In this document: piece by piece, positions 1-64,000 of the stretch
Position numbering within the stretch: position 1 is the first letter of the stretch
Layout of the letters: each line of letters begins with the position of its first letter
Assembly (NCBI GenBank): GCA_028287465.1
Contig: JAQBPO010000043.1
Coordinates: forward strand, 1 to 64,000
Reading direction: 5' to 3'
DNA: 64,000 nucleotides
Source: Fibrobacterota bacterium
Lineage (GTDB): Bacteria; Fibrobacterota; Fibrobacteria; UBA11236
The notes under the pieces: model-generated
What the model saw: the letters and a program-made list of their open reading frames with translations, nothing else
Told to the model about the DNA's origin: nothing
Database searches by the model: none
Position numbers and translations under genes: made by a program

Positions 1-762
1 GTCACCTGGTCCGCCAATGCGCGGGCGGACGTGAAGTTCGAGGTCCTGGACGTGATGAAAAAGGCCGGTTGCCGCGAATTGTGCGTCGGCTTCGAATCGA
101 GCTCCATGGAAGTCCTGAAGAACGTGAAGAAGGGCCTGGCCAAGGGGATGTCCGAAAAGTTCATGGAATCCGCCAATAAGGCCGGCATCCTCATCCACGG
201 CTGTTTCATGGTCGGCAACCTGGGCGATACCAAGGAGACCCTGCAGGGCACCCTCGAGATGGCCAAGCAGCTCAACCCCAACACCGCGCAGTTCTATCCC
301 ATCATGGCCTATCCCGGCACCACCGCCTACGACGAGGCCCGCTCGCGCGGCGAGCTCGCCAGCGAAGATTACGACAAGTGGCTCGATAAGGACGGCCAGC
401 ATAATACCACGGTCATCCGCAAGGGCCTCACTTCGCAGGACCTCGTGGACTTCTGCGACCGCGCCCGCCGCGAGTTCTACCTGCGTCCCGCCTATATCTA
501 TAAGCAGGCCGTCATGGCCCTGACCAACAGCCGGGAACGCTACCGCGTGATGCGCGGCGCCGGCACCCTGGTCAAGCATCTCTTCAAGAAGCACGGGGCC
601 CCCCAGGAGGCGAGCACCTACGCCGCAGCCGCCACCGCAAAGCCGCGCACCGCTTCGTCCCATAGCCATTCCCATCAGGAGACCCTGGGGGAAGGCAAAG
701 CCCCGGTCCAGCTCGCGGGAACCCCCGCGGACTTGAAGGCCGAGGCCGTGATCAAAGCCTGA
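1..762 (+). CDS. Radical SAM protein, C-terminal part (5' end outside window)
   Basis: The reading frame is open from the first base, so the true start lies upstream. The visible 253 residues read as the second half of a B12-binding-type radical SAM enzyme: an early TWSANAR segment, a CVGFESS segment, GCFMVGNLGDT, and PIMAYPGTTAYDEA are typical of the TIM-barrel strands after the iron-sulfur site. The 4Fe-4S cysteine motif itself would lie upstream and cannot be checked. The last ~60 residues are a disordered Ala/Lys/Pro/Ser tail with a short alternating Ser-His run. purN starts 4 bases after the stop, so the two are probably co-transcribed. The substrate is unknown; relatives act on lipids, hopanoids or cofactors. 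Confidence 0.8.
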   Translation, partial: VTWSANARADVKFEVLDVMKKAGCRELCVGFESSSMEVLKNVKKGLAKGMSEKFMESANKAGILIHGCFMVGNLGDTKETLQGTLEMAKQLNPNTAQFYPIMAYPGTTAYDEARSRGELASEDYDKWLDKDGQHNTTVIRKGLTSQDLVDFCDRARREFYLRPAYIYKQAVMALTNSRERYRVMRGAGTLVKHLFKKHGAPQEASTYAAAATAKPRTASSHSHSHQETLGEGKAPVQLAGTPADLKAEAVIKA

Positions 763-766
763 TCCG

Positions 767-1438
767 GTGGCCAAATACCGGATAGGCGTTTTCGCCTCGG
801 GCGGGGGCTCCAACCTCCAGGCCCTAATGGACAGGATCCGTTCCGGCGAACTGCCGGCGGATCTCGCCTTCGTCCTTTCCAATAACAGCAAGTCGGGCGC
901 TCTGGCGCGCGCGCGCGCGTTCGGCGCCGAGGCCCATCATGTCAGCGGTTTCACCGAGGGCGGAGAGGAACCGGCCGTCCGGCGCATGGGCGAAATCATC
1001 CAGGCGAGCGGAATCGACCTCCTCGTGCTGGCGGGATACATGAAACTGGTGCCTCCGGCCATACACGCCCTGCTCAAGAACCGAATCCTGAACATCCATC
1101 CCGCGCTCCTTCCGGCCTTCGGCGGAGCGGGATTCTACGGCCACAAGGTGCATGAGGCGGTGGTCGAACGCGGCTGCCAGTACACGGGGATCACCATCCA
1201 CATGGTCAACCAGGCTTATGATGAGGGGCAGATTGTCCTGCAACGGGTGGTTCCGGTGGCTCCCGGAAGCTCGCCGGAGGCCGTCGCTGCCGAGGTTCTA
1301 AAGCGCGAACACGTATATTATTGGCAGGTGGTGCGGGCCTTCGCCTTGGGCGAAATCCGGCCGACCGAAAGCGATGTACCCGGACGGGCCGTCTTGCTGG
1401 GCCGCTTCCTGGACAGCTTCCCGTCCCTCGATCTATAA
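767..1438 (+). CDS. purN: Phosphoribosylglycinamide formyltransferase (PurN)
   Basis: This enzyme transfers a formyl group from 10-formyltetrahydrofolate to glycinamide ribonucleotide, the third step of purine synthesis, in the cytoplasm. The 223 residues match the family length. Seen in the sequence are the N-terminal phosphate-binding segment ASGGGSNLQAL, the catalytic NIHPALLPAF segment carrying the conserved Asn and His, and the YDEGQI segment with the catalytic Asp. A GTG start is used because it lies 4 bases after the preceding stop and directly precedes the conserved N-terminus. It sits in a run with the radical SAM gene, rnhB and a membrane protein; no other purine genes are nearby except apt far downstream. 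Confidence 0.95.
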   Translation: MAKYRIGVFASGGGSNLQALMDRIRSGELPADLAFVLSNNSKSGALARARAFGAEAHHVSGFTEGGEEPAVRRMGEIIQASGIDLLVLAGYMKLVPPAIHALLKNRILNIHPALLPAFGGAGFYGHKVHEAVVERGCQYTGITIHMVNQAYDEGQIVLQRVVPVAPGSSPEAVAAEVLKREHVYYWQVVRAFALGEIRPTESDVPGRAVLLGRFLDSFPSLDL

Positions 1439-1439
1439 T
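1410..1439 (+). promoter_or_regulatory. Candidate sigma70-type promoter, possibly leaderless, for rnhB
   Basis: TGGACA (1410-1415), an 18-base spacer and a perfect TATAAT (1434-1439) lie at the very end of purN. A start about 7 bases downstream of the -10 box would fall on the rnhB ATG itself, giving a leaderless message. This is a pattern match only. Confidence 0.4.
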
Positions 1440-1445
1440 TGACGC

Positions 1446-2117
1446 ATGCGCTACCCACTTTGGAAATTCGACAGCGTCATGCTGGACGAGTTCCCCGTCC
1501 TTTGCGGCGTGGATGAGGTGGGGCGCGGGCCTCTGGCCGGAAACGTCGTCGCGGCCTGCGTGATCCTTGATTTCCGGGCCAAGCCGATCCGCGGCCTGAA
1601 CGACTCCAAAAAGCTTACCCCTTCCGTGCGTGAAACCCTTTCCGCCGAAATCCGCGAGCGGGCGGTGGCATACGGGGTGGGGGAGTGCAGCCCGGAGGAA
1701 ATCGACAAGCACAACATCCTGAGGGCCTCGCTATTGGCCATGCGCCGGGCCCTGGAGGCGATGGGCGTCCCTCCCGGCCTTCTCCTCGTGGACGGCAACC
1801 AGAGGATCCCGGACGTTCCCTGGCCCCAGCGCACCTTGGTTAAAGGAGACGGCCGATCAGCCTCCATCGCCGCCGCATCCATCCTCGCCAAGGTCGTCCG
1901 GGATCGCCAGATGAAGGACATGCACCTTCTCTACCCCGATTACGGATTCGATTGCCATAAGGGTTACGCGACCCAGGTCCATCGCGACGCCATCGTTAAA
2001 CTGGGGCTTACGCCCATCCATCGGAAATCCTTTTGCCACGATCCCGTCGAATCCGAAGACCTTTTCGCGCAGGAAATGCCGGAGGAGGGGCTGGAAATCC
2101 TTCAGCGTCCCGCATGA
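1446..2117 (+). CDS. rnhB: Ribonuclease HII
   Basis: It cleaves the RNA strand of RNA/DNA hybrids and removes single ribonucleotides misincorporated into DNA. The family signature GVDEVGRGPLAG holds the first acidic pair. Further metal-binding acidic residues sit in LLVDGNQ and in the YGFDCHKGYAT segment, and SIAAASILAKV is also typical. Length (223 residues) is normal. The ATG at 1446 is preferred because family members carry 15-25 residues before the DEVGRG motif; an internal ATG at 1479 would leave about 10. The stop overlaps the start of the following membrane protein gene (ATGA), indicating translational coupling. Confidence 0.95.
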   Translation: MRYPLWKFDSVMLDEFPVLCGVDEVGRGPLAGNVVAACVILDFRAKPIRGLNDSKKLTPSVRETLSAEIRERAVAYGVGECSPEEIDKHNILRASLLAMRRALEAMGVPPGLLLVDGNQRIPDVPWPQRTLVKGDGRSASIAAASILAKVVRDRQMKDMHLLYPDYGFDCHKGYATQVHRDAIVKLGLTPIHRKSFCHDPVESEDLFAQEMPEEGLEILQRPA

Positions 2118-3127
2118 CGACGGAATCGCCCGGCCGCGGAAGGAATCGGTTCCGGATCCCGCCTTTCGTGCAGCATCTCCTGAAGTTCGCCGTGGGCGGA
2201 GGCGCCATCTGGGCCCTGATCCATTTCGGCGCCCTTGATCCTGCCTTGGTGGGGCAGGCCTTCCTCAAGCATCCCCTGCTCTGCCTGGGCGCATTCCTTT
2301 CCTACCTGTTCCTGGTCGTGGCTGCGGCCTGGATGCGTTGGTTCCTGCTCCTGCGCCAGGCCGGTCTGCGGGTGGGCGCCGGGAGGGTCTTCAGCCTGCA
2401 GATGATAGGCATCTTCTTCAACAGCCTAATCCCGGGCGGCACGGGCGGCGATCTGATCAAGGGCTACTACCTGTACAAGGAGCATGAAGACAAGGACCAG
2501 TCCCTGGCCTTGACCTCCATCGCCATGGATCGGTTCGTGGGCCTTTACGGCCTCCTGTGCGTGGCCATGGCCATGACGGTGATCAACTACGATCTCTGGA
2601 AGGATTCCCCGGCGATGCGGATCAACAGCATTTTCTACGCCTGCGTCTTCCTGGCCTTCACGAGCCTGATCGCCTTCTTCTTTTCCCCGTGGTCCAGCCG
2701 TTACCTGGAGCATCCCCGCTTGCACAAGGCGCCCGGGGGAAGGTTCCTCAAATCCCTGTCCGATTCCCTCATGGTCTACCGCGCCCGCCCCTGGGGTCTG
2801 TTGCCGCCCTTGGCGCTGGGGATCATCGTGGATTGCGGCCTGATCCTGCTCTACTCCTTTTCCGCGAACTCCCTGGGGCTGACCCTGCCCCTGCGCGTCC
2901 ACGGCTTCGTGGTGCCGACCCTGACCATGATCAACGGGATCCCGATTTCCCCTTCCGGCCTGGGGACGGGCGAGGCCGCGGGCGAGTGGATGTACCGTAA
3001 CCTGGGAGTGGCGGAGGGGGGAAGCGAAGTGCTGGCCCTGGTGCATATCTGCATCCTGGTGACCTCGCTGTTCGGCGCGCCGTTCTATTTCCTCTACCGG
3101 ATCAAGCCGGGAGCGGGGAAGCCCTAA
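2114..3127 (+). CDS. Flippase-like membrane protein (LPG synthase TM / UPF0104 family)
   Basis: A 337-residue polytopic inner-membrane protein with about eight hydrophobic segments. The family hallmarks are visible: NSLIPGGTGGDLIKGYYLY in the first third, an AMDRFVGLYG segment, and a GIPISPSGLGTGEA-like loop near the end. Members of PF03706 include the membrane part of lysylphosphatidylglycerol synthase and many stand-alone proteins thought to move lipids or lipid-linked sugars; the function here is unproven. The start overlaps the rnhB stop. A second member of the same family is at 27790-28917 in the glycosylation cluster, so the genome uses several. It is followed by a convergent rsmE. Confidence 0.85.
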   Translation: MTTESPGRGRNRFRIPPFVQHLLKFAVGGGAIWALIHFGALDPALVGQAFLKHPLLCLGAFLSYLFLVVAAAWMRWFLLLRQAGLRVGAGRVFSLQMIGIFFNSLIPGGTGGDLIKGYYLYKEHEDKDQSLALTSIAMDRFVGLYGLLCVAMAMTVINYDLWKDSPAMRINSIFYACVFLAFTSLIAFFFSPWSSRYLEHPRLHKAPGGRFLKSLSDSLMVYRARPWGLLPPLALGIIVDCGLILLYSFSANSLGLTLPLRVHGFVVPTLTMINGIPISPSGLGTGEAAGEWMYRNLGVAEGGSEVLALVHICILVTSLFGAPFYFLYRIKPGAGKP

Positions 3128-3175
3128 GGCCGGTTTCCAGGTACGCCCCCGATCGTATCCGATAACGGAGCGGGA

Positions 3176-3892
3176 TCAAAGGTATCCAAGGCCCAACAAC
3201 TTCCCGCAAGCGATGAGCGGGGCATGGGTTCCCCGGATCCGGGTGGGGCCCAGGCCCATGCGGTAACATCCCTGTTCCTCCAGCCATGTGAGTTCGGCCG
3301 CTGAGAATCCGCCTTCGGGTCCGGTCAACATGGCCAATCGATCCGGCGGGACCGCAGGCAGGGAGTCGCCGCCAGGATGCAACAGGACCAGGGGCAGGTC
3401 CGGATTCGCATCCCTCCACTTCCGCAGCGGGAGCGGATCGTGGATCGAGGTCAGCCAGGCCTTTTTCGCCTGCTTCAGGCCGGTCACGGACTTGGCCCGC
3501 AAGCGTTCCACCAGGCGACCATGATCCTGGCCCTTGAACTCCTGGCTGTGGTCCGAGGTGACGAGATGGATGGATTCGACCGCGAGCTGGCAGAGTCCCT
3601 CCACCGGTTCTTCCAGGTCCCTTCCCTTGAGCAGGCCCAGAACCAGGCGCAGGCGCGGCGGGTCCGGTTCCCGCAAGCGCGGTTCCAGGGCCTCCAATTC
3701 CACGTTCTCTCCGTTGCCTCTGGTTTCGGACAGGAAAACCCGGCCGGATCCATTGCTGACAACCACGCATCGTCCCATCTGCACGCGCAGGACCTTGCGC
3801 AAATGATGGGACTCCTCCGCGGAAAGGATGGCCCGATCGCCCACCTCCGCGAGAGGCGCATGGAACCAGCTTTCTTCGAAGGGCTTTTCCAA
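3176..3892 (-). CDS. rsmE: 16S rRNA (uracil-1498-N3)-methyltransferase RsmE
   Basis: It methylates U1498 of 16S rRNA using S-adenosylmethionine. The 238-residue protein has the N-terminal PUA-like part with ESHHLRKVLR and the SPOUT methyltransferase part with LTGPEGGFSAAEL, the SAM-binding knot. The last conserved segment, usually of the form LGPRILRTETA, reads LGPTRIRGTHAPL here, so the usual Thr-Glu is Thr-His; this is unusual but in a variable part of the loop. It begins 5 bases downstream of the small membrane protein gene, and the three minus-strand genes likely form one unit. Confidence 0.88.
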   Translation of the reverse strand: MEKPFEESWFHAPLAEVGDRAILSAEESHHLRKVLRVQMGRCVVVSNGSGRVFLSETRGNGENVELEALEPRLREPDPPRLRLVLGLLKGRDLEEPVEGLCQLAVESIHLVTSDHSQEFKGQDHGRLVERLRAKSVTGLKQAKKAWLTSIHDPLPLRKWRDANPDLPLVLLHPGGDSLPAVPPDRLAMLTGPEGGFSAAELTWLEEQGCYRMGLGPTRIRGTHAPLIACGKLLGLGYL

Positions 3893-3897
3893 GGAGG

Positions 3898-4212
3898 TCA
3901 GCCCAGCTTGGATTTGACGAGCTGGAAAATCCCCAGGTCACGGCCGGTCAGGAACAGGAAATACCCTTGCAAGGCCGCGAAAGCCAGGGTCAAGGCAAGG
4001 TTGAGGATGGCCGGCCCCCATTTGGACTCGCTGCCGAAAATAAGGGCCAGGCCGAGGATGATGGCGGTCAGGCTGGCCGCAACGGTGCCGGCGCAGGTCG
4101 AGGCGACGATGGCCTGATCGTCCCAGAGGAACGGGTTGCGGAAATGGATCCAGAGCGTGGCCGCGGCCAGAACGGCGTTGGTCAGTTGCAGGAGCAGGAA
4201 GGTCAGGGGCAT
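3898..4212 (-). CDS. Small membrane protein of unknown function (three TM segments)
   Basis: A 104-residue hydrophobic protein with three predicted membrane helices: an N-terminal segment rich in Leu and Ala, a middle segment around TAIILGLALIFG, and a C-terminal one around LALTLAFAALQGYFLFL. No family was recognised. Its ATG overlaps the stop of the upstream radical SAM gene and it ends just before rsmE, so expression is coupled to both. Codon use resembles that of its neighbours, which supports it being a real gene. Confidence 0.65.
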   Translation of the reverse strand: MPLTFLLLQLTNAVLAAATLWIHFRNPFLWDDQAIVASTCAGTVAASLTAIILGLALIFGSESKWGPAILNLALTLAFAALQGYFLFLTGRDLGIFQLVKSKLG

Positions 4213-5099
4213 CAGGTCTCCATTCCGTATACCATGGCCGGGACGCCGATCGCGGATTCGATGCGGGAGCGGAGGTCCTGGAGAAACCCGCCGGTTACCG
4301 GGGTGCAGGAGGCTTGGGCCGGCTTCCGGGCCAGGGTATGCAGTTGGACTTCCAGGATGGAGGCACCGGAGGCCTTGACGCGCCTTAGCCGTTCAAGGTA
4401 GGCGTCCAGTTCCGCGCGCGAAGGGTCCACTCCGTCCAACCCGCAGAAAAGGGATTGGATCTTGAAGGGATGGCTTTCGCCGAGGCGGATGAGATTGGCC
4501 TCGACCTTGTCGAGGCTCACCCGTGAGACGTTGATTTTCTGGTACCACTCTTCCGTTCCCGCGTCCAGCTTGGCCCAGACTTCGCCTTTGCGGGAAAGGA
4601 GATGGCCGATACCTTCGAGAACAATCTTCCTATCCAGCAGGGTCGAGTTGGTGATGAGCACCAGTTTGAAATCGAGCTCGGGCCGGGAAGCCTGCAAGGC
4701 GGCCAGCATGGCTCCGACCTCGGCGAATTCCGGGATCATGGTGGGCTCGCCGTCGCCGCTGATCGCGATGTCCTTGAGGCGCTTGTCCGCGTCCGGGATG
4801 GCGGCGAACCGTGCGAGGCGGCATACGCCTTCAGCATCGAAGGTCGAGAGGAGCTTTTCCAACTCGGCCCGGATGGCGGGCACGGAAATGGCCTGCTTGG
4901 GTTTGGGGACGGTGCGATCCACCTGGCAATACGGGCAATCGAAGTTGCAGAACTTGTCGAGGTTGAGGTTCACGCCGATGGAAACGCCGCCGGATCTCCG
5001 GGATACCACGGGATAGGCGTACACGAAGTCCGCGAACTCCCTGGGATGATGGGATTGTTCCCGTCGCAAATCTGGGTTACGCGGAGGCATGGATATCAA
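4212..5099 (-). CDS. Radical SAM protein, COG0731-like
   Basis: A 295-residue radical SAM enzyme. The cluster-binding motif is CNFDCPYCQVDR (CX3CX2C) near residue 55, preceded by SIGVNLNLDKF, and the glycine-rich SAM-binding segment ISGDGEPTM follows. This arrangement is typical of the COG0731 group (related to wyosine synthetases) found in many bacteria without a known substrate. It heads a minus-strand run with the small membrane protein and rsmE; the shared tRNA/rRNA modification theme is suggestive only. Confidence 0.8.
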   Translation of the reverse strand: MISMPPRNPDLRREQSHHPREFADFVYAYPVVSRRSGGVSIGVNLNLDKFCNFDCPYCQVDRTVPKPKQAISVPAIRAELEKLLSTFDAEGVCRLARFAAIPDADKRLKDIAISGDGEPTMIPEFAEVGAMLAALQASRPELDFKLVLITNSTLLDRKIVLEGIGHLLSRKGEVWAKLDAGTEEWYQKINVSRVSLDKVEANLIRLGESHPFKIQSLFCGLDGVDPSRAELDAYLERLRRVKASGASILEVQLHTLARKPAQASCTPVTGGFLQDLRSRIESAIGVPAMVYGMET

Positions 5100-5186
5100 A
5101 TTAGCATTTCCGGCGCGGAAGCGTCCGGATAGGTCCCGTATGGGCGTATTGGCGTAAGGGCGGACGTATTGATGCCGGCCGCCCGA

Positions 5187-7289
5187 TCAAGCGTCCAGCA
5201 CTTTGCGGATCTGCCTCGCCAGGGATTTGGGCATGAAGGGCTTTTCCAGGAAGCTGACCGGCAGGCCGTGCGCCTGGGCATCCGGGAAATCCTCCCGCCC
5301 GAAGCCGGACATGAACATGGCCTTCATGCCGGGGTTGGCCGGCAAAAGCTTTTCCACCAGGCCGCGGCCGCCCAATTTGGGCATCTGCAGATCGGTGAGC
5401 ACCAGATTGATGGGTCCTTCATGCGAAGCCGCGATCTCCAGGGCATGTTCGCCGTCCTTGGCTTCGAGTACGGAATACCCGTCCGCTTTCAGGATGCTGT
5501 AAAGCAGGAATCGGACATCCTCGTCGTCCTCCACCAAAAGGATGGTTTCCACTCCCGCCTTGGGATCGGAAGGGACCGCCGGGACCGCGGGGGCGGACGG
5601 CACGGGCTGCTTCTGGCGGGGAAAGATCAACCTGATGGTCGTACCCAGGCCGGGCCGGCTTTCCACCTGGATATCGCCGCCGCCGGATTTGACGATCCCG
5701 TAAACGGTGGACAAACCGAGTCCCGCTCCCTTACCGATGGGTTTGGTGGTGAAGAAAGGCTCGAATAGCCGCGCCTTGACTTCGTCGGTCATGCCGAGGC
5801 CCGTATCGCTCACGGTCAATACCACCTGGGCGGAGCGGATGGCGCCGTTGTCCGAGGAGGCGCGCCAGTCGCGGGCCTGGGCGTCCCCGGTGGTTATGGT
5901 GAGCTTGCCTCCCTTGGGCATGGCTTCCCGCGCGTTCGCGACCAGGATGGAAAGGACCCGCTCGATCTGGTTGGGGTCGGCGAAAATGGTCGCGGGCGCC
6001 GAATCCAGTTCAAGGGAAAGTTCGATTCTCTCCTCGGCCAGACCCTCCAGGCGGGGTGAAACCTTGGCGATTAGGGGGTTGAGATCGAAATCCCTGGGGG
6101 AGACGGATTGCTGGCGGCTGATGGAAAGGAGTTGGCGCGTGAGGGCCGCGGCCTTGTCTACGGAATCCAGGATGCCCTTCAGGTGGACCGACATGGCACC
6201 CTTCGCGTCCGCCGACTGGTTCAGCAAATCCGCATGACCATTAATAGTGGTCAGGAGATTGTTGAAGTCATGGGCGATTCCACCCGCGAGCCGGCCCACG
6301 GCCTCCATCTTCTGGGTCTGCAGCACGCGCTGTTCCAAATTCTTTCTGTGGGTTATGTCCCGGGCGATGCCCCAGATCCCACCCGGCCTATCGTCCTGGA
6401 TGGCGGGAGCGCAACCGCATTCGACCACGATCTCTCCGCCCGCCTTGGAGCGCAGCCGCATTTCCAGAGGGGTCAGGAATTCCCCGCGGATGACCTTGCG
6501 GAAGGCTTCCCATGCCGGGGCCGCATCGGCGGGGTTGAGCAGATCGGCGAAGGGACGGTACAGCCATTCCCGGCAGGCCCATCCGGTGGATTTCTCGAAG
6601 GCGGGATTCAGCGAGGTGATGATGCCTTCGCGGGAGAGGGTGAAGATGATGTCCTGGGATTTCTCGACCAAGTTCCGGTAGCGGCCCTCCGAGCGGCGGA
6701 ATACTTCTTCGGAGCGTTTGCGTTCGGTAACATCCCTCAGGATGCGCACCACTCCCATCACCTTCCCGTTGCTCTCCCTGATCAGGGCCGATTTTGCCTC
6801 CACGGGTGTGCGTTCCCCGTCACGGCCAACAACCTCGGCGTCCGCGGTCGCGGCTGAGTGCCTCAATGCGCGCGAAAGGTACGCGGGTTGATCCTCCAAT
6901 GCCTGCGGGGCATGCCTTTCTATGGATAGCACCTCTCCCAAGGGCCGGCCGACGGCTTCTCCCAGGCTCCATCCCGTAAGCGATTCCGCTTGGGGATTGA
7001 GGAAGGTGATACGGCCCTTCTCGTCACTGGCCACCACCGCATCGCCGATGCTGCGCAGAGTGGTGAAGAACCATTCCTGGCTTTCCCGCAACTTGCCCTC
7101 CATGGCGTGCTGTTGCAGGGCGGTCTCGATGGCGCCGCGCAAATCCGTTTCCTGGATGGCGTCGACGTTCGGCGCGATTGCGCTGACGCGATACCCCAGG
7201 CGGCGAAGACGCGCATGCAAATCACGCGCCGCGAGGTTCTCATCTTCCAGGACCAGGATCCGGGGATTGCCCATACGTCCGCCTCCCAA
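5187..7289 (-). CDS. Hybrid sensor histidine kinase: remnant receiver, 2 PAS, HisKA, HATPase, receiver
   Basis: A 700-residue cytoplasmic sensor kinase with no membrane segment. In order: a remnant receiver (about residues 9-66), PAS (about 72-195), PAS (about 200-318), HisKA with H-box GGIAHDFNNLLT (about 325-385), HATPase_c with the N-box around NAREAM and G-boxes TGLGM and GKGAGLGLS (about 430-560), and a complete C-terminal receiver (about 585-698) with EDDED, phosphoacceptor Asp in VLTDLQMP and Lys in LEKPF. The N-terminal receiver jumps from its second helix/strand directly to the terminal helix and lacks the phosphoacceptor Asp. An alternative start is the ATG at 7274. It is divergent from the exported-protein cassette and could in principle control it. 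Confidence 0.9.
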   Translation of the reverse strand: MGGGRMGNPRILVLEDENLAARDLHARLRRLGYRVSAIAPNVDAIQETDLRGAIETALQQHAMEGKLRESQEWFFTTLRSIGDAVVASDEKGRITFLNPQAESLTGWSLGEAVGRPLGEVLSIERHAPQALEDQPAYLSRALRHSAATADAEVVGRDGERTPVEAKSALIRESNGKVMGVVRILRDVTERKRSEEVFRRSEGRYRNLVEKSQDIIFTLSREGIITSLNPAFEKSTGWACREWLYRPFADLLNPADAAPAWEAFRKVIRGEFLTPLEMRLRSKAGGEIVVECGCAPAIQDDRPGGIWGIARDITHRKNLEQRVLQTQKMEAVGRLAGGIAHDFNNLLTTINGHADLLNQSADAKGAMSVHLKGILDSVDKAAALTRQLLSISRQQSVSPRDFDLNPLIAKVSPRLEGLAEERIELSLELDSAPATIFADPNQIERVLSILVANAREAMPKGGKLTITTGDAQARDWRASSDNGAIRSAQVVLTVSDTGLGMTDEVKARLFEPFFTTKPIGKGAGLGLSTVYGIVKSGGGDIQVESRPGLGTTIRLIFPRQKQPVPSAPAVPAVPSDPKAGVETILLVEDDEDVRFLLYSILKADGYSVLEAKDGEHALEIAASHEGPINLVLTDLQMPKLGGRGLVEKLLPANPGMKAMFMSGFGREDFPDAQAHGLPVSFLEKPFMPKSLARQIRKVLDA

Positions 7290-7307
7290 GGCTTTTGGCG
7301 TCCACCC

Positions 7308-7337
7308 ATTTTACTCCCCCATGACGGAGCGAATCAA
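7308..7337 (-). promoter_or_regulatory. Candidate promoter for the hybrid kinase
   Basis: On the minus strand, TTGATT (7337-7332), an 18-base spacer and TAAAAT (7313-7308) precede the kinase start. Four of six bases match at -35 and five of six at -10. Confidence 0.35.
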
Positions 7338-7750
7338 TCGGCAGATTTTTGCGGACCGTCGTAAATTCCCTCTTTACCCTTTTTTGCGATAATTGCTTTC
7401 AATCCGCGAATTCATCGTTCTCGCAGGGAAAACGGAAAGCCCCAAAATTTTTTAAAAATCATCCTCCCAAATATCGTTTTCTGTCCTATGTTTTAGTCTG
7501 GTGGCATGGGGTGGGGTCAATATGACCCACCCGGCTTTCAACGATTACCCGAACGCCGGGACGTTGCGCGCTAGATTGCTACTCGTTCGTGGGGGCGAGC
7601 GTTGAGTCGGGGGGGTAAGGGAGCTTTTGCGCTTCATCTACATTTCATTGCCCTCTACTCCGAAAGGTGGATGGTCTGAGAATTCTAAACAGGAAAAGCA
7701 TGCTTCATTGTCCTAATGGGGGAACCATGGGCCATTTGTGTGGGAGAAAT
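7338..7750 (+). other. Long intergenic leader before the first exported-protein cassette
   Basis: About 460 bases separate the kinase from the first cassette. The first part is clearly richer in A/T than its surroundings (a TTTTTTAAAAA tract near 7448-7458). From 7509 on there are nested inverted repeats. No convincing protein is encoded and no good sigma70 promoter was found. A structured 5' leader is the simplest reading, but no known riboswitch class was recognised. Confidence 0.4.
7509..7532. repeat. Inverted repeat, possible operator or leader hairpin
   Basis: GGGTCA and TGACCC arms flank ATA (7514-7528). The stem extends outward to ten pairs if one G (7513) is bulged. A second stem CCCGGC/GCCGGG (7530-7560) follows immediately. 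Both lie in the leader of the first cassette. Confidence 0.45.
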
Positions 7751-8980
7751 ATGGAAAGTCATATGTCTTTGATTAAAAATGCCGTAAAGGCCTTGGTGGT
7801 TGCGGGAATGGTTTCGACCCTGTCGGTATGGGCCCAGCCCGTCCCGGCCCCGACGACGGGAGATGCCCCTTGCGCACCGGAACCTTCCGGAGCCGGGATT
7901 AACGATACGGTCGCATCCCAACCTGACAACGAGGGGTATTACTCCCTGTTCGACGGGACCCTCAAGGGTTGGTGGCAAAGTTGCCAGACCGGTCACTCCT
8001 CCAACAGCCCGGTCGGTGCGATTTTCCGCATCGGTTCCGACAACGGCGCTCCCGCGATCTATTCGACCCAGCGTGATGGCGGAATCGGTGGTCTCCTCAT
8101 GACCAAAAAGAAGTTCGCGAACTACGAAATCGTCATGGACCTCTGGCCGGATTTCATGAATGACGGTGGATTGTTCAACCGCACTCCCGCCAACGGGAAG
8201 TGCTTCCAGACCGTTCTGGATTACTATAACGGCGCCGCCATGGGCGGAACCTGGGGAGAAGGCGGCTTCACCGGCCGCGACTATCGCCCCTTTTCCTTCA
8301 ACGGTAACGAGAATACCATCACCATCCCCGGCAACGGCGCCGGCGAACCTTCCAACTGGACCCTCATCACCCAGAAGCTGAAGGCCACCACCGAACCCAA
8401 CCTGCCCTGCGCCAACACCGGTTGCACCCAGGACGATTACCGCCTGCTGTGGGATCAAAACGGTTGGAACCAGTACAAGATCCAGTTCTACGGCGGTTCC
8501 GCCGCGAATACCGGAAACATCCACATGAAGACCTGGTTCCGCAAAGTCGGCGCCACCGCATGGGTGCCGGTCAGCCAAGATACCACCTTGGCCCAGGTGG
8601 TCCCCCCGAATTATATCGGTCTCCAGGTCCACGGCGGCAATCGCTTCACGGGTCCGAAGGGTACTTGGTACAAGAACATCAAATGGCGTCCCATGACCGA
8701 CAAGGGCGAGGTGATCATCAACAAGCCCACTAGCAATGCTGCCCCCGCTCCCAAGTTCCATTATGCCATCCAAGCCGTGGGCAATGCCCTGGTCGGTACG
8801 GTCGAGTGGAAGCATGAGATCACGGTGCAGGATTTGAGCGGCAAGACCTTGGAAACCTTCAAGGGCGAAGGCGGAAAGATCAATTACGTCTTGAAGAACG
8901 AAGTGCACGGATGGCTCTCCATCCAGGTGAAGACTCCCCGTGGCGTCGAAACCACTCGCGTGCTGCGGGACCTCAAGTAA
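7751..8980 (+). CDS. D1: secreted DUF1080 (3-keto-disaccharide hydrolase-like) protein with C-terminal sorting-like domain
   Basis: An exported 409-residue protein: signal peptide (residues ~1-29, cleavage near VWA-QP), a PF06439/DUF1080 jellyroll (about 55-320) and a ~60-residue C-terminal beta domain ending in TTRVLRDLK. DUF1080 landmarks are YYSLFDGTLKGWW, NDGGLFNRT and LQVHGGN. The C-terminal domain (ITVQDLSGKTLETF onward) resembles type A sorting domains of type IX secretion, so surface delivery is inferred. DUF1080 members bind or hydrolyse sugars. Several cysteines suggest disulfides. The ATG at 7751 is chosen after GGGAG; 7763 is an alternative. Its paralogue D2 leads the second cassette. 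Confidence 0.8.
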   Translation: MESHMSLIKNAVKALVVAGMVSTLSVWAQPVPAPTTGDAPCAPEPSGAGINDTVASQPDNEGYYSLFDGTLKGWWQSCQTGHSSNSPVGAIFRIGSDNGAPAIYSTQRDGGIGGLLMTKKKFANYEIVMDLWPDFMNDGGLFNRTPANGKCFQTVLDYYNGAAMGGTWGEGGFTGRDYRPFSFNGNENTITIPGNGAGEPSNWTLITQKLKATTEPNLPCANTGCTQDDYRLLWDQNGWNQYKIQFYGGSAANTGNIHMKTWFRKVGATAWVPVSQDTTLAQVVPPNYIGLQVHGGNRFTGPKGTWYKNIKWRPMTDKGEVIINKPTSNAAPAPKFHYAIQAVGNALVGTVEWKHEITVQDLSGKTLETFKGEGGKINYVLKNEVHGWLSIQVKTPRGVETTRVLRDLK

Positions 8981-8993
8981 AAAGACCATGTTG

Positions 8994-9015
8994 GGGGCGG
9001 GAGCATTCCCGCCCC
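8994..9015 (+). terminator. Perfect 9-bp hairpin after D1 (attenuator or weak terminator)
   Basis: GGGGCGGGA and TCCCGCCCC flank the loop GCAT. No T-run follows directly (only TTTTTT near 9050), so it may reduce read-through into the barrel genes or protect the 3' end of D1 mRNA rather than stop transcription. Confidence 0.45.
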
Positions 9016-9123
9016 TCAATATCCATCAGCCTTTAAATCAGAATCCTTTTTTCTACACTTACGCAAAAGCGTGACGCATATGATGTGTGACAAATCTCAT
9101 CACCTTCTCAAAAGACATCGCAC

Positions 9124-10572
9124 ATGAGATCAAATTTTTTGTGGTCGGTGGCTTTTTCCTCTCTCGCTGCGCTTGCCTCCGGAGAGGAAAAGACCGCTTT
9201 TCAAGTTCACGGCCAATCCTGGTTCGAGGCCGGTCGTATCATGCAGGCTTCGGACACTTTGATCAACGGGGCCGCTCCGGATAACGTCCTTGATCTGAAT
9301 GGTAATGTCATTCAAAGCGTTGGCGCGCAGGTTACCGTCGATGCGGATCTCGGTGAACACCTTCAAGGCGTCTTCGGGTTCGGGGTGCAAAAGGTCAACC
9401 ACGCCCTCGGTAAAGGTTCCAGCGCCTTGTTGGCGATCTCGCTCTACCAGAATTTCCTGACCCAAAGCTCCCTGACTTACTTCGTGGGGGACAAGGCGGA
9501 GCCCTCCCTGACCTTCACGGGCGGCAACTTTTCATACAAGTACAATCCCGACGTCAAGAACCTCGGGCTATATCTTCTCCGTGGCCCGGTCTATCCCGGC
9601 ATCCTCTTGGGCGGCTTCCAGGATTTCGCCGTGGACTCGACCAAAGGAACCATGCTCGGCTTGAAGGCCCACCAGAATCTCGGTTTTTTCAGCCATGACC
9701 TCATCCTGAATTGCGAACGGGAAGTCCCCCCGACCTTGGATTGGAGCCTTGCATATCTCGCCAAGGTGCAGGCTGGAGCTTTCCAAGTGGGCGCGGGCGT
9801 GAATTTCTACCGCTTGATCGCCTATGATTCGAAACTGGAGACTCCTGGCCATCTGAGCGATGCCGACTTGGGATTCCATAAAGATCGTTATATCGAAGTC
9901 AAACCGGGATCCACCGATACGACTTTCTTCACCCACCAGGGCACCAAGGTCATGGGCATGTTCAGCCTGGATTTCCAACGCTTGTTCGGGGCCGAGCTCT
10001 CCAATCCGGATGACCTGAAGCTTTACGGCGAAGCGGCCGTCATTGGACTCCAAAACTACGGCACGACCTACAACGACATCAAAAAGCGTATTCCCGTCAT
10101 GCTCGGATTCAACTTCCCCACCGGCGGTTTATTGACCCATCTTTCCATGGAAGTCGAGTATTACGGGGCCGTGTACCGTAATGACCTGGCACGCATCGGC
10201 AATAACAACGTGGTCGCGGATTGGACCAAGCAGAACCATCCGATTTCCTCGCCGAAGCCGGTCGATTATTCCGATTACGGCATCGATTCCGCCGGGAACT
10301 GGGTCAACTCCACTCCAACGGGCGATGTCACGACCAACGTAAAGGGCACGGCCCTGGATAAGCAGAACGTAACGAAGGACGACTTGAAGTGGTCCTTGTT
10401 CATGGAGAAGTCCATCAGCAAGCATATCAGCTTCATGGGCCAATTGGCGAACGACCATTTCCGGCCGAAACCGGTCGCGACCGGACTGATCAAATCGGAG
10501 GGTGGTACGCAGGAAGCGTTCGCATCCACGAAGGATTGGTATTTCATGGTCCGGATGGGGTATTTCTTCTGA
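9124..10572 (+). CDS. A1: outer-membrane beta-barrel, cassette 1
   Basis: A 482-residue exported protein with a short signal peptide (to about ALASG-EE) and no later hydrophobic helix. It ends in MGYFF, the aromatic C-terminus typical of barrels inserted by the BAM complex. Dense alternating polar/hydrophobic strands separated by glycine and Asx turns support a porin-like barrel. It carries the motif found in all six barrels of this region, YNPDVKNLGLYLLRG followed by VYPG (from base 9541). It belongs to subtype A with the 521-residue A2. No named family was recognised. Linkage to DUF1080 proteins suggests sugar uptake or surface glycan binding; that is inference. There is no strong ribosome-binding site before the ATG. 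Confidence 0.7.
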   Translation: MRSNFLWSVAFSSLAALASGEEKTAFQVHGQSWFEAGRIMQASDTLINGAAPDNVLDLNGNVIQSVGAQVTVDADLGEHLQGVFGFGVQKVNHALGKGSSALLAISLYQNFLTQSSLTYFVGDKAEPSLTFTGGNFSYKYNPDVKNLGLYLLRGPVYPGILLGGFQDFAVDSTKGTMLGLKAHQNLGFFSHDLILNCEREVPPTLDWSLAYLAKVQAGAFQVGAGVNFYRLIAYDSKLETPGHLSDADLGFHKDRYIEVKPGSTDTTFFTHQGTKVMGMFSLDFQRLFGAELSNPDDLKLYGEAAVIGLQNYGTTYNDIKKRIPVMLGFNFPTGGLLTHLSMEVEYYGAVYRNDLARIGNNNVVADWTKQNHPISSPKPVDYSDYGIDSAGNWVNSTPTGDVTTNVKGTALDKQNVTKDDLKWSLFMEKSISKHISFMGQLANDHFRPKPVATGLIKSEGGTQEAFASTKDWYFMVRMGYFF

Positions 10573-10592
10573 AGCGGCGCTCGGAGGACTCG

Positions 10593-11936
10593 GTGACTAT
10601 TATGCGAATGACAAGCACGCTCGTTGTATCGTCTCTCTTCCTGACCCTGGCCCCAAAGGCCGCGGAAGTGGAGGACCTTAAGCTGGAATACCACGGGGCC
10701 GGCTGGCTTCAGACCGGCAAGGTGGAGAACAGCTTTTCATTGCCGAACAACGACAATGATTACGAGAACAATTGGATGGGGAATGCCGGCGGCCTTCTCT
10801 CCGTCTCGACCAAGGTCGATGAGCATTGGGATGCGTCCCTAGGGCTCGGGACCATCATGGTCCATCTCGCCCGCGGTTCCCGCGGCCAGGCCAGCAAGTG
10901 GTATCCGTTCTGGGTTCCCTTCGTGGACGAGGCCCGGATCAGCCATTCGAGCACCTTGTTCTCGGATGCCGACAACCTGAAGCTCACCTTCGGCACCTAC
11001 CATTACGCCTACAATCCCGATGTCAAAAACTTCGGGCAATACCTCCTGCATGGATATGTCTATCCGGGAACCCTCGTTTCCGGCTATACCGGTCCGTTGG
11101 GTGTGCCTCTCAATCTCACCGGTGTCCAGGCTTCCTACAAGGCCGGCGGGTTTACCAATGACCTGATGGTGAATATGGAAACGGATGACAAGCCGTTATA
11201 CGATATTTCCGTTGCCGAAGTCGCAACCCTGCGGGCGCATCCGAGCTTCGAGGTCGGTCTGGGCGTCAACTTCTACCGTTTGGTGCCGATGAATAAAAAG
11301 GCGACCTCGCCTGGCTTGGATTGCGATCCCAACTTCCTGGGTCCTTATGCCACCAAAGGGCAGATCAATCCCTGTTATATCGTAGACACCGCCGGCACCG
11401 GGGCCGGAGGACAGCCCAAGATCATCCTGGGATCCCTCGCCGGAACCAAGTTGATGGGGCGTTTTCGCCTGGATCCCTTGGCCATGTTCACCTCCGAGCC
11501 AGGGATGCTCGGCAAGGATGCCTTCGTATTGTACGGAGAGGCATCCGTTATCGGGGTTAAGAACTACGCCGTTCTCTATGATGATATCAAACGAAGGATC
11601 CCGGTCATGCTCGGCCTCAACCTGCCGGGTTTCAACTTCCTGAATTGGTCCGTTGAGGGCGAATACTACGCGAATAAGCTTTCGGGTGACAATCTCGCCG
11701 CCAAGAACGGTTCCTGGGTATCCGTGGTTGACGATGCACGCGTCAACACCAAGCGCGATGACTGGAAATGGTCCTTCAATGCGTCAAAAGTGCTTTTCGG
11801 GAACATGATTTTCCTGACCCAGGTCGCGAATGACCATCTCCGCTTGGGCGGAAACCATGATAATGATACCGGCGTGGAGGCGATGAGAACGCCCGAAGAC
11901 TGGTATTGGACGACTAAACTCGCCTATTTCTTTTAG
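10593..11936 (+). CDS. B1: outer-membrane beta-barrel, cassette 1
   Basis: A 447-residue exported barrel with signal peptide (about residues 1-25) and C-terminal LAYFF. The GTG at 10593 is chosen because GGAGG lies 5 bases upstream; an in-frame ATG at 10602 is the alternative. The shared motif reads YNPDVKNFGQYLLHG (from 11010). It is subtype B, starting YHGAGW after the signal, and it has two cysteines (codons at 11322 and 11373) 17 residues apart; B2 has two cysteines with the same spacing, which suggests a disulfide-closed surface loop. Only 20 bases separate it from A1, so it is part of the same operon. Confidence 0.7.
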   Translation: MTIMRMTSTLVVSSLFLTLAPKAAEVEDLKLEYHGAGWLQTGKVENSFSLPNNDNDYENNWMGNAGGLLSVSTKVDEHWDASLGLGTIMVHLARGSRGQASKWYPFWVPFVDEARISHSSTLFSDADNLKLTFGTYHYAYNPDVKNFGQYLLHGYVYPGTLVSGYTGPLGVPLNLTGVQASYKAGGFTNDLMVNMETDDKPLYDISVAEVATLRAHPSFEVGLGVNFYRLVPMNKKATSPGLDCDPNFLGPYATKGQINPCYIVDTAGTGAGGQPKIILGSLAGTKLMGRFRLDPLAMFTSEPGMLGKDAFVLYGEASVIGVKNYAVLYDDIKRRIPVMLGLNLPGFNFLNWSVEGEYYANKLSGDNLAAKNGSWVSVVDDARVNTKRDDWKWSFNASKVLFGNMIFLTQVANDHLRLGGNHDNDTGVEAMRTPEDWYWTTKLAYFF

Positions 11937-11954
11937 GACCTGAGGAAGGCTGCC

Positions 11955-13280
11955 ATGAGTCTTTTCACTATGAAACATTCCCGCTCCTGCGTACTGCTGG
12001 CGCTCGGCTTGATGGCCGGAGCTTTGGCTCCAACCTCGGCTGAGGTGGGGGCCGGCCCCAAGTTCAACGCAGCCGGATGGATGCAATACGGCGCCATCGT
12101 GAAGAGTTCGGATACCACCCAGGACAAGGATATGGACGGGCGTTCCATCATCTCCTCCGGGGCCCAATTCGCCGTGGAGGTCAATCCTTCCGAACGGCTT
12201 CGGATCGAAGCCGGAATCGGCGCGGCAGCGGGCCATAATCTCGCCGCCATCCGGTCGAGCGAGGGCGGTTATGCTCCCGTAGGCGTTGGCCCTTACGTTT
12301 CCAACGCCAATTTCAGGTATTCTTTCTGGGATACGGAAGCCACCAAGTTGTCCTTCCGCGGCGGCCTCTTCCCGTACGACTACAATCCCGATGCGCAGAA
12401 TCTCGGGCTCTACCTGTTGCGCGGACCCGTTTATCCCGGTTATGTGATGTCCGGATTCGAAACCAAGGCGGTTCTCCCCGTGGCGAATACCCTGGGATTC
12501 CAGCTGCATCATCAGACCGGTGGATTCGAGCATGACTTGCTCGTCACATTCGAAACCGAGTTCTATCCTTACTGGGACGTATCTCCCGCCTATATCGCCA
12601 CGTATAACCTCGGTGGCGTCTTCCGCATCGGGGGAGGAGTGAACTTCTACCATCTCATCCCCGTCGATTCCAAGTTGACCAAGGACGAGAACATCATTTA
12701 CGTGGATACCTCGGTCTCGGCCACCTCCCCGGATACGACCGTCCTTTCATTCGCGGGCACTAAGGTCATGATGAACGCGTCCCTGGACATCAAGGCGCTT
12801 TTCGGCGGTTCGGAAAGCATGGGACCGGAAGACCTGAAGATTTACACCGAGGTCGCCCTAATCGGCCTGGACAACGACAAGGCCCATAAGGCCCTCTTCG
12901 GGGAATACAAGGATCGCATGCCGATGATGGCGGGCATCAACCTGCCGGCATTCAAAATCCTGGATAAGCTGGCCTTGGAAGTGGAAATGTACAGCGCCCG
13001 TTTCAAGGACGATATTACCAATTACAACCACAAAGGTTCCCCTTCCCCTATCCCTCTGGGAAAGCTCGATACCAACTATTCGGCCGATAACCTGAAGTGG
13101 TCCTTATACGGATCGAAGGTCATACAGAACCATGTCAAGGTGAGCTTGCAGGTGGCCAGCGACCACTTCCGTCCAGGCATCTTCAAGGGCTATAGCGATA
13201 ACAATCCGCCCTCACAGGAAGCCGTTTTGTTCAAGCCCAGCGAATGGTATTGGACGAGCAAGATCGCCTACTTCTTCTAA
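11955..13280 (+). CDS. C1: outer-membrane beta-barrel, cassette 1
   Basis: A 441-residue exported barrel with signal peptide (cleavage near TSA-EV) and C-terminal IAYFF. GAGGAAGG upstream supports the ATG. The shared motif is YNPDAQNLGLYLLRG (from 12381), followed by GFETKAVLPVAN. Subtype C marks are LDNDKAHKALFG and RMPMMAGINLPA, matched in C2. It follows B1 by 18 bases and is closed by a strong terminator, so it is the last gene of the first transcription unit. Function unknown; the three subtypes may form a hetero-oligomeric or division-of-labour set of porins. Confidence 0.7.
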   Translation: MSLFTMKHSRSCVLLALGLMAGALAPTSAEVGAGPKFNAAGWMQYGAIVKSSDTTQDKDMDGRSIISSGAQFAVEVNPSERLRIEAGIGAAAGHNLAAIRSSEGGYAPVGVGPYVSNANFRYSFWDTEATKLSFRGGLFPYDYNPDAQNLGLYLLRGPVYPGYVMSGFETKAVLPVANTLGFQLHHQTGGFEHDLLVTFETEFYPYWDVSPAYIATYNLGGVFRIGGGVNFYHLIPVDSKLTKDENIIYVDTSVSATSPDTTVLSFAGTKVMMNASLDIKALFGGSESMGPEDLKIYTEVALIGLDNDKAHKALFGEYKDRMPMMAGINLPAFKILDKLALEVEMYSARFKDDITNYNHKGSPSPIPLGKLDTNYSADNLKWSLYGSKVIQNHVKVSLQVASDHFRPGIFKGYSDNNPPSQEAVLFKPSEWYWTSKIAYFF

Positions 13281-13309
13281 ACGGCGGCGACCGCGATTCA
13301 GGATGGATG

Positions 13310-13331
13310 GGGGGCCCAGGGCCCCCTTTTT
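13310..13331 (+). terminator. Rho-independent terminator closing cassette 1
   Basis: GGGGGCC, loop CAG, GGCCCCC, then TTTTT. Located 30 bases after the C1 stop, it separates the two cassettes into different transcription units. Confidence 0.85.
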
Positions 13332-13619
13332 CATTTCCCCCCTCCGCGTAATGGAAACGGTTCCGCTTCCGATTTGGAGCGTTGGATCGCATCCGCTTTC
13401 CAATCTCGACCACCCAAGGGTTTGATGGCTTTCCTGCCTATTGAAGTTTTCAACGGAATTTGGGCATCATGCTTTGGTAATAATTGGATTGATTGGACGG
13501 TAGTTGGAATTAATTTGTCCAAACGCCTTGACTGGGAATGGCTGCGGGTTAAATTCAATTTCATCCTCTGATTGGAACGAATCAGAGGCAATCGTGATGG
13601 TTCCCAGGAGGTCCGGCTT
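13332..13619 (+). other. A/T-rich control region between the two cassettes
   Basis: About 290 bases between the terminator and D2, richer in A/T than the flanking genes. It holds an inverted repeat TTGGAC-N18-GTCCAA (13493-13522) just upstream of a candidate promoter, and a clear AGGAGG (13606-13611) for D2. A 65-codon open frame here has no supporting features. Confidence 0.5.
13528..13555 (+). promoter_or_regulatory. Candidate promoter of cassette 2
   Basis: TTGACT (13528-13533), a 16-base spacer and TAAATT (13550-13555). The inverted repeat ending 5 bases upstream could be an activator site. The position after the cassette 1 terminator fits a separately controlled second unit. Confidence 0.4.
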
Positions 13620-14744
13620 ATGGTGGGTGCGAAGATTTTGGCCTTGGTCTCGGTGGTTGGCATGTCCGTTGCATTCGCCCAACCTGCAAGCGTTCCAACC
13701 ACCGCGGAAGCTCCATGCCAGGATTCCCCGGGAACCGATGTGGTGGCGGTGCCGATGGATTCCGGTTTCGTGAACATCTTCAACGGAACCGATCTCAAGG
13801 GCTGGTGGAACAACTGCCATGGCGAGGATGCCAACCACAGCAATACCACCAAGGGCGGCATCTACAAGGTGGATCCGGCCATCCACGCCATCTATTCCCA
13901 GCAGCGGGCCACCGCCCCGGGCGGATCGGCGCTGTGCACGAACAAGAAATACGGCAATCAGGAAATCATCCTCGAGTATTGGGCCGATTTCGGGAATGAT
14001 GCCGGTATTTACCACCGGACCACGGACAAGGTGGAAGCCTACCAGACGGTGCTGGACTATAAGCCGGACAACTGCATCGGCGGAAGCTATCCCCAGGAAA
14101 TGGAGAATGCCGGAAGCCCCTTCTACAATTGCGCCTATAAGTTCGGCGGTTCGGAAACGGCTCCCTTCGTCGGGAGCCAGGGGAATGCGGGCATCACCGA
14201 CAAGTCGACCCTGGTGCCTGCCGACATGTTCGACCCGAACGGCTGGAACGAGTTGCGCGTGAAGATATACGGCAATCCCCCCAAGCACCAGGCCTGGATG
14301 CGCAAGCTCGGCGGGACCAAGTGGATCAAGACCCTGGACGTGACTTGGCCCGCTTCCTTCGGGACCGTCGTTTCGGCGACCGGGTACACGGCCCTTCAGG
14401 TCCATGGCAATGGGTACTGGAACAAAACGGTCGTCGGGGATTGGTACCGGAATATCCGGGTCCGGGATCTGGACAATACCGGAACCCCCATCGTTCCCAC
14501 TTCCCTTCGTTCCAGGCTGCCTTCGGGAGTTTCCTTTTCCGTGGACGCGAACGGCTTGAGCGGGTGGCTGGACAGGGAGTATGATATCCAGGTGATGGAT
14601 GTGAATGGGAAAGTGATGGATTCCTTCCGCGCCGGTTCCGGGCGCCTGAGCCGGGCGTTGGGTAAAACCGGGCATCAAGGCGTCATGCTCGTGCGTTTGA
14701 CCTCCGGTTCCGATATCCGCGTCATCCGCGCCGTACCCCTTTAA
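13620..14744 (+). CDS. D2: secreted DUF1080 protein with C-terminal sorting-like domain
   Basis: Paralogue of D1, 374 residues. Signal peptide about 1-22 (cleavage near AFA-QP), DUF1080 domain (about 48-295) with FVNIFNGTDLKGWW, NDAGIYHRT and LQVHGNG, then a short linker and a C-terminal beta domain starting YDIQVMDVNGKVMDSF and ending with a basic residue and short hydrophobic tail. The ATG has AGGAGG eight bases upstream, the best ribosome-binding site in the region. It is six to seven times richer in cysteine than typical periplasmic enzymes of this size would need, as is D1. A2 starts 13 bases downstream, so D2 leads the second operon. Sugar-related role and surface export are inferred. 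Confidence 0.8.
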   Translation: MVGAKILALVSVVGMSVAFAQPASVPTTAEAPCQDSPGTDVVAVPMDSGFVNIFNGTDLKGWWNNCHGEDANHSNTTKGGIYKVDPAIHAIYSQQRATAPGGSALCTNKKYGNQEIILEYWADFGNDAGIYHRTTDKVEAYQTVLDYKPDNCIGGSYPQEMENAGSPFYNCAYKFGGSETAPFVGSQGNAGITDKSTLVPADMFDPNGWNELRVKIYGNPPKHQAWMRKLGGTKWIKTLDVTWPASFGTVVSATGYTALQVHGNGYWNKTVVGDWYRNIRVRDLDNTGTPIVPTSLRSRLPSGVSFSVDANGLSGWLDREYDIQVMDVNGKVMDSFRAGSGRLSRALGKTGHQGVMLVRLTSGSDIRVIRAVPL

Positions 14745-14757
14745 CGATTTCTCCGCG

Positions 14758-16323
14758 ATGGGATCCAGATTCCTGAAACCTTGCCTGGCCGCGTGCCTTG
14801 CCGCCGTATCGGTTTTCGGCGCCGCGCCGGTTTCCGGCGCCGACGTCACCTACCGGATTTCCGGCCAGGGATGGGCGGAGGCGGGCCGCATCGTCCATTC
14901 GACGGATACCTTGCTGGCCAACATGAACGGGAACGCGCTGCAGAGCGCCGGAGCCCAGTTCACGGCCTTCGCGGATATCGGGGATCAGTGGGAAGGCGCC
15001 TTCGGGATCGGCGGGTACCAGGCCCACCACATGCAGGGTAGCGGCACGGTGTCCTCCCGGAACATGCAATTCTACTTCCGGAACTTCATCACCGAATCCC
15101 GCATGACCTGGTACCGCGGGGAGAAGGCGGATCCCTCCTTCAGCCTCACCTTCGGCAATTTCAATTACGATTACAATCCCGATATCAAGAACCTGGGCCT
15201 CTACCTGTTCCGCGGATCCGTGTATCCGGGATTCCTGCAGTCCGGATTCATGGACCCGTCCGTGGATGAGACCAAGGGCGATATCCTCGGCCTCAAGGCG
15301 CATCACCGGATAGGTAAGTTCAGCCAGGACCTGGTCTTCGCGAATGAACGCCAGTTGCCTCCGGCCTTCGACTGGTCCCTGGGTTATGTGGGGAAGTTCC
15401 GCCCCATGGCCGGGCTTGAATTCGGGGCCGGGTTCAACCTCTACCGCGTCCTTTCCGCGAATTCCGATTTGACCACGCCGGACAACGCCGAATACTTCTC
15501 CAAGGATTCCGCCCAGACCGCGAACGGCGGGACGCATCCGAACGACCATTTCTATACGGAAGGCCGGATCGACACCTTGCGGAATGCCCAAGGACAGCCC
15601 GTGATGGATACGGCCACGGGCCTGGCGCGACTCCATTACATCCCCACCGTGACCTATACCCACAAGGGCATCAAGCTGATGGGCATGGCGGGCTTCGATC
15701 CCAAGAAGGCCTTCGGATTCGGCGGCAATCTGGGGGAAGACGATTTGAAGGTGTATGCCGAAGCGGCCCTGATCGGGGTGCGTAACTACGGGCGTGTCTA
15801 TGCCGATCGGTCCCAGCGCATGCCGGTCGTATTCGGCTTCAACCTTCCCGCCTTCCGCCTCCTGGACATCGTCTCCCTGGAAGTGGAATGGTACGGGGCG
15901 CGGTACCGGAACAATATCGCCAAGCTCACCCAGCAGAAATTCTCGGAATTGCCATCGCCTATCCCGGTTTCATACAACTCATACGATATCATCGCGAAGA
16001 ACGGATTGGATTCGGCGACCGGCCGCATCCTGCGCGACAGCGTGGACGCGGACGGCAATATCGTGAAGGTGCCCGGTCCCATCCGGATCACGGGCACGGC
16101 ATTGGACGTGGAGAACCTGACCCAGGACGATTGGAAGTGGTCCTTGTTCCTCCAGAAGACCGTCCGCGGCCATATCCGCTTCACCGGGCAGATCGCGAAT
16201 GACCATTTCCGGCCGCAGCCGACGCATACCCTTTACGCGGACCAGCCCGGAACGGGGACGTCCGAGTCTTCCTCCTCCCTGAAGGATTGGTATTTCATGT
16301 TGCGCATGGGGTATTTCTTTTGA
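14758..16323 (+). CDS. A2: outer-membrane beta-barrel, cassette 2
   Basis: At 521 residues the largest of the six barrels. Signal peptide about 1-29 (cleavage near VSG-AD) and C-terminal MGYFF. The shared motif is YNPDIKNLGLYLFRG (from 15172). It parallels A1 through most of its length: EKADPSFSL versus DKAEPSLTF, DETKGDILGLKAHH, PPAFDWSLGYVGKF, and the C-terminal DWKWSLFLQK then ANDHFRPQP. The extra length over A1 is an insertion around residues 240-290 that would be a longer surface loop. Its stop overlaps the TTG start proposed for B2. Confidence 0.7.
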   Translation: MGSRFLKPCLAACLAAVSVFGAAPVSGADVTYRISGQGWAEAGRIVHSTDTLLANMNGNALQSAGAQFTAFADIGDQWEGAFGIGGYQAHHMQGSGTVSSRNMQFYFRNFITESRMTWYRGEKADPSFSLTFGNFNYDYNPDIKNLGLYLFRGSVYPGFLQSGFMDPSVDETKGDILGLKAHHRIGKFSQDLVFANERQLPPAFDWSLGYVGKFRPMAGLEFGAGFNLYRVLSANSDLTTPDNAEYFSKDSAQTANGGTHPNDHFYTEGRIDTLRNAQGQPVMDTATGLARLHYIPTVTYTHKGIKLMGMAGFDPKKAFGFGGNLGEDDLKVYAEAALIGVRNYGRVYADRSQRMPVVFGFNLPAFRLLDIVSLEVEWYGARYRNNIAKLTQQKFSELPSPIPVSYNSYDIIAKNGLDSATGRILRDSVDADGNIVKVPGPIRITGTALDVENLTQDDWKWSLFLQKTVRGHIRFTGQIANDHFRPQPTHTLYADQPGTGTSESSSSLKDWYFMLRMGYFF

Positions 16324-17735
16324 TCGCCGCGAAAGGATTCTTCGCGTCGGCCCTGGGATTGGCCTTGGCATCGATGGCCATGGTCGGCGGAGCGCGCGGC
16401 GAAGAGGGGCTGAAGATCCAATACCACGGCGCTGGCTGGGTCCAGGGCGGCCGCATCGAGCGGCAATCGGATACGGTCTCGGATGAATCCGGCCAGGACT
16501 TCAACGGCAACTGGACCCAGAATACCGGCGGTCAGATCACGGCCATCGCGGATCTGGGCGGCGGTTGGGAAGGCGGCCTGGGCCTGGGCGCCATCCAGAC
16601 CCCGATGTATTTCCGGGGGCGGCGCGAATACGACAAGGCCGTGGGCCTGACCTGGTCCCCGTACGTGACCGAAGCCAGGCTGACCTATACCCTGGGGGAA
16701 CCGGAACGCCCGGCCCTGCAGATCACCGGCGGGTCCTTCCATTTCAACTACAATCCCGACGCCAAGAACCTCGGCATGTACCTGCTGCGCGGCCTGGTCT
16801 ATCCGGGAATCGTCGTGTCCGGGTTCGAAACCAAGGATGTGCTCCCCATCGCTAACGTCTTCGGGCTCGATATCCGGCATGAACGCGGCGGTTACCGCGG
16901 GGACTTCCTCGTGAATTCCGAAACCGAAATCAATCCCTACTTCGACCTGTCCTTCGCCTACGTCTCCCGCTTCCGGTTCGCGAAGGGCATTGAGGTGGGC
17001 GCGGGGGCGAACTGGTACCGGGCCGTGGCGCAACGGCCCGAAATCACCTCGCCGGGCAAGGCTTGCCCGGACGCCAACAGCAATGTGGGGGTGAACGCGA
17101 CCGATCGGGAAATCTGCTTCATCCTGGATACGTCCTTCGTGGCGAAACCGTCCGGCACGGATACCCTGGTGGATACCGTTACGGGATCGCTTTCCGGGAT
17201 CAAGGTGATGGGCCGGCTCTCCGTGGATCCGAAGGCGCTGTTCGGGATCGGCGGTTCCCTGGGGGCGAAGGATCTCGTCTTCTATTCGGAGGCGGCCGTC
17301 CTGGGCCTGAAGGATTATCCCAAGTACTACGACGACATCGGCCGGCGCATCCCCGTTATGGTCGGTTTCAACCTTCCCGCTTTCGGCTACCTGGACGAAT
17401 TGAGCCTGGAAGCGGAGTATTACGCGAACCGCAATATGACGGACTACGAAAAGGAACTGGAGGACAACTCCTGGGTGCCGCGGCCGAAGGCGAACAATCC
17501 CGTGAAGGATGCCGCCGGCAACCTCACCGGGACCGTTCCCACCGATACCCGGGGCGACGATTGGAAGTGGTCCCTCTACGGCTACAAGGTCATAGCCGGG
17601 CACCTCAAGCTTTCCGGCCAGGTCGCTAACGATCATCTGCGCACGGGCGGATTCTACCTGCGGAAGACCCAATCCGAAACGTTCAGCGATACGTTCGATT
17701 GGTATTGGATGTTCAAGGTCGCGTACTACTTCTAG
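16320..17735 (+). CDS. B2: outer-membrane beta-barrel, cassette 2
   Basis: A 471-residue barrel ending VAYYF. The TTG at 16320 overlaps the A2 stop (TTGA) and gives a normal signal peptide ending near ARG-EE; an ATG at 16287 would add 11 residues. Subtype B features are the YHGAGWVQGGRI start, cysteines at codons 17064 and 17115 with the same 17-residue spacing as in B1, YYDDIGRRIPVM and ANDHLRTGG. One stretch, GFETKDVLPIANVFGL after the shared YNPDAKNLG motif, is closer to subtype C than to B1, which hints at past recombination between neighbours. Confidence 0.7.
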   Translation: MIAAKGFFASALGLALASMAMVGGARGEEGLKIQYHGAGWVQGGRIERQSDTVSDESGQDFNGNWTQNTGGQITAIADLGGGWEGGLGLGAIQTPMYFRGRREYDKAVGLTWSPYVTEARLTYTLGEPERPALQITGGSFHFNYNPDAKNLGMYLLRGLVYPGIVVSGFETKDVLPIANVFGLDIRHERGGYRGDFLVNSETEINPYFDLSFAYVSRFRFAKGIEVGAGANWYRAVAQRPEITSPGKACPDANSNVGVNATDREICFILDTSFVAKPSGTDTLVDTVTGSLSGIKVMGRLSVDPKALFGIGGSLGAKDLVFYSEAAVLGLKDYPKYYDDIGRRIPVMVGFNLPAFGYLDELSLEAEYYANRNMTDYEKELEDNSWVPRPKANNPVKDAAGNLTGTVPTDTRGDDWKWSLYGYKVIAGHLKLSGQVANDHLRTGGFYLRKTQSETFSDTFDWYWMFKVAYYF

Positions 17736-17753
17736 GGAACCGGGGCTGAGCCA

Positions 17754-19157
17754 GTGAATCGAAGAGGGATCATCAAGGATGCGGAGGGCGGTCGGCCGGC
17801 GCGCGCGACGGCGTTGCATGCCTTCGCCCTGGCGGCCGCGATCGCGATGGGGACCGCCTCCGCCGAAGGGTCGGGATCCCTGGACTATAGCGGCGTGGGT
17901 TGGGTGCAGTACGGCCAGGTGGGCAAGAGCACGGATACCCTCCCCAATAACTATAACGGGAATCCAATGCAGAATTCCGGCGCCCAGATCTCGGTCAACG
18001 CGAAGATAAATGATCGCGTTTCCGGCTCGGTGGGGTTGGGCGTATATGAAGGACATGCCTTGGCGGGGCAAATCGCGTCTGGTGGGCGGGTCGCCATTTC
18101 CGCCAGCCCGTACATCGCCGCCGCCAACTTCACCTACCTGCTGGGGGACAAGGACCATCCCCTGTTCCAGGCGACGGGCGGCCTCTTCCATTACAACTAC
18201 GACGGGAACATCAAGGATCTCGGCCTTTACCTCCTGCGGGGATCGGTCTATCCGGGATTCCTCACTTCCGGATTCGAAACGGCGGACGTGGTGCCGCTCG
18301 CCAACGTGCTGGGCCTCTGGCTGCGGAACGACGCGGGCAGGTTCCGGAGCGATGTGATCCTGAATTGCGAAACCCAGCTGAAACCCTATTTCGATCTTTC
18401 CCTGGCGTATATCGGCAGGGCCAGGATCGCGGAATCCTTCAGCATCGGATTCGGGGTGAACCTGTACCGCCTCATCCCCAGCGACGGCAAGACCAGCCAC
18501 GATCCCTTCAACGCCACCTTCGAGAAGACGGACGCGGAAGCCACCAACGAGTACCATCGCGAGTTCATCTACGTGGATACGGCCGGGAACAAGCGCGACA
18601 CCACCTTTTTCGGATTCGACGGGACCAAGGTCATGGCCGATTTCGAATTCGATATCAAGCCCCTGCTCGGCCTCGGTGGGATTTTCGGCCAGGAGGATCT
18701 GAAACTGTACGGCGAGGCGGCCTTGCTGGGACTTGATTTCGATAAGGCCCATAAGGCCATCTACGGCGGTCCCGCGCAGCGGATGCCCATCATGGCCGGG
18801 TTCAATTTCCCCGCCCTGGGATACCTGGATCACCTATCCCTGGAAGTGGAATGGTACGGCGCGAAATTCCGCGACGATACCTGGCGCATGGAGCCCGATA
18901 TCTTCCGGGCGGAGTCCCCCATCCCGTTCGATTATCCGGACGAGACCCCCGGCACCATCCGGACCTATCATCGCGATGACGTCAAATGGGTTCTCCATGC
19001 GGCCCGCACCATCCAGGGTCATTTCAAAATCAGCGGCCAGGTCGCCAATGATCACTTCCGCCCCTTCGGGATCGCCAATACCGTTCCTACCTACGAGGTC
19101 GCGACTTCGACTCCCAAGGACTGGTATTGGATGGCCAAGATCGCGTATTTCTTCTGA
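17754..19157 (+). CDS. C2: outer-membrane beta-barrel, cassette 2
   Basis: A 467-residue barrel ending IAYFF, started by GTG 18 bases after B2. The N-terminus is longer and more charged than usual before the hydrophobic part of the signal peptide (ALHAFALAAAIAMGTASA). The shared motif is the most divergent of the six (YDGNIKDLGLYLLRG from 18198). It pairs with C1 by LDFDKAHKAIYG, RMPIMAGFNFPALGY and the length pattern of loops. It closes the second operon; the next gene, ribD, is 127 bases downstream and unrelated. Confidence 0.7.
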   Translation: MNRRGIIKDAEGGRPARATALHAFALAAAIAMGTASAEGSGSLDYSGVGWVQYGQVGKSTDTLPNNYNGNPMQNSGAQISVNAKINDRVSGSVGLGVYEGHALAGQIASGGRVAISASPYIAAANFTYLLGDKDHPLFQATGGLFHYNYDGNIKDLGLYLLRGSVYPGFLTSGFETADVVPLANVLGLWLRNDAGRFRSDVILNCETQLKPYFDLSLAYIGRARIAESFSIGFGVNLYRLIPSDGKTSHDPFNATFEKTDAEATNEYHREFIYVDTAGNKRDTTFFGFDGTKVMADFEFDIKPLLGLGGIFGQEDLKLYGEAALLGLDFDKAHKAIYGGPAQRMPIMAGFNFPALGYLDHLSLEVEWYGAKFRDDTWRMEPDIFRAESPIPFDYPDETPGTIRTYHRDDVKWVLHAARTIQGHFKISGQVANDHFRPFGIANTVPTYEVATSTPKDWYWMAKIAYFF

Positions 19158-19181
19158 TTGTCCACCATGCGGATCCGCTTC

Positions 19182-19198
19182 CAGGCGGGCCCCGCCTG
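19182..19198 (+). terminator. 7-bp hairpin after cassette 2
   Basis: CAGGCGG, loop GCC, CCGCCTG, without a T-run. A second 6-bp stem (GGGAGG/CCTCCC) follows at about 19214-19230. These probably mark the 3' end of the cassette 2 message, but intrinsic termination is uncertain. Confidence 0.35.
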
Positions 19199-19284
19199 AG
19201 GGCCTGAACGTCGGGGAGGCTTCCCTCCCTGGCCAAAACCATCCTCCGTTACGATATTCATCCTTTAACCTGCAGGTTGAATCG

Positions 19285-20397
19285 ATGGGTAGGAAAAAGC
19301 CGGATCCGGCCAAGCAAGCCAATTGGACCCCGTCCGATAAGCGGTTCATGGAACTGGCATTCGCCGAAGCGCGGAAGGTCAAGGGCACTACCTTGCCCAA
19401 TCCCCCGGTCGGCGCCGTGGTGGTCAAGGCGGGCAAGGTCCTGGGTAAGGGCGGAACCCGCCCGGCCGGCCAGGCCCACGCCGAAATCGTCGCCCTGGAA
19501 AAGGCGGGATCCAAATCCGCAGGTGCTTCCCTCTACGTGACCCTTGAACCTTGCAGCCACCATGGCCGGACCCCGCCTTGCGTGGACGCGGTCATCGGAG
19601 CCGGGATCCGCAAAGTCTATATCGCCATCCAGGACGACAATCCCCTGGTGGGAGGCGAAGGCATCCGCCTGCTTAGGAAGGCCGGTATCGAGGTCCGGGT
19701 CGGATTGATGGAGGCGGAGGCCGCGCCTTTCTATGAAGGCTTCTTCCACCGCGTCACTTATGGCCGGCCGCAAATCATCCTCAAGATCGCCCAGAGCCTG
19801 GACGGACGCATCAATGCCGGACCGGGGGTGGAAACGGCTATCACCGGGGAGGCCTCCCGCGCCTGGGTCCACAAATTGCGTTCCCGCGTCGACGCGGTGA
19901 TCATCACCGGACGCACCCTGCGCGTGGATGATCCCGCTTTGACCCCGCGTCTAGTCAAAGGTCCCGTTCCGGAAGCGGTGGTTCTTAGCCGTAACGGGCC
20001 ATATCCCGAACAGGCGGCCCTTTTCTCCGAAGGCCGGGCGGCCAGGACCGTGGTGCTGGGCGAGTCGGGTGAGGGTTTGCCTCCCTGGGTGGAACATGTC
20101 CCTTTGCGGCCTACCGGGGACAAGGCGGATGTACTCGCCGCTTTATCGGCCCTTTTCGACACTAGAGGCTATCATTCGGTATTGATAGAAGGCGGCCGGG
20201 ACCTGTGGAGCCTCTTCCTGAACTCGGGCAAGTGGGACAGGCTTTATATCCTTACGGCTCCGAAAATCCTCCCCAAAGGGGACAAATGGGATGCCGGACT
20301 GGACCAGGACTGGGGAAATTCCCTCAAATTTCGTAATTTAACACCCTTCGGGAGCGATTTTCTGACGGAATTCGGACGAGCCGAGTCCAACGGTTAG
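19285..20397 (+). CDS. ribD: Bifunctional riboflavin deaminase/reductase RibD
   Basis: It carries out the second and third steps of riboflavin synthesis: deamination of the pyrimidine and reduction of the ribosyl side chain. The 370 residues contain an N-terminal zinc deaminase (HAEIVAL, and TLEPCSHHGRTPPC with the two Cys ligands) and a C-terminal reductase of the dihydrofolate reductase fold (KIAQSLDGRI, ITGRTLRVDDP, LIEGGRDLW). The ATG at 19285 is chosen since deaminase family members begin 15-25 residues before the first conserved helix. It is the first of four rib genes plus nusB. No FMN riboswitch was recognised upstream, so flavin feedback control is not apparent. Confidence 0.95.
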   Translation: MGRKKPDPAKQANWTPSDKRFMELAFAEARKVKGTTLPNPPVGAVVVKAGKVLGKGGTRPAGQAHAEIVALEKAGSKSAGASLYVTLEPCSHHGRTPPCVDAVIGAGIRKVYIAIQDDNPLVGGEGIRLLRKAGIEVRVGLMEAEAAPFYEGFFHRVTYGRPQIILKIAQSLDGRINAGPGVETAITGEASRAWVHKLRSRVDAVIITGRTLRVDDPALTPRLVKGPVPEAVVLSRNGPYPEQAALFSEGRAARTVVLGESGEGLPPWVEHVPLRPTGDKADVLAALSALFDTRGYHSVLIEGGRDLWSLFLNSGKWDRLYILTAPKILPKGDKWDAGLDQDWGNSLKFRNLTPFGSDFLTEFGRAESNG

Positions 20398-20423
20398 TCT
20401 ATGAGCGGAAGTTCAGGGGAAGC

Positions 20424-21107
20424 ATGTTCACCGGTATCGTGGAGGAAGTGGGCGTCGTCAGGGAAAGAATTCCCGTGGGGCCCGCATTGCGTTTCCGGTT
20501 GACCGCCCCCGGCGTGGCCAAGGGCCTGAAGCCCGGGGACAGCGTGGCCTGCAATGGCGTATGCCTGACCGCGGAAGAGATTTTCCCCGATGGATTCACC
20601 GCGACCGCGGTCCCCGAAACCTTGCAGCGCACCACCTTGGGATCGGTTTCCAAAGGCGATGCCATCAACCTGGAAGCGGCCCTCAAGGCCGGCAGCCCCA
20701 TGGGCGGGCATATCGTCCAGGGCCATGTCGACGGGGTAGGGGAGGTCTCCGGTTGGAAGGATCTCCCGAACGGAAGCGGAAGGGAGCTCACCATCCGCAT
20801 ACCCGGGGCCTTCACCCGCTACTGCGTGGAAAAAGGATCCCTGGCCCTGCATGGCGTGAGCCTGACCATCGCCGCCATCGAGGACGACTCCATCCGCATC
20901 GCCCTGGTCCCGCATACCTTGTCCCATACCAATCTGGGGCGCTTGAGGGCCGGCGACCCGTTGAATTTCGAAGTGGACCTGGTAGGGAAGTACGTGGAAA
21001 AACTGCTGGGGGGACACCACGGCGCAGCCGGTACCGGAACGGGAGCCGCCCAAGGCAAGCCCGCGCTGGACTCCGGGAGCCTGGGGAAATGGGGCTATGG
21101 AGTTTAA
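20424..21107 (+). CDS. ribE: Riboflavin synthase (alpha subunit)
   Basis: It dismutates two lumazines into riboflavin and the pyrimidine precursor. The start MFTGIVEEVG is diagnostic, and the two lumazine-binding repeats are visible (SVACNGVCLT, then GSLALHGVSLTI; MGGHIVQGHVDG, then SHTNLG). At 227 residues it is slightly longer than usual owing to a Gly/Ala-rich tail after the conserved trimer-forming helix. The 3' end overlaps ribBA by 11 bases in another frame, indicating coupling. Confidence 0.95.
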   Translation: MFTGIVEEVGVVRERIPVGPALRFRLTAPGVAKGLKPGDSVACNGVCLTAEEIFPDGFTATAVPETLQRTTLGSVSKGDAINLEAALKAGSPMGGHIVQGHVDGVGEVSGWKDLPNGSGRELTIRIPGAFTRYCVEKGSLALHGVSLTIAAIEDDSIRIALVPHTLSHTNLGRLRAGDPLNFEVDLVGKYVEKLLGGHHGAAGTGTGAAQGKPALDSGSLGKWGYGV

Positions 21108-22512
21108 CAGCATTCCCGAAGCGGTGGCCGATCTCCGGAAGGGACGCCTCATCGTCGTAGTGGACGACAAGGACCGCGAGAACGAGGGCGACGTCGTCTT
21201 CGCCGCCTCCAAATCCACCGCCGCGAAGATCAACTTCCTCGCCAAGCACGCGCGAGGCCTTATCTGCGTTGCCCTCACGTCCGAACGCGTCGAGGAGTTG
21301 CGTCTGCCCCCGATGGCGGAAAGCAACCTTTCCCGGCACGATACCGCCTTCACCGTCTCCGTAGAGGTCCGGGAAGGCACGACCACGGGCATCTCCGCGG
21401 CCGACCGCAGCGCCACCGCCCTCGCCCTTGCGGACGACCAGCACGGCCATGAGGATTTCATCCGGCCCGGCCATGTCTTCCCCATCAAGGCCAAAAAGGG
21501 CGGCGTGCTGGTGCGGGCCGGCCATACCGAAGCGGCCGTGGACCTGGTCAAGATGGCGGGACTGGGCTCGGCCGGCGTGATTTGCGAGATTATGAACGAG
21601 GACGGGTCCATGGCCCGCCTCAAGGATTGCCAGCGTTTCGCCCGTAAGCACAAACTGAAGATCATTTCCGTCGAGGACCTCATCGGGTACCGGCGCACCC
21701 AGGAAAAACTCATACGCCTGGTCGCTTCCCCCGAGCTTCCGACCCGGTACGGCACCTTCAAGTCATACGTGTACGAGGACGTCATCCATGGGCGCAAGCA
21801 TATCGCCCTGGTCAAGGGCGACATCTCGCCAAAGCATCCGGCCAATGTCCGGGTGCATTCGGAATGCCTGACCGGGGATACGTTCGGCGTGTCGCTTTGC
21901 ACCTGCGGTTGCCTCTTCCATTTGGGTCTGGAGCATATCGCCAAGCATGGCGGGGTATTCCTGTACATGCGCCAGGTCGACGCGGAGGCGGATTTCACGC
22001 GCAAGATCCAGGCGTACGATGAAGCGCAAGCCGATCGCGGTGCGAGGTCGGCCAAGCCGGCCAAGGGCGAAAAGGCCCCTCCCCGGAACCGGAAAAAAGC
22101 GGATCCGCCGGGAACCTACCTGTCGGGTACGCATCACGGCCTGTTCATGGATGCGCGTACCTATGGGATAGGCGCGCAGATCCTGTTCGACCTGGGGGTG
22201 CGGCACCTGCATCTCCTGACCAATTCCCCGCGCCGCATCCAGGGCCTGGAAGGCTACGGGCTGAAGGTCACCCGGCAATCGCCGATGGATCTTTCGCAAT
22301 GCGACCATGGGCGGCAGATGCGCCATACGGAAGCGGCGTCCCAGGTGATGGCGGTTCCGGGCCCCAAGGCCGCCGTGCGCAAGAAAGCGACGGCTCCGGT
22401 AAGCGCCGGTAAGCCGGGAATGCCGAAGAAGGCGGGCAGGGCCGCGAAGCCGAGGACCGCGCCCATGCGCAAGGCCGGCGCTCGAATCATCTCCAAAGAG
22501 GACAGGAAGTAA
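21097..22512 (+). CDS. ribBA: RibBA: DHBP synthase with divergent GTP cyclohydrolase II domain
   Basis: The N-terminal ~200 residues are an intact 3,4-dihydroxy-2-butanone-4-phosphate synthase ([36 protein letters not shown]). The next ~190 follow GTP cyclohydrolase II, with the zinc cysteines in SECLTGD and CTCG and a conserved [12 protein letters not shown] segment. The GTP-binding motif usually written QEGRGIGL reads QVDAEADF, and a ~30-residue Lys/Pro/Arg-rich insertion follows. The last ~65 residues are a basic Ala/Lys/Pro tail. The first activity is very likely, the second doubtful. If the domain is inactive, another cyclohydrolase II must exist elsewhere. It lies between ribE and ribH, as expected. 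Confidence 0.88.
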
Positions 22513-22513
22513 C

Positions 22514-22978
22514 ATGGCGGTTATCGAAGGAAAGCTTACGGCGCAGAACCTGAAGGTCGCGATCGTCGTTTCGCGCTTCAACTCCCTGGTGACGGAACAA
22601 CTCCTGGCCGGCGCGCGCGATTGCCTGATCCGCCATGGCGCCAAGGAATCGGACATCACCGTGGTATGGGTGCCGGGCGCCTGCGAAATCCCCCAGGTCG
22701 CCAAGAAGCTCGCCGACAACGGAAAGCACAAGGCCATCATCACCCTGGGAGCCGTGATCCGGGGCGCCACCCCGCATTTCGACCTCGTCGTGAATACGGT
22801 GAACAAGGGCGTGGCCGAAGTCGCCATGGGCTCCGGCCTGCCCGTCATTTTCGGGGTTCTGACCACGGACAACCTGGAACAGGCGCTGGAACGCGCCGGG
22901 ACCAAGGGCGGGAACAAGGGCTGGGACGCCGCCTTGGCCGCGATCGAGATGGCCAGCCTCTGGGATCAACTGAAATGA
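22514..22978 (+). CDS. ribH: 6,7-dimethyl-8-ribityllumazine synthase
   Basis: It condenses the RibB and RibD products into lumazine, the substrate of RibE, usually in a 60-subunit or pentameric shell. Motifs are [14 protein letters not shown] at the N-terminus, WVPGACEIP, and [13 protein letters not shown], where the usual Glu of RGET is Ala; the catalytic His of the family lies in this region. The length of 154 is typical. It starts one base after the ribBA stop and overlaps nusB (ATGA). Confidence 0.95.
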
Positions 22979-23412
22979 TTTCCCGCCGGCGCGGCCGCGA
23001 ATTCGCCATGCAGCTCCTCTATTCCGTAGAGGTGGGTAAAGAAGCATTCACGGAAGCCATCAAAGGGCTTTCCGACGATCCGGAATTGCCCCTCGAAGCC
23101 AGGGAGTACGGAGTGAAGCTGGCCCGCAAGGTCCTGGAGAACCAGGACGAGCTGGACGCGAAATTGAGCCAGGCCTCCGCCAATTGGGACCTGGAGCGCA
23201 TCGCCATCGTGGACAAGATCGTCATCCGCTGCGCCGTGGCCGAACTCATGTTCTTTTCCGATGTGCCCACCAAGGTGGCCATCAACGAGGCGGTCGACAT
23301 CGCCAAGAAATTCTCCACCGGCGATTCGAGCCGGTTCGTGAACGGCGTCCTGGACGCCATCGCGAAAACGTTTTCCAATTCCATCCAAAGGAACGACCAA
23401 GATGCTGAATGA
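22975..23412 (+). CDS. nusB: Transcription antitermination factor NusB
   Basis: It binds boxA RNA with S10/NusE to prevent termination in rRNA operons. The 145 residues start with [15 protein letters not shown] and contain IDK-type segments ([16 protein letters not shown]) and [14 protein letters not shown] then FVNGVLDAI, all diagnostic. The ribH-nusB order is common across bacteria. The next gene starts inside the nusB end (11-base overlap). Confidence 0.95.
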
Positions 23413-26400
23413 GAAGCAACAGAAAATCATCCTGGCCCTCGCCGTTTTCGCGGCGGCCTTCGTGGTCTACCTGATGACCATGGCCCCCACGGTCTCCTTC
23501 TGGGACTGCGGAGAGCTCGTGGGCGCCTCCAATATCCTGGGCAACCCGCATCCCCCGGGGAACCCCCTGTTCACGACCCTGGCGAGGGTGTTCATCCTGA
23601 TCGCCCCCTTCAAGGAAGCGGCCACGCGCGTCAACTTCATTTCCGCCCTGACCAGCGCGCTCACGGTCATGATGTGCTTCCTCTTCATCGTCAAGCTTCT
23701 GGGAATCGTATTCGAAAACAAGCTATCCCGCTTCATCTCCTATACCTCCGCCGCCATCGGCTGCGCCCTGGTCACCTTCTCGGACACCTTCTGGTTCAGC
23801 GCCGTCGAGGCCGAAGTCTACGGCACCTCCATGTTCCTGGTTATGTGCATCTCCTGGTTGTCCCTGGACTGGTACGAGAAAAGGGGAACGCCAAAGGCCA
23901 ACCGCATCCTGCTGCTCATCGCCTACCTGGGTTACCTCGGGATGGGAATCCATCCCTTCTCCTTCATCACCATGCCGGCCGTCGGCCTGTTCGTCATCTT
24001 CTCGGACGCGAACCATCGCAAGAACTGGGCGGGTTTCGCAATCGTATTCGGCGCGTTCGCGGCCGCAGCCCTCATCCTCGGCAAAGGCGCCAACCTGGAT
24101 TTGATCTGGGCCTACGGCGCGGTGCTCCTCCTGGGGGCCATCGTCTATGCGTCCATGCCGGATCTGAAGTTCGACCTGCCCTTGGCGGTCACGGGCCTCG
24201 GGCTTTTTTCCATCGTCTATGATATCGGCGATTTCATCTTCTACGCCTTGGTAACCCTTGTCGTCGCCATCGTCGCCAAGCTCCTGGCCAAGACCCCGGA
24301 AATGAAGGGCCGCTGGAAGCTTTCCATGCTGCTCTGCCTGGTGGCCCTGCTCGGTTTTTCCAGCTATTCCTACGTGCCCATCCGCTCCAAGGTCAACCCG
24401 AACATCGACGAGAACGAACCCCGCACCTGGAGCACCTTCAAGGAATACCTGGAGCGCAAGCAGTACGGTTCCGAGTCCATGCTTTCCCGCGCCTTCCATC
24501 GCCGCGGAACCTTCGTCCATCAATTGCTCATCCATCCCCATATGGGATACGGCGGCTACATGTTGAGCCAGTATTTCCCCTGGAAGGTGGGCGAGACCCG
24601 CCTGGACGAGAACGAGCCGGTCGTGCGCCATGCTCCCGTCAAGCACGAGTTCGATACCCTGTGGAAGAACCTGGGCGCCAAGCCCGGATTGCAGATGCTC
24701 ATCTTCCTCCTGTTCCAGTTCCCGTTCGTCTACGGCGGTTACCTGGTCTATAAGCGGAACCCGCACCTGGGTGCCTACCTGCTTATCCTCTACGCGGCCA
24801 CCAGCTACGGCCTGGTGTTCTACATGAATTTCGCGGACGGCTCCCAGATGGAGATGCGCGATTACGAATATTGGAAGCAGCAGAACTTCAATCCCCAGGC
24901 GAGGCCGGAGAACGTCCACATCGAGGTCCGGGACCGCGATTACTTCTTCACCCCCGGATTCATGTACATGGGAATCCTGTTCGGCGTGGCCTCGGCCTTC
25001 CTGCTGAACAAACTGGCCCAGAGGTCCGGTGGAGGCGGAATAGGCGGCGGAGCCGGAGGACGCGGTATCGGCGCCTTGCCCAAGGGAGTGGGGTTGGCCT
25101 TGTTGGCCCTGGCGGTTTCGGTGCCGGCCTACTCCAATTACCGGGAGCATAACCGGCATGGGGATTACATCCCATGGGATTACGCGTACAACCTCCTGAT
25201 GTCGTGCAGGCCGAACAGCGTGCTCTTCACCAACGGAGACAACGATACCTTCCCCCTTTGGTTCATCCAGGAAGTGGAAGGCGTGCGCAAGGACGTGCGG
25301 GTGGTGAACCTGTCCCTGGTGAACACCAACTGGTACGTCAAGCAGCTCAAGACCCACGAGCCCAAGCTCGTGGTCGGATTCTCGGACGACGAAATCAACG
25401 CCCTGGAACCCCAGCCCTGGCGCTTCAAGCAGGCGGTGGGATTCAAGGTCCCCAACTCCGAGATCAGCGTGGAGTTGGAGCCCAGGTCCTATCTCAAGGT
25501 GCAGGACATCATGGTCCTCCATATCGTCCAGAACAACTACCCCAAGCGTCCCATCCATTTCGCCGTCACGGTCTCGGACGACAATATGATGGGCCTTGAG
25601 AAGTACCTGGTCATGGAAGGCATGGTCTACACCCTCGTGGAGCAGCGCAAGAACAAGGAAATCGACGCGGCCGTAACGGCGAAAATGGTGGACTCGGTCT
25701 ACCGCTTCCGCGGGCTCGGGGATCCCAAACTGTTCGTGGACCTGAACACGGAAGGCCTCTTGACCAACTACTCGGCGACCAATTTCCGCCTCGTCATGTG
25801 GGCCCAGGAAAGGTTGACCGAACTGCAGCGCCAGCTCGAGGACCTGCGCAAGGTGGCCAACCCGTCGGATTCCGTTAAGGTGGCCATCGCCGCCAAGGAG
25901 GCGGAGAAGAACGAGAAGATCGCCTTCGCCGAAAGGTACCTGGCCCTGAACGCCCGCATCCTCCCCCGCGAGTGGCGCAACAACTATTACGGCGCCCAAT
26001 TGTACGCCGCGGTCAAGGATTTCGCGAAAGCGGAGTCCTATTACAAGAAGGGGATCGTGGACGCTCCCAATCCCCGCCTCTTCGGCGCGAACCTGGCCCA
26101 GCTTTACATCGAGCAGAACAAGTTCCCCCAGGCCGAGTCCCTGCTCAACGCCCTCAAGCAGACGGCCCCCAACGACTTCGAGCTGTGGTACGGCCTGAGC
26201 GACCTGTACCAGAAGCGCGGGGATCTCCGGAAGGCCCATGACGTGCTGGCGGAATGGCTGAAGGGGAACCCGAGCCACCAATATGCCTCCATGGTGAGCC
26301 AGCAATTGCAGTTCCTGGAAAGCCAGATCAAGAACCAGAGCGCCCCGTCACTCCCCCAGACGACCGATTCGGCCAAGCCCGCCGCGGGCGCGCCGGGAGC

Positions 26401-26602
26401 GCCGGCCGTAGGCGGCCAGGTCGCGGCGAAATCGCCGGCCTCGAAGGCAGCGGGCGAAAAGGCGCCTTCCGCCAAACCGGCCGCCGGTGGGATACCCGGG
26501 TTGGGGACCCAGCCGGCGAAGGCGGGTAAGCCTGCCGAGGCCAAAGGCAAGGAAAAGGACACCGCGTTGAAGGGTACGTCCGCTCCCGCGGGCAAATCCT
26601 AA
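23402..26602 (+). CDS. DUF2723 (TMEM260-like) GT-C membrane protein with TPRs
   Basis: A 1066-residue protein: about 12 membrane segments in residues ~10-590, a large extracytoplasmic part, TPR-like helices (about 855-955) and an Ala/Pro/Lys-rich disordered tail (about 975-1066). The first loop has the PF11028 signature SFWDCGELVGAS followed by NPHPPGNPLF; the acidic pair corresponds to the presumed catalytic site. The human family member TMEM260 is a protein O-mannosyltransferase, and FCB bacteria carry many uncharacterised members. With two polyprenyl-phosphate sugar synthase-like genes downstream, a protein O-glycosylation role is inferred. It starts within the end of nusB. Confidence 0.85.
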   Translation: MLNEKQQKIILALAVFAAAFVVYLMTMAPTVSFWDCGELVGASNILGNPHPPGNPLFTTLARVFILIAPFKEAATRVNFISALTSALTVMMCFLFIVKLLGIVFENKLSRFISYTSAAIGCALVTFSDTFWFSAVEAEVYGTSMFLVMCISWLSLDWYEKRGTPKANRILLLIAYLGYLGMGIHPFSFITMPAVGLFVIFSDANHRKNWAGFAIVFGAFAAAALILGKGANLDLIWAYGAVLLLGAIVYASMPDLKFDLPLAVTGLGLFSIVYDIGDFIFYALVTLVVAIVAKLLAKTPEMKGRWKLSMLLCLVALLGFSSYSYVPIRSKVNPNIDENEPRTWSTFKEYLERKQYGSESMLSRAFHRRGTFVHQLLIHPHMGYGGYMLSQYFPWKVGETRLDENEPVVRHAPVKHEFDTLWKNLGAKPGLQMLIFLLFQFPFVYGGYLVYKRNPHLGAYLLILYAATSYGLVFYMNFADGSQMEMRDYEYWKQQNFNPQARPENVHIEVRDRDYFFTPGFMYMGILFGVASAFLLNKLAQRSGGGGIGGGAGGRGIGALPKGVGLALLALAVSVPAYSNYREHNRHGDYIPWDYAYNLLMSCRPNSVLFTNGDNDTFPLWFIQEVEGVRKDVRVVNLSLVNTNWYVKQLKTHEPKLVVGFSDDEINALEPQPWRFKQAVGFKVPNSEISVELEPRSYLKVQDIMVLHIVQNNYPKRPIHFAVTVSDDNMMGLEKYLVMEGMVYTLVEQRKNKEIDAAVTAKMVDSVYRFRGLGDPKLFVDLNTEGLLTNYSATNFRLVMWAQERLTELQRQLEDLRKVANPSDSVKVAIAAKEAEKNEKIAFAERYLALNARILPREWRNNYYGAQLYAAVKDFAKAESYYKKGIVDAPNPRLFGANLAQLYIEQNKFPQAESLLNALKQTAPNDFELWYGLSDLYQKRGDLRKAHDVLAEWLKGNPSHQYASMVSQQLQFLESQIKNQSAPSLPQTTDSAKPAAGAPGAPAVGGQVAAKSPASKAAGEKAPSAKPAAGGIPGLGTQPAKAGKPAEAKGKEKDTALKGTSAPAGKS

Positions 26603-26620
26603 AGAAAGCGCGGCGGCCTC

Positions 26621-27793
26621 TTGATAGCTGACCCGGGCACGCCCGCAACGCAGGTCCGGCAGGACCGGCCGCATCGCCCCCGCGTCCTGCTGGTGAACTG
26701 GCGCGATATGCGCAATCCGGAAGCCGGGGGCGCGGAAGTCCATCTCCATGAGGTGGCCGTGCGCCTGGTCAAGGACGGGTTCCGCTGCATCCAATACTCC
26801 CATGCTTTTCCCGGTTGCCTGGTCGAAGAGGACGTCGGCGGGGTCACCGTCCGGCGCGTGGGCGGCAAATTCCTGTTCAACTTCACGGTATGGTTCCGGC
26901 TCAAGGCCTGGTGCCGCCGGGACGCCATCGAGGTTGTGCTCGACGATTCGAATAAGGTGCCGTTCCTCCTGCCCTGGATCACCGGTCTCCCCGTCGTCGC
27001 GCAGATCCATCACCTTTTCGGGCGCGTGCTTTTCCATGAGACGGCCCTGCCCATGGCCCTGTACGTGCTCGCCTTCGAAAGCCTGATGCCGTCCGCCTAT
27101 CGGCGCACCCGGGTCCTCACCGGTTCGGACAGCAGCCGTAGGGAGTTGCTGGCCAAGGGTTTCGGCAAGGTGGCCATCGCCCCCGAAGGGGTGGATCTGG
27201 ATCTGTATCGGCCGCCCGCCGGGGCCGGCGCCGTGAAGACCGGCCGCAAAGTGCTCTACGTGGGCCGCATCAAACGCTACAAGGGCCTGGACGTGATCCT
27301 CCGGGCCGCGGCCCGCATCAAGGCCGAGTTCCCGGATTTGGAAATCGGGATCGCCGGTTCCGGCGACGACGTGCCACGCCTCAAGGAATTGGCCCGGAGC
27401 CTGGGAATGGAAGCGTGGACGCATTTCCTCGGCTTCGTCAGCGAGGCCAGGAAGGTCGAGTTGTACGGGGCCGCCCAGGTGGTCGTGAATTCCTCCCTCA
27501 AGGAAGGCTGGGGCCTGACCTCCATCGAGGCGAACGCTTGCGGTACGCCCGTCATCGCGACGGACGTGCCCGGGCTTTGCGACAGCGTGCGCGACGGCGA
27601 GACCGGTTATCTGGTTCCCTTCGGGGACGTGGAAGCCTTCGCGTCCGCCCTGCGGCGCATCCTGGCGGACCCGGCGGTCGCGGAATCGATGCGGGAGAAG
27701 TCCCTGGAGTGGGCCCATGCGCATACCTGGGAAAAGGCCTACGAAGTGACCCGGGACGCCTTGCTGGAAGCCTGGCGCGAGGCACGGGCATGA
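26621..27793 (+). CDS. Glycosyltransferase family 4 (GT-B)
   Basis: A 390-residue cytoplasmic or membrane-associated GT4. It has the N-terminal acceptor domain with GGAEVHLHEVA, and the C-terminal donor domain with VLYVGRIKRYKGLDV and the E-x7-E region SSLKEGWGLTSIEANACGTPVIATDVPG. The only start that keeps the first strand (RVLLVNW) is a TTG. It lies 18 bases after the DUF2723 gene and overlaps the next gene (ATGA). A nucleotide-sugar donor is expected, but donor and acceptor cannot be read from the sequence. Confidence 0.88.
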   Translation: MIADPGTPATQVRQDRPHRPRVLLVNWRDMRNPEAGGAEVHLHEVAVRLVKDGFRCIQYSHAFPGCLVEEDVGGVTVRRVGGKFLFNFTVWFRLKAWCRRDAIEVVLDDSNKVPFLLPWITGLPVVAQIHHLFGRVLFHETALPMALYVLAFESLMPSAYRRTRVLTGSDSSRRELLAKGFGKVAIAPEGVDLDLYRPPAGAGAVKTGRKVLYVGRIKRYKGLDVILRAAARIKAEFPDLEIGIAGSGDDVPRLKELARSLGMEAWTHFLGFVSEARKVELYGAAQVVVNSSLKEGWGLTSIEANACGTPVIATDVPGLCDSVRDGETGYLVPFGDVEAFASALRRILADPAVAESMREKSLEWAHAHTWEKAYEVTRDALLEAWREARA

Positions 27794-28917
27794 TTCCCCC
27801 GGCGAGAGACGCGGTCGGGAGGGCCCGGGCGCGCAAGAAGCTGATCTGGTTCTGGCTGCGCCTGGTCGCGGCGGTCTGCGTGCTATGGTGGGTGATCGAA
27901 AAGAACGGACGCGGCCGCATCATGGGGACCTTGCTCTCCGCCAAGCCCGGCTGGGTGGCCCTGGCCGCCTTGTTCTTCTTCCTCTCCGTGGTGGCCGGCG
28001 CTTACCAATGGTACCTGCTGCTGCGCATGCAGGGGATCGGTTTCGGGTATCGCGCGTGTTTCCGCACCTATTATTCGGGCATGTTCCTGAACAATTTCCT
28101 GCCGGGGACCGTGGGCGGGGACGCTTTGCGCGTCTACGAGGTCAAGAAGGGCTCGGACGGTTGGGGTAAGGCGGTCGCCTCCACCTTCCTGGATCGGCTC
28201 ATCGGGTTTTTCACCCTGTCCCTGCTGTCCCTCATCGCGGTCGGGATCGCGCTGTTCCGCAATACCCTCGATCAGTCCGTGTTCCGCCACCTGCTTTACG
28301 CGGTCGGATTGGTTTTCGCCATCTTCGTGATCGTGCTCGTCCTGCTCCTGAGCCGGCGCATCGCCTCCCTGGTCCATGCGCTCATACATTGGACCGGCAT
28401 GAAGTGGCTCGAGGAGGCGCATGCCCGCATGCAGGACATCCTGCTGGCGTACCGATCCCGCTGGGTCGAAATGAGCTTCGTCATCCTGGTCTCCTGCGTG
28501 GTCCAGATCCTCCGCATCGATGTGCACTGGTTCTCGGCCCTGGGACTAGGCGTCCGCATATCGCCCGTATTCTTCTTCTGCTTCATTCCCGTCATCGCCT
28601 TGGCGGGCGTCATTCCGCTGAATGTGGGCGGCTGGGGCATCCCCCAAAGCATCGGGACCTACCTGTATACGCTCCCCGGCGTGCTGGCGCCGCTGGCTGT
28701 CGCGGGAATCCAAGCGTACTCGGCCAATGCGGCCGTGCCGGGAGCCGCCGGCCAGGGAATCGGCGGAGACCTCAACGTTACCGCCGCGGCTTTGGCCTTC
28801 CTCCCTTCGGTGATCGGCCTTGTTGTCATGCTAGGGGGAGGATTCTACTTTGTGCGGGGGCGTTCCGCCGTCGCTGCGGCTGAGACATCAAAAGGCAAAA
28901 TGCAAAATGCAGAATGA
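27790..28917 (+). CDS. Flippase-like membrane protein (LPG synthase TM / UPF0104 family)
   Basis: 375 residues with about eight membrane segments, the family motif NNFLPGTVGGDALRVYEV, STFLDRLIGF and a C-terminal VGGWGIPQS loop. It belongs to the same family as the protein at 2114-3127. In glycan clusters such proteins are thought to move or protect lipid-linked sugars. The start overlaps the GT4 stop and its end overlaps the next gene by 11 bases. Confidence 0.85.
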   Translation: MIPPARDAVGRARARKKLIWFWLRLVAAVCVLWWVIEKNGRGRIMGTLLSAKPGWVALAALFFFLSVVAGAYQWYLLLRMQGIGFGYRACFRTYYSGMFLNNFLPGTVGGDALRVYEVKKGSDGWGKAVASTFLDRLIGFFTLSLLSLIAVGIALFRNTLDQSVFRHLLYAVGLVFAIFVIVLVLLLSRRIASLVHALIHWTGMKWLEEAHARMQDILLAYRSRWVEMSFVILVSCVVQILRIDVHWFSALGLGVRISPVFFFCFIPVIALAGVIPLNVGGWGIPQSIGTYLYTLPGVLAPLAVAGIQAYSANAAVPGAAGQGIGGDLNVTAAALAFLPSVIGLVVMLGGGFYFVRGRSAVAAAETSKGKMQNAE

Positions 28918-29887
28918 AAAATCGGTCATCGATGCGCGCATTTTGAGCCCCGGATCCCTGGCTCCCCAGCTTACCATCGTGATCCCCGCGTACAACGAGG
29001 TGGAAAGCCTGCCCGTGCTCGCGAAGGAGATCAACGACGTGTGCGAGCGCGAGGGCATCTCCTACGAAGCCATCGTCATCGACGACGGGAGCAAGGACGG
29101 CACTTTCGAATGCGTCCAGAGGCTTTCGGCCGCGGATCCCCGCATCAAGGGCATCCAATTCCGCCGGAACTGCGGCAAGGCCGCGGCCCTTTCGGAAGGC
29201 TTCGCCCACAGCCGCGGCAAATTCGTCATCACCATGGACGCGGACCTCCAGGACAATCCCGCCGAGATACCTTCCATCATCAAGATGCTGGAGGACGGCG
29301 CCGACCTCGTCTCCGGCTGGAAGAAGAAACGGTACGATCCCATCCATAAGACCGCGCCCTCCAAATTGTTCAATGCCGTTACCGGCAGGGTCGCCGGTCT
29401 CAAGCTCCACGATTTCAATTGCGGCCTCAAGGGATACAAGAGCGAAGTGGTCAAGAGCCTGGATCTGTACGGCGAACTGCACCGATACATCCCCGTGCTG
29501 GCGAATTGGAACGGCTTCAAGGTGGTCGAGAAGGCGGTCGAGCACCGTCCCCGGCAATTCGGCGTTTCCAAATACGGATGGGCGCGCCTCACCAACGGCA
29601 TGTTCGACCTGGTGACCCTGGTATTCCTGCATCGTTATACCAGCCGGCCCTTGCACCTGTTCGGGTTCGTGGGGCTATTGTTCAGCACCATCGGCTTCCT
29701 GATCCTCGCCGGGTTCGCCCTCCTCTGGGCCATCACCGGCGAAGGCCACGTGCGCCCCCTGATGTTGATGGGCGTCGCCTTCATGATCGTGGGCGTCCAG
29801 TTCATCTCCATCGGCCTGCTGGGGGAGATGATCAACCATCGCATGGCCGATAGGACCCACCCGGTAGCGCGAACCGCCGGCCTATGA
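28907..29887 (+). CDS. Polyprenyl-phosphate glycosyltransferase, GT2 with two C-terminal TM helices
   Basis: A 326-residue GtrB/ArnC-like enzyme expected to transfer a sugar from a nucleotide donor to undecaprenyl phosphate at the inner membrane. The GT-A domain shows TIVIPAYNEVESLP, IDDGSKDGT and the DAD-type metal site MDADLQDNP, with RRNCGKAAALSEGF between. Two hydrophobic segments (about 240-300) anchor it. The start ATG lies in a repeated CAAAATG context and the first ten residues are not conserved-looking, so the exact start is uncertain. It overlaps its neighbours on both sides. Confidence 0.87.
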   Translation: MQNEKSVIDARILSPGSLAPQLTIVIPAYNEVESLPVLAKEINDVCEREGISYEAIVIDDGSKDGTFECVQRLSAADPRIKGIQFRRNCGKAAALSEGFAHSRGKFVITMDADLQDNPAEIPSIIKMLEDGADLVSGWKKKRYDPIHKTAPSKLFNAVTGRVAGLKLHDFNCGLKGYKSEVVKSLDLYGELHRYIPVLANWNGFKVVEKAVEHRPRQFGVSKYGWARLTNGMFDLVTLVFLHRYTSRPLHLFGFVGLLFSTIGFLILAGFALLWAITGEGHVRPLMLMGVAFMIVGVQFISIGLLGEMINHRMADRTHPVARTAGL

Positions 29888-30771
29888 AGGCCCTTATCAT
29901 CGGGTGCAACGGGCTCCTGGGTCAAAACCTGCTTCTCACCCGCCCATCCTCCACTTGGGAGGTTTTCGGAGCGGGCCTGGAAAAGGCTCCCGGACATCCG
30001 GCCCTGCTTTCCGGCTACCAAAGCGTGGACATCTCCAGGCGGGAGGATCTCGATGCGACCATAAAGGCCGTGGCGCCGGATTGGATCTTCAATGCCGCGG
30101 CCATCACGGACGTGGATCTCTGCGAACGGGATCCGGCCCTGGCCGGCCTCATCAATCGCGATACCGTGGGGTGGATGGCGGACCACCGGATCCCCATGGT
30201 GCATGTTTCCACCGATTACGTTTTCGACGGGGAGGCGGGGCCTTACCTCGAGGACGCCCCGACCCGGCCCCTGAGCGTATACGGCTCCACCAAGCTGGAA
30301 TCGGAACGCCTGGTCCTTTCCCGGTCCGGTCGTTCCCTGATCGTCCGCACCATGACCTTGTGGGGCAGGGGAAAGGGCGCGAAGACAAGCTTCGTGGATT
30401 TCGTTCGGGACAGCCTCAAGGCCGGCAAGACCATACGGATCGTCACCGATCAATGGGGCAATGCGACCCTGGCCGAGGACCTGGCCCTGGGGATTTGGAA
30501 CCTGGTCGAAGGCGGCCATGCGGGCGTCTTCCATGTCGCCGGCTCCGAATGGAACAGCCGGTTCGAATGGGCCCAGGCCATCGCCGATCATTACGGCCTG
30601 GATCGCGGGCTAATCCAATCCTGCTTGACCGCGGATCTCAAGCAGGCCGCCCGGCGACCGTTGAAATCCGGCCTACGTACGGATAAACTGACCGCCGCCA
30701 CGGGCTTCCGGCCCAGGAACATCGCGGGTCAAATCCGCCGCATGGACGAACTGTCCCAATCCATTACTTGA
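29884..30771 (+). CDS. RmlD-like NAD(P)-dependent sugar nucleotide reductase
   Basis: A 295-residue short-chain dehydrogenase of the extended type. It has the nucleotide-binding IIGCNGLLGQNL (GxxGxxG-like), the catalytic VSTDYVFDG then YGSTKLESE (Ser/Tyr-x3-Lys) and the NAAAITDVDLCE segment typical of dTDP-4-dehydrorhamnose reductases. It probably makes a deoxysugar donor or a related metabolite for the neighbouring transferases. Other rml genes are absent, so rhamnose itself is not assured. The start overlaps the preceding stop. Confidence 0.82.
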   Translation: MKALIIGCNGLLGQNLLLTRPSSTWEVFGAGLEKAPGHPALLSGYQSVDISRREDLDATIKAVAPDWIFNAAAITDVDLCERDPALAGLINRDTVGWMADHRIPMVHVSTDYVFDGEAGPYLEDAPTRPLSVYGSTKLESERLVLSRSGRSLIVRTMTLWGRGKGAKTSFVDFVRDSLKAGKTIRIVTDQWGNATLAEDLALGIWNLVEGGHAGVFHVAGSEWNSRFEWAQAIADHYGLDRGLIQSCLTADLKQAARRPLKSGLRTDKLTAATGFRPRNIAGQIRRMDELSQSIT

Positions 30772-30860
30772 AACCCCCGTCGTACAGGGTGTTCCTGCCC
30801 GTATTTTATCCCCAAAACCCTTCAAATCCCCCAAACCGGAGAGGTTCCCTGGGGCGGTTT

Positions 30861-30869
30861 TGCTATATT
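30861..30869 (+). promoter_or_regulatory. Candidate extended -10 promoter
   Basis: TGC-TATATT, an extended -10 element without a good -35 box, 54 bases before the ATG of the polyprenyl monophosphomannose synthase-like gene. It follows a 90-base gap, so this gene may start a new transcript. Confidence 0.35.
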
Positions 30870-30922
30870 CCCAACCCACATCGACCAGGTTGGGACGAGG
30901 CGAGCCCCCTACGGTGAAAAGC

Positions 30923-31633
30923 ATGGCCAGAACCCTAGTCATCATCCCGACCTATAACGAGATCGAGAATCTGCCCACCCTTTTGGACAGGATCGAGGCG
31001 ACCAAGCTGGGCGTGGACGTCATGATCGTCGACGATGGCTCGCCGGACGGTACGGGCCAATGGGTCAAGGACCAGCTGGCCAAACGCGGAAACCTGCACC
31101 TGATCCAACGGGAAGGCAAGCAGGGCCTGGGCAGCGCCTACGTGCGCGGCTTCAGGTTCGCCATCGAGAACGGATACGATTACGTCTTCGAGATGGATGC
31201 GGATTTCTCCCACGACCCGGATTACCTTTCCCGGTTCCTGGATGAAATCCAGACCCACGACCTGGTGCTGGGCAGCCGGTACGTCAAGGGCGTCACCGTC
31301 ATCAACTGGCCCATGAGCCGTCTGCTCCTCAGCTATTTCGCCAATGTCTATGCCCGTTGGGCCACCGGATTGCCGGTGCAGGACACCACGGGCGGGTACA
31401 AATGCTTCCGCGTGGCGGCGTTGAAAACCCTGGATTTGTCCAAGATCCGTTCCGACGGGTATTCCTTCCAGATCGAGGTGACCTACAAGCTCTGGAAGCA
31501 AGGGTACCGCATCAAGGAGATACCCATCATCTTCATGGACAGGACGGCCGGGGTTTCGAAGATGTCGAGCAAGATCATCAAGGAGGCGCTCTTCCTCCTG
31601 ATCCGCCTGCGATTCATGGGAAAGGGCGCGTGA
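30923..31633 (+). CDS. Polyprenol monophosphomannose synthase-like GT2 (DPM1 family)
   Basis: A 236-residue soluble GT2 close to the catalytic subunit of dolichol-phosphate mannose synthase: VIIPTYNEIENLP, IVDDGSPDGTG, EGKQGLGSAY, MDADFSHDP, LGSRYVKGV, DTTGGYKCFR and SDGYSFQIE. In bacteria such enzymes make polyprenyl-phosphate-mannose, the donor for GT-C enzymes. This supports the idea that the DUF2723 protein upstream transfers mannose. The ATG at 30923 is chosen; a GTG at 30914 is an alternative. The stop overlaps a GTG start of the next gene. Confidence 0.9.
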   Translation: MARTLVIIPTYNEIENLPTLLDRIEATKLGVDVMIVDDGSPDGTGQWVKDQLAKRGNLHLIQREGKQGLGSAYVRGFRFAIENGYDYVFEMDADFSHDPDYLSRFLDEIQTHDLVLGSRYVKGVTVINWPMSRLLLSYFANVYARWATGLPVQDTTGGYKCFRVAALKTLDLSKIRSDGYSFQIEVTYKLWKQGYRIKEIPIIFMDRTAGVSKMSSKIIKEALFLLIRLRFMGKGA

Positions 31634-33402
31634 GTTCCTTTCTCCGCTACCTTCCTGGCCAATGGACCAGCGAAAAGCCCCTCAAGGGTTTTGAGCCTCC
31701 CGGTCGACCTCAACAAATCAGCCCCATCAAGCTGCCCGGGGTGGTCGAGCCGGTAAGGGGAGGTTCCCCGGAACCGGAAGCCGCAGGAGCGGGCGAAAGC
31801 CCCATGGCACCGGGGATTTCCATCGTCATCGTTTCCTATAACGTGCGGGAATACCTGGATGCCTGCATCCAGAGCATCTACCATGCCTCCGAGACCTTCG
31901 CCGGCGCCATCGAAGTCATCGTTTTCGACAATGATTCCCGGGACGGTACCCTGGCCCTGCTGAAGCCGCGTTATCCCGAGGTCATCTGGCTCAAATCGGA
32001 TCGCAATCTGGGCTTCGGCACCGGTTGCAACCGCGGCGCCGCCCTGGCCACCCAGGATCTGCTCCTGTTCCTGAATCCGGACACCCTGGTCAGCGAGAAT
32101 ACCTTCCAGGTGATGTGGGATTTCTTCCTCACCCAGCCGCAGATCGGCGTGGCGGGATGCAAGATCGTCAACCGGGACGGGAGCCTCCAGCTCGCCTGCA
32201 AGCGCAGCTTCCCTTCGCCCCAGGTGGCCGCGTTCAAATTCGTCGGGCTTTCGGGGCTGTTCCCCAAGAGCCGGGTTTTCGGCCGATACAATCTCACCTT
32301 CCTTGACGAGAACAAGACCCATGAGGTGGACGCCGTTTCCGGCTCCTTCATGTGCGTCAAGACCGAGCTCTTCCGCACCGTGGGCGGCTTCGACGAGGAT
32401 TTCTTCATGTACGGGGAAGACCTGGACATCTGCTTCCGCATCAAGCTCCTGGGGAAGCGGAACTTCTACCATCCCGGCACCACGGCCATCCATTTCAAGG
32501 GCGAGAGCGCCAAGAGCAAACCCTTCCGATCCTTCCTGTACTTCTACGAGTCCATGGTCATCTTCTCGAAGAAGCATTTCGAATTGCGCGCCCTGCCTCT
32601 CAGCTTCTTCTACTTCGGCGTGACCGTCCTGGCCCTGGCCAACTTCGCCTACTCCCGCTTCCAGAAATGGCAGCGCTGGCTTGCCGATCTGGTTCTCGTG
32701 AACGGCATCCTGGCGATCGTGACCTACGCCTACATGGGCTACCTGGGCATGTCCTCGCCGTACCATACGGATCGATCCCTCTATTTCTTCTGGCACTCGA
32801 TGGTTTCCGGGGCCGTGCTCGCGCCCATGGCCTATATCGGCGACTACGGACGCTTCGTCCAGAAGCTGAAAGGCGTTTTCTCCACCCTTTGCGTTTCGTT
32901 CCTGGGTTTCTTCGCCCTGAGCTTCTTCATCCGCGAGGAGGCCTACTCCCGCGTGGCGTTCGCCTTCGCCGCCCTTTTCAGCATAGTCAGCCTGACCGCG
33001 TGGCGCTTCCTCACCATCCAAGGCGGCAAGTTCTTCACGAAGATCATGGGCGGCACCAAGCGCGTCGCCATCCTAGGCAACAACATGCGCGCGAAGAAGC
33101 TGGCGGACCTGATCCAGCAGGAACGCCTCGCGGGCTACGAATTCGTCGGCTTCATCAAACTGGGCGCGGGACGCGTGTCCCAGGACATCATGCAGAACCT
33201 GATCGGGGACCTGAACACCTTGCCTTCCATCGTGAAGAAGGTGGATCTCCAGGGAGTCATCATCGCCGTCGAGGAAGGCGCCTTCCAGATGGCCGTGAAG
33301 CTTTTGTCCGAGAAATCCAATGCGGATTTGGAAGTGAAGCTGCTGGTCGGCGAGCCGGAGCCGGGCCAATTGTCCCTAATCGATCTCAATTTCAAGAAGT
33401 AG
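31630..33402 (+). CDS. GT2 glycosyltransferase fused to TM bundle and CoA_binding_3-like Rossmann domain
   Basis: 590 residues if the GTG overlapping the previous stop is used; an ATG at 31804 would remove a Pro-rich 58-residue leader. The GT2 domain (about 65-300) is rhamnosyltransferase-like (SIVIVSYNVREYL, FDNDSRDGT, NLGFGTGCNRG, FLNPDT, GGFDEDFFMYGEDLD). Four or five membrane segments follow (about 345-480). The last ~120 residues (TKRVAILGNNMRAKKLADLI onward) look like the NAD-binding-like middle domain of polyprenyl-phosphate glycosylphosphotransferases, but the catalytic sugar-phosphate transferase domain is missing. This is an unusual fusion, probably a glycan assembly enzyme. Confidence 0.8.
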   Translation: MSSFLRYLPGQWTSEKPLKGFEPPGRPQQISPIKLPGVVEPVRGGSPEPEAAGAGESPMAPGISIVIVSYNVREYLDACIQSIYHASETFAGAIEVIVFDNDSRDGTLALLKPRYPEVIWLKSDRNLGFGTGCNRGAALATQDLLLFLNPDTLVSENTFQVMWDFFLTQPQIGVAGCKIVNRDGSLQLACKRSFPSPQVAAFKFVGLSGLFPKSRVFGRYNLTFLDENKTHEVDAVSGSFMCVKTELFRTVGGFDEDFFMYGEDLDICFRIKLLGKRNFYHPGTTAIHFKGESAKSKPFRSFLYFYESMVIFSKKHFELRALPLSFFYFGVTVLALANFAYSRFQKWQRWLADLVLVNGILAIVTYAYMGYLGMSSPYHTDRSLYFFWHSMVSGAVLAPMAYIGDYGRFVQKLKGVFSTLCVSFLGFFALSFFIREEAYSRVAFAFAALFSIVSLTAWRFLTIQGGKFFTKIMGGTKRVAILGNNMRAKKLADLIQQERLAGYEFVGFIKLGAGRVSQDIMQNLIGDLNTLPSIVKKVDLQGVIIAVEEGAFQMAVKLLSEKSNADLEVKLLVGEPEPGQLSLIDLNFKK

Positions 33403-33416
33403 ACGGAAAGGTAAGC

Positions 33417-34370
33417 ATGCCCATCCCCAAAGGACCCCATCTCGAATTCGAACAGCCCGTCGTCGAGCTGTCCATGAAGATCGAGGACCTGCTCAAGACC
33501 AGCGAAATCAACGCCGCGGACGTGAAGGATCTCCTTACCAAAAAGGAGTCCATGCAGAAGAAGATCGCCTCCAAGCTTACGGCCTGGAACCGCGTGGAAC
33601 TGTCGCGCCGGTCGGGGCGGCCGTACACCCTCGACTATGTCCAGAACATCTTCACCGAATTCACGGAACTCCATGGGGATCGATACTTCGGGGACGATCC
33701 CGCCCTGGTCTGCGGCCTGGCCAAATTCAACGGCCAGAGCGTCATGGTCATGGGCCATCAGAAGGGCAAGGACACCAAGGAGAGCATCCGCCGCAATTTC
33801 GGCATGGCCCATCCGGAAGGCTATCGGAAGGCCCTGCGCTGCATGAAGATGGCGGAGAAGTTCCACCTCCCGGTAATCACCCTCATCGATACCATGGGCG
33901 CCTATCCGGGGATCGGCGCGGAAGAGCGCGGCCAGGCCGAAGCAATCGCCAAGAACATCATGGAGATGTCGGTACTGCAGGTGCCCATCCTCTGCGTGAT
34001 CATCGGCGAAGGGGCCAGCGGCGGCGCCATCGGCATCGGAATCGGCGATCGCCTGCTCATGCTCGAGAACGCGTGGTTCGGGGTGATATCCCCGGAGTCC
34101 TGCAGCGCCATCCTTTGGGGCGACAGCTCCAAGAAGATGGACCTGAGCGAGACCATGAAGATCACGGCCAACGATCTCTACGAGCTGAAAATCGTCGACC
34201 GGATCATCCGGGAGCCCCTGGGAGGGGCCCATTGGGATCCGGAACAGATGTACCGCATCCTCAAAGGGGTGCTGACGGAAGAGTTGGAGTCGTTGAACAA
34301 GGTCAAGGTGGATGATCTCGTCGAGAAGCGTCTCGCCAAGGTCACCTCCATCGGGCAATTCGCGGGCTAG
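33417..34370 (+). CDS. accA: Acetyl-CoA carboxylase carboxyltransferase subunit alpha
   Basis: With AccD it transfers the carboxyl group from biotin to acetyl-CoA in the first step of fatty acid synthesis. The 317 residues are typical: FTELHGDRYFGDDPALV, GHQKGKDTKE, MAHPEGYRKALR, DTMGAYPGIGAEERGQAEAIA and SGGAIGIGIGD. GGAAAGG lies upstream of the ATG. accB and accC lie 3.4 kb downstream, but accD is not in the window. A palindromic repeat follows the stop by 19 bases. Confidence 0.95.
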   Translation: MPIPKGPHLEFEQPVVELSMKIEDLLKTSEINAADVKDLLTKKESMQKKIASKLTAWNRVELSRRSGRPYTLDYVQNIFTEFTELHGDRYFGDDPALVCGLAKFNGQSVMVMGHQKGKDTKESIRRNFGMAHPEGYRKALRCMKMAEKFHLPVITLIDTMGAYPGIGAEERGQAEAIAKNIMEMSVLQVPILCVIIGEGASGGAIGIGIGDRLLMLENAWFGVISPESCSAILWGDSSKKMDLSETMKITANDLYELKIVDRIIREPLGGAHWDPEQMYRILKGVLTEELESLNKVKVDDLVEKRLAKVTSIGQFAG

Positions 34371-34389
34371 ATTTACGATCTTTAGGCGT

Positions 34390-34412
34390 GGAGCTTGCCG
34401 CAGGCAAACTCC
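34390..34412. repeat. Palindromic repeat, copy 1
   Basis: GGAGCTTGCC, loop GCA, GGCAAACTCC: ten-base arms with one mismatch. The same palindrome occurs at 55946 and 55997. It may act as the accA 3' end hairpin. Confidence 0.6.
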
Positions 34413-34447
34413 CAAGCGACGAGACCCCAGAGAACGGAAAATGGAAT

Positions 34448-34705
34448 ATGGTGGATCAGGAATTATTGGACATGTTGTGCTGCCCGGAGACCAAGGAAGA
34501 CGTTTCCCTGGCCGATGCGGGATTGATCGAGACCTTGAACCGCAAGGTCGAGGCCGGCCAGCTCAAGAACCGGGGCGGCGAAATCGTGAAGGAAAAGATG
34601 GATTCCGGCCTGATCCGGGCCGATAAGAAGGTTCTCTATCCCATCCGGGAAGACATCCCCATTATGCTGATTGATGAGGCAATTTCCCTGGAAGGTTTGA
34701 TATAA
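34448..34705 (+). CDS. Trm112-like small protein
   Basis: An 85-residue protein resembling the Trm112/YcaR (UPF0434) family: ELLDMLCCPETKE at the start and the closing YPIREDIPIMLIDEA. Members with four cysteines bind zinc and stabilise methyltransferases; this one has only the first Cys pair, so zinc binding is unlikely. The middle (about residues 20-50) is a charged helical insertion. The gene sits between accA and the large TPR protein. Confidence 0.75.
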   Translation: MVDQELLDMLCCPETKEDVSLADAGLIETLNRKVEAGQLKNRGGEIVKEKMDSGLIRADKKVLYPIREDIPIMLIDEAISLEGLI

Positions 34706-34706
34706 T
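34698..34706 (+). promoter_or_regulatory. Perfect extended -10 promoter element for the large TPR protein
   Basis: TGA-TATAAT, which overlaps the stop codon of the Trm112-like gene. No -35 box is at the right distance, as is normal for extended -10 promoters. It gives a leader of about 90 bases. Confidence 0.45.
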
Positions 34707-34799
34707 AAGGACTTGCAGGAACCCGGCTCCCGGGTTCCGGAAATCCGGTATGTCCGGATTTCCGCGTCCGAATTTGAAATCCGTTTCGACGGGGGATAC

Positions 34800-37682
34800 A
34801 TGAGCATCCAGTACACAGCCGAACAACTGAAGCGGAAATTCAACGGGCCTCCCGGCACGCCCGGTTTCCCCCGTTTGGCCGAAGTCCTCCGCAAGGATGG
34901 CCGCCTCGAAGAATGCATCCAGCTTTGCCAGGAAGGCCTGCGCGCCCGCCCTTACACCCTTTCCGGCTACGTGGTCCTTGGCAAGGCCCTGATGGATTCC
35001 GACCGGATGGAGGACGCCCGGGAACAATTCGAGGCCGCCCTGCGCCTCGATCCCCGCTGCCTCTCCGCCATGGATTTCCTGGCCCGGATCATGATGCGCC
35101 TGCAATGGTCCGAAGCCGCCGCCGGCTACTATCGCTCCATCCTGGAAGTCGAACCCTGGGACTCCGAAGTCCGCGCCCTCTTGAGCGGCATCTCGCCGCA
35201 GTCCCCCCTGGTCCCTGGGCAATCCGGGCTCGACCCGGCTTCCCGGTCCGAGTCCCCCTACGAATCGGCGGCCCCGGCCTATCCTTCCCGGCCCGCGGAA
35301 TCGGATACCTTCGACAAGCCCGACGGCTTCGCCGGCGACGTTCTCGAAGTCAACCTCAACGACGTGGCCGCGGATTTCCTGCCCAGCCATGACGATGCCT
35401 CCATGGGCCTGGCGGACGAATCCCTGGAAGACGCCTTGGCCGCCTCCCAGGAGGCCACCAGCGAACAACCGAGATTCCAGTCCCCGGTCCAGGCTCCCGA
35501 ACGGATCGTGGAGCCCCAGCCGCAGGACATGTTCAAGGAGGAACCGACGGGGTCGATGGCCGACGTTGAAGGCGATGCCCCGCCCATCTCAGGGCAGGAT
35601 GTGGAAGATCGGTTGGACTCCCTGTTCGGCGTGGAGGACTCCCCGGTGGCCGCCTTGCGCGCTCAGACCGAGACCTGGACCCCGGCCCCGCCGGAACCCC
35701 CAGGCCCCGAAATCCCGCCCGCGAACGAGTATTCCACGGGTGATACGGAAGCCGCCGCGATCGTCCAGGCCGTTCCGTCCGATGAGCCCGCTCCCATCGA
35801 CCCGGTTTCCATTGCCGATTCGACCAGGCCCTACGAACCCACCGAGATTCCCGGAGTGCAGGATTTCAGCGCCGTGGATTTCGAGACGCCCCTGGAGCAG
35901 CGCACCCCGGCCGCCAACAATGCCTTCGCTGCGGATGCCGCATCCGTGGACGCCGAAGATCGCGTCCAGGGCGAGGATATCGAAGACCGGCTGGATCAGT
36001 TGTTCAACCTGACCGAAGAGGACAATCGTCCCCCGACCGAGACCTCGACCTTTCCGGTGGCCCCCGGGCCAAAGGTCGGCGAAGCCGTGGACATGGGCGA
36101 AGTCGTTCCGTTCGGGGGCGAGGTCGCTTTCCAGGAATCCTCCCCGGCGCCGGAGTCCTCCGCCCCTGCGGCTTCCTCCGCCCCTGCGGCCGGGACCCAG
36201 GCCGAGGAAGCCTTGGTGACGGGCCAGGACGTGGCCGACAAGATGGACAACCTGTTCGGTACCCAACCGGAAGCCAAGACCGCCGATTGGGATACGGCCC
36301 CGGAACCCGAGGCGAAGCCCCCCGCATGGGAAACCGCCCGTCCGCCCGAATCCGGGTACGAAACCGTCACCTCCCCTGAGCCCAAGCCCTGGACCGTGGA
36401 TAAGGACGAATTGGCGGCCCATCAGCCCCCGACGGGCGACGTGATGTCCACGGAGTCCATGCTTCCCCCCGGTTGGTTCGGGGACGCGAGCGACGGACCC
36501 CGCATAACCGGAGCGGACGTCGAGGCCCAACTCGACAAGCTTTTCCATATCGAAGAAGAGGGCGAGACCTTCAAGGCCCCGGAACCGGCTTCCGCGGGGA
36601 CCCAGGGTAACCTCGAGAATACCGTTACCTACATGGACGACGATGAGCGGGCCGCTGCGGATTCCGCCGCCGAGCAGGCCGCGAGGCCCATGCCCGGGGA
36701 CGAGGCCGATCTCACCGTGATGATGCCGGCCATGGTCGATAGCAACGCCCCCAAGGATACCTCCCGGATCAAGGAAAGCGTGGCCGATTGGCTGGCGCGC
36801 CAGAACGACGAAGCGGAAGCCAAGGCCGGTCCGGCCTCCAATCCCCCTTCCGGCGGAGACACCCTCATCCTGCCCATGGAGGAAGCCGGGTACGCCAAGG
36901 ACTACGACGCCTCCATGGAGCCGCCTCCATCCGCCCGCGAGACTTCCCTGGGGATGTTCGGGGATGACCTTGAGACCTTCGGCACCTTGGCCCCGGAAGA
37001 CTCAGCGTCCCTTTCCGACACCACCTCCATCGAAATGGTGGACGGCGATGACGTCGCGGAGCGCCTGGATCAATTGTTCGCCGAAGAGGATGCGGCGGGC
37101 GCCGACAAGGCCGGCTCCGGTTCCAACGGGGAAATGTCCCTCTTCATCCAGGAAAACGGGGAAGCCCTGGACCTTCCCACTACTGAATCCGCCCTCGGTT
37201 CGGGAATGGTATCCGGAGAGGATGTATCCTCCCGCCTGGACGAACTTTTCGAGGAATCCGGATCTTCGGTAACCGCCAGCCCCTCCCAGCCCGAAACGGG
37301 TGTTCCCACCGGTTTGGAAACCGACGAAGAACTGCTCCCAGCGCCGACCTTGGCCAAAGCGGGCGACCAGCCCCGCCCCGAACTGGCCCCGATGACCGAT
37401 GAGGAGGAGGGTTTCCCCGAAGAAGAGGAGATGCCGTCCGAATCCGGAGCGGGAGCCAATGTTGCCACGGTAACCCTAGCGGAAATATATTTCCAGCAAG
37501 GTTTGAGGGAGCAGGCGCTTCAGATTTACCGCCAGCTCCTGGAACGGGAACCCGAGAACGAATCGGTCCGTAAACGGATCGATGAAATCGAAGCGACCAA
37601 GCCCGATGGCGGGGATCGCGGACCCGGTTCGGACCCACGCAGGCCCAGGCCGGGGCTGAAGGTTCCCAAGCGTAAGAAGTAA
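34800..37682 (+). CDS. Large acidic TPR protein with six copies of a GxDVxxRLDxLF motif
   Basis: 960 residues, no signal peptide or membrane segment. Residues ~20-125 form TPRs, the middle ~750 are disordered and rich in Pro, Ala, Glu, Asp and Thr, and a further TPR pair begins near 890 before a basic tail. Within the disordered part a 13-residue motif, consensus [ST]G-x-D-V-x-x-[RK]-L-D-x-L-F, occurs at residues 264, 390, 474, 570, 748 and 805, each followed by acidic residues. The layout recalls FimV-type scaffolds (acidic linker, C-terminal TPR), and pilT is nearby, but homology is not claimed. GGGGGA precedes the ATG. The frame is real: codon use is uniform and the motifs are conserved only in this frame. 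Confidence 0.8.
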   Translation: MSIQYTAEQLKRKFNGPPGTPGFPRLAEVLRKDGRLEECIQLCQEGLRARPYTLSGYVVLGKALMDSDRMEDAREQFEAALRLDPRCLSAMDFLARIMMRLQWSEAAAGYYRSILEVEPWDSEVRALLSGISPQSPLVPGQSGLDPASRSESPYESAAPAYPSRPAESDTFDKPDGFAGDVLEVNLNDVAADFLPSHDDASMGLADESLEDALAASQEATSEQPRFQSPVQAPERIVEPQPQDMFKEEPTGSMADVEGDAPPISGQDVEDRLDSLFGVEDSPVAALRAQTETWTPAPPEPPGPEIPPANEYSTGDTEAAAIVQAVPSDEPAPIDPVSIADSTRPYEPTEIPGVQDFSAVDFETPLEQRTPAANNAFAADAASVDAEDRVQGEDIEDRLDQLFNLTEEDNRPPTETSTFPVAPGPKVGEAVDMGEVVPFGGEVAFQESSPAPESSAPAASSAPAAGTQAEEALVTGQDVADKMDNLFGTQPEAKTADWDTAPEPEAKPPAWETARPPESGYETVTSPEPKPWTVDKDELAAHQPPTGDVMSTESMLPPGWFGDASDGPRITGADVEAQLDKLFHIEEEGETFKAPEPASAGTQGNLENTVTYMDDDERAAADSAAEQAARPMPGDEADLTVMMPAMVDSNAPKDTSRIKESVADWLARQNDEAEAKAGPASNPPSGGDTLILPMEEAGYAKDYDASMEPPPSARETSLGMFGDDLETFGTLAPEDSASLSDTTSIEMVDGDDVAERLDQLFAEEDAAGADKAGSGSNGEMSLFIQENGEALDLPTTESALGSGMVSGEDVSSRLDELFEESGSSVTASPSQPETGVPTGLETDEELLPAPTLAKAGDQPRPELAPMTDEEEGFPEEEEMPSESGAGANVATVTLAEIYFQQGLREQALQIYRQLLEREPENESVRKRIDEIEATKPDGGDRGPGSDPRRPRPGLKVPKRKK

Positions 37683-37786
37683 GGCAGAAAAAGCCGGAAA
37701 AAGGGCGAGACGTCCGGACGCCACAACGGGGTCCGGGCACAACGAGGGGGGCAAACGCCCTCCGGGAACAGAATGAAGGAAACAAC

Positions 37787-38272
37787 ATGCAATTGAACGA
37801 CGTGGCTTCCCTGGTCAAGCTGCTGGATAAGAGCAGCCTCACCGAGATAAGCTTCAGCGACGAAACCTCCAAGGTGGTGCTGAAGAAGGAAGTCTACCGG
37901 GCGGCCCCGGTCCAGACCGCCATGATGGCCATGCCGATGGCCGCGCCCGCGCCCGCCCCGCTCCTTTCCGCACCCGCCCCGCAAACGGCCGGCGGAACCC
38001 CCGGCGCCGGACCAGAAAAAGCATCGTCCAAGTTCAAGGAAGTCACTTCGCCCATGGTGGGAACCTATTATGCGAGCTCCTCGCCCGGCGCCGCCGCCCT
38101 GACCCAGGTTGGGACGACCGTCAAGGCAGGACAGGTCCTCTGCATCATCGAAGCCATGAAAATCATGAACGAGATCGAGTCCGACGTGTCCGGCGTGGTC
38201 GAAGAAGTCTGCGTATCCAACGAGACGCCGGTGGAATACGGTACCGTGCTGTTCCGTATCAGGCCCGGTTGA
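37787..38272 (+). CDS. accB: Acetyl-CoA carboxylase biotin carboxyl carrier protein
   Basis: 161 residues with an N-terminal helix region, an Ala/Pro-rich linker (about 45-80) and a biotinyl domain with EAMKIMNEIE, whose Lys is biotinylated by BirA. SPMVGTYYASSSPG starts the domain. The carrier moves carboxybiotin between AccC and AccA/AccD. pilT intervenes before accC. Confidence 0.95.
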   Translation: MQLNDVASLVKLLDKSSLTEISFSDETSKVVLKKEVYRAAPVQTAMMAMPMAAPAPAPLLSAPAPQTAGGTPGAGPEKASSKFKEVTSPMVGTYYASSSPGAAALTQVGTTVKAGQVLCIIEAMKIMNEIESDVSGVVEEVCVSNETPVEYGTVLFRIRPG

Positions 38273-38314
38273 TTCACCGTACCGGAAGCAAGATGACGGC
38301 CGAGAATCGAATCC

Positions 38315-39415
38315 ATGAACGTTGAGTCCCTCCTCAAAGAGATGGTGCTCCGCAACGCGTCGGATCTGCATCTGCGCGTGGGCGGCCAGCCGGCTTTCCG
38401 CATCAACGGCGAGCTGTACCGACTCCAGGATCAGAGGATCACTCCGGAGCAGATGGAACAGTTCATCCTGGACTTGATGGACCGCAACCAGAAGACGAAT
38501 TTCGACGAGAAGAGCGAGCTCGACTTCGCCATCGGCATCCGCAATATCGGCCGTTTCCGCGTCAACGCCTTCAAGCAGCGCGGGACCCCGGCCCTGGCCA
38601 TCCGCGCCATCGTCGGCATCGTGCCCGCCTTCGAGCAGCTCGGCCTGCCCGAGGTCATCCGCGACCTGTCCCTGCGCAAGCGCGGATTGATCCTGGTGAC
38701 CGGCACCACCGGGTCCGGCAAATCGACCACCCTGGCCTCGATGATCGACCACATAAACGAGCATACGTCTTCGAACATCGTCACCATCGAGGATCCGATC
38801 GAGTTCCTGTACAAGGACAAGAAGAGCATCATCTCCCAGCGCGAGGTGAATTCGGACACCACCGGGTTCACCACCGCCCTGCGGTCGGCCTTCCGGCAGG
38901 ATCCGGACGTCATCCTCGTCGGGGAAATCCGCGATCAGGAGACCATGTCCATCGCACTCACCGCCGCGGACACGGGGCATCTGGTCCTTTCCACCCTGCA
39001 TACCATGAACGCCATCGAGACGGTCAACCGCATCGTTTCCTTTTTCCCGCCGCACCAGCACCAGCAGGTCCGCCTGATGCTCTCCAGCACCCTGGTTGCC
39101 ATCATCACCTTGCGCCTCCTGGCGCGCAAGGACGGCCGTGGCCGGGTGCCCGCCTGTGAAATCCTGGTCAACAACGCCACCATCAGGGAACTCCTGACCC
39201 AACCCGAGAATACACACATGATAGACGCCAGCATCCGCGAGGGGTATACCCAATACGGATCGCAATCCTTCGACCAATCCATCCTCCGCCTGTACCAGGA
39301 CGACCTGATCAGCTACGAGACGGCCCTCCGCGCGGCCAGCAACCCGGACGACTTCGAGTTGAAGGTTCGCGGGGTTGAAGGGACCTCCGACCGGAGCTGG
39401 ATGCAGGGTGTTTAA
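38315..39415 (+). CDS. pilT: Type IV pilus retraction ATPase PilT
   Basis: A 366-residue hexameric ATPase that drives pilus retraction. Walker A is GTTGSGKST (about residue 130), followed by the Asp box [14 protein letters not shown], Walker [13 protein letters not shown] and the His box [16 protein letters not shown]. The N-terminal PAS-like part begins [13 protein letters not shown]. The C-terminus lacks an obvious AIRNLIRE-type motif found in many PilT proteins but has [10 protein letters not shown] in its place. It overlaps accC by 8 bases, so it is translated within the acc unit. No other pilus genes are present in this window. Confidence 0.93.
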
Positions 39416-40763
39416 AAAAATCCTGATCGCCAACCGAGGCGAAATAGCGCTCCGCGTCATCCGTACCTGTAAAGAGCTCGGCATCAAGACGGTAGCCGTG
39501 CATTCGACCGCCGACAACCATTCCCTCCACGTCCATTTCGCGGACGAGGATATCTGCATCGGCCCGCCCAATTCCAAGGCCAGTTACCTGAACATGAAGC
39601 AGATCCTGGCCGCGGCGGAACTGACCAATGCCGACGCCATCCATCCCGGCTACGGCTTCCTCTCCGAGAACGCCAAGTTCGCGGAGATGTGCCAGGAAAA
39701 CCGCATGACCTTCATCGGCCCTTCGCCGGATTCCATCCGTTCCATGGGCGATAAGAGTTCGGCCAAGGCCACCATGAAGGCCGCGGGCGTGCCCACAATC
39801 CCCGGCTCGGACGGGCTGGTCAACACCCTGAAGGACGCCATCGCGGCGGCCAACGTGGTGGGATATCCCGTTATCGTCAAGGCCACGGCCGGCGGCGGCG
39901 GTCGCGGCATGCGCGTCGCCTTGAACGAAGAGGAGCTGAAGAAGCTTTTCCCGGTCGCGGCGGCGGAGGCTTTGGCCAATTTCAGCAATGGAAGCCTGTA
40001 CCTGGAACGCTATTTCACCGAGCCCCGGCACGTGGAAATCCAGCTGATGGGGGACAAGCACGGCAATATGGTCTACCTGGGCGAGCGCGACTGCTCCATC
40101 CAGCGCCGGCACCAGAAACTGATCGAGGAGAGCCCCAGCCCGGCCGTTTCCCCCGAAGTCCGCGAAAAAATGGGCAAGGTGGCGGTAGCGGGGGCCAAGG
40201 GCGCCGGGTATTACAATGCCGGAACCATCGAATTCCTTTTCGACAAGGACTCGAGTTTTTATTTCATGGAGATGAACACGCGCATCCAGGTCGAGCATCC
40301 CGTGACCGAAGCCGTTACCGGCATCGACCTCGTCCGGGCCCAGATCCTCGTCGCAGCCGGCGAGAAGCTCGAGTTCTCCCAGAAGAGCATCACCATGGCC
40401 GGGCACAGCATCGAGTGCCGCATCAACGCCGAGGATCCCTGGAACGATTTCCGTCCCTGCCCCGGCACCATCACGGATTTCCACCTGCCCGGCGGGATGG
40501 GGGTCCGCGTGGACACCCATTGCTACAGCGGCTACGAAGTCCCTCCCAATTACGACAGCATGATCGCCAAGCTCATCGTGCACGCGCCCACGCGCGAGGC
40601 CGCCATCGCGCGCATGCTGCGCGCCCTGGACGAGTTCGTCATCATGGGCATCAAGACCACCATTCCCTTGCACAAGCGGATCCTGCAGCATCCCTTGTTC
40701 GCGAAGGGCCTATACACGACGAAGTTCCTCGAACAACATCCGGAATTGATGGTAGAGAAGTAG
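39408..40763 (+). CDS. accC: Biotin carboxylase subunit of acetyl-CoA carboxylase
   Basis: It carboxylates biotin on AccB using ATP and bicarbonate. 451 residues with [32 protein letters not shown], the ATP-grasp loop [11 protein letters not shown], and [14 protein letters not shown]. The start is the GTG that overlaps the pilT stop, immediately before the conserved N-terminus. dapA follows after one base, so expression of the two is likely linked. Confidence 0.95.
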
Positions 40764-40764
40764 C

Positions 40765-41769
40765 ATGCCCGATACCCAGAAGACGCCAGAAACCCGCGCC
40801 GGCAAGCGCAGATCCATTTCCTCCGCGCGCGAACTTACGGGCGTGTTCCCGGCCCTTTTCACGCCGCTCCTGGACGACGACAAGTCGCGCCTGCGCAACT
40901 CCATCGATTACGCCAAGGCGAAGCTCATCATCGATGACCTTATCGCGGCTGGCGTGGACGGCCTGGTGCCCGTCGGCACCACGGGCCAGAGCCCGACCGT
41001 GAGCCACAAGCAGCATATCGACTTCATCAAGTTCGCCGTGGACTACATCGACGGCCGCGTCCCGGTCATCGCCGGAGCGGGCTCGAACTGCACCCGCGAG
41101 ACCGTGGACATGATCCAGGCCATCCAGAAGGACGCGGGCGATCTGGCCTGCCTCTGCGTCACCGGGTATTACAACAATCCGCCGCAGGAAGGCCTGGTGC
41201 TTCATTACGAGACCGTGGCGCGGGAGACCGGCGTCAAGATCGTGATCTACAACGTGCCCGGGCGCACGGCCAGCTACATCGAGCCGGATACCCTGGTGCA
41301 CCTGAGCCGGAACGCGAACATCATCGGCCTCAAGCAGTCCGTGGATTTCCGGAATCCGGGCAAGATGAGGGAAGATACCCAAAGCGTGCTCCAGCGCGTC
41401 TCCCCGGACGACATGTCCGTGGTGAGCGGCGAGGACGATTCCCTTTTCGCGGTCCTGGAACTCGGCGGGCGCGGCATCATCACCGCCTCCGGCAATATCC
41501 CGGAGGCCTCCCGCGTTTTCCTGAACATCCTGAAAGCGCATCGCGATGGCGACCGCAAGGGCGCGGAAGCCCTGCAGAACTCCCTCGACGCCGTCATCAA
41601 GGCCGTATTCTGCCGCAAGAACCCGATCCCCTTGGCGACCTTTTTCAACTCTCCCTTGTATCTGCCTTTGGTCCCGGTGCGGGAGACCAAAGGGGGAGAG
41701 GAAGCCCATGCCCGGATCATGGACCTGATCTCCACCTCCGCACCGAGCTTAAAGAAATACCACGGATAG
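40765..41769 (+). CDS. dapA: Dihydrodipicolinate synthase family protein
   Basis: A TIM-barrel aldolase that condenses pyruvate with aspartate semialdehyde in lysine and diaminopimelate synthesis. 334 residues, about 35 longer than typical because of a charged N-terminus. VPVGTTGQSPT replaces the usual GTTGE, the catalytic Tyr is in VIYNVPGRT and the Schiff-base Lys is in IGLKQS. The Gln for Glu and Gln-Ser after the Lys leave room for a related aldolase/lyase activity. It follows accC by one base. Confidence 0.85.
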   Translation: MPDTQKTPETRAGKRRSISSARELTGVFPALFTPLLDDDKSRLRNSIDYAKAKLIIDDLIAAGVDGLVPVGTTGQSPTVSHKQHIDFIKFAVDYIDGRVPVIAGAGSNCTRETVDMIQAIQKDAGDLACLCVTGYYNNPPQEGLVLHYETVARETGVKIVIYNVPGRTASYIEPDTLVHLSRNANIIGLKQSVDFRNPGKMREDTQSVLQRVSPDDMSVVSGEDDSLFAVLELGGRGIITASGNIPEASRVFLNILKAHRDGDRKGAEALQNSLDAVIKAVFCRKNPIPLATFFNSPLYLPLVPVRETKGGEEAHARIMDLISTSAPSLKKYHG

Positions 41770-41799
41770 GGGCGACCCGGACCGGGGGGAGGCAACATC

Positions 41800-42132
41800 A
41801 TGAAAGCGCTTCGTTCCCTCATCGGTTCCGCGACCCGGGCCAAGATCCTCCTCTACCTGAGCGTCTACAAGGAGACCTATCCGCGCGAGTTGACCATCAA
41901 TTTGAAGCTCCCGTTGTTCGGGGTCCAGACCCAGCTCAAAAACCTGGTGAAGGGCGGGGTGGTCACGATCAAGAAGGACGCCAACCGCCAGATGGTCAGC
42001 TTCAATCCCGACTATGAACTGAAGAAAGAGCTGCTGGCTTTGCTGAAGAAGGCCCTGCTCTCGCTTCCGGAGCGGGATCGGTCCCTTTACCTCAAGCCGA
42101 AGATGATCCCGCGGTCCACCGTCAAACACTGA
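41800..42132 (+). CDS. Winged-helix transcriptional regulator, ArsR-like
   Basis: A 110-residue DNA-binding protein. The first 75 residues form a winged helix: SATRAKILLYLS, YPRELTINLKLPLFGVQTQLKNLVKGGVV (recognition helix region) and a wing KKDANRQMVSF. The C-terminal helix may dimerise. No metal-binding cysteines are present. It lies just upstream of the apt promoter with its palindrome and direct repeats, a natural candidate target. Confidence 0.75.
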   Translation: MKALRSLIGSATRAKILLYLSVYKETYPRELTINLKLPLFGVQTQLKNLVKGGVVTIKKDANRQMVSFNPDYELKKELLALLKKALLSLPERDRSLYLKPKMIPRSTVKH

Positions 42133-42160
42133 TCGGCAGCCGGCAACCGACCGGAGCGCC

Positions 42161-42199
42161 CGTCATCGACGGACGAACCCGTCATTGACGGGCGGGTCC
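42161..42199. repeat. Palindrome and direct repeats at the apt promoter
   Basis: CGTCATCGACGG (42161-42172) and CGTCATTGACGG (42180-42191) are 19 bases apart. The second is inside the perfect palindrome CCCGTCATTGACGGG (42178-42192), itself framed by GGAC/GTCC (42171-42199). It covers the -35 box and looks like an operator. Confidence 0.55.
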
Positions 42200-42213
42200 G
42201 TAAGTCATACAAT
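42185..42213 (+). promoter_or_regulatory. Strong sigma70-type promoter of apt
   Basis: TTGACG (42185-42190), exactly 17 bases, then TACAAT (42208-42213). Ten of twelve consensus bases match. Transcription would start near 42220, leaving a leader of about 60 bases before the apt ATG. Confidence 0.65.
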
Positions 42214-42279
42214 GCCCGTGGGCTCCGCAACAGGCCGCCGGCGGAACAAGGCGGTTTAGGCACGGACCCGGGAGGCGAT

Positions 42280-42849
42280 ATGGAAGGCACCAAGAACACG
42301 TCCGCCGAGGCCCTGCGCGCCGAGCGCATCCGCTCCAAGATCCGCAGCATCCCGGATTTCCCCAAGCCAGGGATCAATTTCCGCGACATCACCACCCTTT
42401 GGAACGACCCCGAGGGCTTCTGCCTGAGCATCGACGCCTTCGCCGAGAAATACCGTCCCATGGCGTTCGACTCCGTAGTAGGCATCGAAAGCCGCGGCTT
42501 CATCATCGGGGCGGCCCTGGCCGATCGCCTGGGAAAGGGGTTCATCCCCATCCGAAAGCAGGGCAAGCTTCCCGCCGAGGTGGAGCGATATGAATACCAG
42601 CTCGAGTACGGCACCGATTGCGTGGAGATCCACAAGGACGCCATCATCCGCGGGCAGAAGGTCCTCCTCATGGATGACCTGATGGCCACCGGCGGTACCA
42701 TGAATGCATCCATCGAACTCCTCCAGAAGCTGGGCGCCAAGATCGTGTCGTGCGGCGTTATCGTCGATCTTCCCGAATTGGGGGGCAGCAAGAAGCTGCG
42801 CGACAAGGGGCATGAAGTCCACGCCTTGGTGGAATTCCCCGGCCACTAG
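42280..42849 (+). CDS. apt: Adenine phosphoribosyltransferase
   Basis: It salvages adenine to AMP using PRPP. The 189 residues include PDFPKPGINFRDITTLW, the family hallmark; GIESRGFIIGAALADRL; RKQGKLP; and the PRPP-binding loop VLLMDDLMATGGTM. The N-terminus has about ten extra residues. It is a single gene with its own promoter and possible operator. Confidence 0.95.
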   Translation: MEGTKNTSAEALRAERIRSKIRSIPDFPKPGINFRDITTLWNDPEGFCLSIDAFAEKYRPMAFDSVVGIESRGFIIGAALADRLGKGFIPIRKQGKLPAEVERYEYQLEYGTDCVEIHKDAIIRGQKVLLMDDLMATGGTMNASIELLQKLGAKIVSCGVIVDLPELGGSKKLRDKGHEVHALVEFPGH

Positions 42850-43010
42850 CGCCCGCGCGGCGTCCCGGTCTTCCCAGTTTCGATCCTTTCCGCGATTACC
42901 GCAACGCCTGAGGCGAATCCGGTCATGCGTCCGATCATCCATGGCGCCATTACGCCTTCAATATCCCCGTGCCTTTTGTAACTATTGTGTTTTTTCAGAT
43001 GGGGGAAAAC

Positions 43011-44945
43011 ATGAAGAAGTTCGCATTGGGGGCCGCGGCCTCCCTCGGTCTATTGGGTTGCCTGGATGCACCCGTCGAAAATCAGGTTCGGATGGAAACC
43101 CGGGCCGCCTATTCGGCCGCAGGGACCCCTTCGTCCCTGTGCCTGGGCAATACCCTTTTGTCCCCGATCGGGGCCACCGCCTCGTCCGTGGAGAACGGCG
43201 GTCTGGGAGCGGTCCTGGCCATCGACGGCAATCCGGCCACCCGCTGGTCCAGCGCCTGGAGCGATCCGCAATGGATCCGCCTGGACCTGGGCGCCACCCG
43301 CTATATCAATTCGATCTTCCTCAGCTGGGAGAAGGCCTCGAGCTTGCGGTACGATATCCAGGTTTCCATGGACGGGATCAACTGGAAGGGTTTCCGGTCC
43401 ATCAATTACGGCTTCCCCGGGCCCGGGGATATCGACATCCCCGCCCTGAACGCTTGGGGACGGTACGTGCGGATCCATTCTTACGAGAGGACCACGACCT
43501 ACGGCGTCTCCCTTTTCGAGATCCGGGTCTACGGCGATCCCAACGGATCCTGCACGGTTCCCGCCTCGGTGCATATCGACGCGGCCCATAGCGGCAAGAG
43601 CCTGGACGTCAAGGATTGGAGTCTCGCGGATGGGGGCAGGATCCACCAGTGGGCCTTCGTAGGCGGTAACAACCAGAGATGGATCATGACCGATTACCTG
43701 CGGGACAACCATTGGGAGATCAAGAGCGTCCATTCGGGGAAGTGCCTGGACGTGTCGGGCAACTCCACCGCCGATGGTGCGGCGATCCATCAATGGGCCT
43801 GCAATAGCGCCCCCAACCAACGGTTCACGCTCAAGCCCGCCGGCGGGAACAAGTACCTGATGGTGGCCGCGCATTCCGGCAAGTGCCTGGACGTGGACGC
43901 CTGGAGCCAGGCCGACGGCGCCGCCGTGATCCAGTGGCCCTGCCATGGCGGGGCCAATCAGCAATGGTCCTTTACCGATCCGCAGGACGCCAAGACCGAT
44001 CCCAGGAATTGCGGACGCATCGGCCATGATTGCCTGGGGGGCGCCTGCTCGGACGGGGTCTGCCAGGCCGCGACCGTGGCTTCGGACTTCCAATGCCTGG
44101 TGGGAATGGCCGCGGACGAAGGCGGGATCTGGGCCGGGGACAATCAGAACCTCTATCGGTACGATATCAACGGGTACAACAAGACCAGGCTGCTGGGAGG
44201 CTATTTCAGCGACCTGATCCGCGGCGGGAACCAGCTCTTCTGGAACGGGAACAGCTCGGTCTCCAGGCTGAATGACGGCCAGACCGCGGCGACCGGCCTG
44301 TATTCCGCCGGCCTCGGCATGTTGCAGCTGAACGGATCCGCCCTGATCGGCTATGACTACGCGAAAACCGGATTCGTCGCCGTGGATCGGAACCTCGCGG
44401 GTCCGGGAGCCTCGACCCTGATCTACAATACCGGGGCGCAAAGCCCTTTCATGAGCGCGGTCACCGGCACCCACCTCTATTACGCGTACGGCGACCAGGC
44501 GGGGACCGTCCTCAACCAGATCGAGCGTTCCACCGGAAGGAAAACCGTCATCAGCAATACGGGGGATGCCTTTTTCGACCTCACCGCCTTCGGGGAAACG
44601 GTCTATTGGTCCTACCGTGACGCGTCCGGGAATTCCGGTATCCGCCGGCTTTCCTCGGCGCCGGGATCGACGGTGCAGGAGGCGGTGAACCCGGTCTCCG
44701 GAAACCAGAGCATCGGCAATCCGGTGGTCGATGCCAGCGGCATCTACTATCCCTACGGTAACGGGACGAATACCACTTACGTGCGCACGCCCCATGGCAA
44801 TCCTTCGGAAAGGATCCTGGTGACCAACGGATATTCCTGGCCTTACCAAAGCCGGGGGGTCCAGACGACTTCGAACAGCATCATCTGGATGCAGTCCTGC
44901 AGCCGGGGCGGCCCGGGGATGATCTTCCGTTTGGCCAAGCCCTAG
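43011..44945 (+). CDS. Lipoprotein with CBM32 (F5/8 C), ricin-B lectin and propeller-like domains
   Basis: 644 residues. The signal has the lipobox LLGC (Cys 17), so it is a lipoprotein. Residues ~45-180 form a discoidin/CBM32 domain (AIDGNPATRWSS, IRLDLG, FEIRVYG). Residues ~185-330 form a ricin-B (CBM13) trefoil with repeated IHQW and NQRW-type units. A short Cys-rich link (CGRIGHDCLGGACSDGVC) leads to ~290 residues of repeated beta strands resembling a six- or seven-bladed propeller. It probably binds cell-wall or plant polysaccharides at the surface. GGGGGA precedes the ATG. Confidence 0.82.
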   Translation: MKKFALGAAASLGLLGCLDAPVENQVRMETRAAYSAAGTPSSLCLGNTLLSPIGATASSVENGGLGAVLAIDGNPATRWSSAWSDPQWIRLDLGATRYINSIFLSWEKASSLRYDIQVSMDGINWKGFRSINYGFPGPGDIDIPALNAWGRYVRIHSYERTTTYGVSLFEIRVYGDPNGSCTVPASVHIDAAHSGKSLDVKDWSLADGGRIHQWAFVGGNNQRWIMTDYLRDNHWEIKSVHSGKCLDVSGNSTADGAAIHQWACNSAPNQRFTLKPAGGNKYLMVAAHSGKCLDVDAWSQADGAAVIQWPCHGGANQQWSFTDPQDAKTDPRNCGRIGHDCLGGACSDGVCQAATVASDFQCLVGMAADEGGIWAGDNQNLYRYDINGYNKTRLLGGYFSDLIRGGNQLFWNGNSSVSRLNDGQTAATGLYSAGLGMLQLNGSALIGYDYAKTGFVAVDRNLAGPGASTLIYNTGAQSPFMSAVTGTHLYYAYGDQAGTVLNQIERSTGRKTVISNTGDAFFDLTAFGETVYWSYRDASGNSGIRRLSSAPGSTVQEAVNPVSGNQSIGNPVVDASGIYYPYGNGTNTTYVRTPHGNPSERILVTNGYSWPYQSRGVQTTSNSIIWMQSCSRGGPGMIFRLAKP

Positions 44946-44962
44946 CGGAAACCGGCCATGAC

Positions 44963-44993
44963 CCGCCTCCGTGATTCCCTTCACGGACGGCGG
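44963..44993 (+). terminator. 11-12 bp hairpin after the lectin lipoprotein gene
   Basis: CCGCC-T-CCGTGA, loop TTCCCT, TCACGG-AC-GGCGG, with one bulge. No T-run follows. It lies between the lipoprotein and the lamin-tail gene. Confidence 0.4.
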
Positions 44994-45019
44994 AACCGGG
45001 TGCGCCTATCTTACCGGGC

Positions 45020-46609
45020 ATGCGCAAACCGGTCCTTTCCGCTCCGTCAATCTTCCTTTTCCTCATCGCCTTTCCGGCCTTCGCCCTCCGAAGTGAGGGG
45101 GTGCGGGTACCCTCCCGGGGACCGATCCTCTCCGAATACATGGCCGATCCCGCCATGGTGCCCGATGCGCACGGGGAATTCCTGGAGCTGGGGAATCCCT
45201 CCGCCGATACGCTCCGCCTGGACAGCCTCCGCATCGATGCCGAGGCGCAAACCCTGGTCGTGACCGGAATGATCCTGCCCCCTTACGGAGTCCTGCTTAT
45301 CTGCAAGGATACCGTGCCCGGGGCCAATGGGGGCATGGCCTGCGATAGGCCGTGGGGCGGCCTGGGCCTCGCGAACGGAAGGGCCGGCGCGGTGACCCTC
45401 TCCTGGAACGGAGGCCGCGATGAGTACGCCCTGCCTGCGCCCCGTCCGGGAGTGAGTTGGGAGAATACCTGGGAGGCGGTGGAGGCCTACCACCGCTTCC
45501 AATCCTCGGTCGCCGCCTGGAACGGAGGCGATTCCGCGACTCCCGGGATCCGGAACAGCCGGAGCGCGCTCCGGCCGGAAAGGGACCTGGGTATCGTGGA
45601 TGTTACCTGGTCCCCGGTGGCGGACCGGGGCGTCGGGGCGAAAGAGGCCCATCCCGGTTCATCCGAAGGCTACCTGCTGGTGCGGGTGGCGAACCGGGGA
45701 ACCGGATCCCCGCCGACCTCCCGCCTGACCATGGGCCTGGACGCGGACTGGGACGGCGAGGCGGAAACGCCCTTGGATTCCGCCGTCCTGTCCATGCCCG
45801 CAGCGGGAGAGGCCTTGGTCCGCTTCGGGACCGGGGCCGGGGTCCGCGGGATAATCCATGCGCGCCTGGGCCGGGACGAAGATCCCTCGAACGACGCCTT
45901 CCTCTTCGCTTTGGAACCCGGCCGGCCCCTGGCCTTCACGGAATGGCGCCCCGCGCCTGAAGGCGGCGAACCCGAATGGGTGGAAATCCGCAATCGCACG
46001 GCCGACTCGGGCGGCATCGGCCGCCGCCTGGATCTGGCCCAGGCTGTTTTCAACGGCCTCTCCCTGGGGAGCAGGGCGGGAGGGCTGGAACCGGGCGAAT
46101 TCCTGGTGCTTACGGAGAACGTGGAGCGGTTCAGGTCCAGGTACGGGGCGATCAAGGCGCGCATCCTGCAGCCTTCGGGATGGCGCGCCCTGCGTAACAC
46201 CGGGGATACCCTGGAGCTTTCCCTCGCGGGCATCATCGTCGACCGGGTGGCGTACGGGGCGGTTCCCGGCGCGGCAAGCGTCGCCTCCGGCGCTCCGACC
46301 CCGGGGTTCGCGGGCGAGGCGGTCGAGGAGGATTCCTGGAACCTTTCCGGCCGGGTGGCCGGGCCCGGGCGTCCCCTCGACGTTGAGGTCCGCACCGCTT
46401 CGGGAGGCGCCTACGCGTTGAGGATCTTCGATCTGGAAGGAAATCGCGTTCGTGACCTCGGCGCGGGCGGCCCGGGCCGCCGCCTGCATGCCTGGGACGG
46501 CCGCGGGGATGCGGGACGGAGGCTGAATCCCGGACCCTACATCCTCTGCCTGACCCGGAACGGTGGCCGGACCCGGCGCGCGGCCGTAGTCGTGATGGGC
46601 GCGGAATGA
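45020..46609 (+). CDS. Secreted protein with two lamin-tail-like domains and a C-terminal FlgD-like domain
   Basis: 529 residues. Signal peptide about 1-22 (cleavage near AFA-LR). The first lamin-tail domain begins ILSEYMADP and contains GEFLELGNPS; the second begins LAFTEWRPAP with EPEWVEIRN and ends near 430. A CARDB-like beta region lies between. The last ~75 residues (YALRIFDLEGNRVRDLG to LNPGPYILCL) match the FlgD Ig-like domain often used as a C-terminal cell-surface or secretion module in FCB bacteria. The stop overlaps the next gene (ATGA). Role unknown; surface display is likely. Confidence 0.8.
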   Translation: MRKPVLSAPSIFLFLIAFPAFALRSEGVRVPSRGPILSEYMADPAMVPDAHGEFLELGNPSADTLRLDSLRIDAEAQTLVVTGMILPPYGVLLICKDTVPGANGGMACDRPWGGLGLANGRAGAVTLSWNGGRDEYALPAPRPGVSWENTWEAVEAYHRFQSSVAAWNGGDSATPGIRNSRSALRPERDLGIVDVTWSPVADRGVGAKEAHPGSSEGYLLVRVANRGTGSPPTSRLTMGLDADWDGEAETPLDSAVLSMPAAGEALVRFGTGAGVRGIIHARLGRDEDPSNDAFLFALEPGRPLAFTEWRPAPEGGEPEWVEIRNRTADSGGIGRRLDLAQAVFNGLSLGSRAGGLEPGEFLVLTENVERFRSRYGAIKARILQPSGWRALRNTGDTLELSLAGIIVDRVAYGAVPGAASVASGAPTPGFAGEAVEEDSWNLSGRVAGPGRPLDVEVRTASGGAYALRIFDLEGNRVRDLGAGGPGRRLHAWDGRGDAGRRLNPGPYILCLTRNGGRTRRAAVVVMGAE

Positions 46610-47538
46610 TCGAACGCGGCATTTACGCGCGCCTGGTTACGTGCCCGTCCCGCGCCATCCCGATCGCCCTCATCCTTTCGGCCCTGCCTTCGGTCGCGGG
46701 CAACCAGGCCCTGGTCACAGGAGCCTACGGAGGCACCCTGGGCGCGGGCGGCGCGACGGCGGCGGATCGATCCGGCTTCGGATCCAATCCCGCCGCGCTG
46801 CGCCCATGGCGGGCCGGCGCGCAGGCGCATTTCCACCGGCCCTATGGCCTGGACGATCTCCAGGTGTCCGAGGCGGACGTTTACGCCGACGCGGGGCGGT
46901 TCGGCGCCGCCTTCGCGTGGCGCGATACCGGACTGGAAGGTTGGTACGGTGAACAAGGCTTGCAGGCGTCCCAGACCTTGCGCCTGGGGCGGACCGGAAA
47001 TGCCTTTCCCGGGGTTCTCGATCTCGGCGCTGCCTGGGACCGCTGGAAGACCGTCTGGCCGGGGGGCGGGGAAGAGGTGGCTTGGAGCCATGGGTTCGGC
47101 GCCGCCTGGCGGATGCTTCCCCGCCTAAAGGCGGGAGCCTTCATTTCCGGGATTCCCCTGGACCCCGGCGGAAGCGGCGGGGCCGACCGCATCGTGCAAT
47201 GGGGACTGGAGGCGGACAGCCGCAACCCGGAAGCGGGAGCGGATGGATCCGGGACCGTCGCTCCATCGGGGGGAGCCGACGGAACGGCGGTCGCCCAAAT
47301 CCTGCGGTTGGATTTCCGCAAGACCGGGGAAACGCCTTGGCGCGTCCTGGCCTCGCTTTCCGTCCGTCCGCATCCAACCCTGGAAATCACCGGCGGTCTG
47401 GCCAATCCGCCCTTCCAAGCCTCCCTGGGGATGCGCTTCGCATGGAAGGGGGCGGAATGGCACCAGGCCTTGAGGTACCACCGTTATCTGGGCCGTACCT
47501 GGCTGTCCGGCCTTGCCTTTTCCACGCCGCTTCGTTGA
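46606..47538 (+). CDS. PorV/PorQ-like outer-membrane protein
   Basis: 310 residues with a signal peptide (about 1-32) and no further hydrophobic helix. The start of the mature part, with a glycine-rich strand then DRSGFGSNPAAL, is the usual beginning of PorV/PorQ and UPF0164-type barrels, where early barrel turns read NPA. The remainder shows alternating beta strands. In type IX secretion, PorV shuttles substrates to the surface; the lamin-tail protein encoded by the overlapping upstream gene could be its partner. Family assignment rests on pattern only. Confidence 0.6.
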   Translation: MIERGIYARLVTCPSRAIPIALILSALPSVAGNQALVTGAYGGTLGAGGATAADRSGFGSNPAALRPWRAGAQAHFHRPYGLDDLQVSEADVYADAGRFGAAFAWRDTGLEGWYGEQGLQASQTLRLGRTGNAFPGVLDLGAAWDRWKTVWPGGGEEVAWSHGFGAAWRMLPRLKAGAFISGIPLDPGGSGGADRIVQWGLEADSRNPEAGADGSGTVAPSGGADGTAVAQILRLDFRKTGETPWRVLASLSVRPHPTLEITGGLANPPFQASLGMRFAWKGAEWHQALRYHRYLGRTWLSGLAFSTPLR

Positions 47539-47701
47539 AGAACCCATCCCAATGGGGCGTCTCCCTGGAGGGCGCTTTCCGGAAGAGAGCGTCCGCTCCG
47601 CGTAAATGGCGCACCGCCGCCGCGCCGAAAGGGTCCGGGAGCCCGCAACCCGGCCTGGATCCTTGACTTCCGGCGGTTTATTCCGGAGAATGGATCATCC
47701 C

Positions 47702-48895
47702 ATGATCAAGTTGTCCCTGGACGAAATCAAGCCCGGCATGCTGCTCGCGCGATCCATCGTGAGCGAAGCCGGGGAGCTCCTGCTTTCCGCGGGAAACGTG
47801 GTCAATGATCGCGTCCTGGTGAAGATGCGCGAGATAGAGCTTTCCGCGGCCTGGATAGCCGAAGAAGGCACCGAGATCGCCATCCCCGAGGAGAACGTCA
47901 CCGAACAGCTGGCGCTCCAGTCGCAGTTCGTCGTCAAGGAAAATTCCGACATCCTCAAGAAGGTCGCGCAGATCAAACAGGTCACGCAGGCCAACATCAA
48001 CCGCGTTTTCGAGGACACCAACCGCTTCAAGAACATCATCGCGGTCGAGGAAATCAAGAAGGTCATCAAGCAGATCCTCGAAGGCCTGCTCGACAGGGAG
48101 CCCGTCGCGGTGAACCTGTCCTCCATCCGCACCAAGAACGGGTACCAATACCAGCACGCATTGGACGTGGCGGTGACCGCCATCATCCTGGCGAACAAGC
48201 TAAAGTATACCCATCGGGAAATAGAGGAACTGGCCCTGGGCTGCCTGCTCATGGACCTGGGAATGGTGGTCTTCCCGGAGTCCCTGCTGAACAAGCAGGG
48301 GCAGATGACGGAACAGGAACAGCTCCTGTTCCGCGAGCATCCGACCCTGGGTTACGCGATTTTGAGGCAGAATGATCGGATAGGCATCACCACCGCCCAT
48401 GTGGCCTACCAGCACCATGAACGCCAGGATGGGAAGGGATACCCGCGCGGATTGCGGGGGGACAACCAGATCCCCCTCAAGACCCTGAATCCCAGGAAGG
48501 GCATGATCCACCGGTATGCCGAGATCGCCGCGGTCGCGGATACCTACATCTCCCTGCTCAGCCCCCGGCCCAACACCGTCCCGGCCCTGTCCCCGGACGA
48601 GGCCATGCGGATGGTCATCAAGGCCGCGGGCACCCATCTCAACCGCGCCGTCGTGGACGCCTTCATCACCATCGTACCCGTATTTCCCGTCGGCTCCAGG
48701 GTCGTCATCGTGGAAGACAAGAAATACCGCAAATACACGGGCTATTCCGGGGTCGTGGCCCGTTGCAGCGCGGAGAATCCGGAGAAACCGGTACTCCTCA
48801 TCATCTTTGATCGCGAAAAGAAGAAAATAAAACCCTGGACCCTGGACATGGCCGAGGAGGATGGCTTCAAGATCCAGTTCGCGCGCCTGCAATAG
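47702..48895 (+). CDS. HD-GYP-domain protein with a degenerate HD motif
   Basis: 397 residues. The N-terminal ~110 resemble the extra domain seen before HD-GYP (MIKLSLDEIKPGMLLAR). The HD-GYP domain (about 140-340) keeps the first His (HALDVA), REHPTLGY, HHERQDGKGYP and VADTYISL, but the namesake HD reads MD (LLMDLGM), so one metal-binding His is lost, and the usual Lys of DIGK is Met. The C-terminal ~60 residues form a small beta domain. It could be an inactive c-di-GMP sensor or an enzyme with an altered metal site. An ATG at 47690 is an alternative start. Confidence 0.85.
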   Translation: MIKLSLDEIKPGMLLARSIVSEAGELLLSAGNVVNDRVLVKMREIELSAAWIAEEGTEIAIPEENVTEQLALQSQFVVKENSDILKKVAQIKQVTQANINRVFEDTNRFKNIIAVEEIKKVIKQILEGLLDREPVAVNLSSIRTKNGYQYQHALDVAVTAIILANKLKYTHREIEELALGCLLMDLGMVVFPESLLNKQGQMTEQEQLLFREHPTLGYAILRQNDRIGITTAHVAYQHHERQDGKGYPRGLRGDNQIPLKTLNPRKGMIHRYAEIAAVADTYISLLSPRPNTVPALSPDEAMRMVIKAAGTHLNRAVVDAFITIVPVFPVGSRVVIVEDKKYRKYTGYSGVVARCSAENPEKPVLLIIFDREKKKIKPWTLDMAEEDGFKIQFARLQ

Positions 48896-48933
48896 GCGCA
48901 ATTACTACTATTTTCACCAGGAAAGAACCCGGA

Positions 48934-49842
48934 TTGACCGCCATGGAACCATCCGCCCTCGGGATACCACAAGCCATCGAGGCCTACCTGGAACACCTCC
49001 GGGACGTTCGCGGCTATTCCATGCACACGCTTTCCGCCTATGGCCGCGACCTGGCGAAGCTTACAGCCTGGACCGCGAAGAAGGGCCCGGGCGCCGCCCT
49101 CGACCTGGACAAGAAGACGCTCCAGATGTTCCTGTCCTCCCAGGCGCGGAACCTCGCCGCCAGCAGCCAGGGCCGCCTGCTCGCCTGCCTGAAGGGCTTC
49201 GGCCGCTTTCTCGTCCAGAACCACGGCCTCGCGCGCAATCCCGCCCAGACCATCGCCTTTCCCAAGGCGGAGCAGAAGCTGGTTTCCGTCGCCGGTGCGG
49301 AATTCCTGGAAGAGGTCCTGGAAGAGGAGCCCGCCACCTTCACCGCGGCCCGCACGCGGCTGTGCGTCGAGATGTTCTACGGTTCCGGACTCCGCCTGAG
49401 CGAATTGACCGGCCTCAAATGGTCCCAGTTGGCCCGCGATGGGGCCTCCGTGCGCGTGCTCGGAAAGGGCAGCCGCTTCAGAACCGTTCCCCTGACCGAA
49501 GCGGCCAAAGGCATGTTGGATGAGTACCGGGCCGTATGCCGGGAGCATGGCCTGCAGACCGCTTCCGGCGCGGTGCTGGTTTCCGCCAAGGGAAAGCCGG
49601 TGGGCAATCGCATCATCCAGCGCTCGGTGACCGACCGGTTGCATGCCATGGGACGCCGGGGCAAATCCTCGCCTCATGTGCTGAGGCATTCGTTCGCGAC
49701 CCACTTGCTGGACAATGGCGCGGACCTCATGGCGGTGAAGGAGATGCTGGGGCACTCCTCGCTTTCCACCACCCAGAAATACACCCACGTTTCCGTCAGG
49801 AAGCTCAAGGAAACCTACGCCAAGGCCCATCCAAGGGCCTGA
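48934..49842 (+). CDS. xerC: Tyrosine recombinase XerC
   Basis: A 302-residue site-specific recombinase that with XerD resolves chromosome dimers at dif. The N-terminal SAM-like core-binding domain has YLEHLRDVRGYSMHTLSAYGRDL. The catalytic domain has Arg in SGLRLSEL, Lys in LGKGSRFR, HVLRHSFATHLL (His-x2-Arg), LGHSSLSTTQKYTH with the final His and nucleophile Tyr. The TTG fits the AGGAAAG spacing; ATG at 48943 is an alternative. It is not beside any phage or integron gene, so a housekeeping role is expected. Confidence 0.9.
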   Translation: MTAMEPSALGIPQAIEAYLEHLRDVRGYSMHTLSAYGRDLAKLTAWTAKKGPGAALDLDKKTLQMFLSSQARNLAASSQGRLLACLKGFGRFLVQNHGLARNPAQTIAFPKAEQKLVSVAGAEFLEEVLEEEPATFTAARTRLCVEMFYGSGLRLSELTGLKWSQLARDGASVRVLGKGSRFRTVPLTEAAKGMLDEYRAVCREHGLQTASGAVLVSAKGKPVGNRIIQRSVTDRLHAMGRRGKSSPHVLRHSFATHLLDNGADLMAVKEMLGHSSLSTTQKYTHVSVRKLKETYAKAHPRA

Positions 49843-49849
49843 AGGACAC

Positions 49850-52800
49850 ATGGACAAAGACGGGGCGAAGAAGAAGAAACCGGCGGGACGGGTCCAATCC
49901 AAGGGACGCGCGGGCGGAGCCGGTTCCAAGGCGGGCGCCAAGGGCAAGGCCAATCCCAAAACCGGACCCAAGGCGAATGCCGGAACGAAGGCCAAGGTCG
50001 AAGCGAAGGCCAGGGCCGGCAAGGCGAACGCCCCCTCCAAGGTCACGGACACGGAAGAACTGCAACGGACCATCGCCGATCTGCAGGCGCGCCTCCGCAA
50101 AGAAGAATCCCGCAGCCTGGCTCTTGAACAGGAGCTGAGGCCGTTCCACGTCCTCGCGGACAATATTTCCGATCATATCTATTTCAAGGACGGGGAGTGC
50201 CGGTTCCTGTGGGTGAACCGGAACATGTACAAGCTCCGCGGCATGCAGAGCCGGGAAGATCTGGTGGGCAAGACCAGCTTCGATATCCACAATTCCGAGC
50301 GCGCCAGGCAGTCCTTCGAGGACGACAAACGCGTCATCAGCACCGGCGAGTACATCCTGAACAAGCTGGAGTCGGACCATTACGCCGACGGTTCGCCCAT
50401 GTGGGTGCTGACCACCAAGATCCCCTTGCGGGATTCCCAGGGCAAGGTGATCGGCATCTGCGGCATCTCCAAGGATTTCACCAAGATGGTCCAGGCCGAA
50501 CAGGTCCTGGCCACGGAAGGCGCGCTCCGCAACGATCTGCTCGAGAACATCCCCGATGGCGTATGGTTCAAGGATCAGGACAGCCGCTTCACCTGGGTGA
50601 ACCGGAGCATCATCGAGGACTTCGGCAAGCGCTCCCGCGAGGATATCGTGGGCAAGAGCGATTCCGATTTCTTCAGCCAGGAACACGCGGACGAGGCGCG
50701 CAAGGACGAGCTCCGCATCATGCAGACCGGCGAGCCCCTGATCAACAAGCTGGAAAAGGACAATTACGCCAACGGCAGCCCGCGCTGGGTGTACACGACC
50801 AAGATCCCGTTGCACGACGTGGGCGGGAATATCATCGGGACCTGCGGCGTCACCAAGGACGTCACCTCCCTGAAGAAGGCCGAAGAGGCCCTGGCGCGCG
50901 AAAGCGCCCTGCTCAACGATCTGCTCGAGAACGCGCCGGACATCGTCTACTTCAAGGACCGGGACAGCCGTTTCACCTGGATCAACAAGGCCATGATCAC
51001 GCTCCTGGGAACGCACACCAAGGCGGATATCATCGGCAAGACGGATGCGGACTTCTTCACCCCCGAGCATGCGGCCGAGGCCCGGGCGGACGAATTGCGC
51101 ATCATGAACGCCGGCGAGCCGCTGATCAACAAGCTCGAGGTGGACAATTACGCGGACGGCAAGCCCCGTTCGGTATTCACGACCAAGATGCCCCTGCACG
51201 ATATGAAGGGCAATATCATCGGCACTTGCGGCATTTCGCGGGACGTGACCGCCGTGAAGGCCACCGAAGCGGCCCTGGCGCTGGAGAGCAACCTGCTCAA
51301 AGCCATGCTCACCAACATCCCTGACGCCATCTACTTCAAGGACACCCAGAGCCGCTTCGTCCGCGTGAGCAAGGGCATCCACCTGGAAGGCCTGCGCAAC
51401 CTGGAAGACGCGATCGGGAAGACCGATTTCGATTTCTTCTCCAAGGAACACGCCCAGCAGGCTTTCAACGACGAGCAGGAGATCCTCAAGACCGGCATCC
51501 CCATCGTCGACAAGGTTGAACTCGAGACCTTCACCAACAACCGCCCCGACGCCTGGGTCTCCACCACCAAGGTCCCCATCTACGACAAGGACGGCAACGT
51601 CACCGGACTGGTGGGCATTTCCAGGGACGTCACCGAGCGCATGGTGGCCCAAGAGGCCATCCGCAAGGCGAAAGAGGATCTCGAGATCCGGGTGCAGGAG
51701 CGGACCGCCGCCCTGGTGCAGGAAATCAAAGAGCATTTGCGCACGGAACGGGCCTTGCGCGAGGGCGAACGCATGCTGCAGGAGGCCAACCAGCGCTTGG
51801 AAGGGCGCGTAAGCCAATTGCACTTCCTCAATGCCGCGGCCCATCGCCTGGCCCACTACAACCATCGCAAGGAACTCCTTCCGGCCATCCTGGAGACCTT
51901 CGCGCGCAGCTATCCGGGCATCGAGGCCGCCATCTGCGAAATGGGCAATGAGGGCTACGTATGCATCGCCGCCACCGCCCGCCTGGCCTCTCCCGAGCAG
52001 AAGAAGGCCTGCGAGGCGGCGCTCTCCGCGATGGCCAAGGAACCGGTCATGGTTCCCGCCCTCATTCCGGACCGGAAATCCGATTCCGTCCTCGCTTCCG
52101 TCGAATGGCAGGGCATGGACGGCTTCCCGGTCTACGCCCTGGTCCCCCTGCTGGTCGAGGACAAATCCCTGGCGGTGGTGCAGCTTTTCGCTCCCGCCTC
52201 CTTCGTGACCTGGTTCGAGCAGGAGAAGGTCATCCTCAATACCCTGGCGGCCCAGACCGCCATCTCGCTTTCCAACGCCAACAATTATCAGCAATTGGAG
52301 AAGAAGGCCCGCCTGCAAGGCGAACTGGAAGTGGCCCAGGACATCCAGCGCCGGTTCACGCCCCAGAACAAGCCTTCCATACCGCGCATCAATCTCAAGG
52401 GCGTGTATTTCCCCGCCTACGAGGTGGGCGGCGATTACCTGGATTACTTCCAGACCGATTCGGGCGACTGGGTCGTCGTCATCGCGGACGTGAGCGGCAA
52501 GGGGATCCCCGCGGCCCTCGTCATGACCATGCTGCGCAGCACCTTCCGCGCGGAGGCCCGTTACGAGAGGTCGGCCAAGAAGCTCCTCTGCGCCGTCAAC
52601 GATCTGATGATAGAGGATCTGGACGATAAGAGCTTCGTCACCGCGCTCTGCCTCATCATCGACAAGGAAGGCCATTCCATGTCCTACGCGCGCGCGGGCC
52701 ATCCGCCCTTGCTCCTCCAGCATGGGAACAACCGCAGCACGCCTTCGCCCGTCACTCCCAAGGGCCTGGCCCTGGGCATGGTCTCCGGCAAGGATTTCTC

Positions 52801-53056
52801 GGATCGCCTCGAGGAGGTGACCATCGAACTCATGCCGGGCGATCGCTTCCTCATCTTCACGGACGGCCTCCTCGAGGCCATGGATTCGGAACGCCATTTC
52901 TACGGCATCCAGCGCCTGCTCAAGATCATGTCGGGAGACAAGATCTACGAGCCGGAGAAGGTCCTCAAGACCATCCTGGACGATGTGCGGGTATTCATCC
53001 GCAGCGAGCCGTACCATGACGATCTCACCATGCTGGCGATGGAAGTTACGGGGTAG
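49850..53056 (+). CDS. Four-PAS, GAF-like, SpoIIE-type PP2C phosphatase
   Basis: 1068 residues, soluble. Residues ~1-65 are a Lys/Ala/Gly-rich basic tail. Four PAS domains follow (about 100-600), each 128 residues apart with matching starts such as NIPDxxYFKD and ends such as CGISRDVT. After a coiled coil comes a GAF-like domain (about 665-825) and a PP2C/SpoIIE domain (about 850-1066) with EVGGDYLDYF, IADVSGKGIPAALVM, GHPPLLL, TDGLLEA and HDDLTML. Such proteins dephosphorylate anti-anti-sigma factors in partner-switching systems; no such partner is adjacent. It starts 8 bases after xerC. Confidence 0.92.
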   Translation: MDKDGAKKKKPAGRVQSKGRAGGAGSKAGAKGKANPKTGPKANAGTKAKVEAKARAGKANAPSKVTDTEELQRTIADLQARLRKEESRSLALEQELRPFHVLADNISDHIYFKDGECRFLWVNRNMYKLRGMQSREDLVGKTSFDIHNSERARQSFEDDKRVISTGEYILNKLESDHYADGSPMWVLTTKIPLRDSQGKVIGICGISKDFTKMVQAEQVLATEGALRNDLLENIPDGVWFKDQDSRFTWVNRSIIEDFGKRSREDIVGKSDSDFFSQEHADEARKDELRIMQTGEPLINKLEKDNYANGSPRWVYTTKIPLHDVGGNIIGTCGVTKDVTSLKKAEEALARESALLNDLLENAPDIVYFKDRDSRFTWINKAMITLLGTHTKADIIGKTDADFFTPEHAAEARADELRIMNAGEPLINKLEVDNYADGKPRSVFTTKMPLHDMKGNIIGTCGISRDVTAVKATEAALALESNLLKAMLTNIPDAIYFKDTQSRFVRVSKGIHLEGLRNLEDAIGKTDFDFFSKEHAQQAFNDEQEILKTGIPIVDKVELETFTNNRPDAWVSTTKVPIYDKDGNVTGLVGISRDVTERMVAQEAIRKAKEDLEIRVQERTAALVQEIKEHLRTERALREGERMLQEANQRLEGRVSQLHFLNAAAHRLAHYNHRKELLPAILETFARSYPGIEAAICEMGNEGYVCIAATARLASPEQKKACEAALSAMAKEPVMVPALIPDRKSDSVLASVEWQGMDGFPVYALVPLLVEDKSLAVVQLFAPASFVTWFEQEKVILNTLAAQTAISLSNANNYQQLEKKARLQGELEVAQDIQRRFTPQNKPSIPRINLKGVYFPAYEVGGDYLDYFQTDSGDWVVVIADVSGKGIPAALVMTMLRSTFRAEARYERSAKKLLCAVNDLMIEDLDDKSFVTALCLIIDKEGHSMSYARAGHPPLLLQHGNNRSTPSPVTPKGLALGMVSGKDFSDRLEEVTIELMPGDRFLIFTDGLLEAMDSERHFYGIQRLLKIMSGDKIYEPEKVLKTILDDVRVFIRSEPYHDDLTMLAMEVTG
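50162..51697 (+). repeat. Four in-frame 384-base PAS repeats
   Basis: Equivalent Asn codons before the YFKD/WFKD motif fall at 50162, 50546, 50930 and 51314, and the GGC of the CGIS-type motif at 50462, 50846, 51230 and 51614. Every interval is exactly 384 bases (128 codons). Confidence 0.85.
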
Positions 53057-53091
53057 GGTCCCCGGACCCGTTTCCTTACCGGTACCCTTCC

Positions 53092-54264
53092 TTAGGCCTT
53101 CAAGGCAAGGTCAAGGGCTTGTAGGAACCTCTTGTTCATCTCCGGGGTCCCGATCGTCACGCGGTTCCAGTAATCGAGGCCGAAGCTGCGCAATGCCCGT
53201 ACGATCATGCCCTGCTTGAGCATGTCCTCGCAGAGATCCACCGCCGGCCGCTTGGTGCGGAAGCAGATGAAGTTGGCCTGGGTGGGCACGAAGCCCAGCC
53301 CGCGGGACCGCAACTCCCTTTCCAGGAAGGACCGGCCCTCGAGGTTGTTCGCGATGGAACGTGCCCGGAAGCCCTTGTCCCCGAGGGCGGCGAGGGCCCC
53401 GGCCTGCACCAGCAGGTTCACGTTGAACGGGGTCTTGACCCTGGCCATCTGCCCGATGAGTTCCGGATCGGCGAAGCAGTAACCGAGGCGCAATCCGGCC
53501 ATGCCGAAGATCTTGCTGAAGGTGCGGCTGATGATCAGGTTCGGGAAGGCCGCCAGCAGCTCCAGGGAGCGCGGGAAATCCGCCGCATCGGCGTATTCGC
53601 AATAGGCCTCGTCCACCACCACCAGGGTGTTCCGGGGCGCCGCCTTCAGGAGCGCTTCCAGTTCCGCGTGGGGGAAGTAGGATCCCGTGGGATTGTTGGG
53701 GTTGCACAGGAACACCAGCTTCGGCTTGAGCGCGAGCCTTTTCCGGAACCGGGCCAGATCATACCTGTTATCCTTGAGCGGGATCTTCACGATCTTCCCG
53801 TCCATCACCCGTCCCGCGAACTCGTATTCCGAGAAGGTGTTCTCCGAAACCAGGACCGTCTCCCCCGGATTCAGGAAGGCGGCCGCGATCAGGAGCAGGA
53901 CCTCGTCGGAACCGTTGCCCACCAGTATCCGATCGGGCGACAGGCCGTGCGCTTTCGCCAAGGCCTGGCGCAGGCTTACGCTGGCCCCATCGGGGTAGAG
54001 GCTGATCCGCGGCAAGGCGGCGGCGAGCGCCTTGAGCACCTCGGGGCTCGCTCCCAAGGGGTTCTCGTTCGAACCCAGCTTGGTCACGGTGGGAGGATTG
54101 TACTTGGCCTTGACCTCTTCAATGGATTTACCGGGAACGTACGGCTTCAAGGCTTGTATGGATTTCCGCGCGACCTTGAGAACGCTTTTCGCGTCCCATG
54201 GAGCGGGTTTGGCGCTGGACCGGGATTCGGCCGTGGCTGGTTTCTTTTTCTTGGGGGTGGGCAT
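53092..54264 (-). CDS. hisC: Histidinol-phosphate aminotransferase
   Basis: A PLP enzyme of fold type I that converts imidazole acetol phosphate to histidinol phosphate. 390 residues, with an extra ~35-residue basic N-terminus (MPTPKKKKP). Seen are LGSNENPLGASP, GNGSDEVLLL, NPNNPTGSYF, VVDEAYCEYA, and SRTFSKIFGMAGLRLGY with the PLP Lys. A role with aromatic substrates is possible, as HisC paralogues often have. It lies downstream of a receiver-like gene on the same strand. Confidence 0.9.
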   Translation of the reverse strand: MPTPKKKKPATAESRSSAKPAPWDAKSVLKVARKSIQALKPYVPGKSIEEVKAKYNPPTVTKLGSNENPLGASPEVLKALAAALPRISLYPDGASVSLRQALAKAHGLSPDRILVGNGSDEVLLLIAAAFLNPGETVLVSENTFSEYEFAGRVMDGKIVKIPLKDNRYDLARFRKRLALKPKLVFLCNPNNPTGSYFPHAELEALLKAAPRNTLVVVDEAYCEYADAADFPRSLELLAAFPNLIISRTFSKIFGMAGLRLGYCFADPELIGQMARVKTPFNVNLLVQAGALAALGDKGFRARSIANNLEGRSFLERELRSRGLGFVPTQANFICFRTKRPAVDLCEDMLKQGMIVRALRSFGLDYWNRVTIGTPEMNKRFLQALDLALKA

Positions 54265-54335
54265 GGTGTTTCCGGCTCTTATCGGGGCGCGGCCCCAGGC
54301 GAGGTCATCCCAAAATAGTCATTCGCGGTCGGGCT

Positions 54336-54923
54336 TTAAAACTCCTTGAGCCAGAAGAGCGGATCGTCCGTGTTGGTGGAAGGCCTGGATATGTCCGCAT
54401 GGGGGCGGAAGCCTTCCCAATGCGCCTGCACGGATTGGGTCCGCATTCCTTGCGTCTGGACCGGGACCGCCTCCGGCTCGGGGGCATTGGCCATCCAGGA
54501 GAGGGGTTGGCAGTCCAGGATGGACATGGTCGCGTCCTCCAGCCGGTTGCCGAGCAGGGAAAACACCTTTTCATGGAGCTGGAAGGGGGAGAAGGGCTTC
54601 GGGAGGAATTGGGCGTTGAGGTAACGCATCCAATACCCGACTCCCGCGGGATCCGCATCGACGGAGGTGCATACCACCTGGATCCGGGGCCAGAGACGCA
54701 GCGCGTTCTCGGCCAGTTTCACGCCCCCCACGGGCAGCAGGTTCAGTTCCGTGATCATCACGCTGATCTCGTTCCCGTATTGGGCGCACAGGAACAGGCC
54801 GTCATAGGCGTTCCGCGCTTCCAGGACGGCGCAACCGGATTGCTGGAGGAATTCCCGCATGGCGCGGCGGAGTTCGGAATCGTCGTCCACCAGCAGAACA
54901 AGACCGGCGTAGGGATCGCCCAT
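54336..54923 (-). CDS. Receiver-domain protein with Glu at the phosphorylation site
   Basis: 195 residues. The first ~120 form a response regulator receiver: VLLVDDDSELR with the acidic pair, then MITELNLLPVGG where the phosphoacceptor Asp is Glu, then TSVDAD and LPKPFSPFQL with the conserved Lys. The remaining ~70 residues are unlike any known output domain and look disordered. A Glu often mimics the phosphorylated form, so a constitutive partner-binding role is plausible. It is preceded by a good promoter and followed by hisC. Confidence 0.8.
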   Translation of the reverse strand: MGDPYAGLVLLVDDDSELRRAMREFLQQSGCAVLEARNAYDGLFLCAQYGNEISVMITELNLLPVGGVKLAENALRLWPRIQVVCTSVDADPAGVGYWMRYLNAQFLPKPFSPFQLHEKVFSLLGNRLEDATMSILDCQPLSWMANAPEPEAVPVQTQGMRTQSVQAHWEGFRPHADISRPSTNTDDPLFWLKEF

Positions 54924-54979
54924 GGAACCTTTCAGGGCCGCGCGGACCGGGCCCGGGAAGCGCCGGGGCGCCTTGTCCC

Positions 54980-55008
54980 ATTATAGCGGGACCGGGCCGG
55001 CTAAGCAA
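54980..55008 (-). promoter_or_regulatory. Candidate promoter of the Glu-receiver gene
   Basis: On the minus strand: TTGCTT (55008-55003), 17 bases, then a perfect TATAAT (54985-54980), about 57 bases before the ATG. Confidence 0.5.
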
Positions 55009-55207
55009 GGAATCGTACCTTTCCCGGACCCAGGCCTCCTTTGCCGGCCGGTTCCGGACCGGGCCAACGGAACCGGACCGCGAAAAATCCTATACTTCCA
55101 GCAAGGCCCCAAGCCCCGTCGACCTGAGGTCAAGGTACCGGGGCGGGATTGGGACGCGCTTACGTGCGGTAAGCGGTCCAGGGATGGGGCCGAAGGATGG
55201 AGCAAGC

Positions 55208-55933
55208 ATGCGGCGTAACCTGAAAGTCACCTTGGCGTTCCTTCCCTTGGCGGTCCTGTCCGCCGGCCCGCGCCCCGCATCCGGGTTCAACGCGATCCAC
55301 GAGAGTTCCTACAACCTGGAACCGCGCGGCAATTTCGGCGCCGGCACCACCTTGTCCATCGCCGGCATCATCGACTCCCGGGCCACGGATATCTGGCAGG
55401 TTCCCGCTTCGCTCGCGCTCAAGATTACCCCGAAGATGGAATTGGGCGCCGGCCTCAAGACCATTTGGGGCAATGAGGACGACCATGTGCCTTTCCTGGT
55501 CTTCGGGATCAAATGGATGACCCGGAGCCAGACCAGCTTCCAGGCGGATCTGCTGGTGCCCGCCAACATGAATACCGGCAAGGGCTTCTCCCTGGCCTCC
55601 CACCACCGCTTCTCCTACGGCAGCCCGTTCTCGGCGCGCCTGGCCGCCCGCCTGGGATTCATGGAAGCCCTGGTGGAGAACGACGCCCTGATGGCTTTCG
55701 AAGTGGGCTTCTATCCGACCCTGGCCCTGGGGCAGGCGCTGTCCCTGGAGCTGGGAGCGATCGGTTCGAGCCAGACCAAGGGGTTCGAGGAGAATCTCGC
55801 GATGGATCTGCAGCCGGCCCTGAACGTGAACTTCGCGCGGGAATCCACCCTGCAGGCGGCCGTGGCCTTGGGCCTGGCGGGGGACCGCAAGGAAGAGATG
55901 CGCGTGAAGCTGACCCTCATCCACGGGTTTTAG
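55208..55933 (+). CDS. Exported beta-rich protein, probable outer-membrane barrel
   Basis: 241 residues with a signal peptide (about 1-27) and alternating short beta strands; ends LTLIHGF with a terminal Phe. Motifs such as ALKITPKMELGAGLKTIWGN and LASHHRFSYG resemble small barrels of unknown function found near the outer membrane of FCB bacteria. GGAG five bases before the ATG supports this start. A pair of palindromic repeats follows the stop. Family not recognised. Confidence 0.6.
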   Translation: MRRNLKVTLAFLPLAVLSAGPRPASGFNAIHESSYNLEPRGNFGAGTTLSIAGIIDSRATDIWQVPASLALKITPKMELGAGLKTIWGNEDDHVPFLVFGIKWMTRSQTSFQADLLVPANMNTGKGFSLASHHRFSYGSPFSARLAARLGFMEALVENDALMAFEVGFYPTLALGQALSLELGAIGSSQTKGFEENLAMDLQPALNVNFARESTLQAAVALGLAGDRKEEMRVKLTLIHGF

Positions 55934-55945
55934 GCTCGTCGCTCT

Positions 55946-55968
55946 GGAGTTTGCCTTTGGCAAACTTC
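55946..55968. repeat. Palindromic repeat, copy 2
   Basis: GGAGTTTGCC, loop TTT, GGCAAACTTC, 12 bases after the stop of the exported protein. It is separated from copy 3 by about 30 bases, forming a pair like REP elements. Confidence 0.65.
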
Positions 55969-55996
55969 ACGCTCCTCGCATTTATTGGCCTACCGG

Positions 55997-56027
55997 CTTT
56001 GGAGTTTGCCAAAGGCAAACTCCAAAG
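55997..56027. repeat. Palindromic repeat, copy 3 (perfect)
   Basis: CTTTGGAGTTTGCC and GGCAAACTCCAAAG arms around AAA: a perfect 14-base inverted repeat. It lies between convergent genes and may end both transcripts. Confidence 0.75.
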
Positions 56028-56165
56028 GTCCTCGCTTGTCCAGGTCTGCAGATTATGGGTGGGTAGTCAAAAGCCAAAAATCGGAGAAGCATACCCGGTC
56101 AAACCGGAGCCCTGCTTTTTGCTCGCACGTTGCATTTTGAATTCCACCCAAGTGCCCAGGGAGTC

Positions 56166-56822
56166 TCACTCCCACCCGGGCAGCACGGCGGCGGCCTTCT
56201 TCGCCGCCTCCAGGACCAGCCCGAGTTTTTCCTGCAGGTCCGCGTCCTGCTTGCGCTCCTCCAGGATGAGGCTGACGTAGCTGGTGATTCCGGCCAGGGC
56301 ATTGTTGAGGCGATGGACGGAATCGGCGCCTACGGAGGCCGGGAGCCCGTCGGAAGCGGCGGGAGGGGCCTCGCGCACGCGTACCACCTCTTCCAGGCCG
56401 TCGGCGGAAGGCACCCTTTCGAAGCGCAGGGAGGTGAGGGAATAGGCGGATAGCAGAGCGGCATGGTAGACCAGCCAGGCTTTTTCCATGAAGACGTTGA
56501 GGGTCTTGCGCTGGATGGCCAGTTCATTGTCGACGAAGGGAAGCTTGAAGGCGCCCATGGGCGAGGTCTCGATCTCGAAGGAATAGCCGATGCCGCGGAT
56601 GAATTCGAGGAGGTCCGAGGACAGGCAACCCTGAGCCTTGAGATGGAGGCCTTCCAGGTACCCGCTGTCCATGAGGATGGCGCCGATGCGGGAGGGCAGA
56701 CCCCAGGGGCCGGGCGGCCCGGCTTCCGCGGAATCCTGGTCCATGGCGGTGTACAGCCCCTCGAGATACCCCAGCAATTGCGTCAGGTACCTTTGGGATT
56801 TTTCGAAGGAATCGTTTTGCAT
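56166..56822 (-). CDS. Protein with a kinase-type DHp segment but no ATPase domain
   Basis: 218 residues, ATG chosen at MQNDSFEK. The N-terminal ~150 residues are a mixed alpha/beta region of no recognised family, with coiled-coil-like ends. The last 55 (SVHRLNNALAGITSYVSLI onward) match the dimerisation/phosphoacceptor helix of sensor kinases, with the H-box His, but there is no HATPase domain and the protein ends there. It may be a histidine phosphotransfer protein or an adaptor. It lies between the palindromic repeats and queE, divergent from queE. Confidence 0.7.
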   Translation of the reverse strand: MQNDSFEKSQRYLTQLLGYLEGLYTAMDQDSAEAGPPGPWGLPSRIGAILMDSGYLEGLHLKAQGCLSSDLLEFIRGIGYSFEIETSPMGAFKLPFVDNELAIQRKTLNVFMEKAWLVYHAALLSAYSLTSLRFERVPSADGLEEVVRVREAPPAASDGLPASVGADSVHRLNNALAGITSYVSLILEERKQDADLQEKLGLVLEAAKKAAAVLPGWE

Positions 56823-56940
56823 GGCTCCGCGCCCCCCGTCCCTAAAGTAAAAAGGCGGAAGGCCTTCCCGGGCCGCCGCATCCTTGTTAACGTTAAGGAA
56901 GCCTCCGGGGCGCTCCAGACCGGCGCCCGGGGCCCCAGCC

Positions 56941-57564
56941 ATGGAAAACCAGCCCCGACCGCTCAACATCACGGAAATATTCCATTCCATCCAAGGGGAG
57001 GGGTTCCACGCGGGCACCTCCGCCATTTTCATCCGCGGGACCGGTTGCAATCTGGCTTGCGACTTCTGCGATACCGATTTCTCCCCCCGGGAAAGGCTGG
57101 CGCCCCTGGAAATCGCCGACCGCATCGCCTCCTTCCCTTGCCGGTTCGTGGTCCTGACCGGGGGCGAGCCCACCATCCAGGCTCCGGGATTCCGCGCCCT
57201 GGTGGACATCCTGCATGCGCGGGGGTATTACGTGACCCTGGAAACGAACGGCAGTTCCCCGGATACCCTGGGTGCGGACTGGGTGACGGTCAGCCCCAAG
57301 CTTTCGCAAAAGGGGAAATGGGTGCTCAAGCGGGCGCAGGAACTCAAGCTCGTCTACGAATCCCAGGAACTGGGATTCTATGAGGATTCGGAATTCGACC
57401 ATTATTTCCTGCAGCCGAAGGAAATCCGCACCGCGCCGTGGGGCGGGGGGGAGCGGGACGTCGCGCGGACGCGCGCTGAATGGGACAAGACCGCCAAGGC
57501 CGTAATGGCGCATCCGCGTTGGAAACTGTCCATCCAATTGCATAAGGAATTGGGCGTGCGATGA
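56941..57564 (+). CDS. queE: 7-carboxy-7-deazaguanine synthase QueE
   Basis: A radical SAM enzyme of the queuosine pathway that makes 7-carboxy-7-deazaguanine. 207 residues. FHSIQGEG opens the family, CNLACDFCDTDF is the CX3CX2C cluster motif and VLTGGEPTIQ the SAM-binding strand. The ATG at 56941 is chosen since the conserved part begins with LNITEIFHSIQGEG. The stop overlaps queC (ATGA). queD and queF are not in the window. Confidence 0.93.
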   Translation: MENQPRPLNITEIFHSIQGEGFHAGTSAIFIRGTGCNLACDFCDTDFSPRERLAPLEIADRIASFPCRFVVLTGGEPTIQAPGFRALVDILHARGYYVTLETNGSSPDTLGADWVTVSPKLSQKGKWVLKRAQELKLVYESQELGFYEDSEFDHYFLQPKEIRTAPWGGGERDVARTRAEWDKTAKAVMAHPRWKLSIQLHKELGVR

Positions 57565-58307
57565 GCCAGGCCGGAACCCCATCATCCCCTTCCCTGAAAG
57601 CGCGCCGCGGCCTCGTGGTCTTTTCCGGAGGCCAGGACTCGACCACCTGCCTGCATTGGGCCTTGCGCGAATTCGGTTCCGTCGAGGCCGTCTTTTTCGA
57701 TTATGGCCAGAGGCATGCCGCGGAAATCCAGGCGGCCGCCACCATCGCCCAACGGCTTTCCGTGCCTTTGAAGGTCTTCAAGCTGGATTTCTTCCGGGAA
57801 CTCGGGGGGAACGCCCTGGTGGATCAGGCCATGGCCATCGAGGCCATGCCCGAAGGCGGAGGCCTGCCGAACACCTTCGTGCCGGGGCGCAACCTCATCT
57901 TCCTGACCTATGCCGCCAGCTATGCCTTCACGCGCGGCATCCATGACCTGGTCACGGGAGTGTGCCAGACCGATTACAGCGGGTATCCCGATTGCAGGGA
58001 CGCGACCATCAAGAGCCTGGAGCAGGCCTTGGGCCAAGGATTGGGTTGGAACGATTCGGGCAGGCCGCCCACCCAGGCCGGGGGATTCGCCATCCATACC
58101 CCGTTGATGTTCCGCACCAAGGCCGATTCCGTCCATTGGGCCGCGGAACTGGGGGCCCTCCAATCCCTGGCCTTCAGCCATACCTGCTATGAGGGGGCAT
58201 TCCCCCCTTGCGGAAAATGCCCGGCATGCCTGCTGCGTAAAAAGGGTTTCGAGGAAGCCGGGATCGCGGACCCTTTGGAAACGCGCGCCTCCCTCGGGAA
58301 CGCCTAG
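57561..58307 (+). CDS. queC: 7-cyano-7-deazaguanine synthase QueC
   Basis: It converts the QueE product to preQ0 with ATP and ammonia. 248 residues with VVFSGGQDSTTCL (P-loop-like PP motif), FFDYGQRHAAE, FVPGRNLIFLTYA, and the zinc cysteines in HTCYEGAFPPCGKCPAC. It is translationally coupled to queE and ends 3 bases before a convergent small gene. Confidence 0.94.
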   Translation: MSQAGTPSSPSLKARRGLVVFSGGQDSTTCLHWALREFGSVEAVFFDYGQRHAAEIQAAATIAQRLSVPLKVFKLDFFRELGGNALVDQAMAIEAMPEGGGLPNTFVPGRNLIFLTYAASYAFTRGIHDLVTGVCQTDYSGYPDCRDATIKSLEQALGQGLGWNDSGRPPTQAGGFAIHTPLMFRTKADSVHWAAELGALQSLAFSHTCYEGAFPPCGKCPACLLRKKGFEEAGIADPLETRASLGNA

Positions 58308-58310
58308 GCC

Positions 58311-58601
58311 CTAGCAGCGATAGCGGCGCGCGTAATCGTACAGTTCGATCCAGAAATGGTCGGTGCGATCGCCCAGTTTCTCCGCATTGATATCGACCTC
58401 GATGGCGCCATGACCGCCGGCCTTGTTCAGACCGATCAGGATATATTCGTTTGCGCCCTTGGGCTTGACCTTGACATGGGTCTGGTCCGAAGACGCGATG
58501 TATTCCCAACCTGAAAACCGCTTCAACTTCAACAGAAAGCTGTTGAGGGCCCAGGTGTTCGGGAATTGGATCCTGGCCTTGGGTCGGAAATTGGTGCTCA
58601 T
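58311..58601 (-). CDS. Small conserved-looking protein, unknown function
   Basis: 96 residues with a regular mix of charged and hydrophobic residues: KARIQFPNTWALNSFLLKLKRF, YILIGLNKAGGHGAIEVDI and FWIELYDYARRY. It has no signal or membrane segment. The codon use is typical, and it abuts queC convergently. No family was recognised; a small beta-alpha domain is likely. Confidence 0.5.
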   Translation of the reverse strand: MSTNFRPKARIQFPNTWALNSFLLKLKRFSGWEYIASSDQTHVKVKPKGANEYILIGLNKAGGHGAIEVDINAEKLGDRTDHFWIELYDYARRYRC

Positions 58602-58776
58602 GGTGCCTCGGAGTGTTGGGGTGGCTGAACGCCCGGATGCCCGCGGATCCGGAGTATCGATCTCGGACGAAAAATAACAACAACGATCCCGTTCCGGGCG
58701 GATTCCCCAATCGGGGCCGCGAACTGGAATTCGTCCGGGAGAAAAGGTATCCTTACTTGAAAGTTCCGGAGCGGGT

Positions 58777-60255
58777 ATGGAAGACAATAAATTCGACGTG
58801 TGCGTGATTGGATCCGGGCCGGGCGGCTTCGCCGCGGCCATGCGGGCATTCGATTTCGGCAAGAGCGTGGTTCTGATCGAAGCGGGCAACATCGGCGGGG
58901 CCGGCATCATGCACGGCGCCATGACCTCCAAAACCCTATGGGAGTTGTCCAAGGACTTCGCCGGCGCGGCCGCGGTCGACCGGGGATACCGGGCCGCGGG
59001 CCTTTCCGTGGATTACGAACTGGTCCGGAACACCGTGATCGAGGCCGCCAAGGAAAAGCAGTACCAGATCCTGTCGCAGATCGAGACCTTCACCCCTCCC
59101 CGGTGGAAGGGCCCCGGGTCCATCACCCTCAAGCGCGGCTGGGCCTCCTTCATCGATACCAAGAGCGTGGAAGTGGCCTACCAGGACGGGACCAAGGAAG
59201 CCGTCAAGGCGGACTTCTTCGTCATCGCCACCGGCTCCAAGCCCCGGGACTTCCCCGGCATCACCGTGGATCACAAGCGCGTCCTGAATTCGGACGACGT
59301 GCTCAGCCTCAAGGCCTTCCCCAAGCGCTTCCTCATCATCGGAGCGGGCGTGCTCGGCTGCGAATACGCCACCATCTTCTCCAACTTCCACCAGACCAAG
59401 GTGCATCTGCTCGATCGCCAGGCGCGCATCCTGCCGGGCGAGGACGAGGACATCAGCGAATTCGTGAACACCAACCTCACCGCGCGCGGCGTGGAAGTCC
59501 ACCATAACGCCATCCTGCGCAAGATCATCCACCACGACGATTTCCTGGAAGTCGTGGTGGACTACGAGGGCGGGCGCTCCATGGTCCTGGAAGTGGACGT
59601 GGCCCTGGTATCGGTGGGGCGCGTGCCCAACCTCGACAAGCTCGGCCTGGACAAGGTGGGGCTCAAGATCAACGCGCGCGGGGCCCTGGACACCGACGGG
59701 GATTGCCGCGTCAAGGGCAACATCTTCGCCGTGGGGGACGTGACCCAGCACTCCGCCCTCTACAACGTGGCCGAAATGGAAGGCCGCTACGCGGTCAAGG
59801 CCATGTACCTGCGCAACAAGCATCCGCTCAGGTACGCCAACATGTCCACCATCATGTTCTTCAATCCCGAGGTGGCCGCGGTGGGGCTCAATGAGACCAC
59901 CTGCCGGGCGAACAATATCCCGTACCAGTTGGCCTACTACTCCAATGCCCTTCTCAACCGCGCCATCGCCATGCGCCGGACGGACGGATTCGTCAAGATC
60001 CTGGTCAGCGACGACGGCCAGGACCGCATCCTGGGCATGCGCGCCGCCGGTCCCCAGGCCTCCAATACCATCATGGTGATCGCCCATCTCATGGACCAGG
60101 ACAAGGGGGTCACGGATATCATGAAGTCGATCCATCCGCATCCCTCGATAACCGAGGGCATCCAGGAATGCCTGCGCCTTTTGGTGAACAAGTCGATCTT
60201 CAAGCCGGAGGTCTTTCCCCAGGCCATGCGGATCCGCAAGTGGAAGCCGGAGTAG
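58777..60255 (+). CDS. Pyridine nucleotide-disulfide oxidoreductase family flavoprotein lacking redox cysteines
   Basis: 492 residues close in layout to dihydrolipoyl dehydrogenase and soluble transhydrogenase SthA: FAD-binding VIGSGPGGFAAAMRA, NAD(P)-binding IIGAGVLGCEYATIF, ATGSKPRDFPG, IFAVGDVTQ, and C-terminal HPHPSITEGI with the His-Glu pair. The active disulfide motif GGxCxNxGCxPSK reads GGAGIMHGAMTSK, so both cysteines are gone. It therefore cannot be an ordinary lipoamide dehydrogenase; hydride transfer between pyridine nucleotides and another acceptor is more likely. It is transcribed just ahead of icd and gltA. Confidence 0.88.
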   Translation: MEDNKFDVCVIGSGPGGFAAAMRAFDFGKSVVLIEAGNIGGAGIMHGAMTSKTLWELSKDFAGAAAVDRGYRAAGLSVDYELVRNTVIEAAKEKQYQILSQIETFTPPRWKGPGSITLKRGWASFIDTKSVEVAYQDGTKEAVKADFFVIATGSKPRDFPGITVDHKRVLNSDDVLSLKAFPKRFLIIGAGVLGCEYATIFSNFHQTKVHLLDRQARILPGEDEDISEFVNTNLTARGVEVHHNAILRKIIHHDDFLEVVVDYEGGRSMVLEVDVALVSVGRVPNLDKLGLDKVGLKINARGALDTDGDCRVKGNIFAVGDVTQHSALYNVAEMEGRYAVKAMYLRNKHPLRYANMSTIMFFNPEVAAVGLNETTCRANNIPYQLAYYSNALLNRAIAMRRTDGFVKILVSDDGQDRILGMRAAGPQASNTIMVIAHLMDQDKGVTDIMKSIHPHPSITEGIQECLRLLVNKSIFKPEVFPQAMRIRKWKPE

Positions 60256-60847
60256 GGCGCCTCGGTTCCGCGGCGGGGCGTTCGCTGGCGCTTCCAAGGG
60301 TCGTAAGTTGAAGAGGGAACCGGGGTCTGGATAGGATTCCGGATTCTGCGTGGTCTGCGGGCGGGGCCGGGGAGGGGTCGCGGCGCGAACTTCGCTGGTC
60401 GGTGCCGTGGGTCGAGAGGCGTTCGGGTTCAGGGGCGACCGCTCATTTTGGGGTGGGGCAGCTCGCGGGCGAGCGATCTTCCGATTCCCTGGGTTTGCGA
60501 TCCTGAACCCGAACGCTTGCCGCTCGTAATGCGCCGCGACCCCTCCCCGGCCCCGCCCGCCGCTGGGTAGACTCCGGGTTCCCGTTCCATTCGAAGAAAT
60601 CCTTTTTTATTGAACGACCTTCGGGAGGGCCGGGGAATCGGAACCCCAGGTTGGTCATCGAGGCGCCCGGATTCCGTTGGCGGCTTAAGGCAGTCAGGAT
60701 TTCTCCGTAGGCCCCTCCTGATCCTTCCCTTGGACTTGTTTTCCGACGGCGGGACGGGGTTTGGGGAGCGTCGGCGATAAAGGGCGCACCTGGGAAGGTC
60801 CGTGAGGGGGCTTGGGAAGGGCGTTCTGCCCAAAATTCCCGGAAATT
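60256..60847. other. Long intergenic region before icd, mostly an inverted-repeat element
   Basis: About 670 bases without a convincing gene. The first half holds the inverted repeat listed separately. The second half is G/C-rich with short palindromic stretches (for example CCGATTCCC at 60481 against GGGGAATCGG at 60631). No tRNA, no recognised riboswitch and no protein with supporting features were found. Confidence 0.5.
60315..60583. repeat. Large imperfect inverted repeat with 30-bp perfect core
   Basis: The core arms 60357-60386 and 60531-60560 are exact reverse complements over 30 bases. Inside them 60419-60433 and 60502-60516 are exact reverse complements over 15, and CTCG/CGAG (60462-60473) forms the tip. 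Outside, 60315-60328 pairs with 60569-60583 with few mismatches. This could fold as one long hairpin: a structured RNA, a foldback element or a mobile-element relic. Confidence 0.75.
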
Positions 60848-60877
60848 TTGCAGGATTTCCCGCCTCCATACTATATT
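60848..60877 (+). promoter_or_regulatory. Candidate promoter of icd-gltA
   Basis: TTGCAG (60848-60853), 18-base spacer, TATATT (60872-60877), about 50 bases before the icd ATG. Confidence 0.5.
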
Positions 60878-60927
60878 TCCTCCAGAACGTTGAACCGCCC
60901 CATAGCCTCAAAACGACCGGAAAATCC

Positions 60928-62268
<1,341 letters not shown>

Positions 62269-62316
62269 AGGTCCCTGGGAAAAGTCAGAGCGGCCGCGGG
62301 CCGGAAGGAATTCGAG

Positions 62317-63480
62317 ATGTCCGAGAGCGAAGTTCTGTTCACCATCACCAAAGAGCACCTGGATACGGGCCTGCGCGGCTTTCCGGTGGGCACGTGCCCC
62401 AACAGCCATGTCGATCCCATGACGGGCCTGTTCTACGGCGGCTACGCCATCGCGGATCTGGCCGAGAAGGCCCCCGAGGAGGTCATCTATCTCCTCCTCA
62501 AGCGCGAACTTCCGGATGCGGCGCAATTGGCCGCCTTCAAGAAGGACCTTACCGCCCATTCCAAGCTGAACCCCGGCGTCATCGACCACCTGCGCAGCCT
62601 GCCCAAGCAGGGCCATCCCATGAAGTGGTTCCTGGCCGCCATCAACGCCATGGGCATGTACTCGGGCACGGGCGATTATGCCCAGGATTACCTCAACGTG
62701 GTGGCCCAATTGCCCGAGGCCGTCGCCGCCATCTTCCGCATCCGCTCCGGCTGGGGCGAGCCCATCGCTTCCAAACCCGAACTGGGCTGGATCGAGAACT
62801 TCGTGCATATGCTCGGGGCGCCGGGCGCGTCCAAGGATCTCACCTACCTGATGAAGGTGTTCGCCATCCTGCATTTCGACCATGGGGGCGGGAACCTGTC
62901 CACCTTCGTGGGCAAGGCCATCGCCTCCGGACATGAGGATATGTACGGATCCCTGGTGGGCGCCATGGCCGCCTTGGCCGGTCCCCTGCATGGGATGGCC
63001 AACCAGGAATGCCTGCGCTTCCTCAAGGACATCAGCAAGGACATCAAGGACCCGAGCGACGAGAAGGTCGTCTACGATTACGTCGAGAACCTGCTCGCCA
63101 AGGGCGGCGTGCTCTACGGATTCGGCCATGCGGTCCTGCGCGTGGAAGATCCCCGCGCCACGGTCGAATACGCCTTGGGCGAGAAGATCGCAGCCGAGGA
63201 TCCCCTGTTCCGCCTGGCCGTTACCCTCCGCAAGGTGGGCAGCGAGATCCTGAAGAAGAAGGGCAAGGCCGCCGATCCGTATCCCAACGTGGATGCCGTA
63301 TCCGGCTGCCTCATGAGCGCCGCGGGCCTCACGGACGAGAACTATTACACGGTCCTTTTCGGGCTCTCGCGTTGCGTCGGCATCGCGGGCCAGATCGTCT
63401 ACGAGCGCAAGGAAGCGCGCGGCGGCAAGGGTATCCCCATCGTGCGTCCGAAGTACCTCTACACGGGCCCGAAGCGTTAA
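62317..63480 (+). CDS. gltA: Citrate synthase
   Basis: It condenses acetyl-CoA with oxaloacetate. 387 residues (short, ~40 residues less than the E. coli type II enzyme). Catalytic His225 in GPLHGMANQE, His271 in GFGHAVL and Asp326 in YPNVDAVSG are all present. AILHFDHGGGNLSTF and GSLVGAMAALAGP are family motifs. It starts 48 bases after icd and ends before a strong terminator. Confidence 0.94.
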   Translation: MSESEVLFTITKEHLDTGLRGFPVGTCPNSHVDPMTGLFYGGYAIADLAEKAPEEVIYLLLKRELPDAAQLAAFKKDLTAHSKLNPGVIDHLRSLPKQGHPMKWFLAAINAMGMYSGTGDYAQDYLNVVAQLPEAVAAIFRIRSGWGEPIASKPELGWIENFVHMLGAPGASKDLTYLMKVFAILHFDHGGGNLSTFVGKAIASGHEDMYGSLVGAMAALAGPLHGMANQECLRFLKDISKDIKDPSDEKVVYDYVENLLAKGGVLYGFGHAVLRVEDPRATVEYALGEKIAAEDPLFRLAVTLRKVGSEILKKKGKAADPYPNVDAVSGCLMSAAGLTDENYYTVLFGLSRCVGIAGQIVYERKEARGGKGIPIVRPKYLYTGPKR

Positions 63481-63538
63481 GCAAGGGCCCGATCGGTAAT
63501 CGGACTTACGCTCCGACCCTCTTCCTCCACGTTTACAT

Positions 63539-63563
63539 GGGCCCCGGATTCCGGGGCCCTTTT
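63539..63563 (+). terminator. Rho-independent terminator after gltA
   Basis: GGGCCCCGG, loop ATT, CCGGGGCCC, then TTTT: a perfect nine-pair stem. Confidence 0.85.
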
Positions 63564-63753
63564 CCGTTGATCCACCCGGACCCGGCCGCTCCGCCTTTGA
63601 CCGGCCGGCCAAGGCTTGCTGGTATGGAATGATGCGACGGCATCTCCGGACCGCCTTCTCCCCCCTGAATCGGCCCGTTTCCGGCGGATTCGGATCCCGG
63701 GGGATCTGGCATGCCTTTTGTTTTACATGGGGAATCCTTATCCGGAGTCCGCC

Positions 63754-64000
63754 ATGATCGGCACCTTCCTTTTTCGCCTATTGGGTTTCCGCCTTCCCGG
63801 TTTCCTCCTTATCGCCTTCGGCCTGCTGGCCTCGGCCTTGGGATCCTTCGCGCAAATCCCCCTCGATTCCCTGCATGGATCCCTGTGCGGCATGATCGAT
63901 CCGGAAACGAAGCGGCAAGTGGCCATCTCCCCGACCTTCACCCGGGTCAATGTGGTGGTGACCGACGCCATCGCCCAGGCCGTGGTGACCCAGCGCTTCG
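63754..64000 (+). CDS. Exported protein starting a VIT-like domain (3' end outside window)
   Basis: 82 residues are visible: a long signal sequence (hydrophobic about 10-31, cleavage near SFA-QI) and the beginning of a mature protein with VNVVVTDAIAQAVVTQRF, the pattern of the first strands of a vault/inter-alpha-trypsin (VIT) domain. Such proteins usually continue with a von Willebrand A domain and are surface or periplasmic. The assignment is tentative because most of the gene is missing. Confidence 0.6.
   Translation, partial: MIGTFLFRLLGFRLPGFLLIAFGLLASALGSFAQIPLDSLHGSLCGMIDPETKRQVAISPTFTRVNVVVTDAIAQAVVTQRF

Follow-up and report, generated by a model that had tools for sequence, protein, structure and literature searches.

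Known outer-membrane gates for glycans are mostly SusCD complexes or single porins, and the Fibrobacterota, noted as degraders of polysaccharides, are a phylum whose uptake route is poorly understood. In E. coli, heterotrimeric osmoporins are reported in which a single trimer combines related porin subunits (PMC5056734). Here, we analyze a locus in which a secreted protein of the PF06439 (DUF1080) family, D, is followed by three paralogous porin-like barrels, A, B, and C, and we lean slightly toward reading this D-A-B-C set as a SusCD-independent glycan-uptake cassette, linked to the type IX secretion system (T9SS), in which the three porins would act as a set.

The window (the whole stretch of DNA analyzed, 64,000 nucleotides long) corresponds to contig C74 of a 5.8 Mb genome (G000). 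Between positions 7751 and 19157, it carries a run of eight adjacent genes on the same (+) strand in the order D-A-B-C-D-A-B-C, with nearly equal unit lengths (~5.53 kb for unit 1 and ~5.54 kb for unit 2), the order and unit lengths being as in the preliminary description of this DNA:

7763..8980, + strand: D1, secreted PF06439 protein, unit type I (PF06439 E 5.2e-11; N-terminus signal peptide-like)
9124..10572, + strand: A1, class A porin-like barrel (alignment, tree, AlphaFold model, Foldseek)
10593..11936, + strand: B1, class B porin-like barrel (alignment, tree); the A1 stop is 20 nt upstream
11955..13280, + strand: C1, class C porin-like barrel (alignment, tree); the B1 stop is 18 nt upstream
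13620..14744, + strand: D2, secreted PF06439 protein, unit type II (PF06439 E 1e-16)
14758..16323, + strand: A2, class A porin-like barrel (alignment, trees)
16320..17735, + strand: B2, class B porin-like barrel; TTG start, with a 4-nt overlap (TTGA) with the A2 stop
17754..19157, + strand: C2, class C porin-like barrel (alignment, tree)

We place the start of D1 at 7763, where 7751 had been given earlier, with a conserved upstream ATG at 7727 as the alternative. Compared position by position, the two units share 48% identity for A1/A2, 39% for B1/B2, 44% for C1/C2, and 31% for D1/D2. We rejected a recent duplication of one cassette, both on the low identity of A1/A2 and D1/D2 and because orthologues of each unit occur in other species. 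Thus, while the two units do share the D-A-B-C layout, what had been called a duplicated cassette is a pair of old unit lineages lying side by side, each kept in other species, and its being present "twice" holds for the window but not for the genome, which has two further complete sets.

The six barrels of the window belong to one family, aligning end to end with 33–47% identity to A1, and all six have an aromatic last residue. They also have in common the segment YNPD..NLG.YLLRG.VYPG, so that the YNP-type motif attributed to every one of them stands as a shared segment but not to the letter, as C2 has YDGN in place of YNPD. No known family name could be assigned to these barrels, as sequence comparison gave no convincing match in Pfam, NCBIfam, or the PDB: profile searches of the six window barrels against Pfam and NCBIfam returned no credible match, the family had no match in the PDB by sequence, and Porin_4 was matched by 1 of 61 family members, at an E value of only 0.073.

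In the main tree, which comprises 107 placed barrels, a single branch separates the barrels of each of positions 1, 2, and 3 from the rest (support 47, 95, and 92, respectively), and the position labels change 6 times in total, where shuffled labels average 63 changes. The weak support for the position 1 clade is due to the deep type IV branch, without which it becomes 99. In a careful tree of 21 rows, support is 93/94 for position 1, 94/93 for position 3, and 100/99 for position 2 without the type IV row, with the type IV B barrel lying just outside. When the barrels are instead forced to group by unit (A1 with B1 and C1), the AU test rejects the arrangement for both unit 1 (p = 7.4e-5) and unit 2 (p = 6.1e-52). 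The position-specific pairing of A1/A2, B1/B2, and C1/C2 proposed from the letters of the window is therefore borne out, with A, B, and C clades each holding one member per unit, and the opposite outcome of barrels grouping by unit is excluded.

Within each position clade, five unit lineages recur (I, the first window unit; II, the second window unit; III, the set on C84; IV, the set on C73; plus V), and the tree of D recovers the same five. Pairwise distances computed for D, A, B, and C across the 20 complete units are correlated with one another at r of 0.86–0.93, a level reached by none of 5000 permutations. The D-A-B-C units are co-inherited across species.

When such sets were sought in related genomes, 24 units (20 of them complete), constant in gene order and falling into the five lineages, were recovered from ten genomes, all belonging to a single uncultured family of the Fibrobacterota. 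The genome of the window has four complete sets, including those at C84:47987-53296 and C73:117834-112223, as well as a more distant set at C4:21030-15203, where a PF06439 protein again accompanies three barrels. Sets of this C4 type also occur in G002 and G004, and their nine barrels form a separate clade. A profile of the six barrels has 31 matches in the window's own genome, and among the matches listed in each of ten genomes from the same genus, family, and order there are 13–28 barrels. In a large neighboring family of the same class, the best barrel matches reach only E ~1e-5 to 1e-6. Overall, the wider barrel family is present in 43 of 168 Fibrobacterota genomes (E <= 1e-5), with complete quads only in family f1; the genomes compared are mostly MAGs, and absences and broken units are to be read with care. 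Named records with related loci are likewise mostly MAGs, labelled Fibrobacteres or Fibrobacteria.

The unit 1 locus is old. Upstream of it, the same sensor-kinase gene is found in G002, G003, and G005, and downstream, in five other genomes of the same genus, lie riboflavin genes that we take, from our own reading of the window proteins, to be ribD, ribE, ribBA, and ribH. The locus holds a single unit in G001, G003, and G004, whereas in G000, G002, and G005 a type II unit is found between the type I unit and ribD. Tandem units are also seen in G008, G009, and partly G007, with other second lineages. In G006 (C2, locus L112), a lone type V D lies directly 5' of a type I D-A-B-C set with its own barrels missing, from which it follows that its three barrels were lost together.

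Two further loci stand apart from these units. At positions 3268-5669 of G001:C232 (L152), an intact type III D is followed by a truncated barrel that is about equally like B and C; this may be a decayed or misassembled unit, arising from recombination between paralogues or from assembly collapse. At positions 680-2044 of G093:C409 (L127), there is a strong, quad-like barrel in a genome from a different taxonomic class and family, with 37–39% identity to all three subtypes, which we rejected as an extension of the quad, as it is equally near all classes and is alone on a 4 kb contig.

Outside the coding regions, four elements of the window were considered:

7576..7766, + strand: unit 1 leader, with TTGCTACTCGTTCGTGGGGGCGAGCG at 7576-7601 and CATGGGCCATTTGTGTGGGAGAAATATGGAA..ATATGTC up to the D1 start; aligned in four genomes
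8993..9016, + strand: stem-loop separating D1 from A1; six type I units have a long stem-loop here, each of different sequence, with z of -2.5 to -4.8
9059..9076, + strand: palindromic element before A1, TTACGCAAAAGCGTGACG; similar in three other genomes
13309..13327, + strand: terminator-like hairpin closing unit 1, GGGGGGCCCAGGGCCCCCT then TTTTC; intrinsic-terminator-like

The stem-loop recurs, as a stem of ~9–14 pairs with z calculated against shuffles, in all six type I D-A junctions that were folded (the window, L042, L041, L043, L044, and L107), and in the window's genus, type I units have a wide D-A gap of ~100–150 nt. The stem is not universal, as in G001 and G006 the type I unit has a shorter D-A gap without it. 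A stem that survives full turnover of its sequence provides good evidence for what would be a working element. By comparison, the A-B and B-C junctions mostly measure -4 to 30 nt across the units seen, with frequent overlap of stop and start. We infer from this sequence arrangement that the output of D would differ from that of the barrels, and that A, B, and C would be made together. Shuffled sequence yields terminator-like sites at least as often as the sequence here, and the hairpin at 13309-13327 is argued for from its position and strength.

The unit 1 leader is strongly conserved in four genomes as TTGCTACTCGTTCGTGGGGGCGAGCG followed by CATGGGyCATTyGTGTGGGAGAAATATGGAA (7719-7766), while much of what lies between varies. 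It has no credible family match in Rfam, and a known riboswitch was rejected on this basis; nor does its own genome contain an exact second copy. The ACGCAAAAGCGT-type palindrome ~50 nt 5' of A1 is likewise the sole exact copy in its genome, and is possibly an operator. We discarded a regulon acting through either the leader or this palindrome, as exact searches of the window's genome match this locus only.

Turning to D, its assignment as a secreted protein of a sugar-active family is supported. D1 and D2 score 43.4 and 62 bits against a curated PF06439 cut-off of 26.8, all 20 of the unit D proteins scanned match the family (E <= 1), and the crystal structures that D is like, both by sequence profile and in fold, are those of PF06439 members, a 3-keto-glycoside eliminase/hydratase among them. 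PF06439 proteins are expanded more generally, with 34 matches in the 5.8 Mb genome of the window and 53 in G005. The PDB members that could be aligned have an E-F-Q-x-L-D motif, similar forms of which are found in several other PF06439 proteins of the same genome; the unit D proteins instead have (F/Y/W/N)-Q-x-x-(L/I/V)-D-Y (e.g., FQTVLDY, YQTVLDY, NQMVLDY, and WQSVIDY). The Glu of the motif is thus absent from the aligned unit D proteins, in a region where the alignment is uncertain by one residue. Since this Glu, common in PF06439, is missing, a binding role for D becomes more likely, a catalytic role of the Glu being itself putative.

The model of D2 has a jelly-roll-like domain and a separate C-terminal domain of seven strands, and the C-terminal T9SS-like region of D1 is common to its relatives. 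T9SS sorting domains have seven strands (PMC11285876). The type A sorting domain TIGR04183 is matched weakly by 10 of 20 unit D proteins (E <= 1, best 0.0024), and PF18962 is matched by the D of C73 with E 5.5e-4, below the curated cut-off. The genome also encodes a SprA-family T9SS translocon protein (on C78, an open frame of 2239 aa, 617 bits). The tail of D is a probable T9SS sorting tail.

For the barrels, an AlphaFold model of A1, the one barrel folded, was built with 61 sequences (pLDDT 86.5, pTM 0.87), giving 16 long strands within residues 25–481. The earlier expectation of barrels with 16–18 strands is hence matched by a model for A1, and for B and C it rests on full-length homology. 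Residues 137–176 form a long, well-conserved loop between strands 5 and 6, which contains the YNPD..YLLRG.VYPG segment and which, in the model, is at the site of the constriction loop L3 of trimeric porins. The best PDB matches of the A1 model in Foldseek are OmpM1, OmpF/OmpC, and the Rhodobacter porin (E 1e-10 to 1e-7), with target-normalized TM scores mostly of 0.53–0.61.

That OmpM1 of Veillonella, an outer-membrane attachment porin, heads this list raises the prospect of a cassette that builds the envelope, in which the barrels would tether the outer membrane or an outer layer in an OmpM-like manner, and D would bind a surface glycan of the cell itself, a role to which a protein without the common PF06439 Glu would be suited. 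We consider this very improbable. OmpM tethers via a periplasmic N-terminal region with an SLH domain, whereas the first strand of the A1 model starts directly after the signal peptide; OmpF/OmpC score similarly to OmpM1 in Foldseek; and the presence of as many as four diverged units in a genome fits a range of substrates more readily than a single structural task.

In the A1 model, the outward residues of strands 1–5 and 16 are less hydrophobic than the rest (0.94 vs 1.85, p = 0.04), as would be expected if they were buried in a trimer, known porins making their trimer contacts through this face. The presumed trimer face also has more class-specific variation (MI 0.54 vs 0.32, p = 1e-4). However, a similar trend is seen for the inward-facing residues of these strands, such that no interface is singled out, and we set aside interface specialization of A, B, and C as a reading of these values.

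A hetero-trimeric porin composed of A, B, and C is plausible, because the three genes are tightly spaced, every intact barrel of these classes among the 107 placed lies within a set, and a hairpin often separates D from them. The trimeric-porin fold, the presence of one barrel of each class per intact unit, and the C4 three-barrel set with its own clade are in its favor; it has against it the missing interface-specific signal and the fact that barrels elsewhere in the family occur singly or in pairs, three not being a family rule. In its strictest form, A, B, and C would be obligate, non-interchangeable subunits of one hetero-trimeric porin, present in equal amounts, and would make up a SusCD-independent gate together with a T9SS-displayed PF06439 sugar binder. 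We put this forward tentatively, and with more doubt than conviction. If it is true, the C4-type set, also found in G002 and G004, would have arrived at this three-part design independently.

The same single and paired relatives would be expected if A, B, and C were three independent homotrimeric porins of different selectivity, sharing an operon as a convenience under the same conditions and with D in the same regulon. The class-specific residues are not confined to the outside of the barrel but are also found inside it, and so need not mark interfaces, which also suits this explanation. It departs from the favored reading solely in that the three would not act jointly. We regard it as rather unlikely, since independent porins would not readily account for the confinement of intact class A, B, and C barrels to sets, for junctions as short as those described above in all units, or for the G006 locus, from which three barrels are gone together.

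The main ground for a role of the barrels in sugar handling is provided by the sugar-related proteins encoded around other members of the family. In the window's genome and its relatives, these neighbors include ThuA, GH20 beta-hexosaminidase, PA14, malectin, and PF06439 proteins, some of them T9SS-tailed. At L091, L098, L101, L095, L121, L122, L124, and L126, single or paired barrels adjoin ThuA proteins, some again with T9SS tails, and by their gene content these loci form an apparent sister cassette type. In other Fibrobacterota families, some barrels adjoin a gene of ~630–700 aa with a conserved C-terminus (L132, L133, L134, and L136); in the one such protein scanned, at L132, a beta-propeller is combined with a C-terminal part that is cytochrome-like, and the function of the barrel partner may be quite different there. 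PF06439 is rare in these families, and a link to sugar is therefore not certain for the barrel family as a whole. This beta-propeller and cytochrome-like neighbor is what one might expect if the barrels were general or ion/nutrient porins and not sugar channels, with the PF06439 protein acting on an unrelated substrate. We consider such an arrangement improbable, as the genome of the window and its close relatives repeatedly show sugar-related neighbors, including T9SS-tailed ones.

Returning to the glycan-uptake cassette that we slightly favor, D would be exported, probably to the cell surface via the T9SS, where its PF06439 domain would bind or process sugar. The three paralogous barrels, trimeric-type porins with 16 strands co-made from tightly packed genes, would jointly pass this sugar across the outer membrane without SusC or SusD, and the separate unit lineages would serve separate sugars. 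The handling of glycans by such a set, hydrolysis by D, and co-expression of the porins are putative. We infer the surface display of D, the sugar cargo, and the joint work of the three porins.

How does this cassette compare with described systems? An open-access literature search, combining DUF1080 with Fibrobacter, ThuA, or porin, returned no described system of the D-A-B-C layout, in agreement with the preliminary description. Like 3-keto-disaccharide hydrolases and other DUF1080 proteins (BT2157 and CCNA_01705, PMC9007349; PDB 8rr2, 9fbe, and 4hxc), D matches PF06439 and its PDB members in profile and fold; unlike these PDB members, it has a divergent middle, an altered E-F-Q-x-L-D motif, and an extra C-terminal domain of seven strands. 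As in the SusC/SusD polysaccharide utilization loci of Bacteroidota, channel genes adjoin a secreted protein that would bind or cleave sugar, and diverged copies are repeated. However, the channels are small porins and not the TonB-dependent SusC, SusD (PF07980) has no match in the window's genome, and the partner has a probable T9SS-type tail where those systems use a lipoprotein anchor. A SusD-less lineage with a repeated set of three porins and one secreted protein suggests that the Fibrobacterota have solved sugar uptake in a way of their own.

With general trimeric porins (OmpF/OmpC, the Rhodobacter porin, and OmpM1), the barrels share 16 predicted strands, a conserved segment after strand 5 at the L3 site, and a C-terminal aromatic residue. 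They differ in having longer loops, in their lack of a convincing sequence match in Pfam, NCBIfam, or the PDB, and in being encoded as three paralogues in one operon-like set of fixed order. Whereas the heterotrimeric osmoporins of E. coli are reported to mix separately encoded general porins (PMC5056734), a trimer made by this cassette would be a fixed set with one of each subunit. With the subunits, their order, and their co-inheritance defined in ten genomes, the D-A-B-C units offer a clean test case for obligate hetero-trimeric porins.

Follow-up and report, generated by a model that had tools for sequence, protein, structure and literature searches.

TPR proteins linked to type IV pili have been described in other bacteria. 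Myxococcus xanthus SgmX and Bdellovibrio Bd2492 are TPR effectors of MglA that act on type IV pili. Excerpts of the published accounts report that SgmX brings about the polar localization of the pilus ATPase PilB in Myxococcus (PMC7519303), that its 14 TPRs fall into three functional regions (PMC11580455), and that group 1 MglA members occur in Fibrobacteres (PMC4316618). FimV/HubP proteins, as described in an excerpt of PMC12918733, have an acid-rich cytoplasmic region, a C-terminal TPR and a link to pili and twitching; the acidic repeats of HubP are imperfect and vary between related species, and Pseudomonas FimV has a second cytoplasmic TPR. Among eukaryotic adaptors, paxillin carries several copies of a leucine-aspartate motif (LD motif, LDXLLXXL) that are bound by folded domains (excerpts of PMC2572193 and PMC7703752). 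In the group considered here, all Fibrobacteres genomes in PMC4704652 are stated to have type IV pilus genes, and pili reportedly aid the attachment of Fibrobacter to cellulose (same paper, in excerpt).

Here, we describe a locus of a Fibrobacterota bacterium that can be compared with each of these systems. The window, by which we mean the whole stretch of 64,000 nucleotides that was analysed, encodes a TPR protein, likened by its description to SgmX and Bd2492, which we refer to as the hub. Genomes, loci, families and genera of our sample are labelled G, L, f and g, and the window's genome is G000. The features are as follows.

34448..34705, + strand: Trm112-like small protein, upstream of the hub gene (Trm112 match in 46 of 60 class loci)
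34797..37682, + strand: TPR hub protein, 961 aa from an ATG start, with N-terminal TPRs, an acidic disordered middle and a C-terminal TPR
34872..35195, + strand: N-terminal TPR region of the hub, about residues 26-133 (Pfam TPR_2, TPR_12, TPR_16, TPR_19)
35589..35627, + strand: motif copy 1, SGQDVEDRLDSLF
35967..36005, + strand: motif copy 2, QGEDIEDRLDQLF
36219..36257, + strand: motif copy 3, TGQDVADKMDNLF
36507..36545, + strand: motif copy 4, TGADVEAQLDKLF
37041..37079, + strand: motif copy 5, DGDDVAERLDQLF
37212..37250, + strand: motif copy 6, SGEDVSSRLDELF, conserved weakly within the genus
37449..37607, + strand: C-terminal TPR of the hub, about residues 885-937 (genus pairwise identity 0.90)
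37787..38272, + strand: accB (BCCP), between the hub gene and pilT
38315..39415, + strand: pilT, TPR-linked group by tree (TIGR01420, 461.1 bits)

A preliminary description of this DNA had placed TPRs at both ends of the hub, and Pfam bears this out, with TPR matches only near residues 26-133 and 885-937. Like SgmX, the hub has TPRs in its N- and C-terminal parts and neither a signal peptide nor a membrane domain (PMC7519303, in excerpt). No membrane helix is indicated by hydropathy, the highest 19-residue Kyte-Doolittle mean being 0.78. Unlike SgmX, whose 14 TPRs include the middle of the protein, the hub has a disordered middle with a repeated motif, and its gene lies near pilT. The hub resembles FimV/HubP in having a C-terminal TPR and an acid-rich region that is predicted to be disordered (low pLDDT; residues 141-871 contain 22% Asp/Glu and 5% Lys/Arg), and differs from them in lacking LysM, a membrane helix and a FimV family match. 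No LysM match was found in Pfam at E ≤ 0.01 or in NCBIfam at E ≤ 0.1. NCBIfam includes FimV models, and at E ≤ 0.1 it gave no FimV-named family for the hub, the TPR families found being generic only. In contrast to the HubP repeats, the hub repeat is one defined short motif that recurs across families. Because defining features of both SgmX and FimV/HubP are lacking in the hub, we compare it with them and assign it to neither. The likeness to the paxillin LD motif is also limited: the hub copies have the form [RKQ]-[LM]-D-x-L-F, with no L-L-x-x-L continuation in any of them, paxillin is eukaryotic, and we claim no sequence relation.

The six copies share the consensus [STDQ]-G-x-D-[VI]-x-x-[RKQ]-[LM]-D-x-L-F, with the motif glycine at residues 266, 392, 476, 572, 750 and 807 (numbering from the ATG). 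Their positions agree throughout with those first reported, at 35589, 35967, 36219, 36507, 37041 and 37212, and the strict pattern G.D[VI]..[RKQ][LM]D.LF has exactly six matches in the hub, all of them these copies. When residues 141-880 were shuffled 20,000 times, no shuffle contained a strict match. The earlier observation that acids follow each copy does not extend to copy 3, after which comes GTQPEAK and not an acid run. In an alignment of the window's hub with five same-genus orthologues, the motif columns are kept (mean pairwise identity 0.83, 7% gaps) and the linker drifts (0.44, 21% gaps), so the motif passed a comparison that could have gone against it; the N-terminal TPR stands at 0.73 and the C-terminal TPR at 0.90 in the same six genomes. 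Conservation in the genus is strong for copies 1 to 5 (0.94, 0.88, 0.81, 0.83 and 0.80), on which lie the top five conserved windows of the disordered region (0.83-0.97), and poor for copy 6 (0.65, 42% gaps), which is missing in G003 and broken in G004. Three motif-free stretches, at residues 180, 550 and 869, come close behind copies 1 to 5 (0.81-0.82 in the same genomes). Two of these are 35334-35369, GDVLEVNLNDVA, and 36444-36479, MSTESMLPPGWF.

The proposal that the motif forms an amphipathic helix is supported in part. The hydrophobic moments of cores 1 to 6 rank 53, 2, 27, 46, 6 and 15 among 740 windows. A single-sequence AlphaFold model of the whole hub, of low confidence (mean pLDDT 40.6), places five helices within residues 134-884, four of them on copies 1, 2, 4 and 5; a further short predicted helix, at residues 663-666 (36783-36794), lies outside the copies. 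In a fragment model of residues 740-961, helices at 750-767 and 807-820 coincide with copies 5 and 6 (block pLDDT 56-79) and the C-terminal TPR is confident. PDB fold matches of this fragment, none of which reaches E ≤ 0.001, consist mainly of generic TPRs and include FimV TPR3 (4mbq) as a weak, generic match at rank 33 (E 0.57). The motif profile found no PDB match at E ≤ 10. Based on these predictions, the motif would most likely turn into an amphipathic helix once bound. An alternative interpretation is that the motif is a self-association helix, acting as a condensate sticker or pairing as a short coiled coil, in which case no folded reader would be involved. The region is multivalent, acidic and disordered, and its hydrophobic positions are spaced, as might be expected of such a helix. 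Among 26 aligned copies, which were chosen by hand, one aspartate is invariant and the glycine nearly so. Such fixed polar positions fit recognition better, as does a copy at the tail of a membrane protein described below, and we consider self-association improbable.

The motif recurs over the phylum. We built a 25-position profile around the motif (A1) and a profile of the hub C-terminal TPR (A2), and searched a phylum sample of 167 genomes, 126 from the window's class and 41 from elsewhere. In the window's genome, A1 finds the six copies at E values from 7e-10 to 2e-8, the next matches being at 3.4 and 4.1. The motif scan that the preliminary description had called for gave A1 matches at E ≤ 0.001 in 10 of 16 genomes, solely inside the hub protein (next match E 0.23), and at the same threshold A1 matches at least 63 of the 167 phylum genomes. 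From among the A1 matches listed, 31 loci were chosen by hand and fetched; 23 are the TPR protein and 8 are the membrane protein. None of the 29 outgroup genomes searched, out of 30 reached through AccC loci, matched at E ≤ 0.01; the outgroup comprises genomes of other groups, three of the 29 titled only "bacterium", and the A1 matches in the 16-genome and phylum searches serve as the positive control for this empty result. A2 matches 122 of the 126 class genomes and 40 of the 41 others, at least one of these matches, that in G160, probably being another TPR protein.

A profile rebuilt on its own matches, whose weak copies therefore lean towards the model, finds 313 copies in 73 of 101 TPR frames, with 0 to 15 copies per orthologue, and none in 505 shuffled sequences. 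The 101 frames include two from G133 (L230, L231) and L290 (G160, weak A2 match), which is elsewhere set aside as probably another TPR protein; L213, a second copy of G033, was excluded. Many frames are cut at contig ends, and some of the 28 without a copy are cut or short. Taken broadly, the docking peptide is roughly [ST]-G-x-D-[VI]-x-x-[RKQA]-[LIMF]-[DNES]-x-[LIMF]-F. The Fibrobacter-like G022 belongs to family f3, where copy 1 resembles ISGSDVSSALSDMFG and the copies after it have diverged to sequences like VDNAFDSIFGEDELPE. Matches to Fib_succ_major number 114 in G022, and there are none in G000. One explanation that dispenses with function is chance or neutral internal duplication, which could draw on recent tandem expansion in L183, L125 and L234. 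It is very improbable, since copies 1 to 5 are conserved across the genus while linkers drift, the motif recurs phylum-wide and in a second protein, and the shuffled sequences lack the copies found in the real frames. Conservation, distribution and copy counts together bear out a short linear motif that is under selection, multivalent and set in disordered sequence.

The middle of the protein varies in other ways among orthologues. Long repeat units are tandemly expanded at L183:1-1782, L125:6091-8766 and L130:8407-10830, with other or drifted core motifs, and other repeats were seen in two g11 frames read individually, L128 and L183. In the G139 orthologue (L275:6083-9577) no motif was found, the locus is without pilT, and the middle consists of repeats like IVETESFVESVIEPEAV. 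Frames of genus g11 (L128, L185-L190, L199) have no copy by the rebuilt profile, though pilT adjoins.

The link between the hub gene and pilT, proposed from the window alone, extends across the phylum. In the window, pilT lies at 38315-39415 as first noted, with accB (37787-38272) in between, and its product scores above the TIGR01420 cut-off (461.1 against 319.1 bits). Among 60 class loci (59 fetched and the window), picked by hand as were all loci for the neighbourhood comparison, a same-strand pilT follows the TPR gene in 55, 1 to 632 nt apart, the exceptions being the four g2 genomes and G068. Outside the class, pilT follows in 30 of 35 assessable loci and not in G127, G139, G159, G165 and G166; L230, L238, L246, L250 and L286, where contigs end, were left out of this count. 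Between the two genes there is nothing large in f3 and f5, accB in the window's genus, f2 and f4, and, outside the class (L223-L247), an M24-peptidase-like gene named by eye from translations. The TPR-pilT pair thus survives replacement of the intervening gene. In a tree of 87 PilT-family pieces, printed without support values, the 48 TPR-linked pieces form one group and the 39 others, among them all over-cut-off PilT-family matches of G127, G139, G159, G160 and G165, lie outside it.

Loss of PilT provides further evidence. In g2, none of four genomes has a PilT/GspE-family match at E ≤ 1e-20, and the TPR frames (L116-L119) are short (247-307 residues), with no long middle and no motif. This co-loss of motif and PilT represents one lineage with small genomes, and g2, having no such PilT/GspE match, does not fit the statement, in the excerpt of PMC4704652, that all Fibrobacteres genomes there have type IV pilus genes. 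G166 has no PilT above the family cut-off and no motif. Although g2, a small-genome sister genus, has no PilT/GspE matches, its hub locus still encodes a short TPR protein with both TPR ends, so the TPRs probably have a function beyond pili. Three observations connect the hub with the pilus system, namely its gene order, the PilT group that stands apart and the g2 loss.

One possible reader of the motif is therefore PilT, with each copy docking on a TPR-linked PilT subunit and the string gathering or restraining retraction motors. The TPR-pilT gene pair with its separate PilT group is consistent with this, as is the absence of both PilT and the motif array from g2 and of both PilT and the motif from G166. 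Several genomes do not fit. The motif occurs without a TPR-linked PilT in G165 (five copies), G159 (four weak copies) and G127 (one copy), and G151, G153, G154 and G155 have a TPR-linked PilT and TPR proteins in which the motif was not found. In G068 (77% complete), where PilT-family matches are absent, the TPR protein carries a repeat array of another kind. Among non-class genomes, the adjacent PilT type is not associated with the motif (19 of 22 with the motif, 4 of 6 without; p 0.29). Other PilT paralogues could still serve in the genomes without the linked type, and the mismatches set PilT back as the sole explanation. Sequence comparison thus gives the PilT reader partial support, because motif presence tracks the second protein, described next, better than the adjacent PilT, and we regard this reading as possible though doubtful.

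Outside the window's class, the motif has a second bearer, a membrane protein in which it forms the last residues, for example ITGDDVADKIDSFFG. In this tail protein (L291-L318; G126-G165), an N-terminal membrane helix (19-residue hydropathy of 2.3 and 3.0 in two members) is followed by a conserved stretch of about 100 residues, then by an acidic linker and finally by the motif. All 24 readable tails end in the motif, the other 5 of 29 being cut, masked or broken, and some tail proteins have a second, degenerate copy further up. Several fully read members share a linker segment like FSMETIMDLDI. A profile of the N-terminal part (A3) finds the tail protein in 29 of the 167 genomes, all among the 41 non-class genomes, and in none of the 126 class genomes. 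Four members gave no family above threshold in Pfam or NCBIfam, and at six loci inspected by eye no pilus gene was recognized beside the tail-protein gene. Thirty non-class genomes have a closed TPR frame; of these, 22 of the 24 with the hub motif encode the tail protein, as do 2 of the 6 without (Fisher p 0.007, kinship ignored). The association tables were compiled by hand; G151, judged from a possibly broken frame of 218 aa, was scored as motif-free, and its tail protein (L239), missed by A3, as present.

TPR domains elsewhere read C-terminal peptides, and another candidate reader is a TPR groove within the hub. Hubs would then interlink motif to TPR, and the membrane protein would recruit the hub through its C-terminal motif. 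The position of the tail copies at the extreme C-terminus agrees with this, as do the co-occurrence of the tail protein with the hub motif and the A2 TPR match at E ≤ 1e-4 in all 29 tail-protein genomes (weak in G160 and G163). Against it, both TPR ends persist in the motif-free g2 and G166, so the TPRs have another client, and searches of the window's class genomes found no tail protein. We consider this reader unlikely, somewhat more so than PilT. Because the motif tracks the tail protein better than the TPR-linked PilT, we tentatively place first a third protein that is neither a PilT-family ATPase nor the hub TPR groove, followed by PilT and then by the hub's own TPRs. The PilT and TPR readings specify the reader and are compatible with the more general statement that the repeat is a docking peptide.

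On balance, we think it probable that the repeat is a docking peptide with a putative shared reader, and that the hub is a soluble, cytoplasmic TPR hub of the type IV pilus system. Weighing against this reading are the g11 frames that lack the motif beside pilT, the other array of G068, the frames without a copy, the missing association with the adjacent PilT type outside the class, the absence of the tail protein from the class genomes searched and of a recognized pilus gene beside its gene, and the restriction of the g2 co-loss to one lineage. The folded ends of the hub would hold partners and its disordered middle would offer several copies of the peptide, such that several molecules of one reader may be gathered along one hub chain. 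Given that the hub is made beside a dedicated PilT-family ATPase, it would probably serve to collect retraction motors, to position them or to hold them back. A membrane-anchored tail, in other classes, would offer this reader a docking site at the inner membrane, where the tail protein would compete with the hub or join it. We speculate further, with some reserve, that the motif is a peptide code in which one reader common to the cytoplasm (hub) and the membrane (tail) sets where, or how many, pilus motors work; such a code may date back to the ancestor of the phylum, in which case the window's class either lost the tail protein or never acquired it.

Eukaryotic scaffolds routinely use short linear motifs in multivalent form, and to our knowledge few such motifs are known in bacteria. 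Linear-motif hubs as such are already known; a bacterial motif with two kinds of bearer was not found in our literature search, and in the titles and beginnings of abstracts it returned, neither this motif nor the TPR-PilT pair was described for Fibrobacterota. Proteome papers on F. succinogenes name several TPR proteins in the portions available, none of which was matched to the hub. The motif described here recurs over many families of the phylum, next to the gene of a pilus motor, and a second protein bears it at its tail. A peptide of 13-25 residues is a ready bait, and the identity of its reader could show how these bacteria control their pili.
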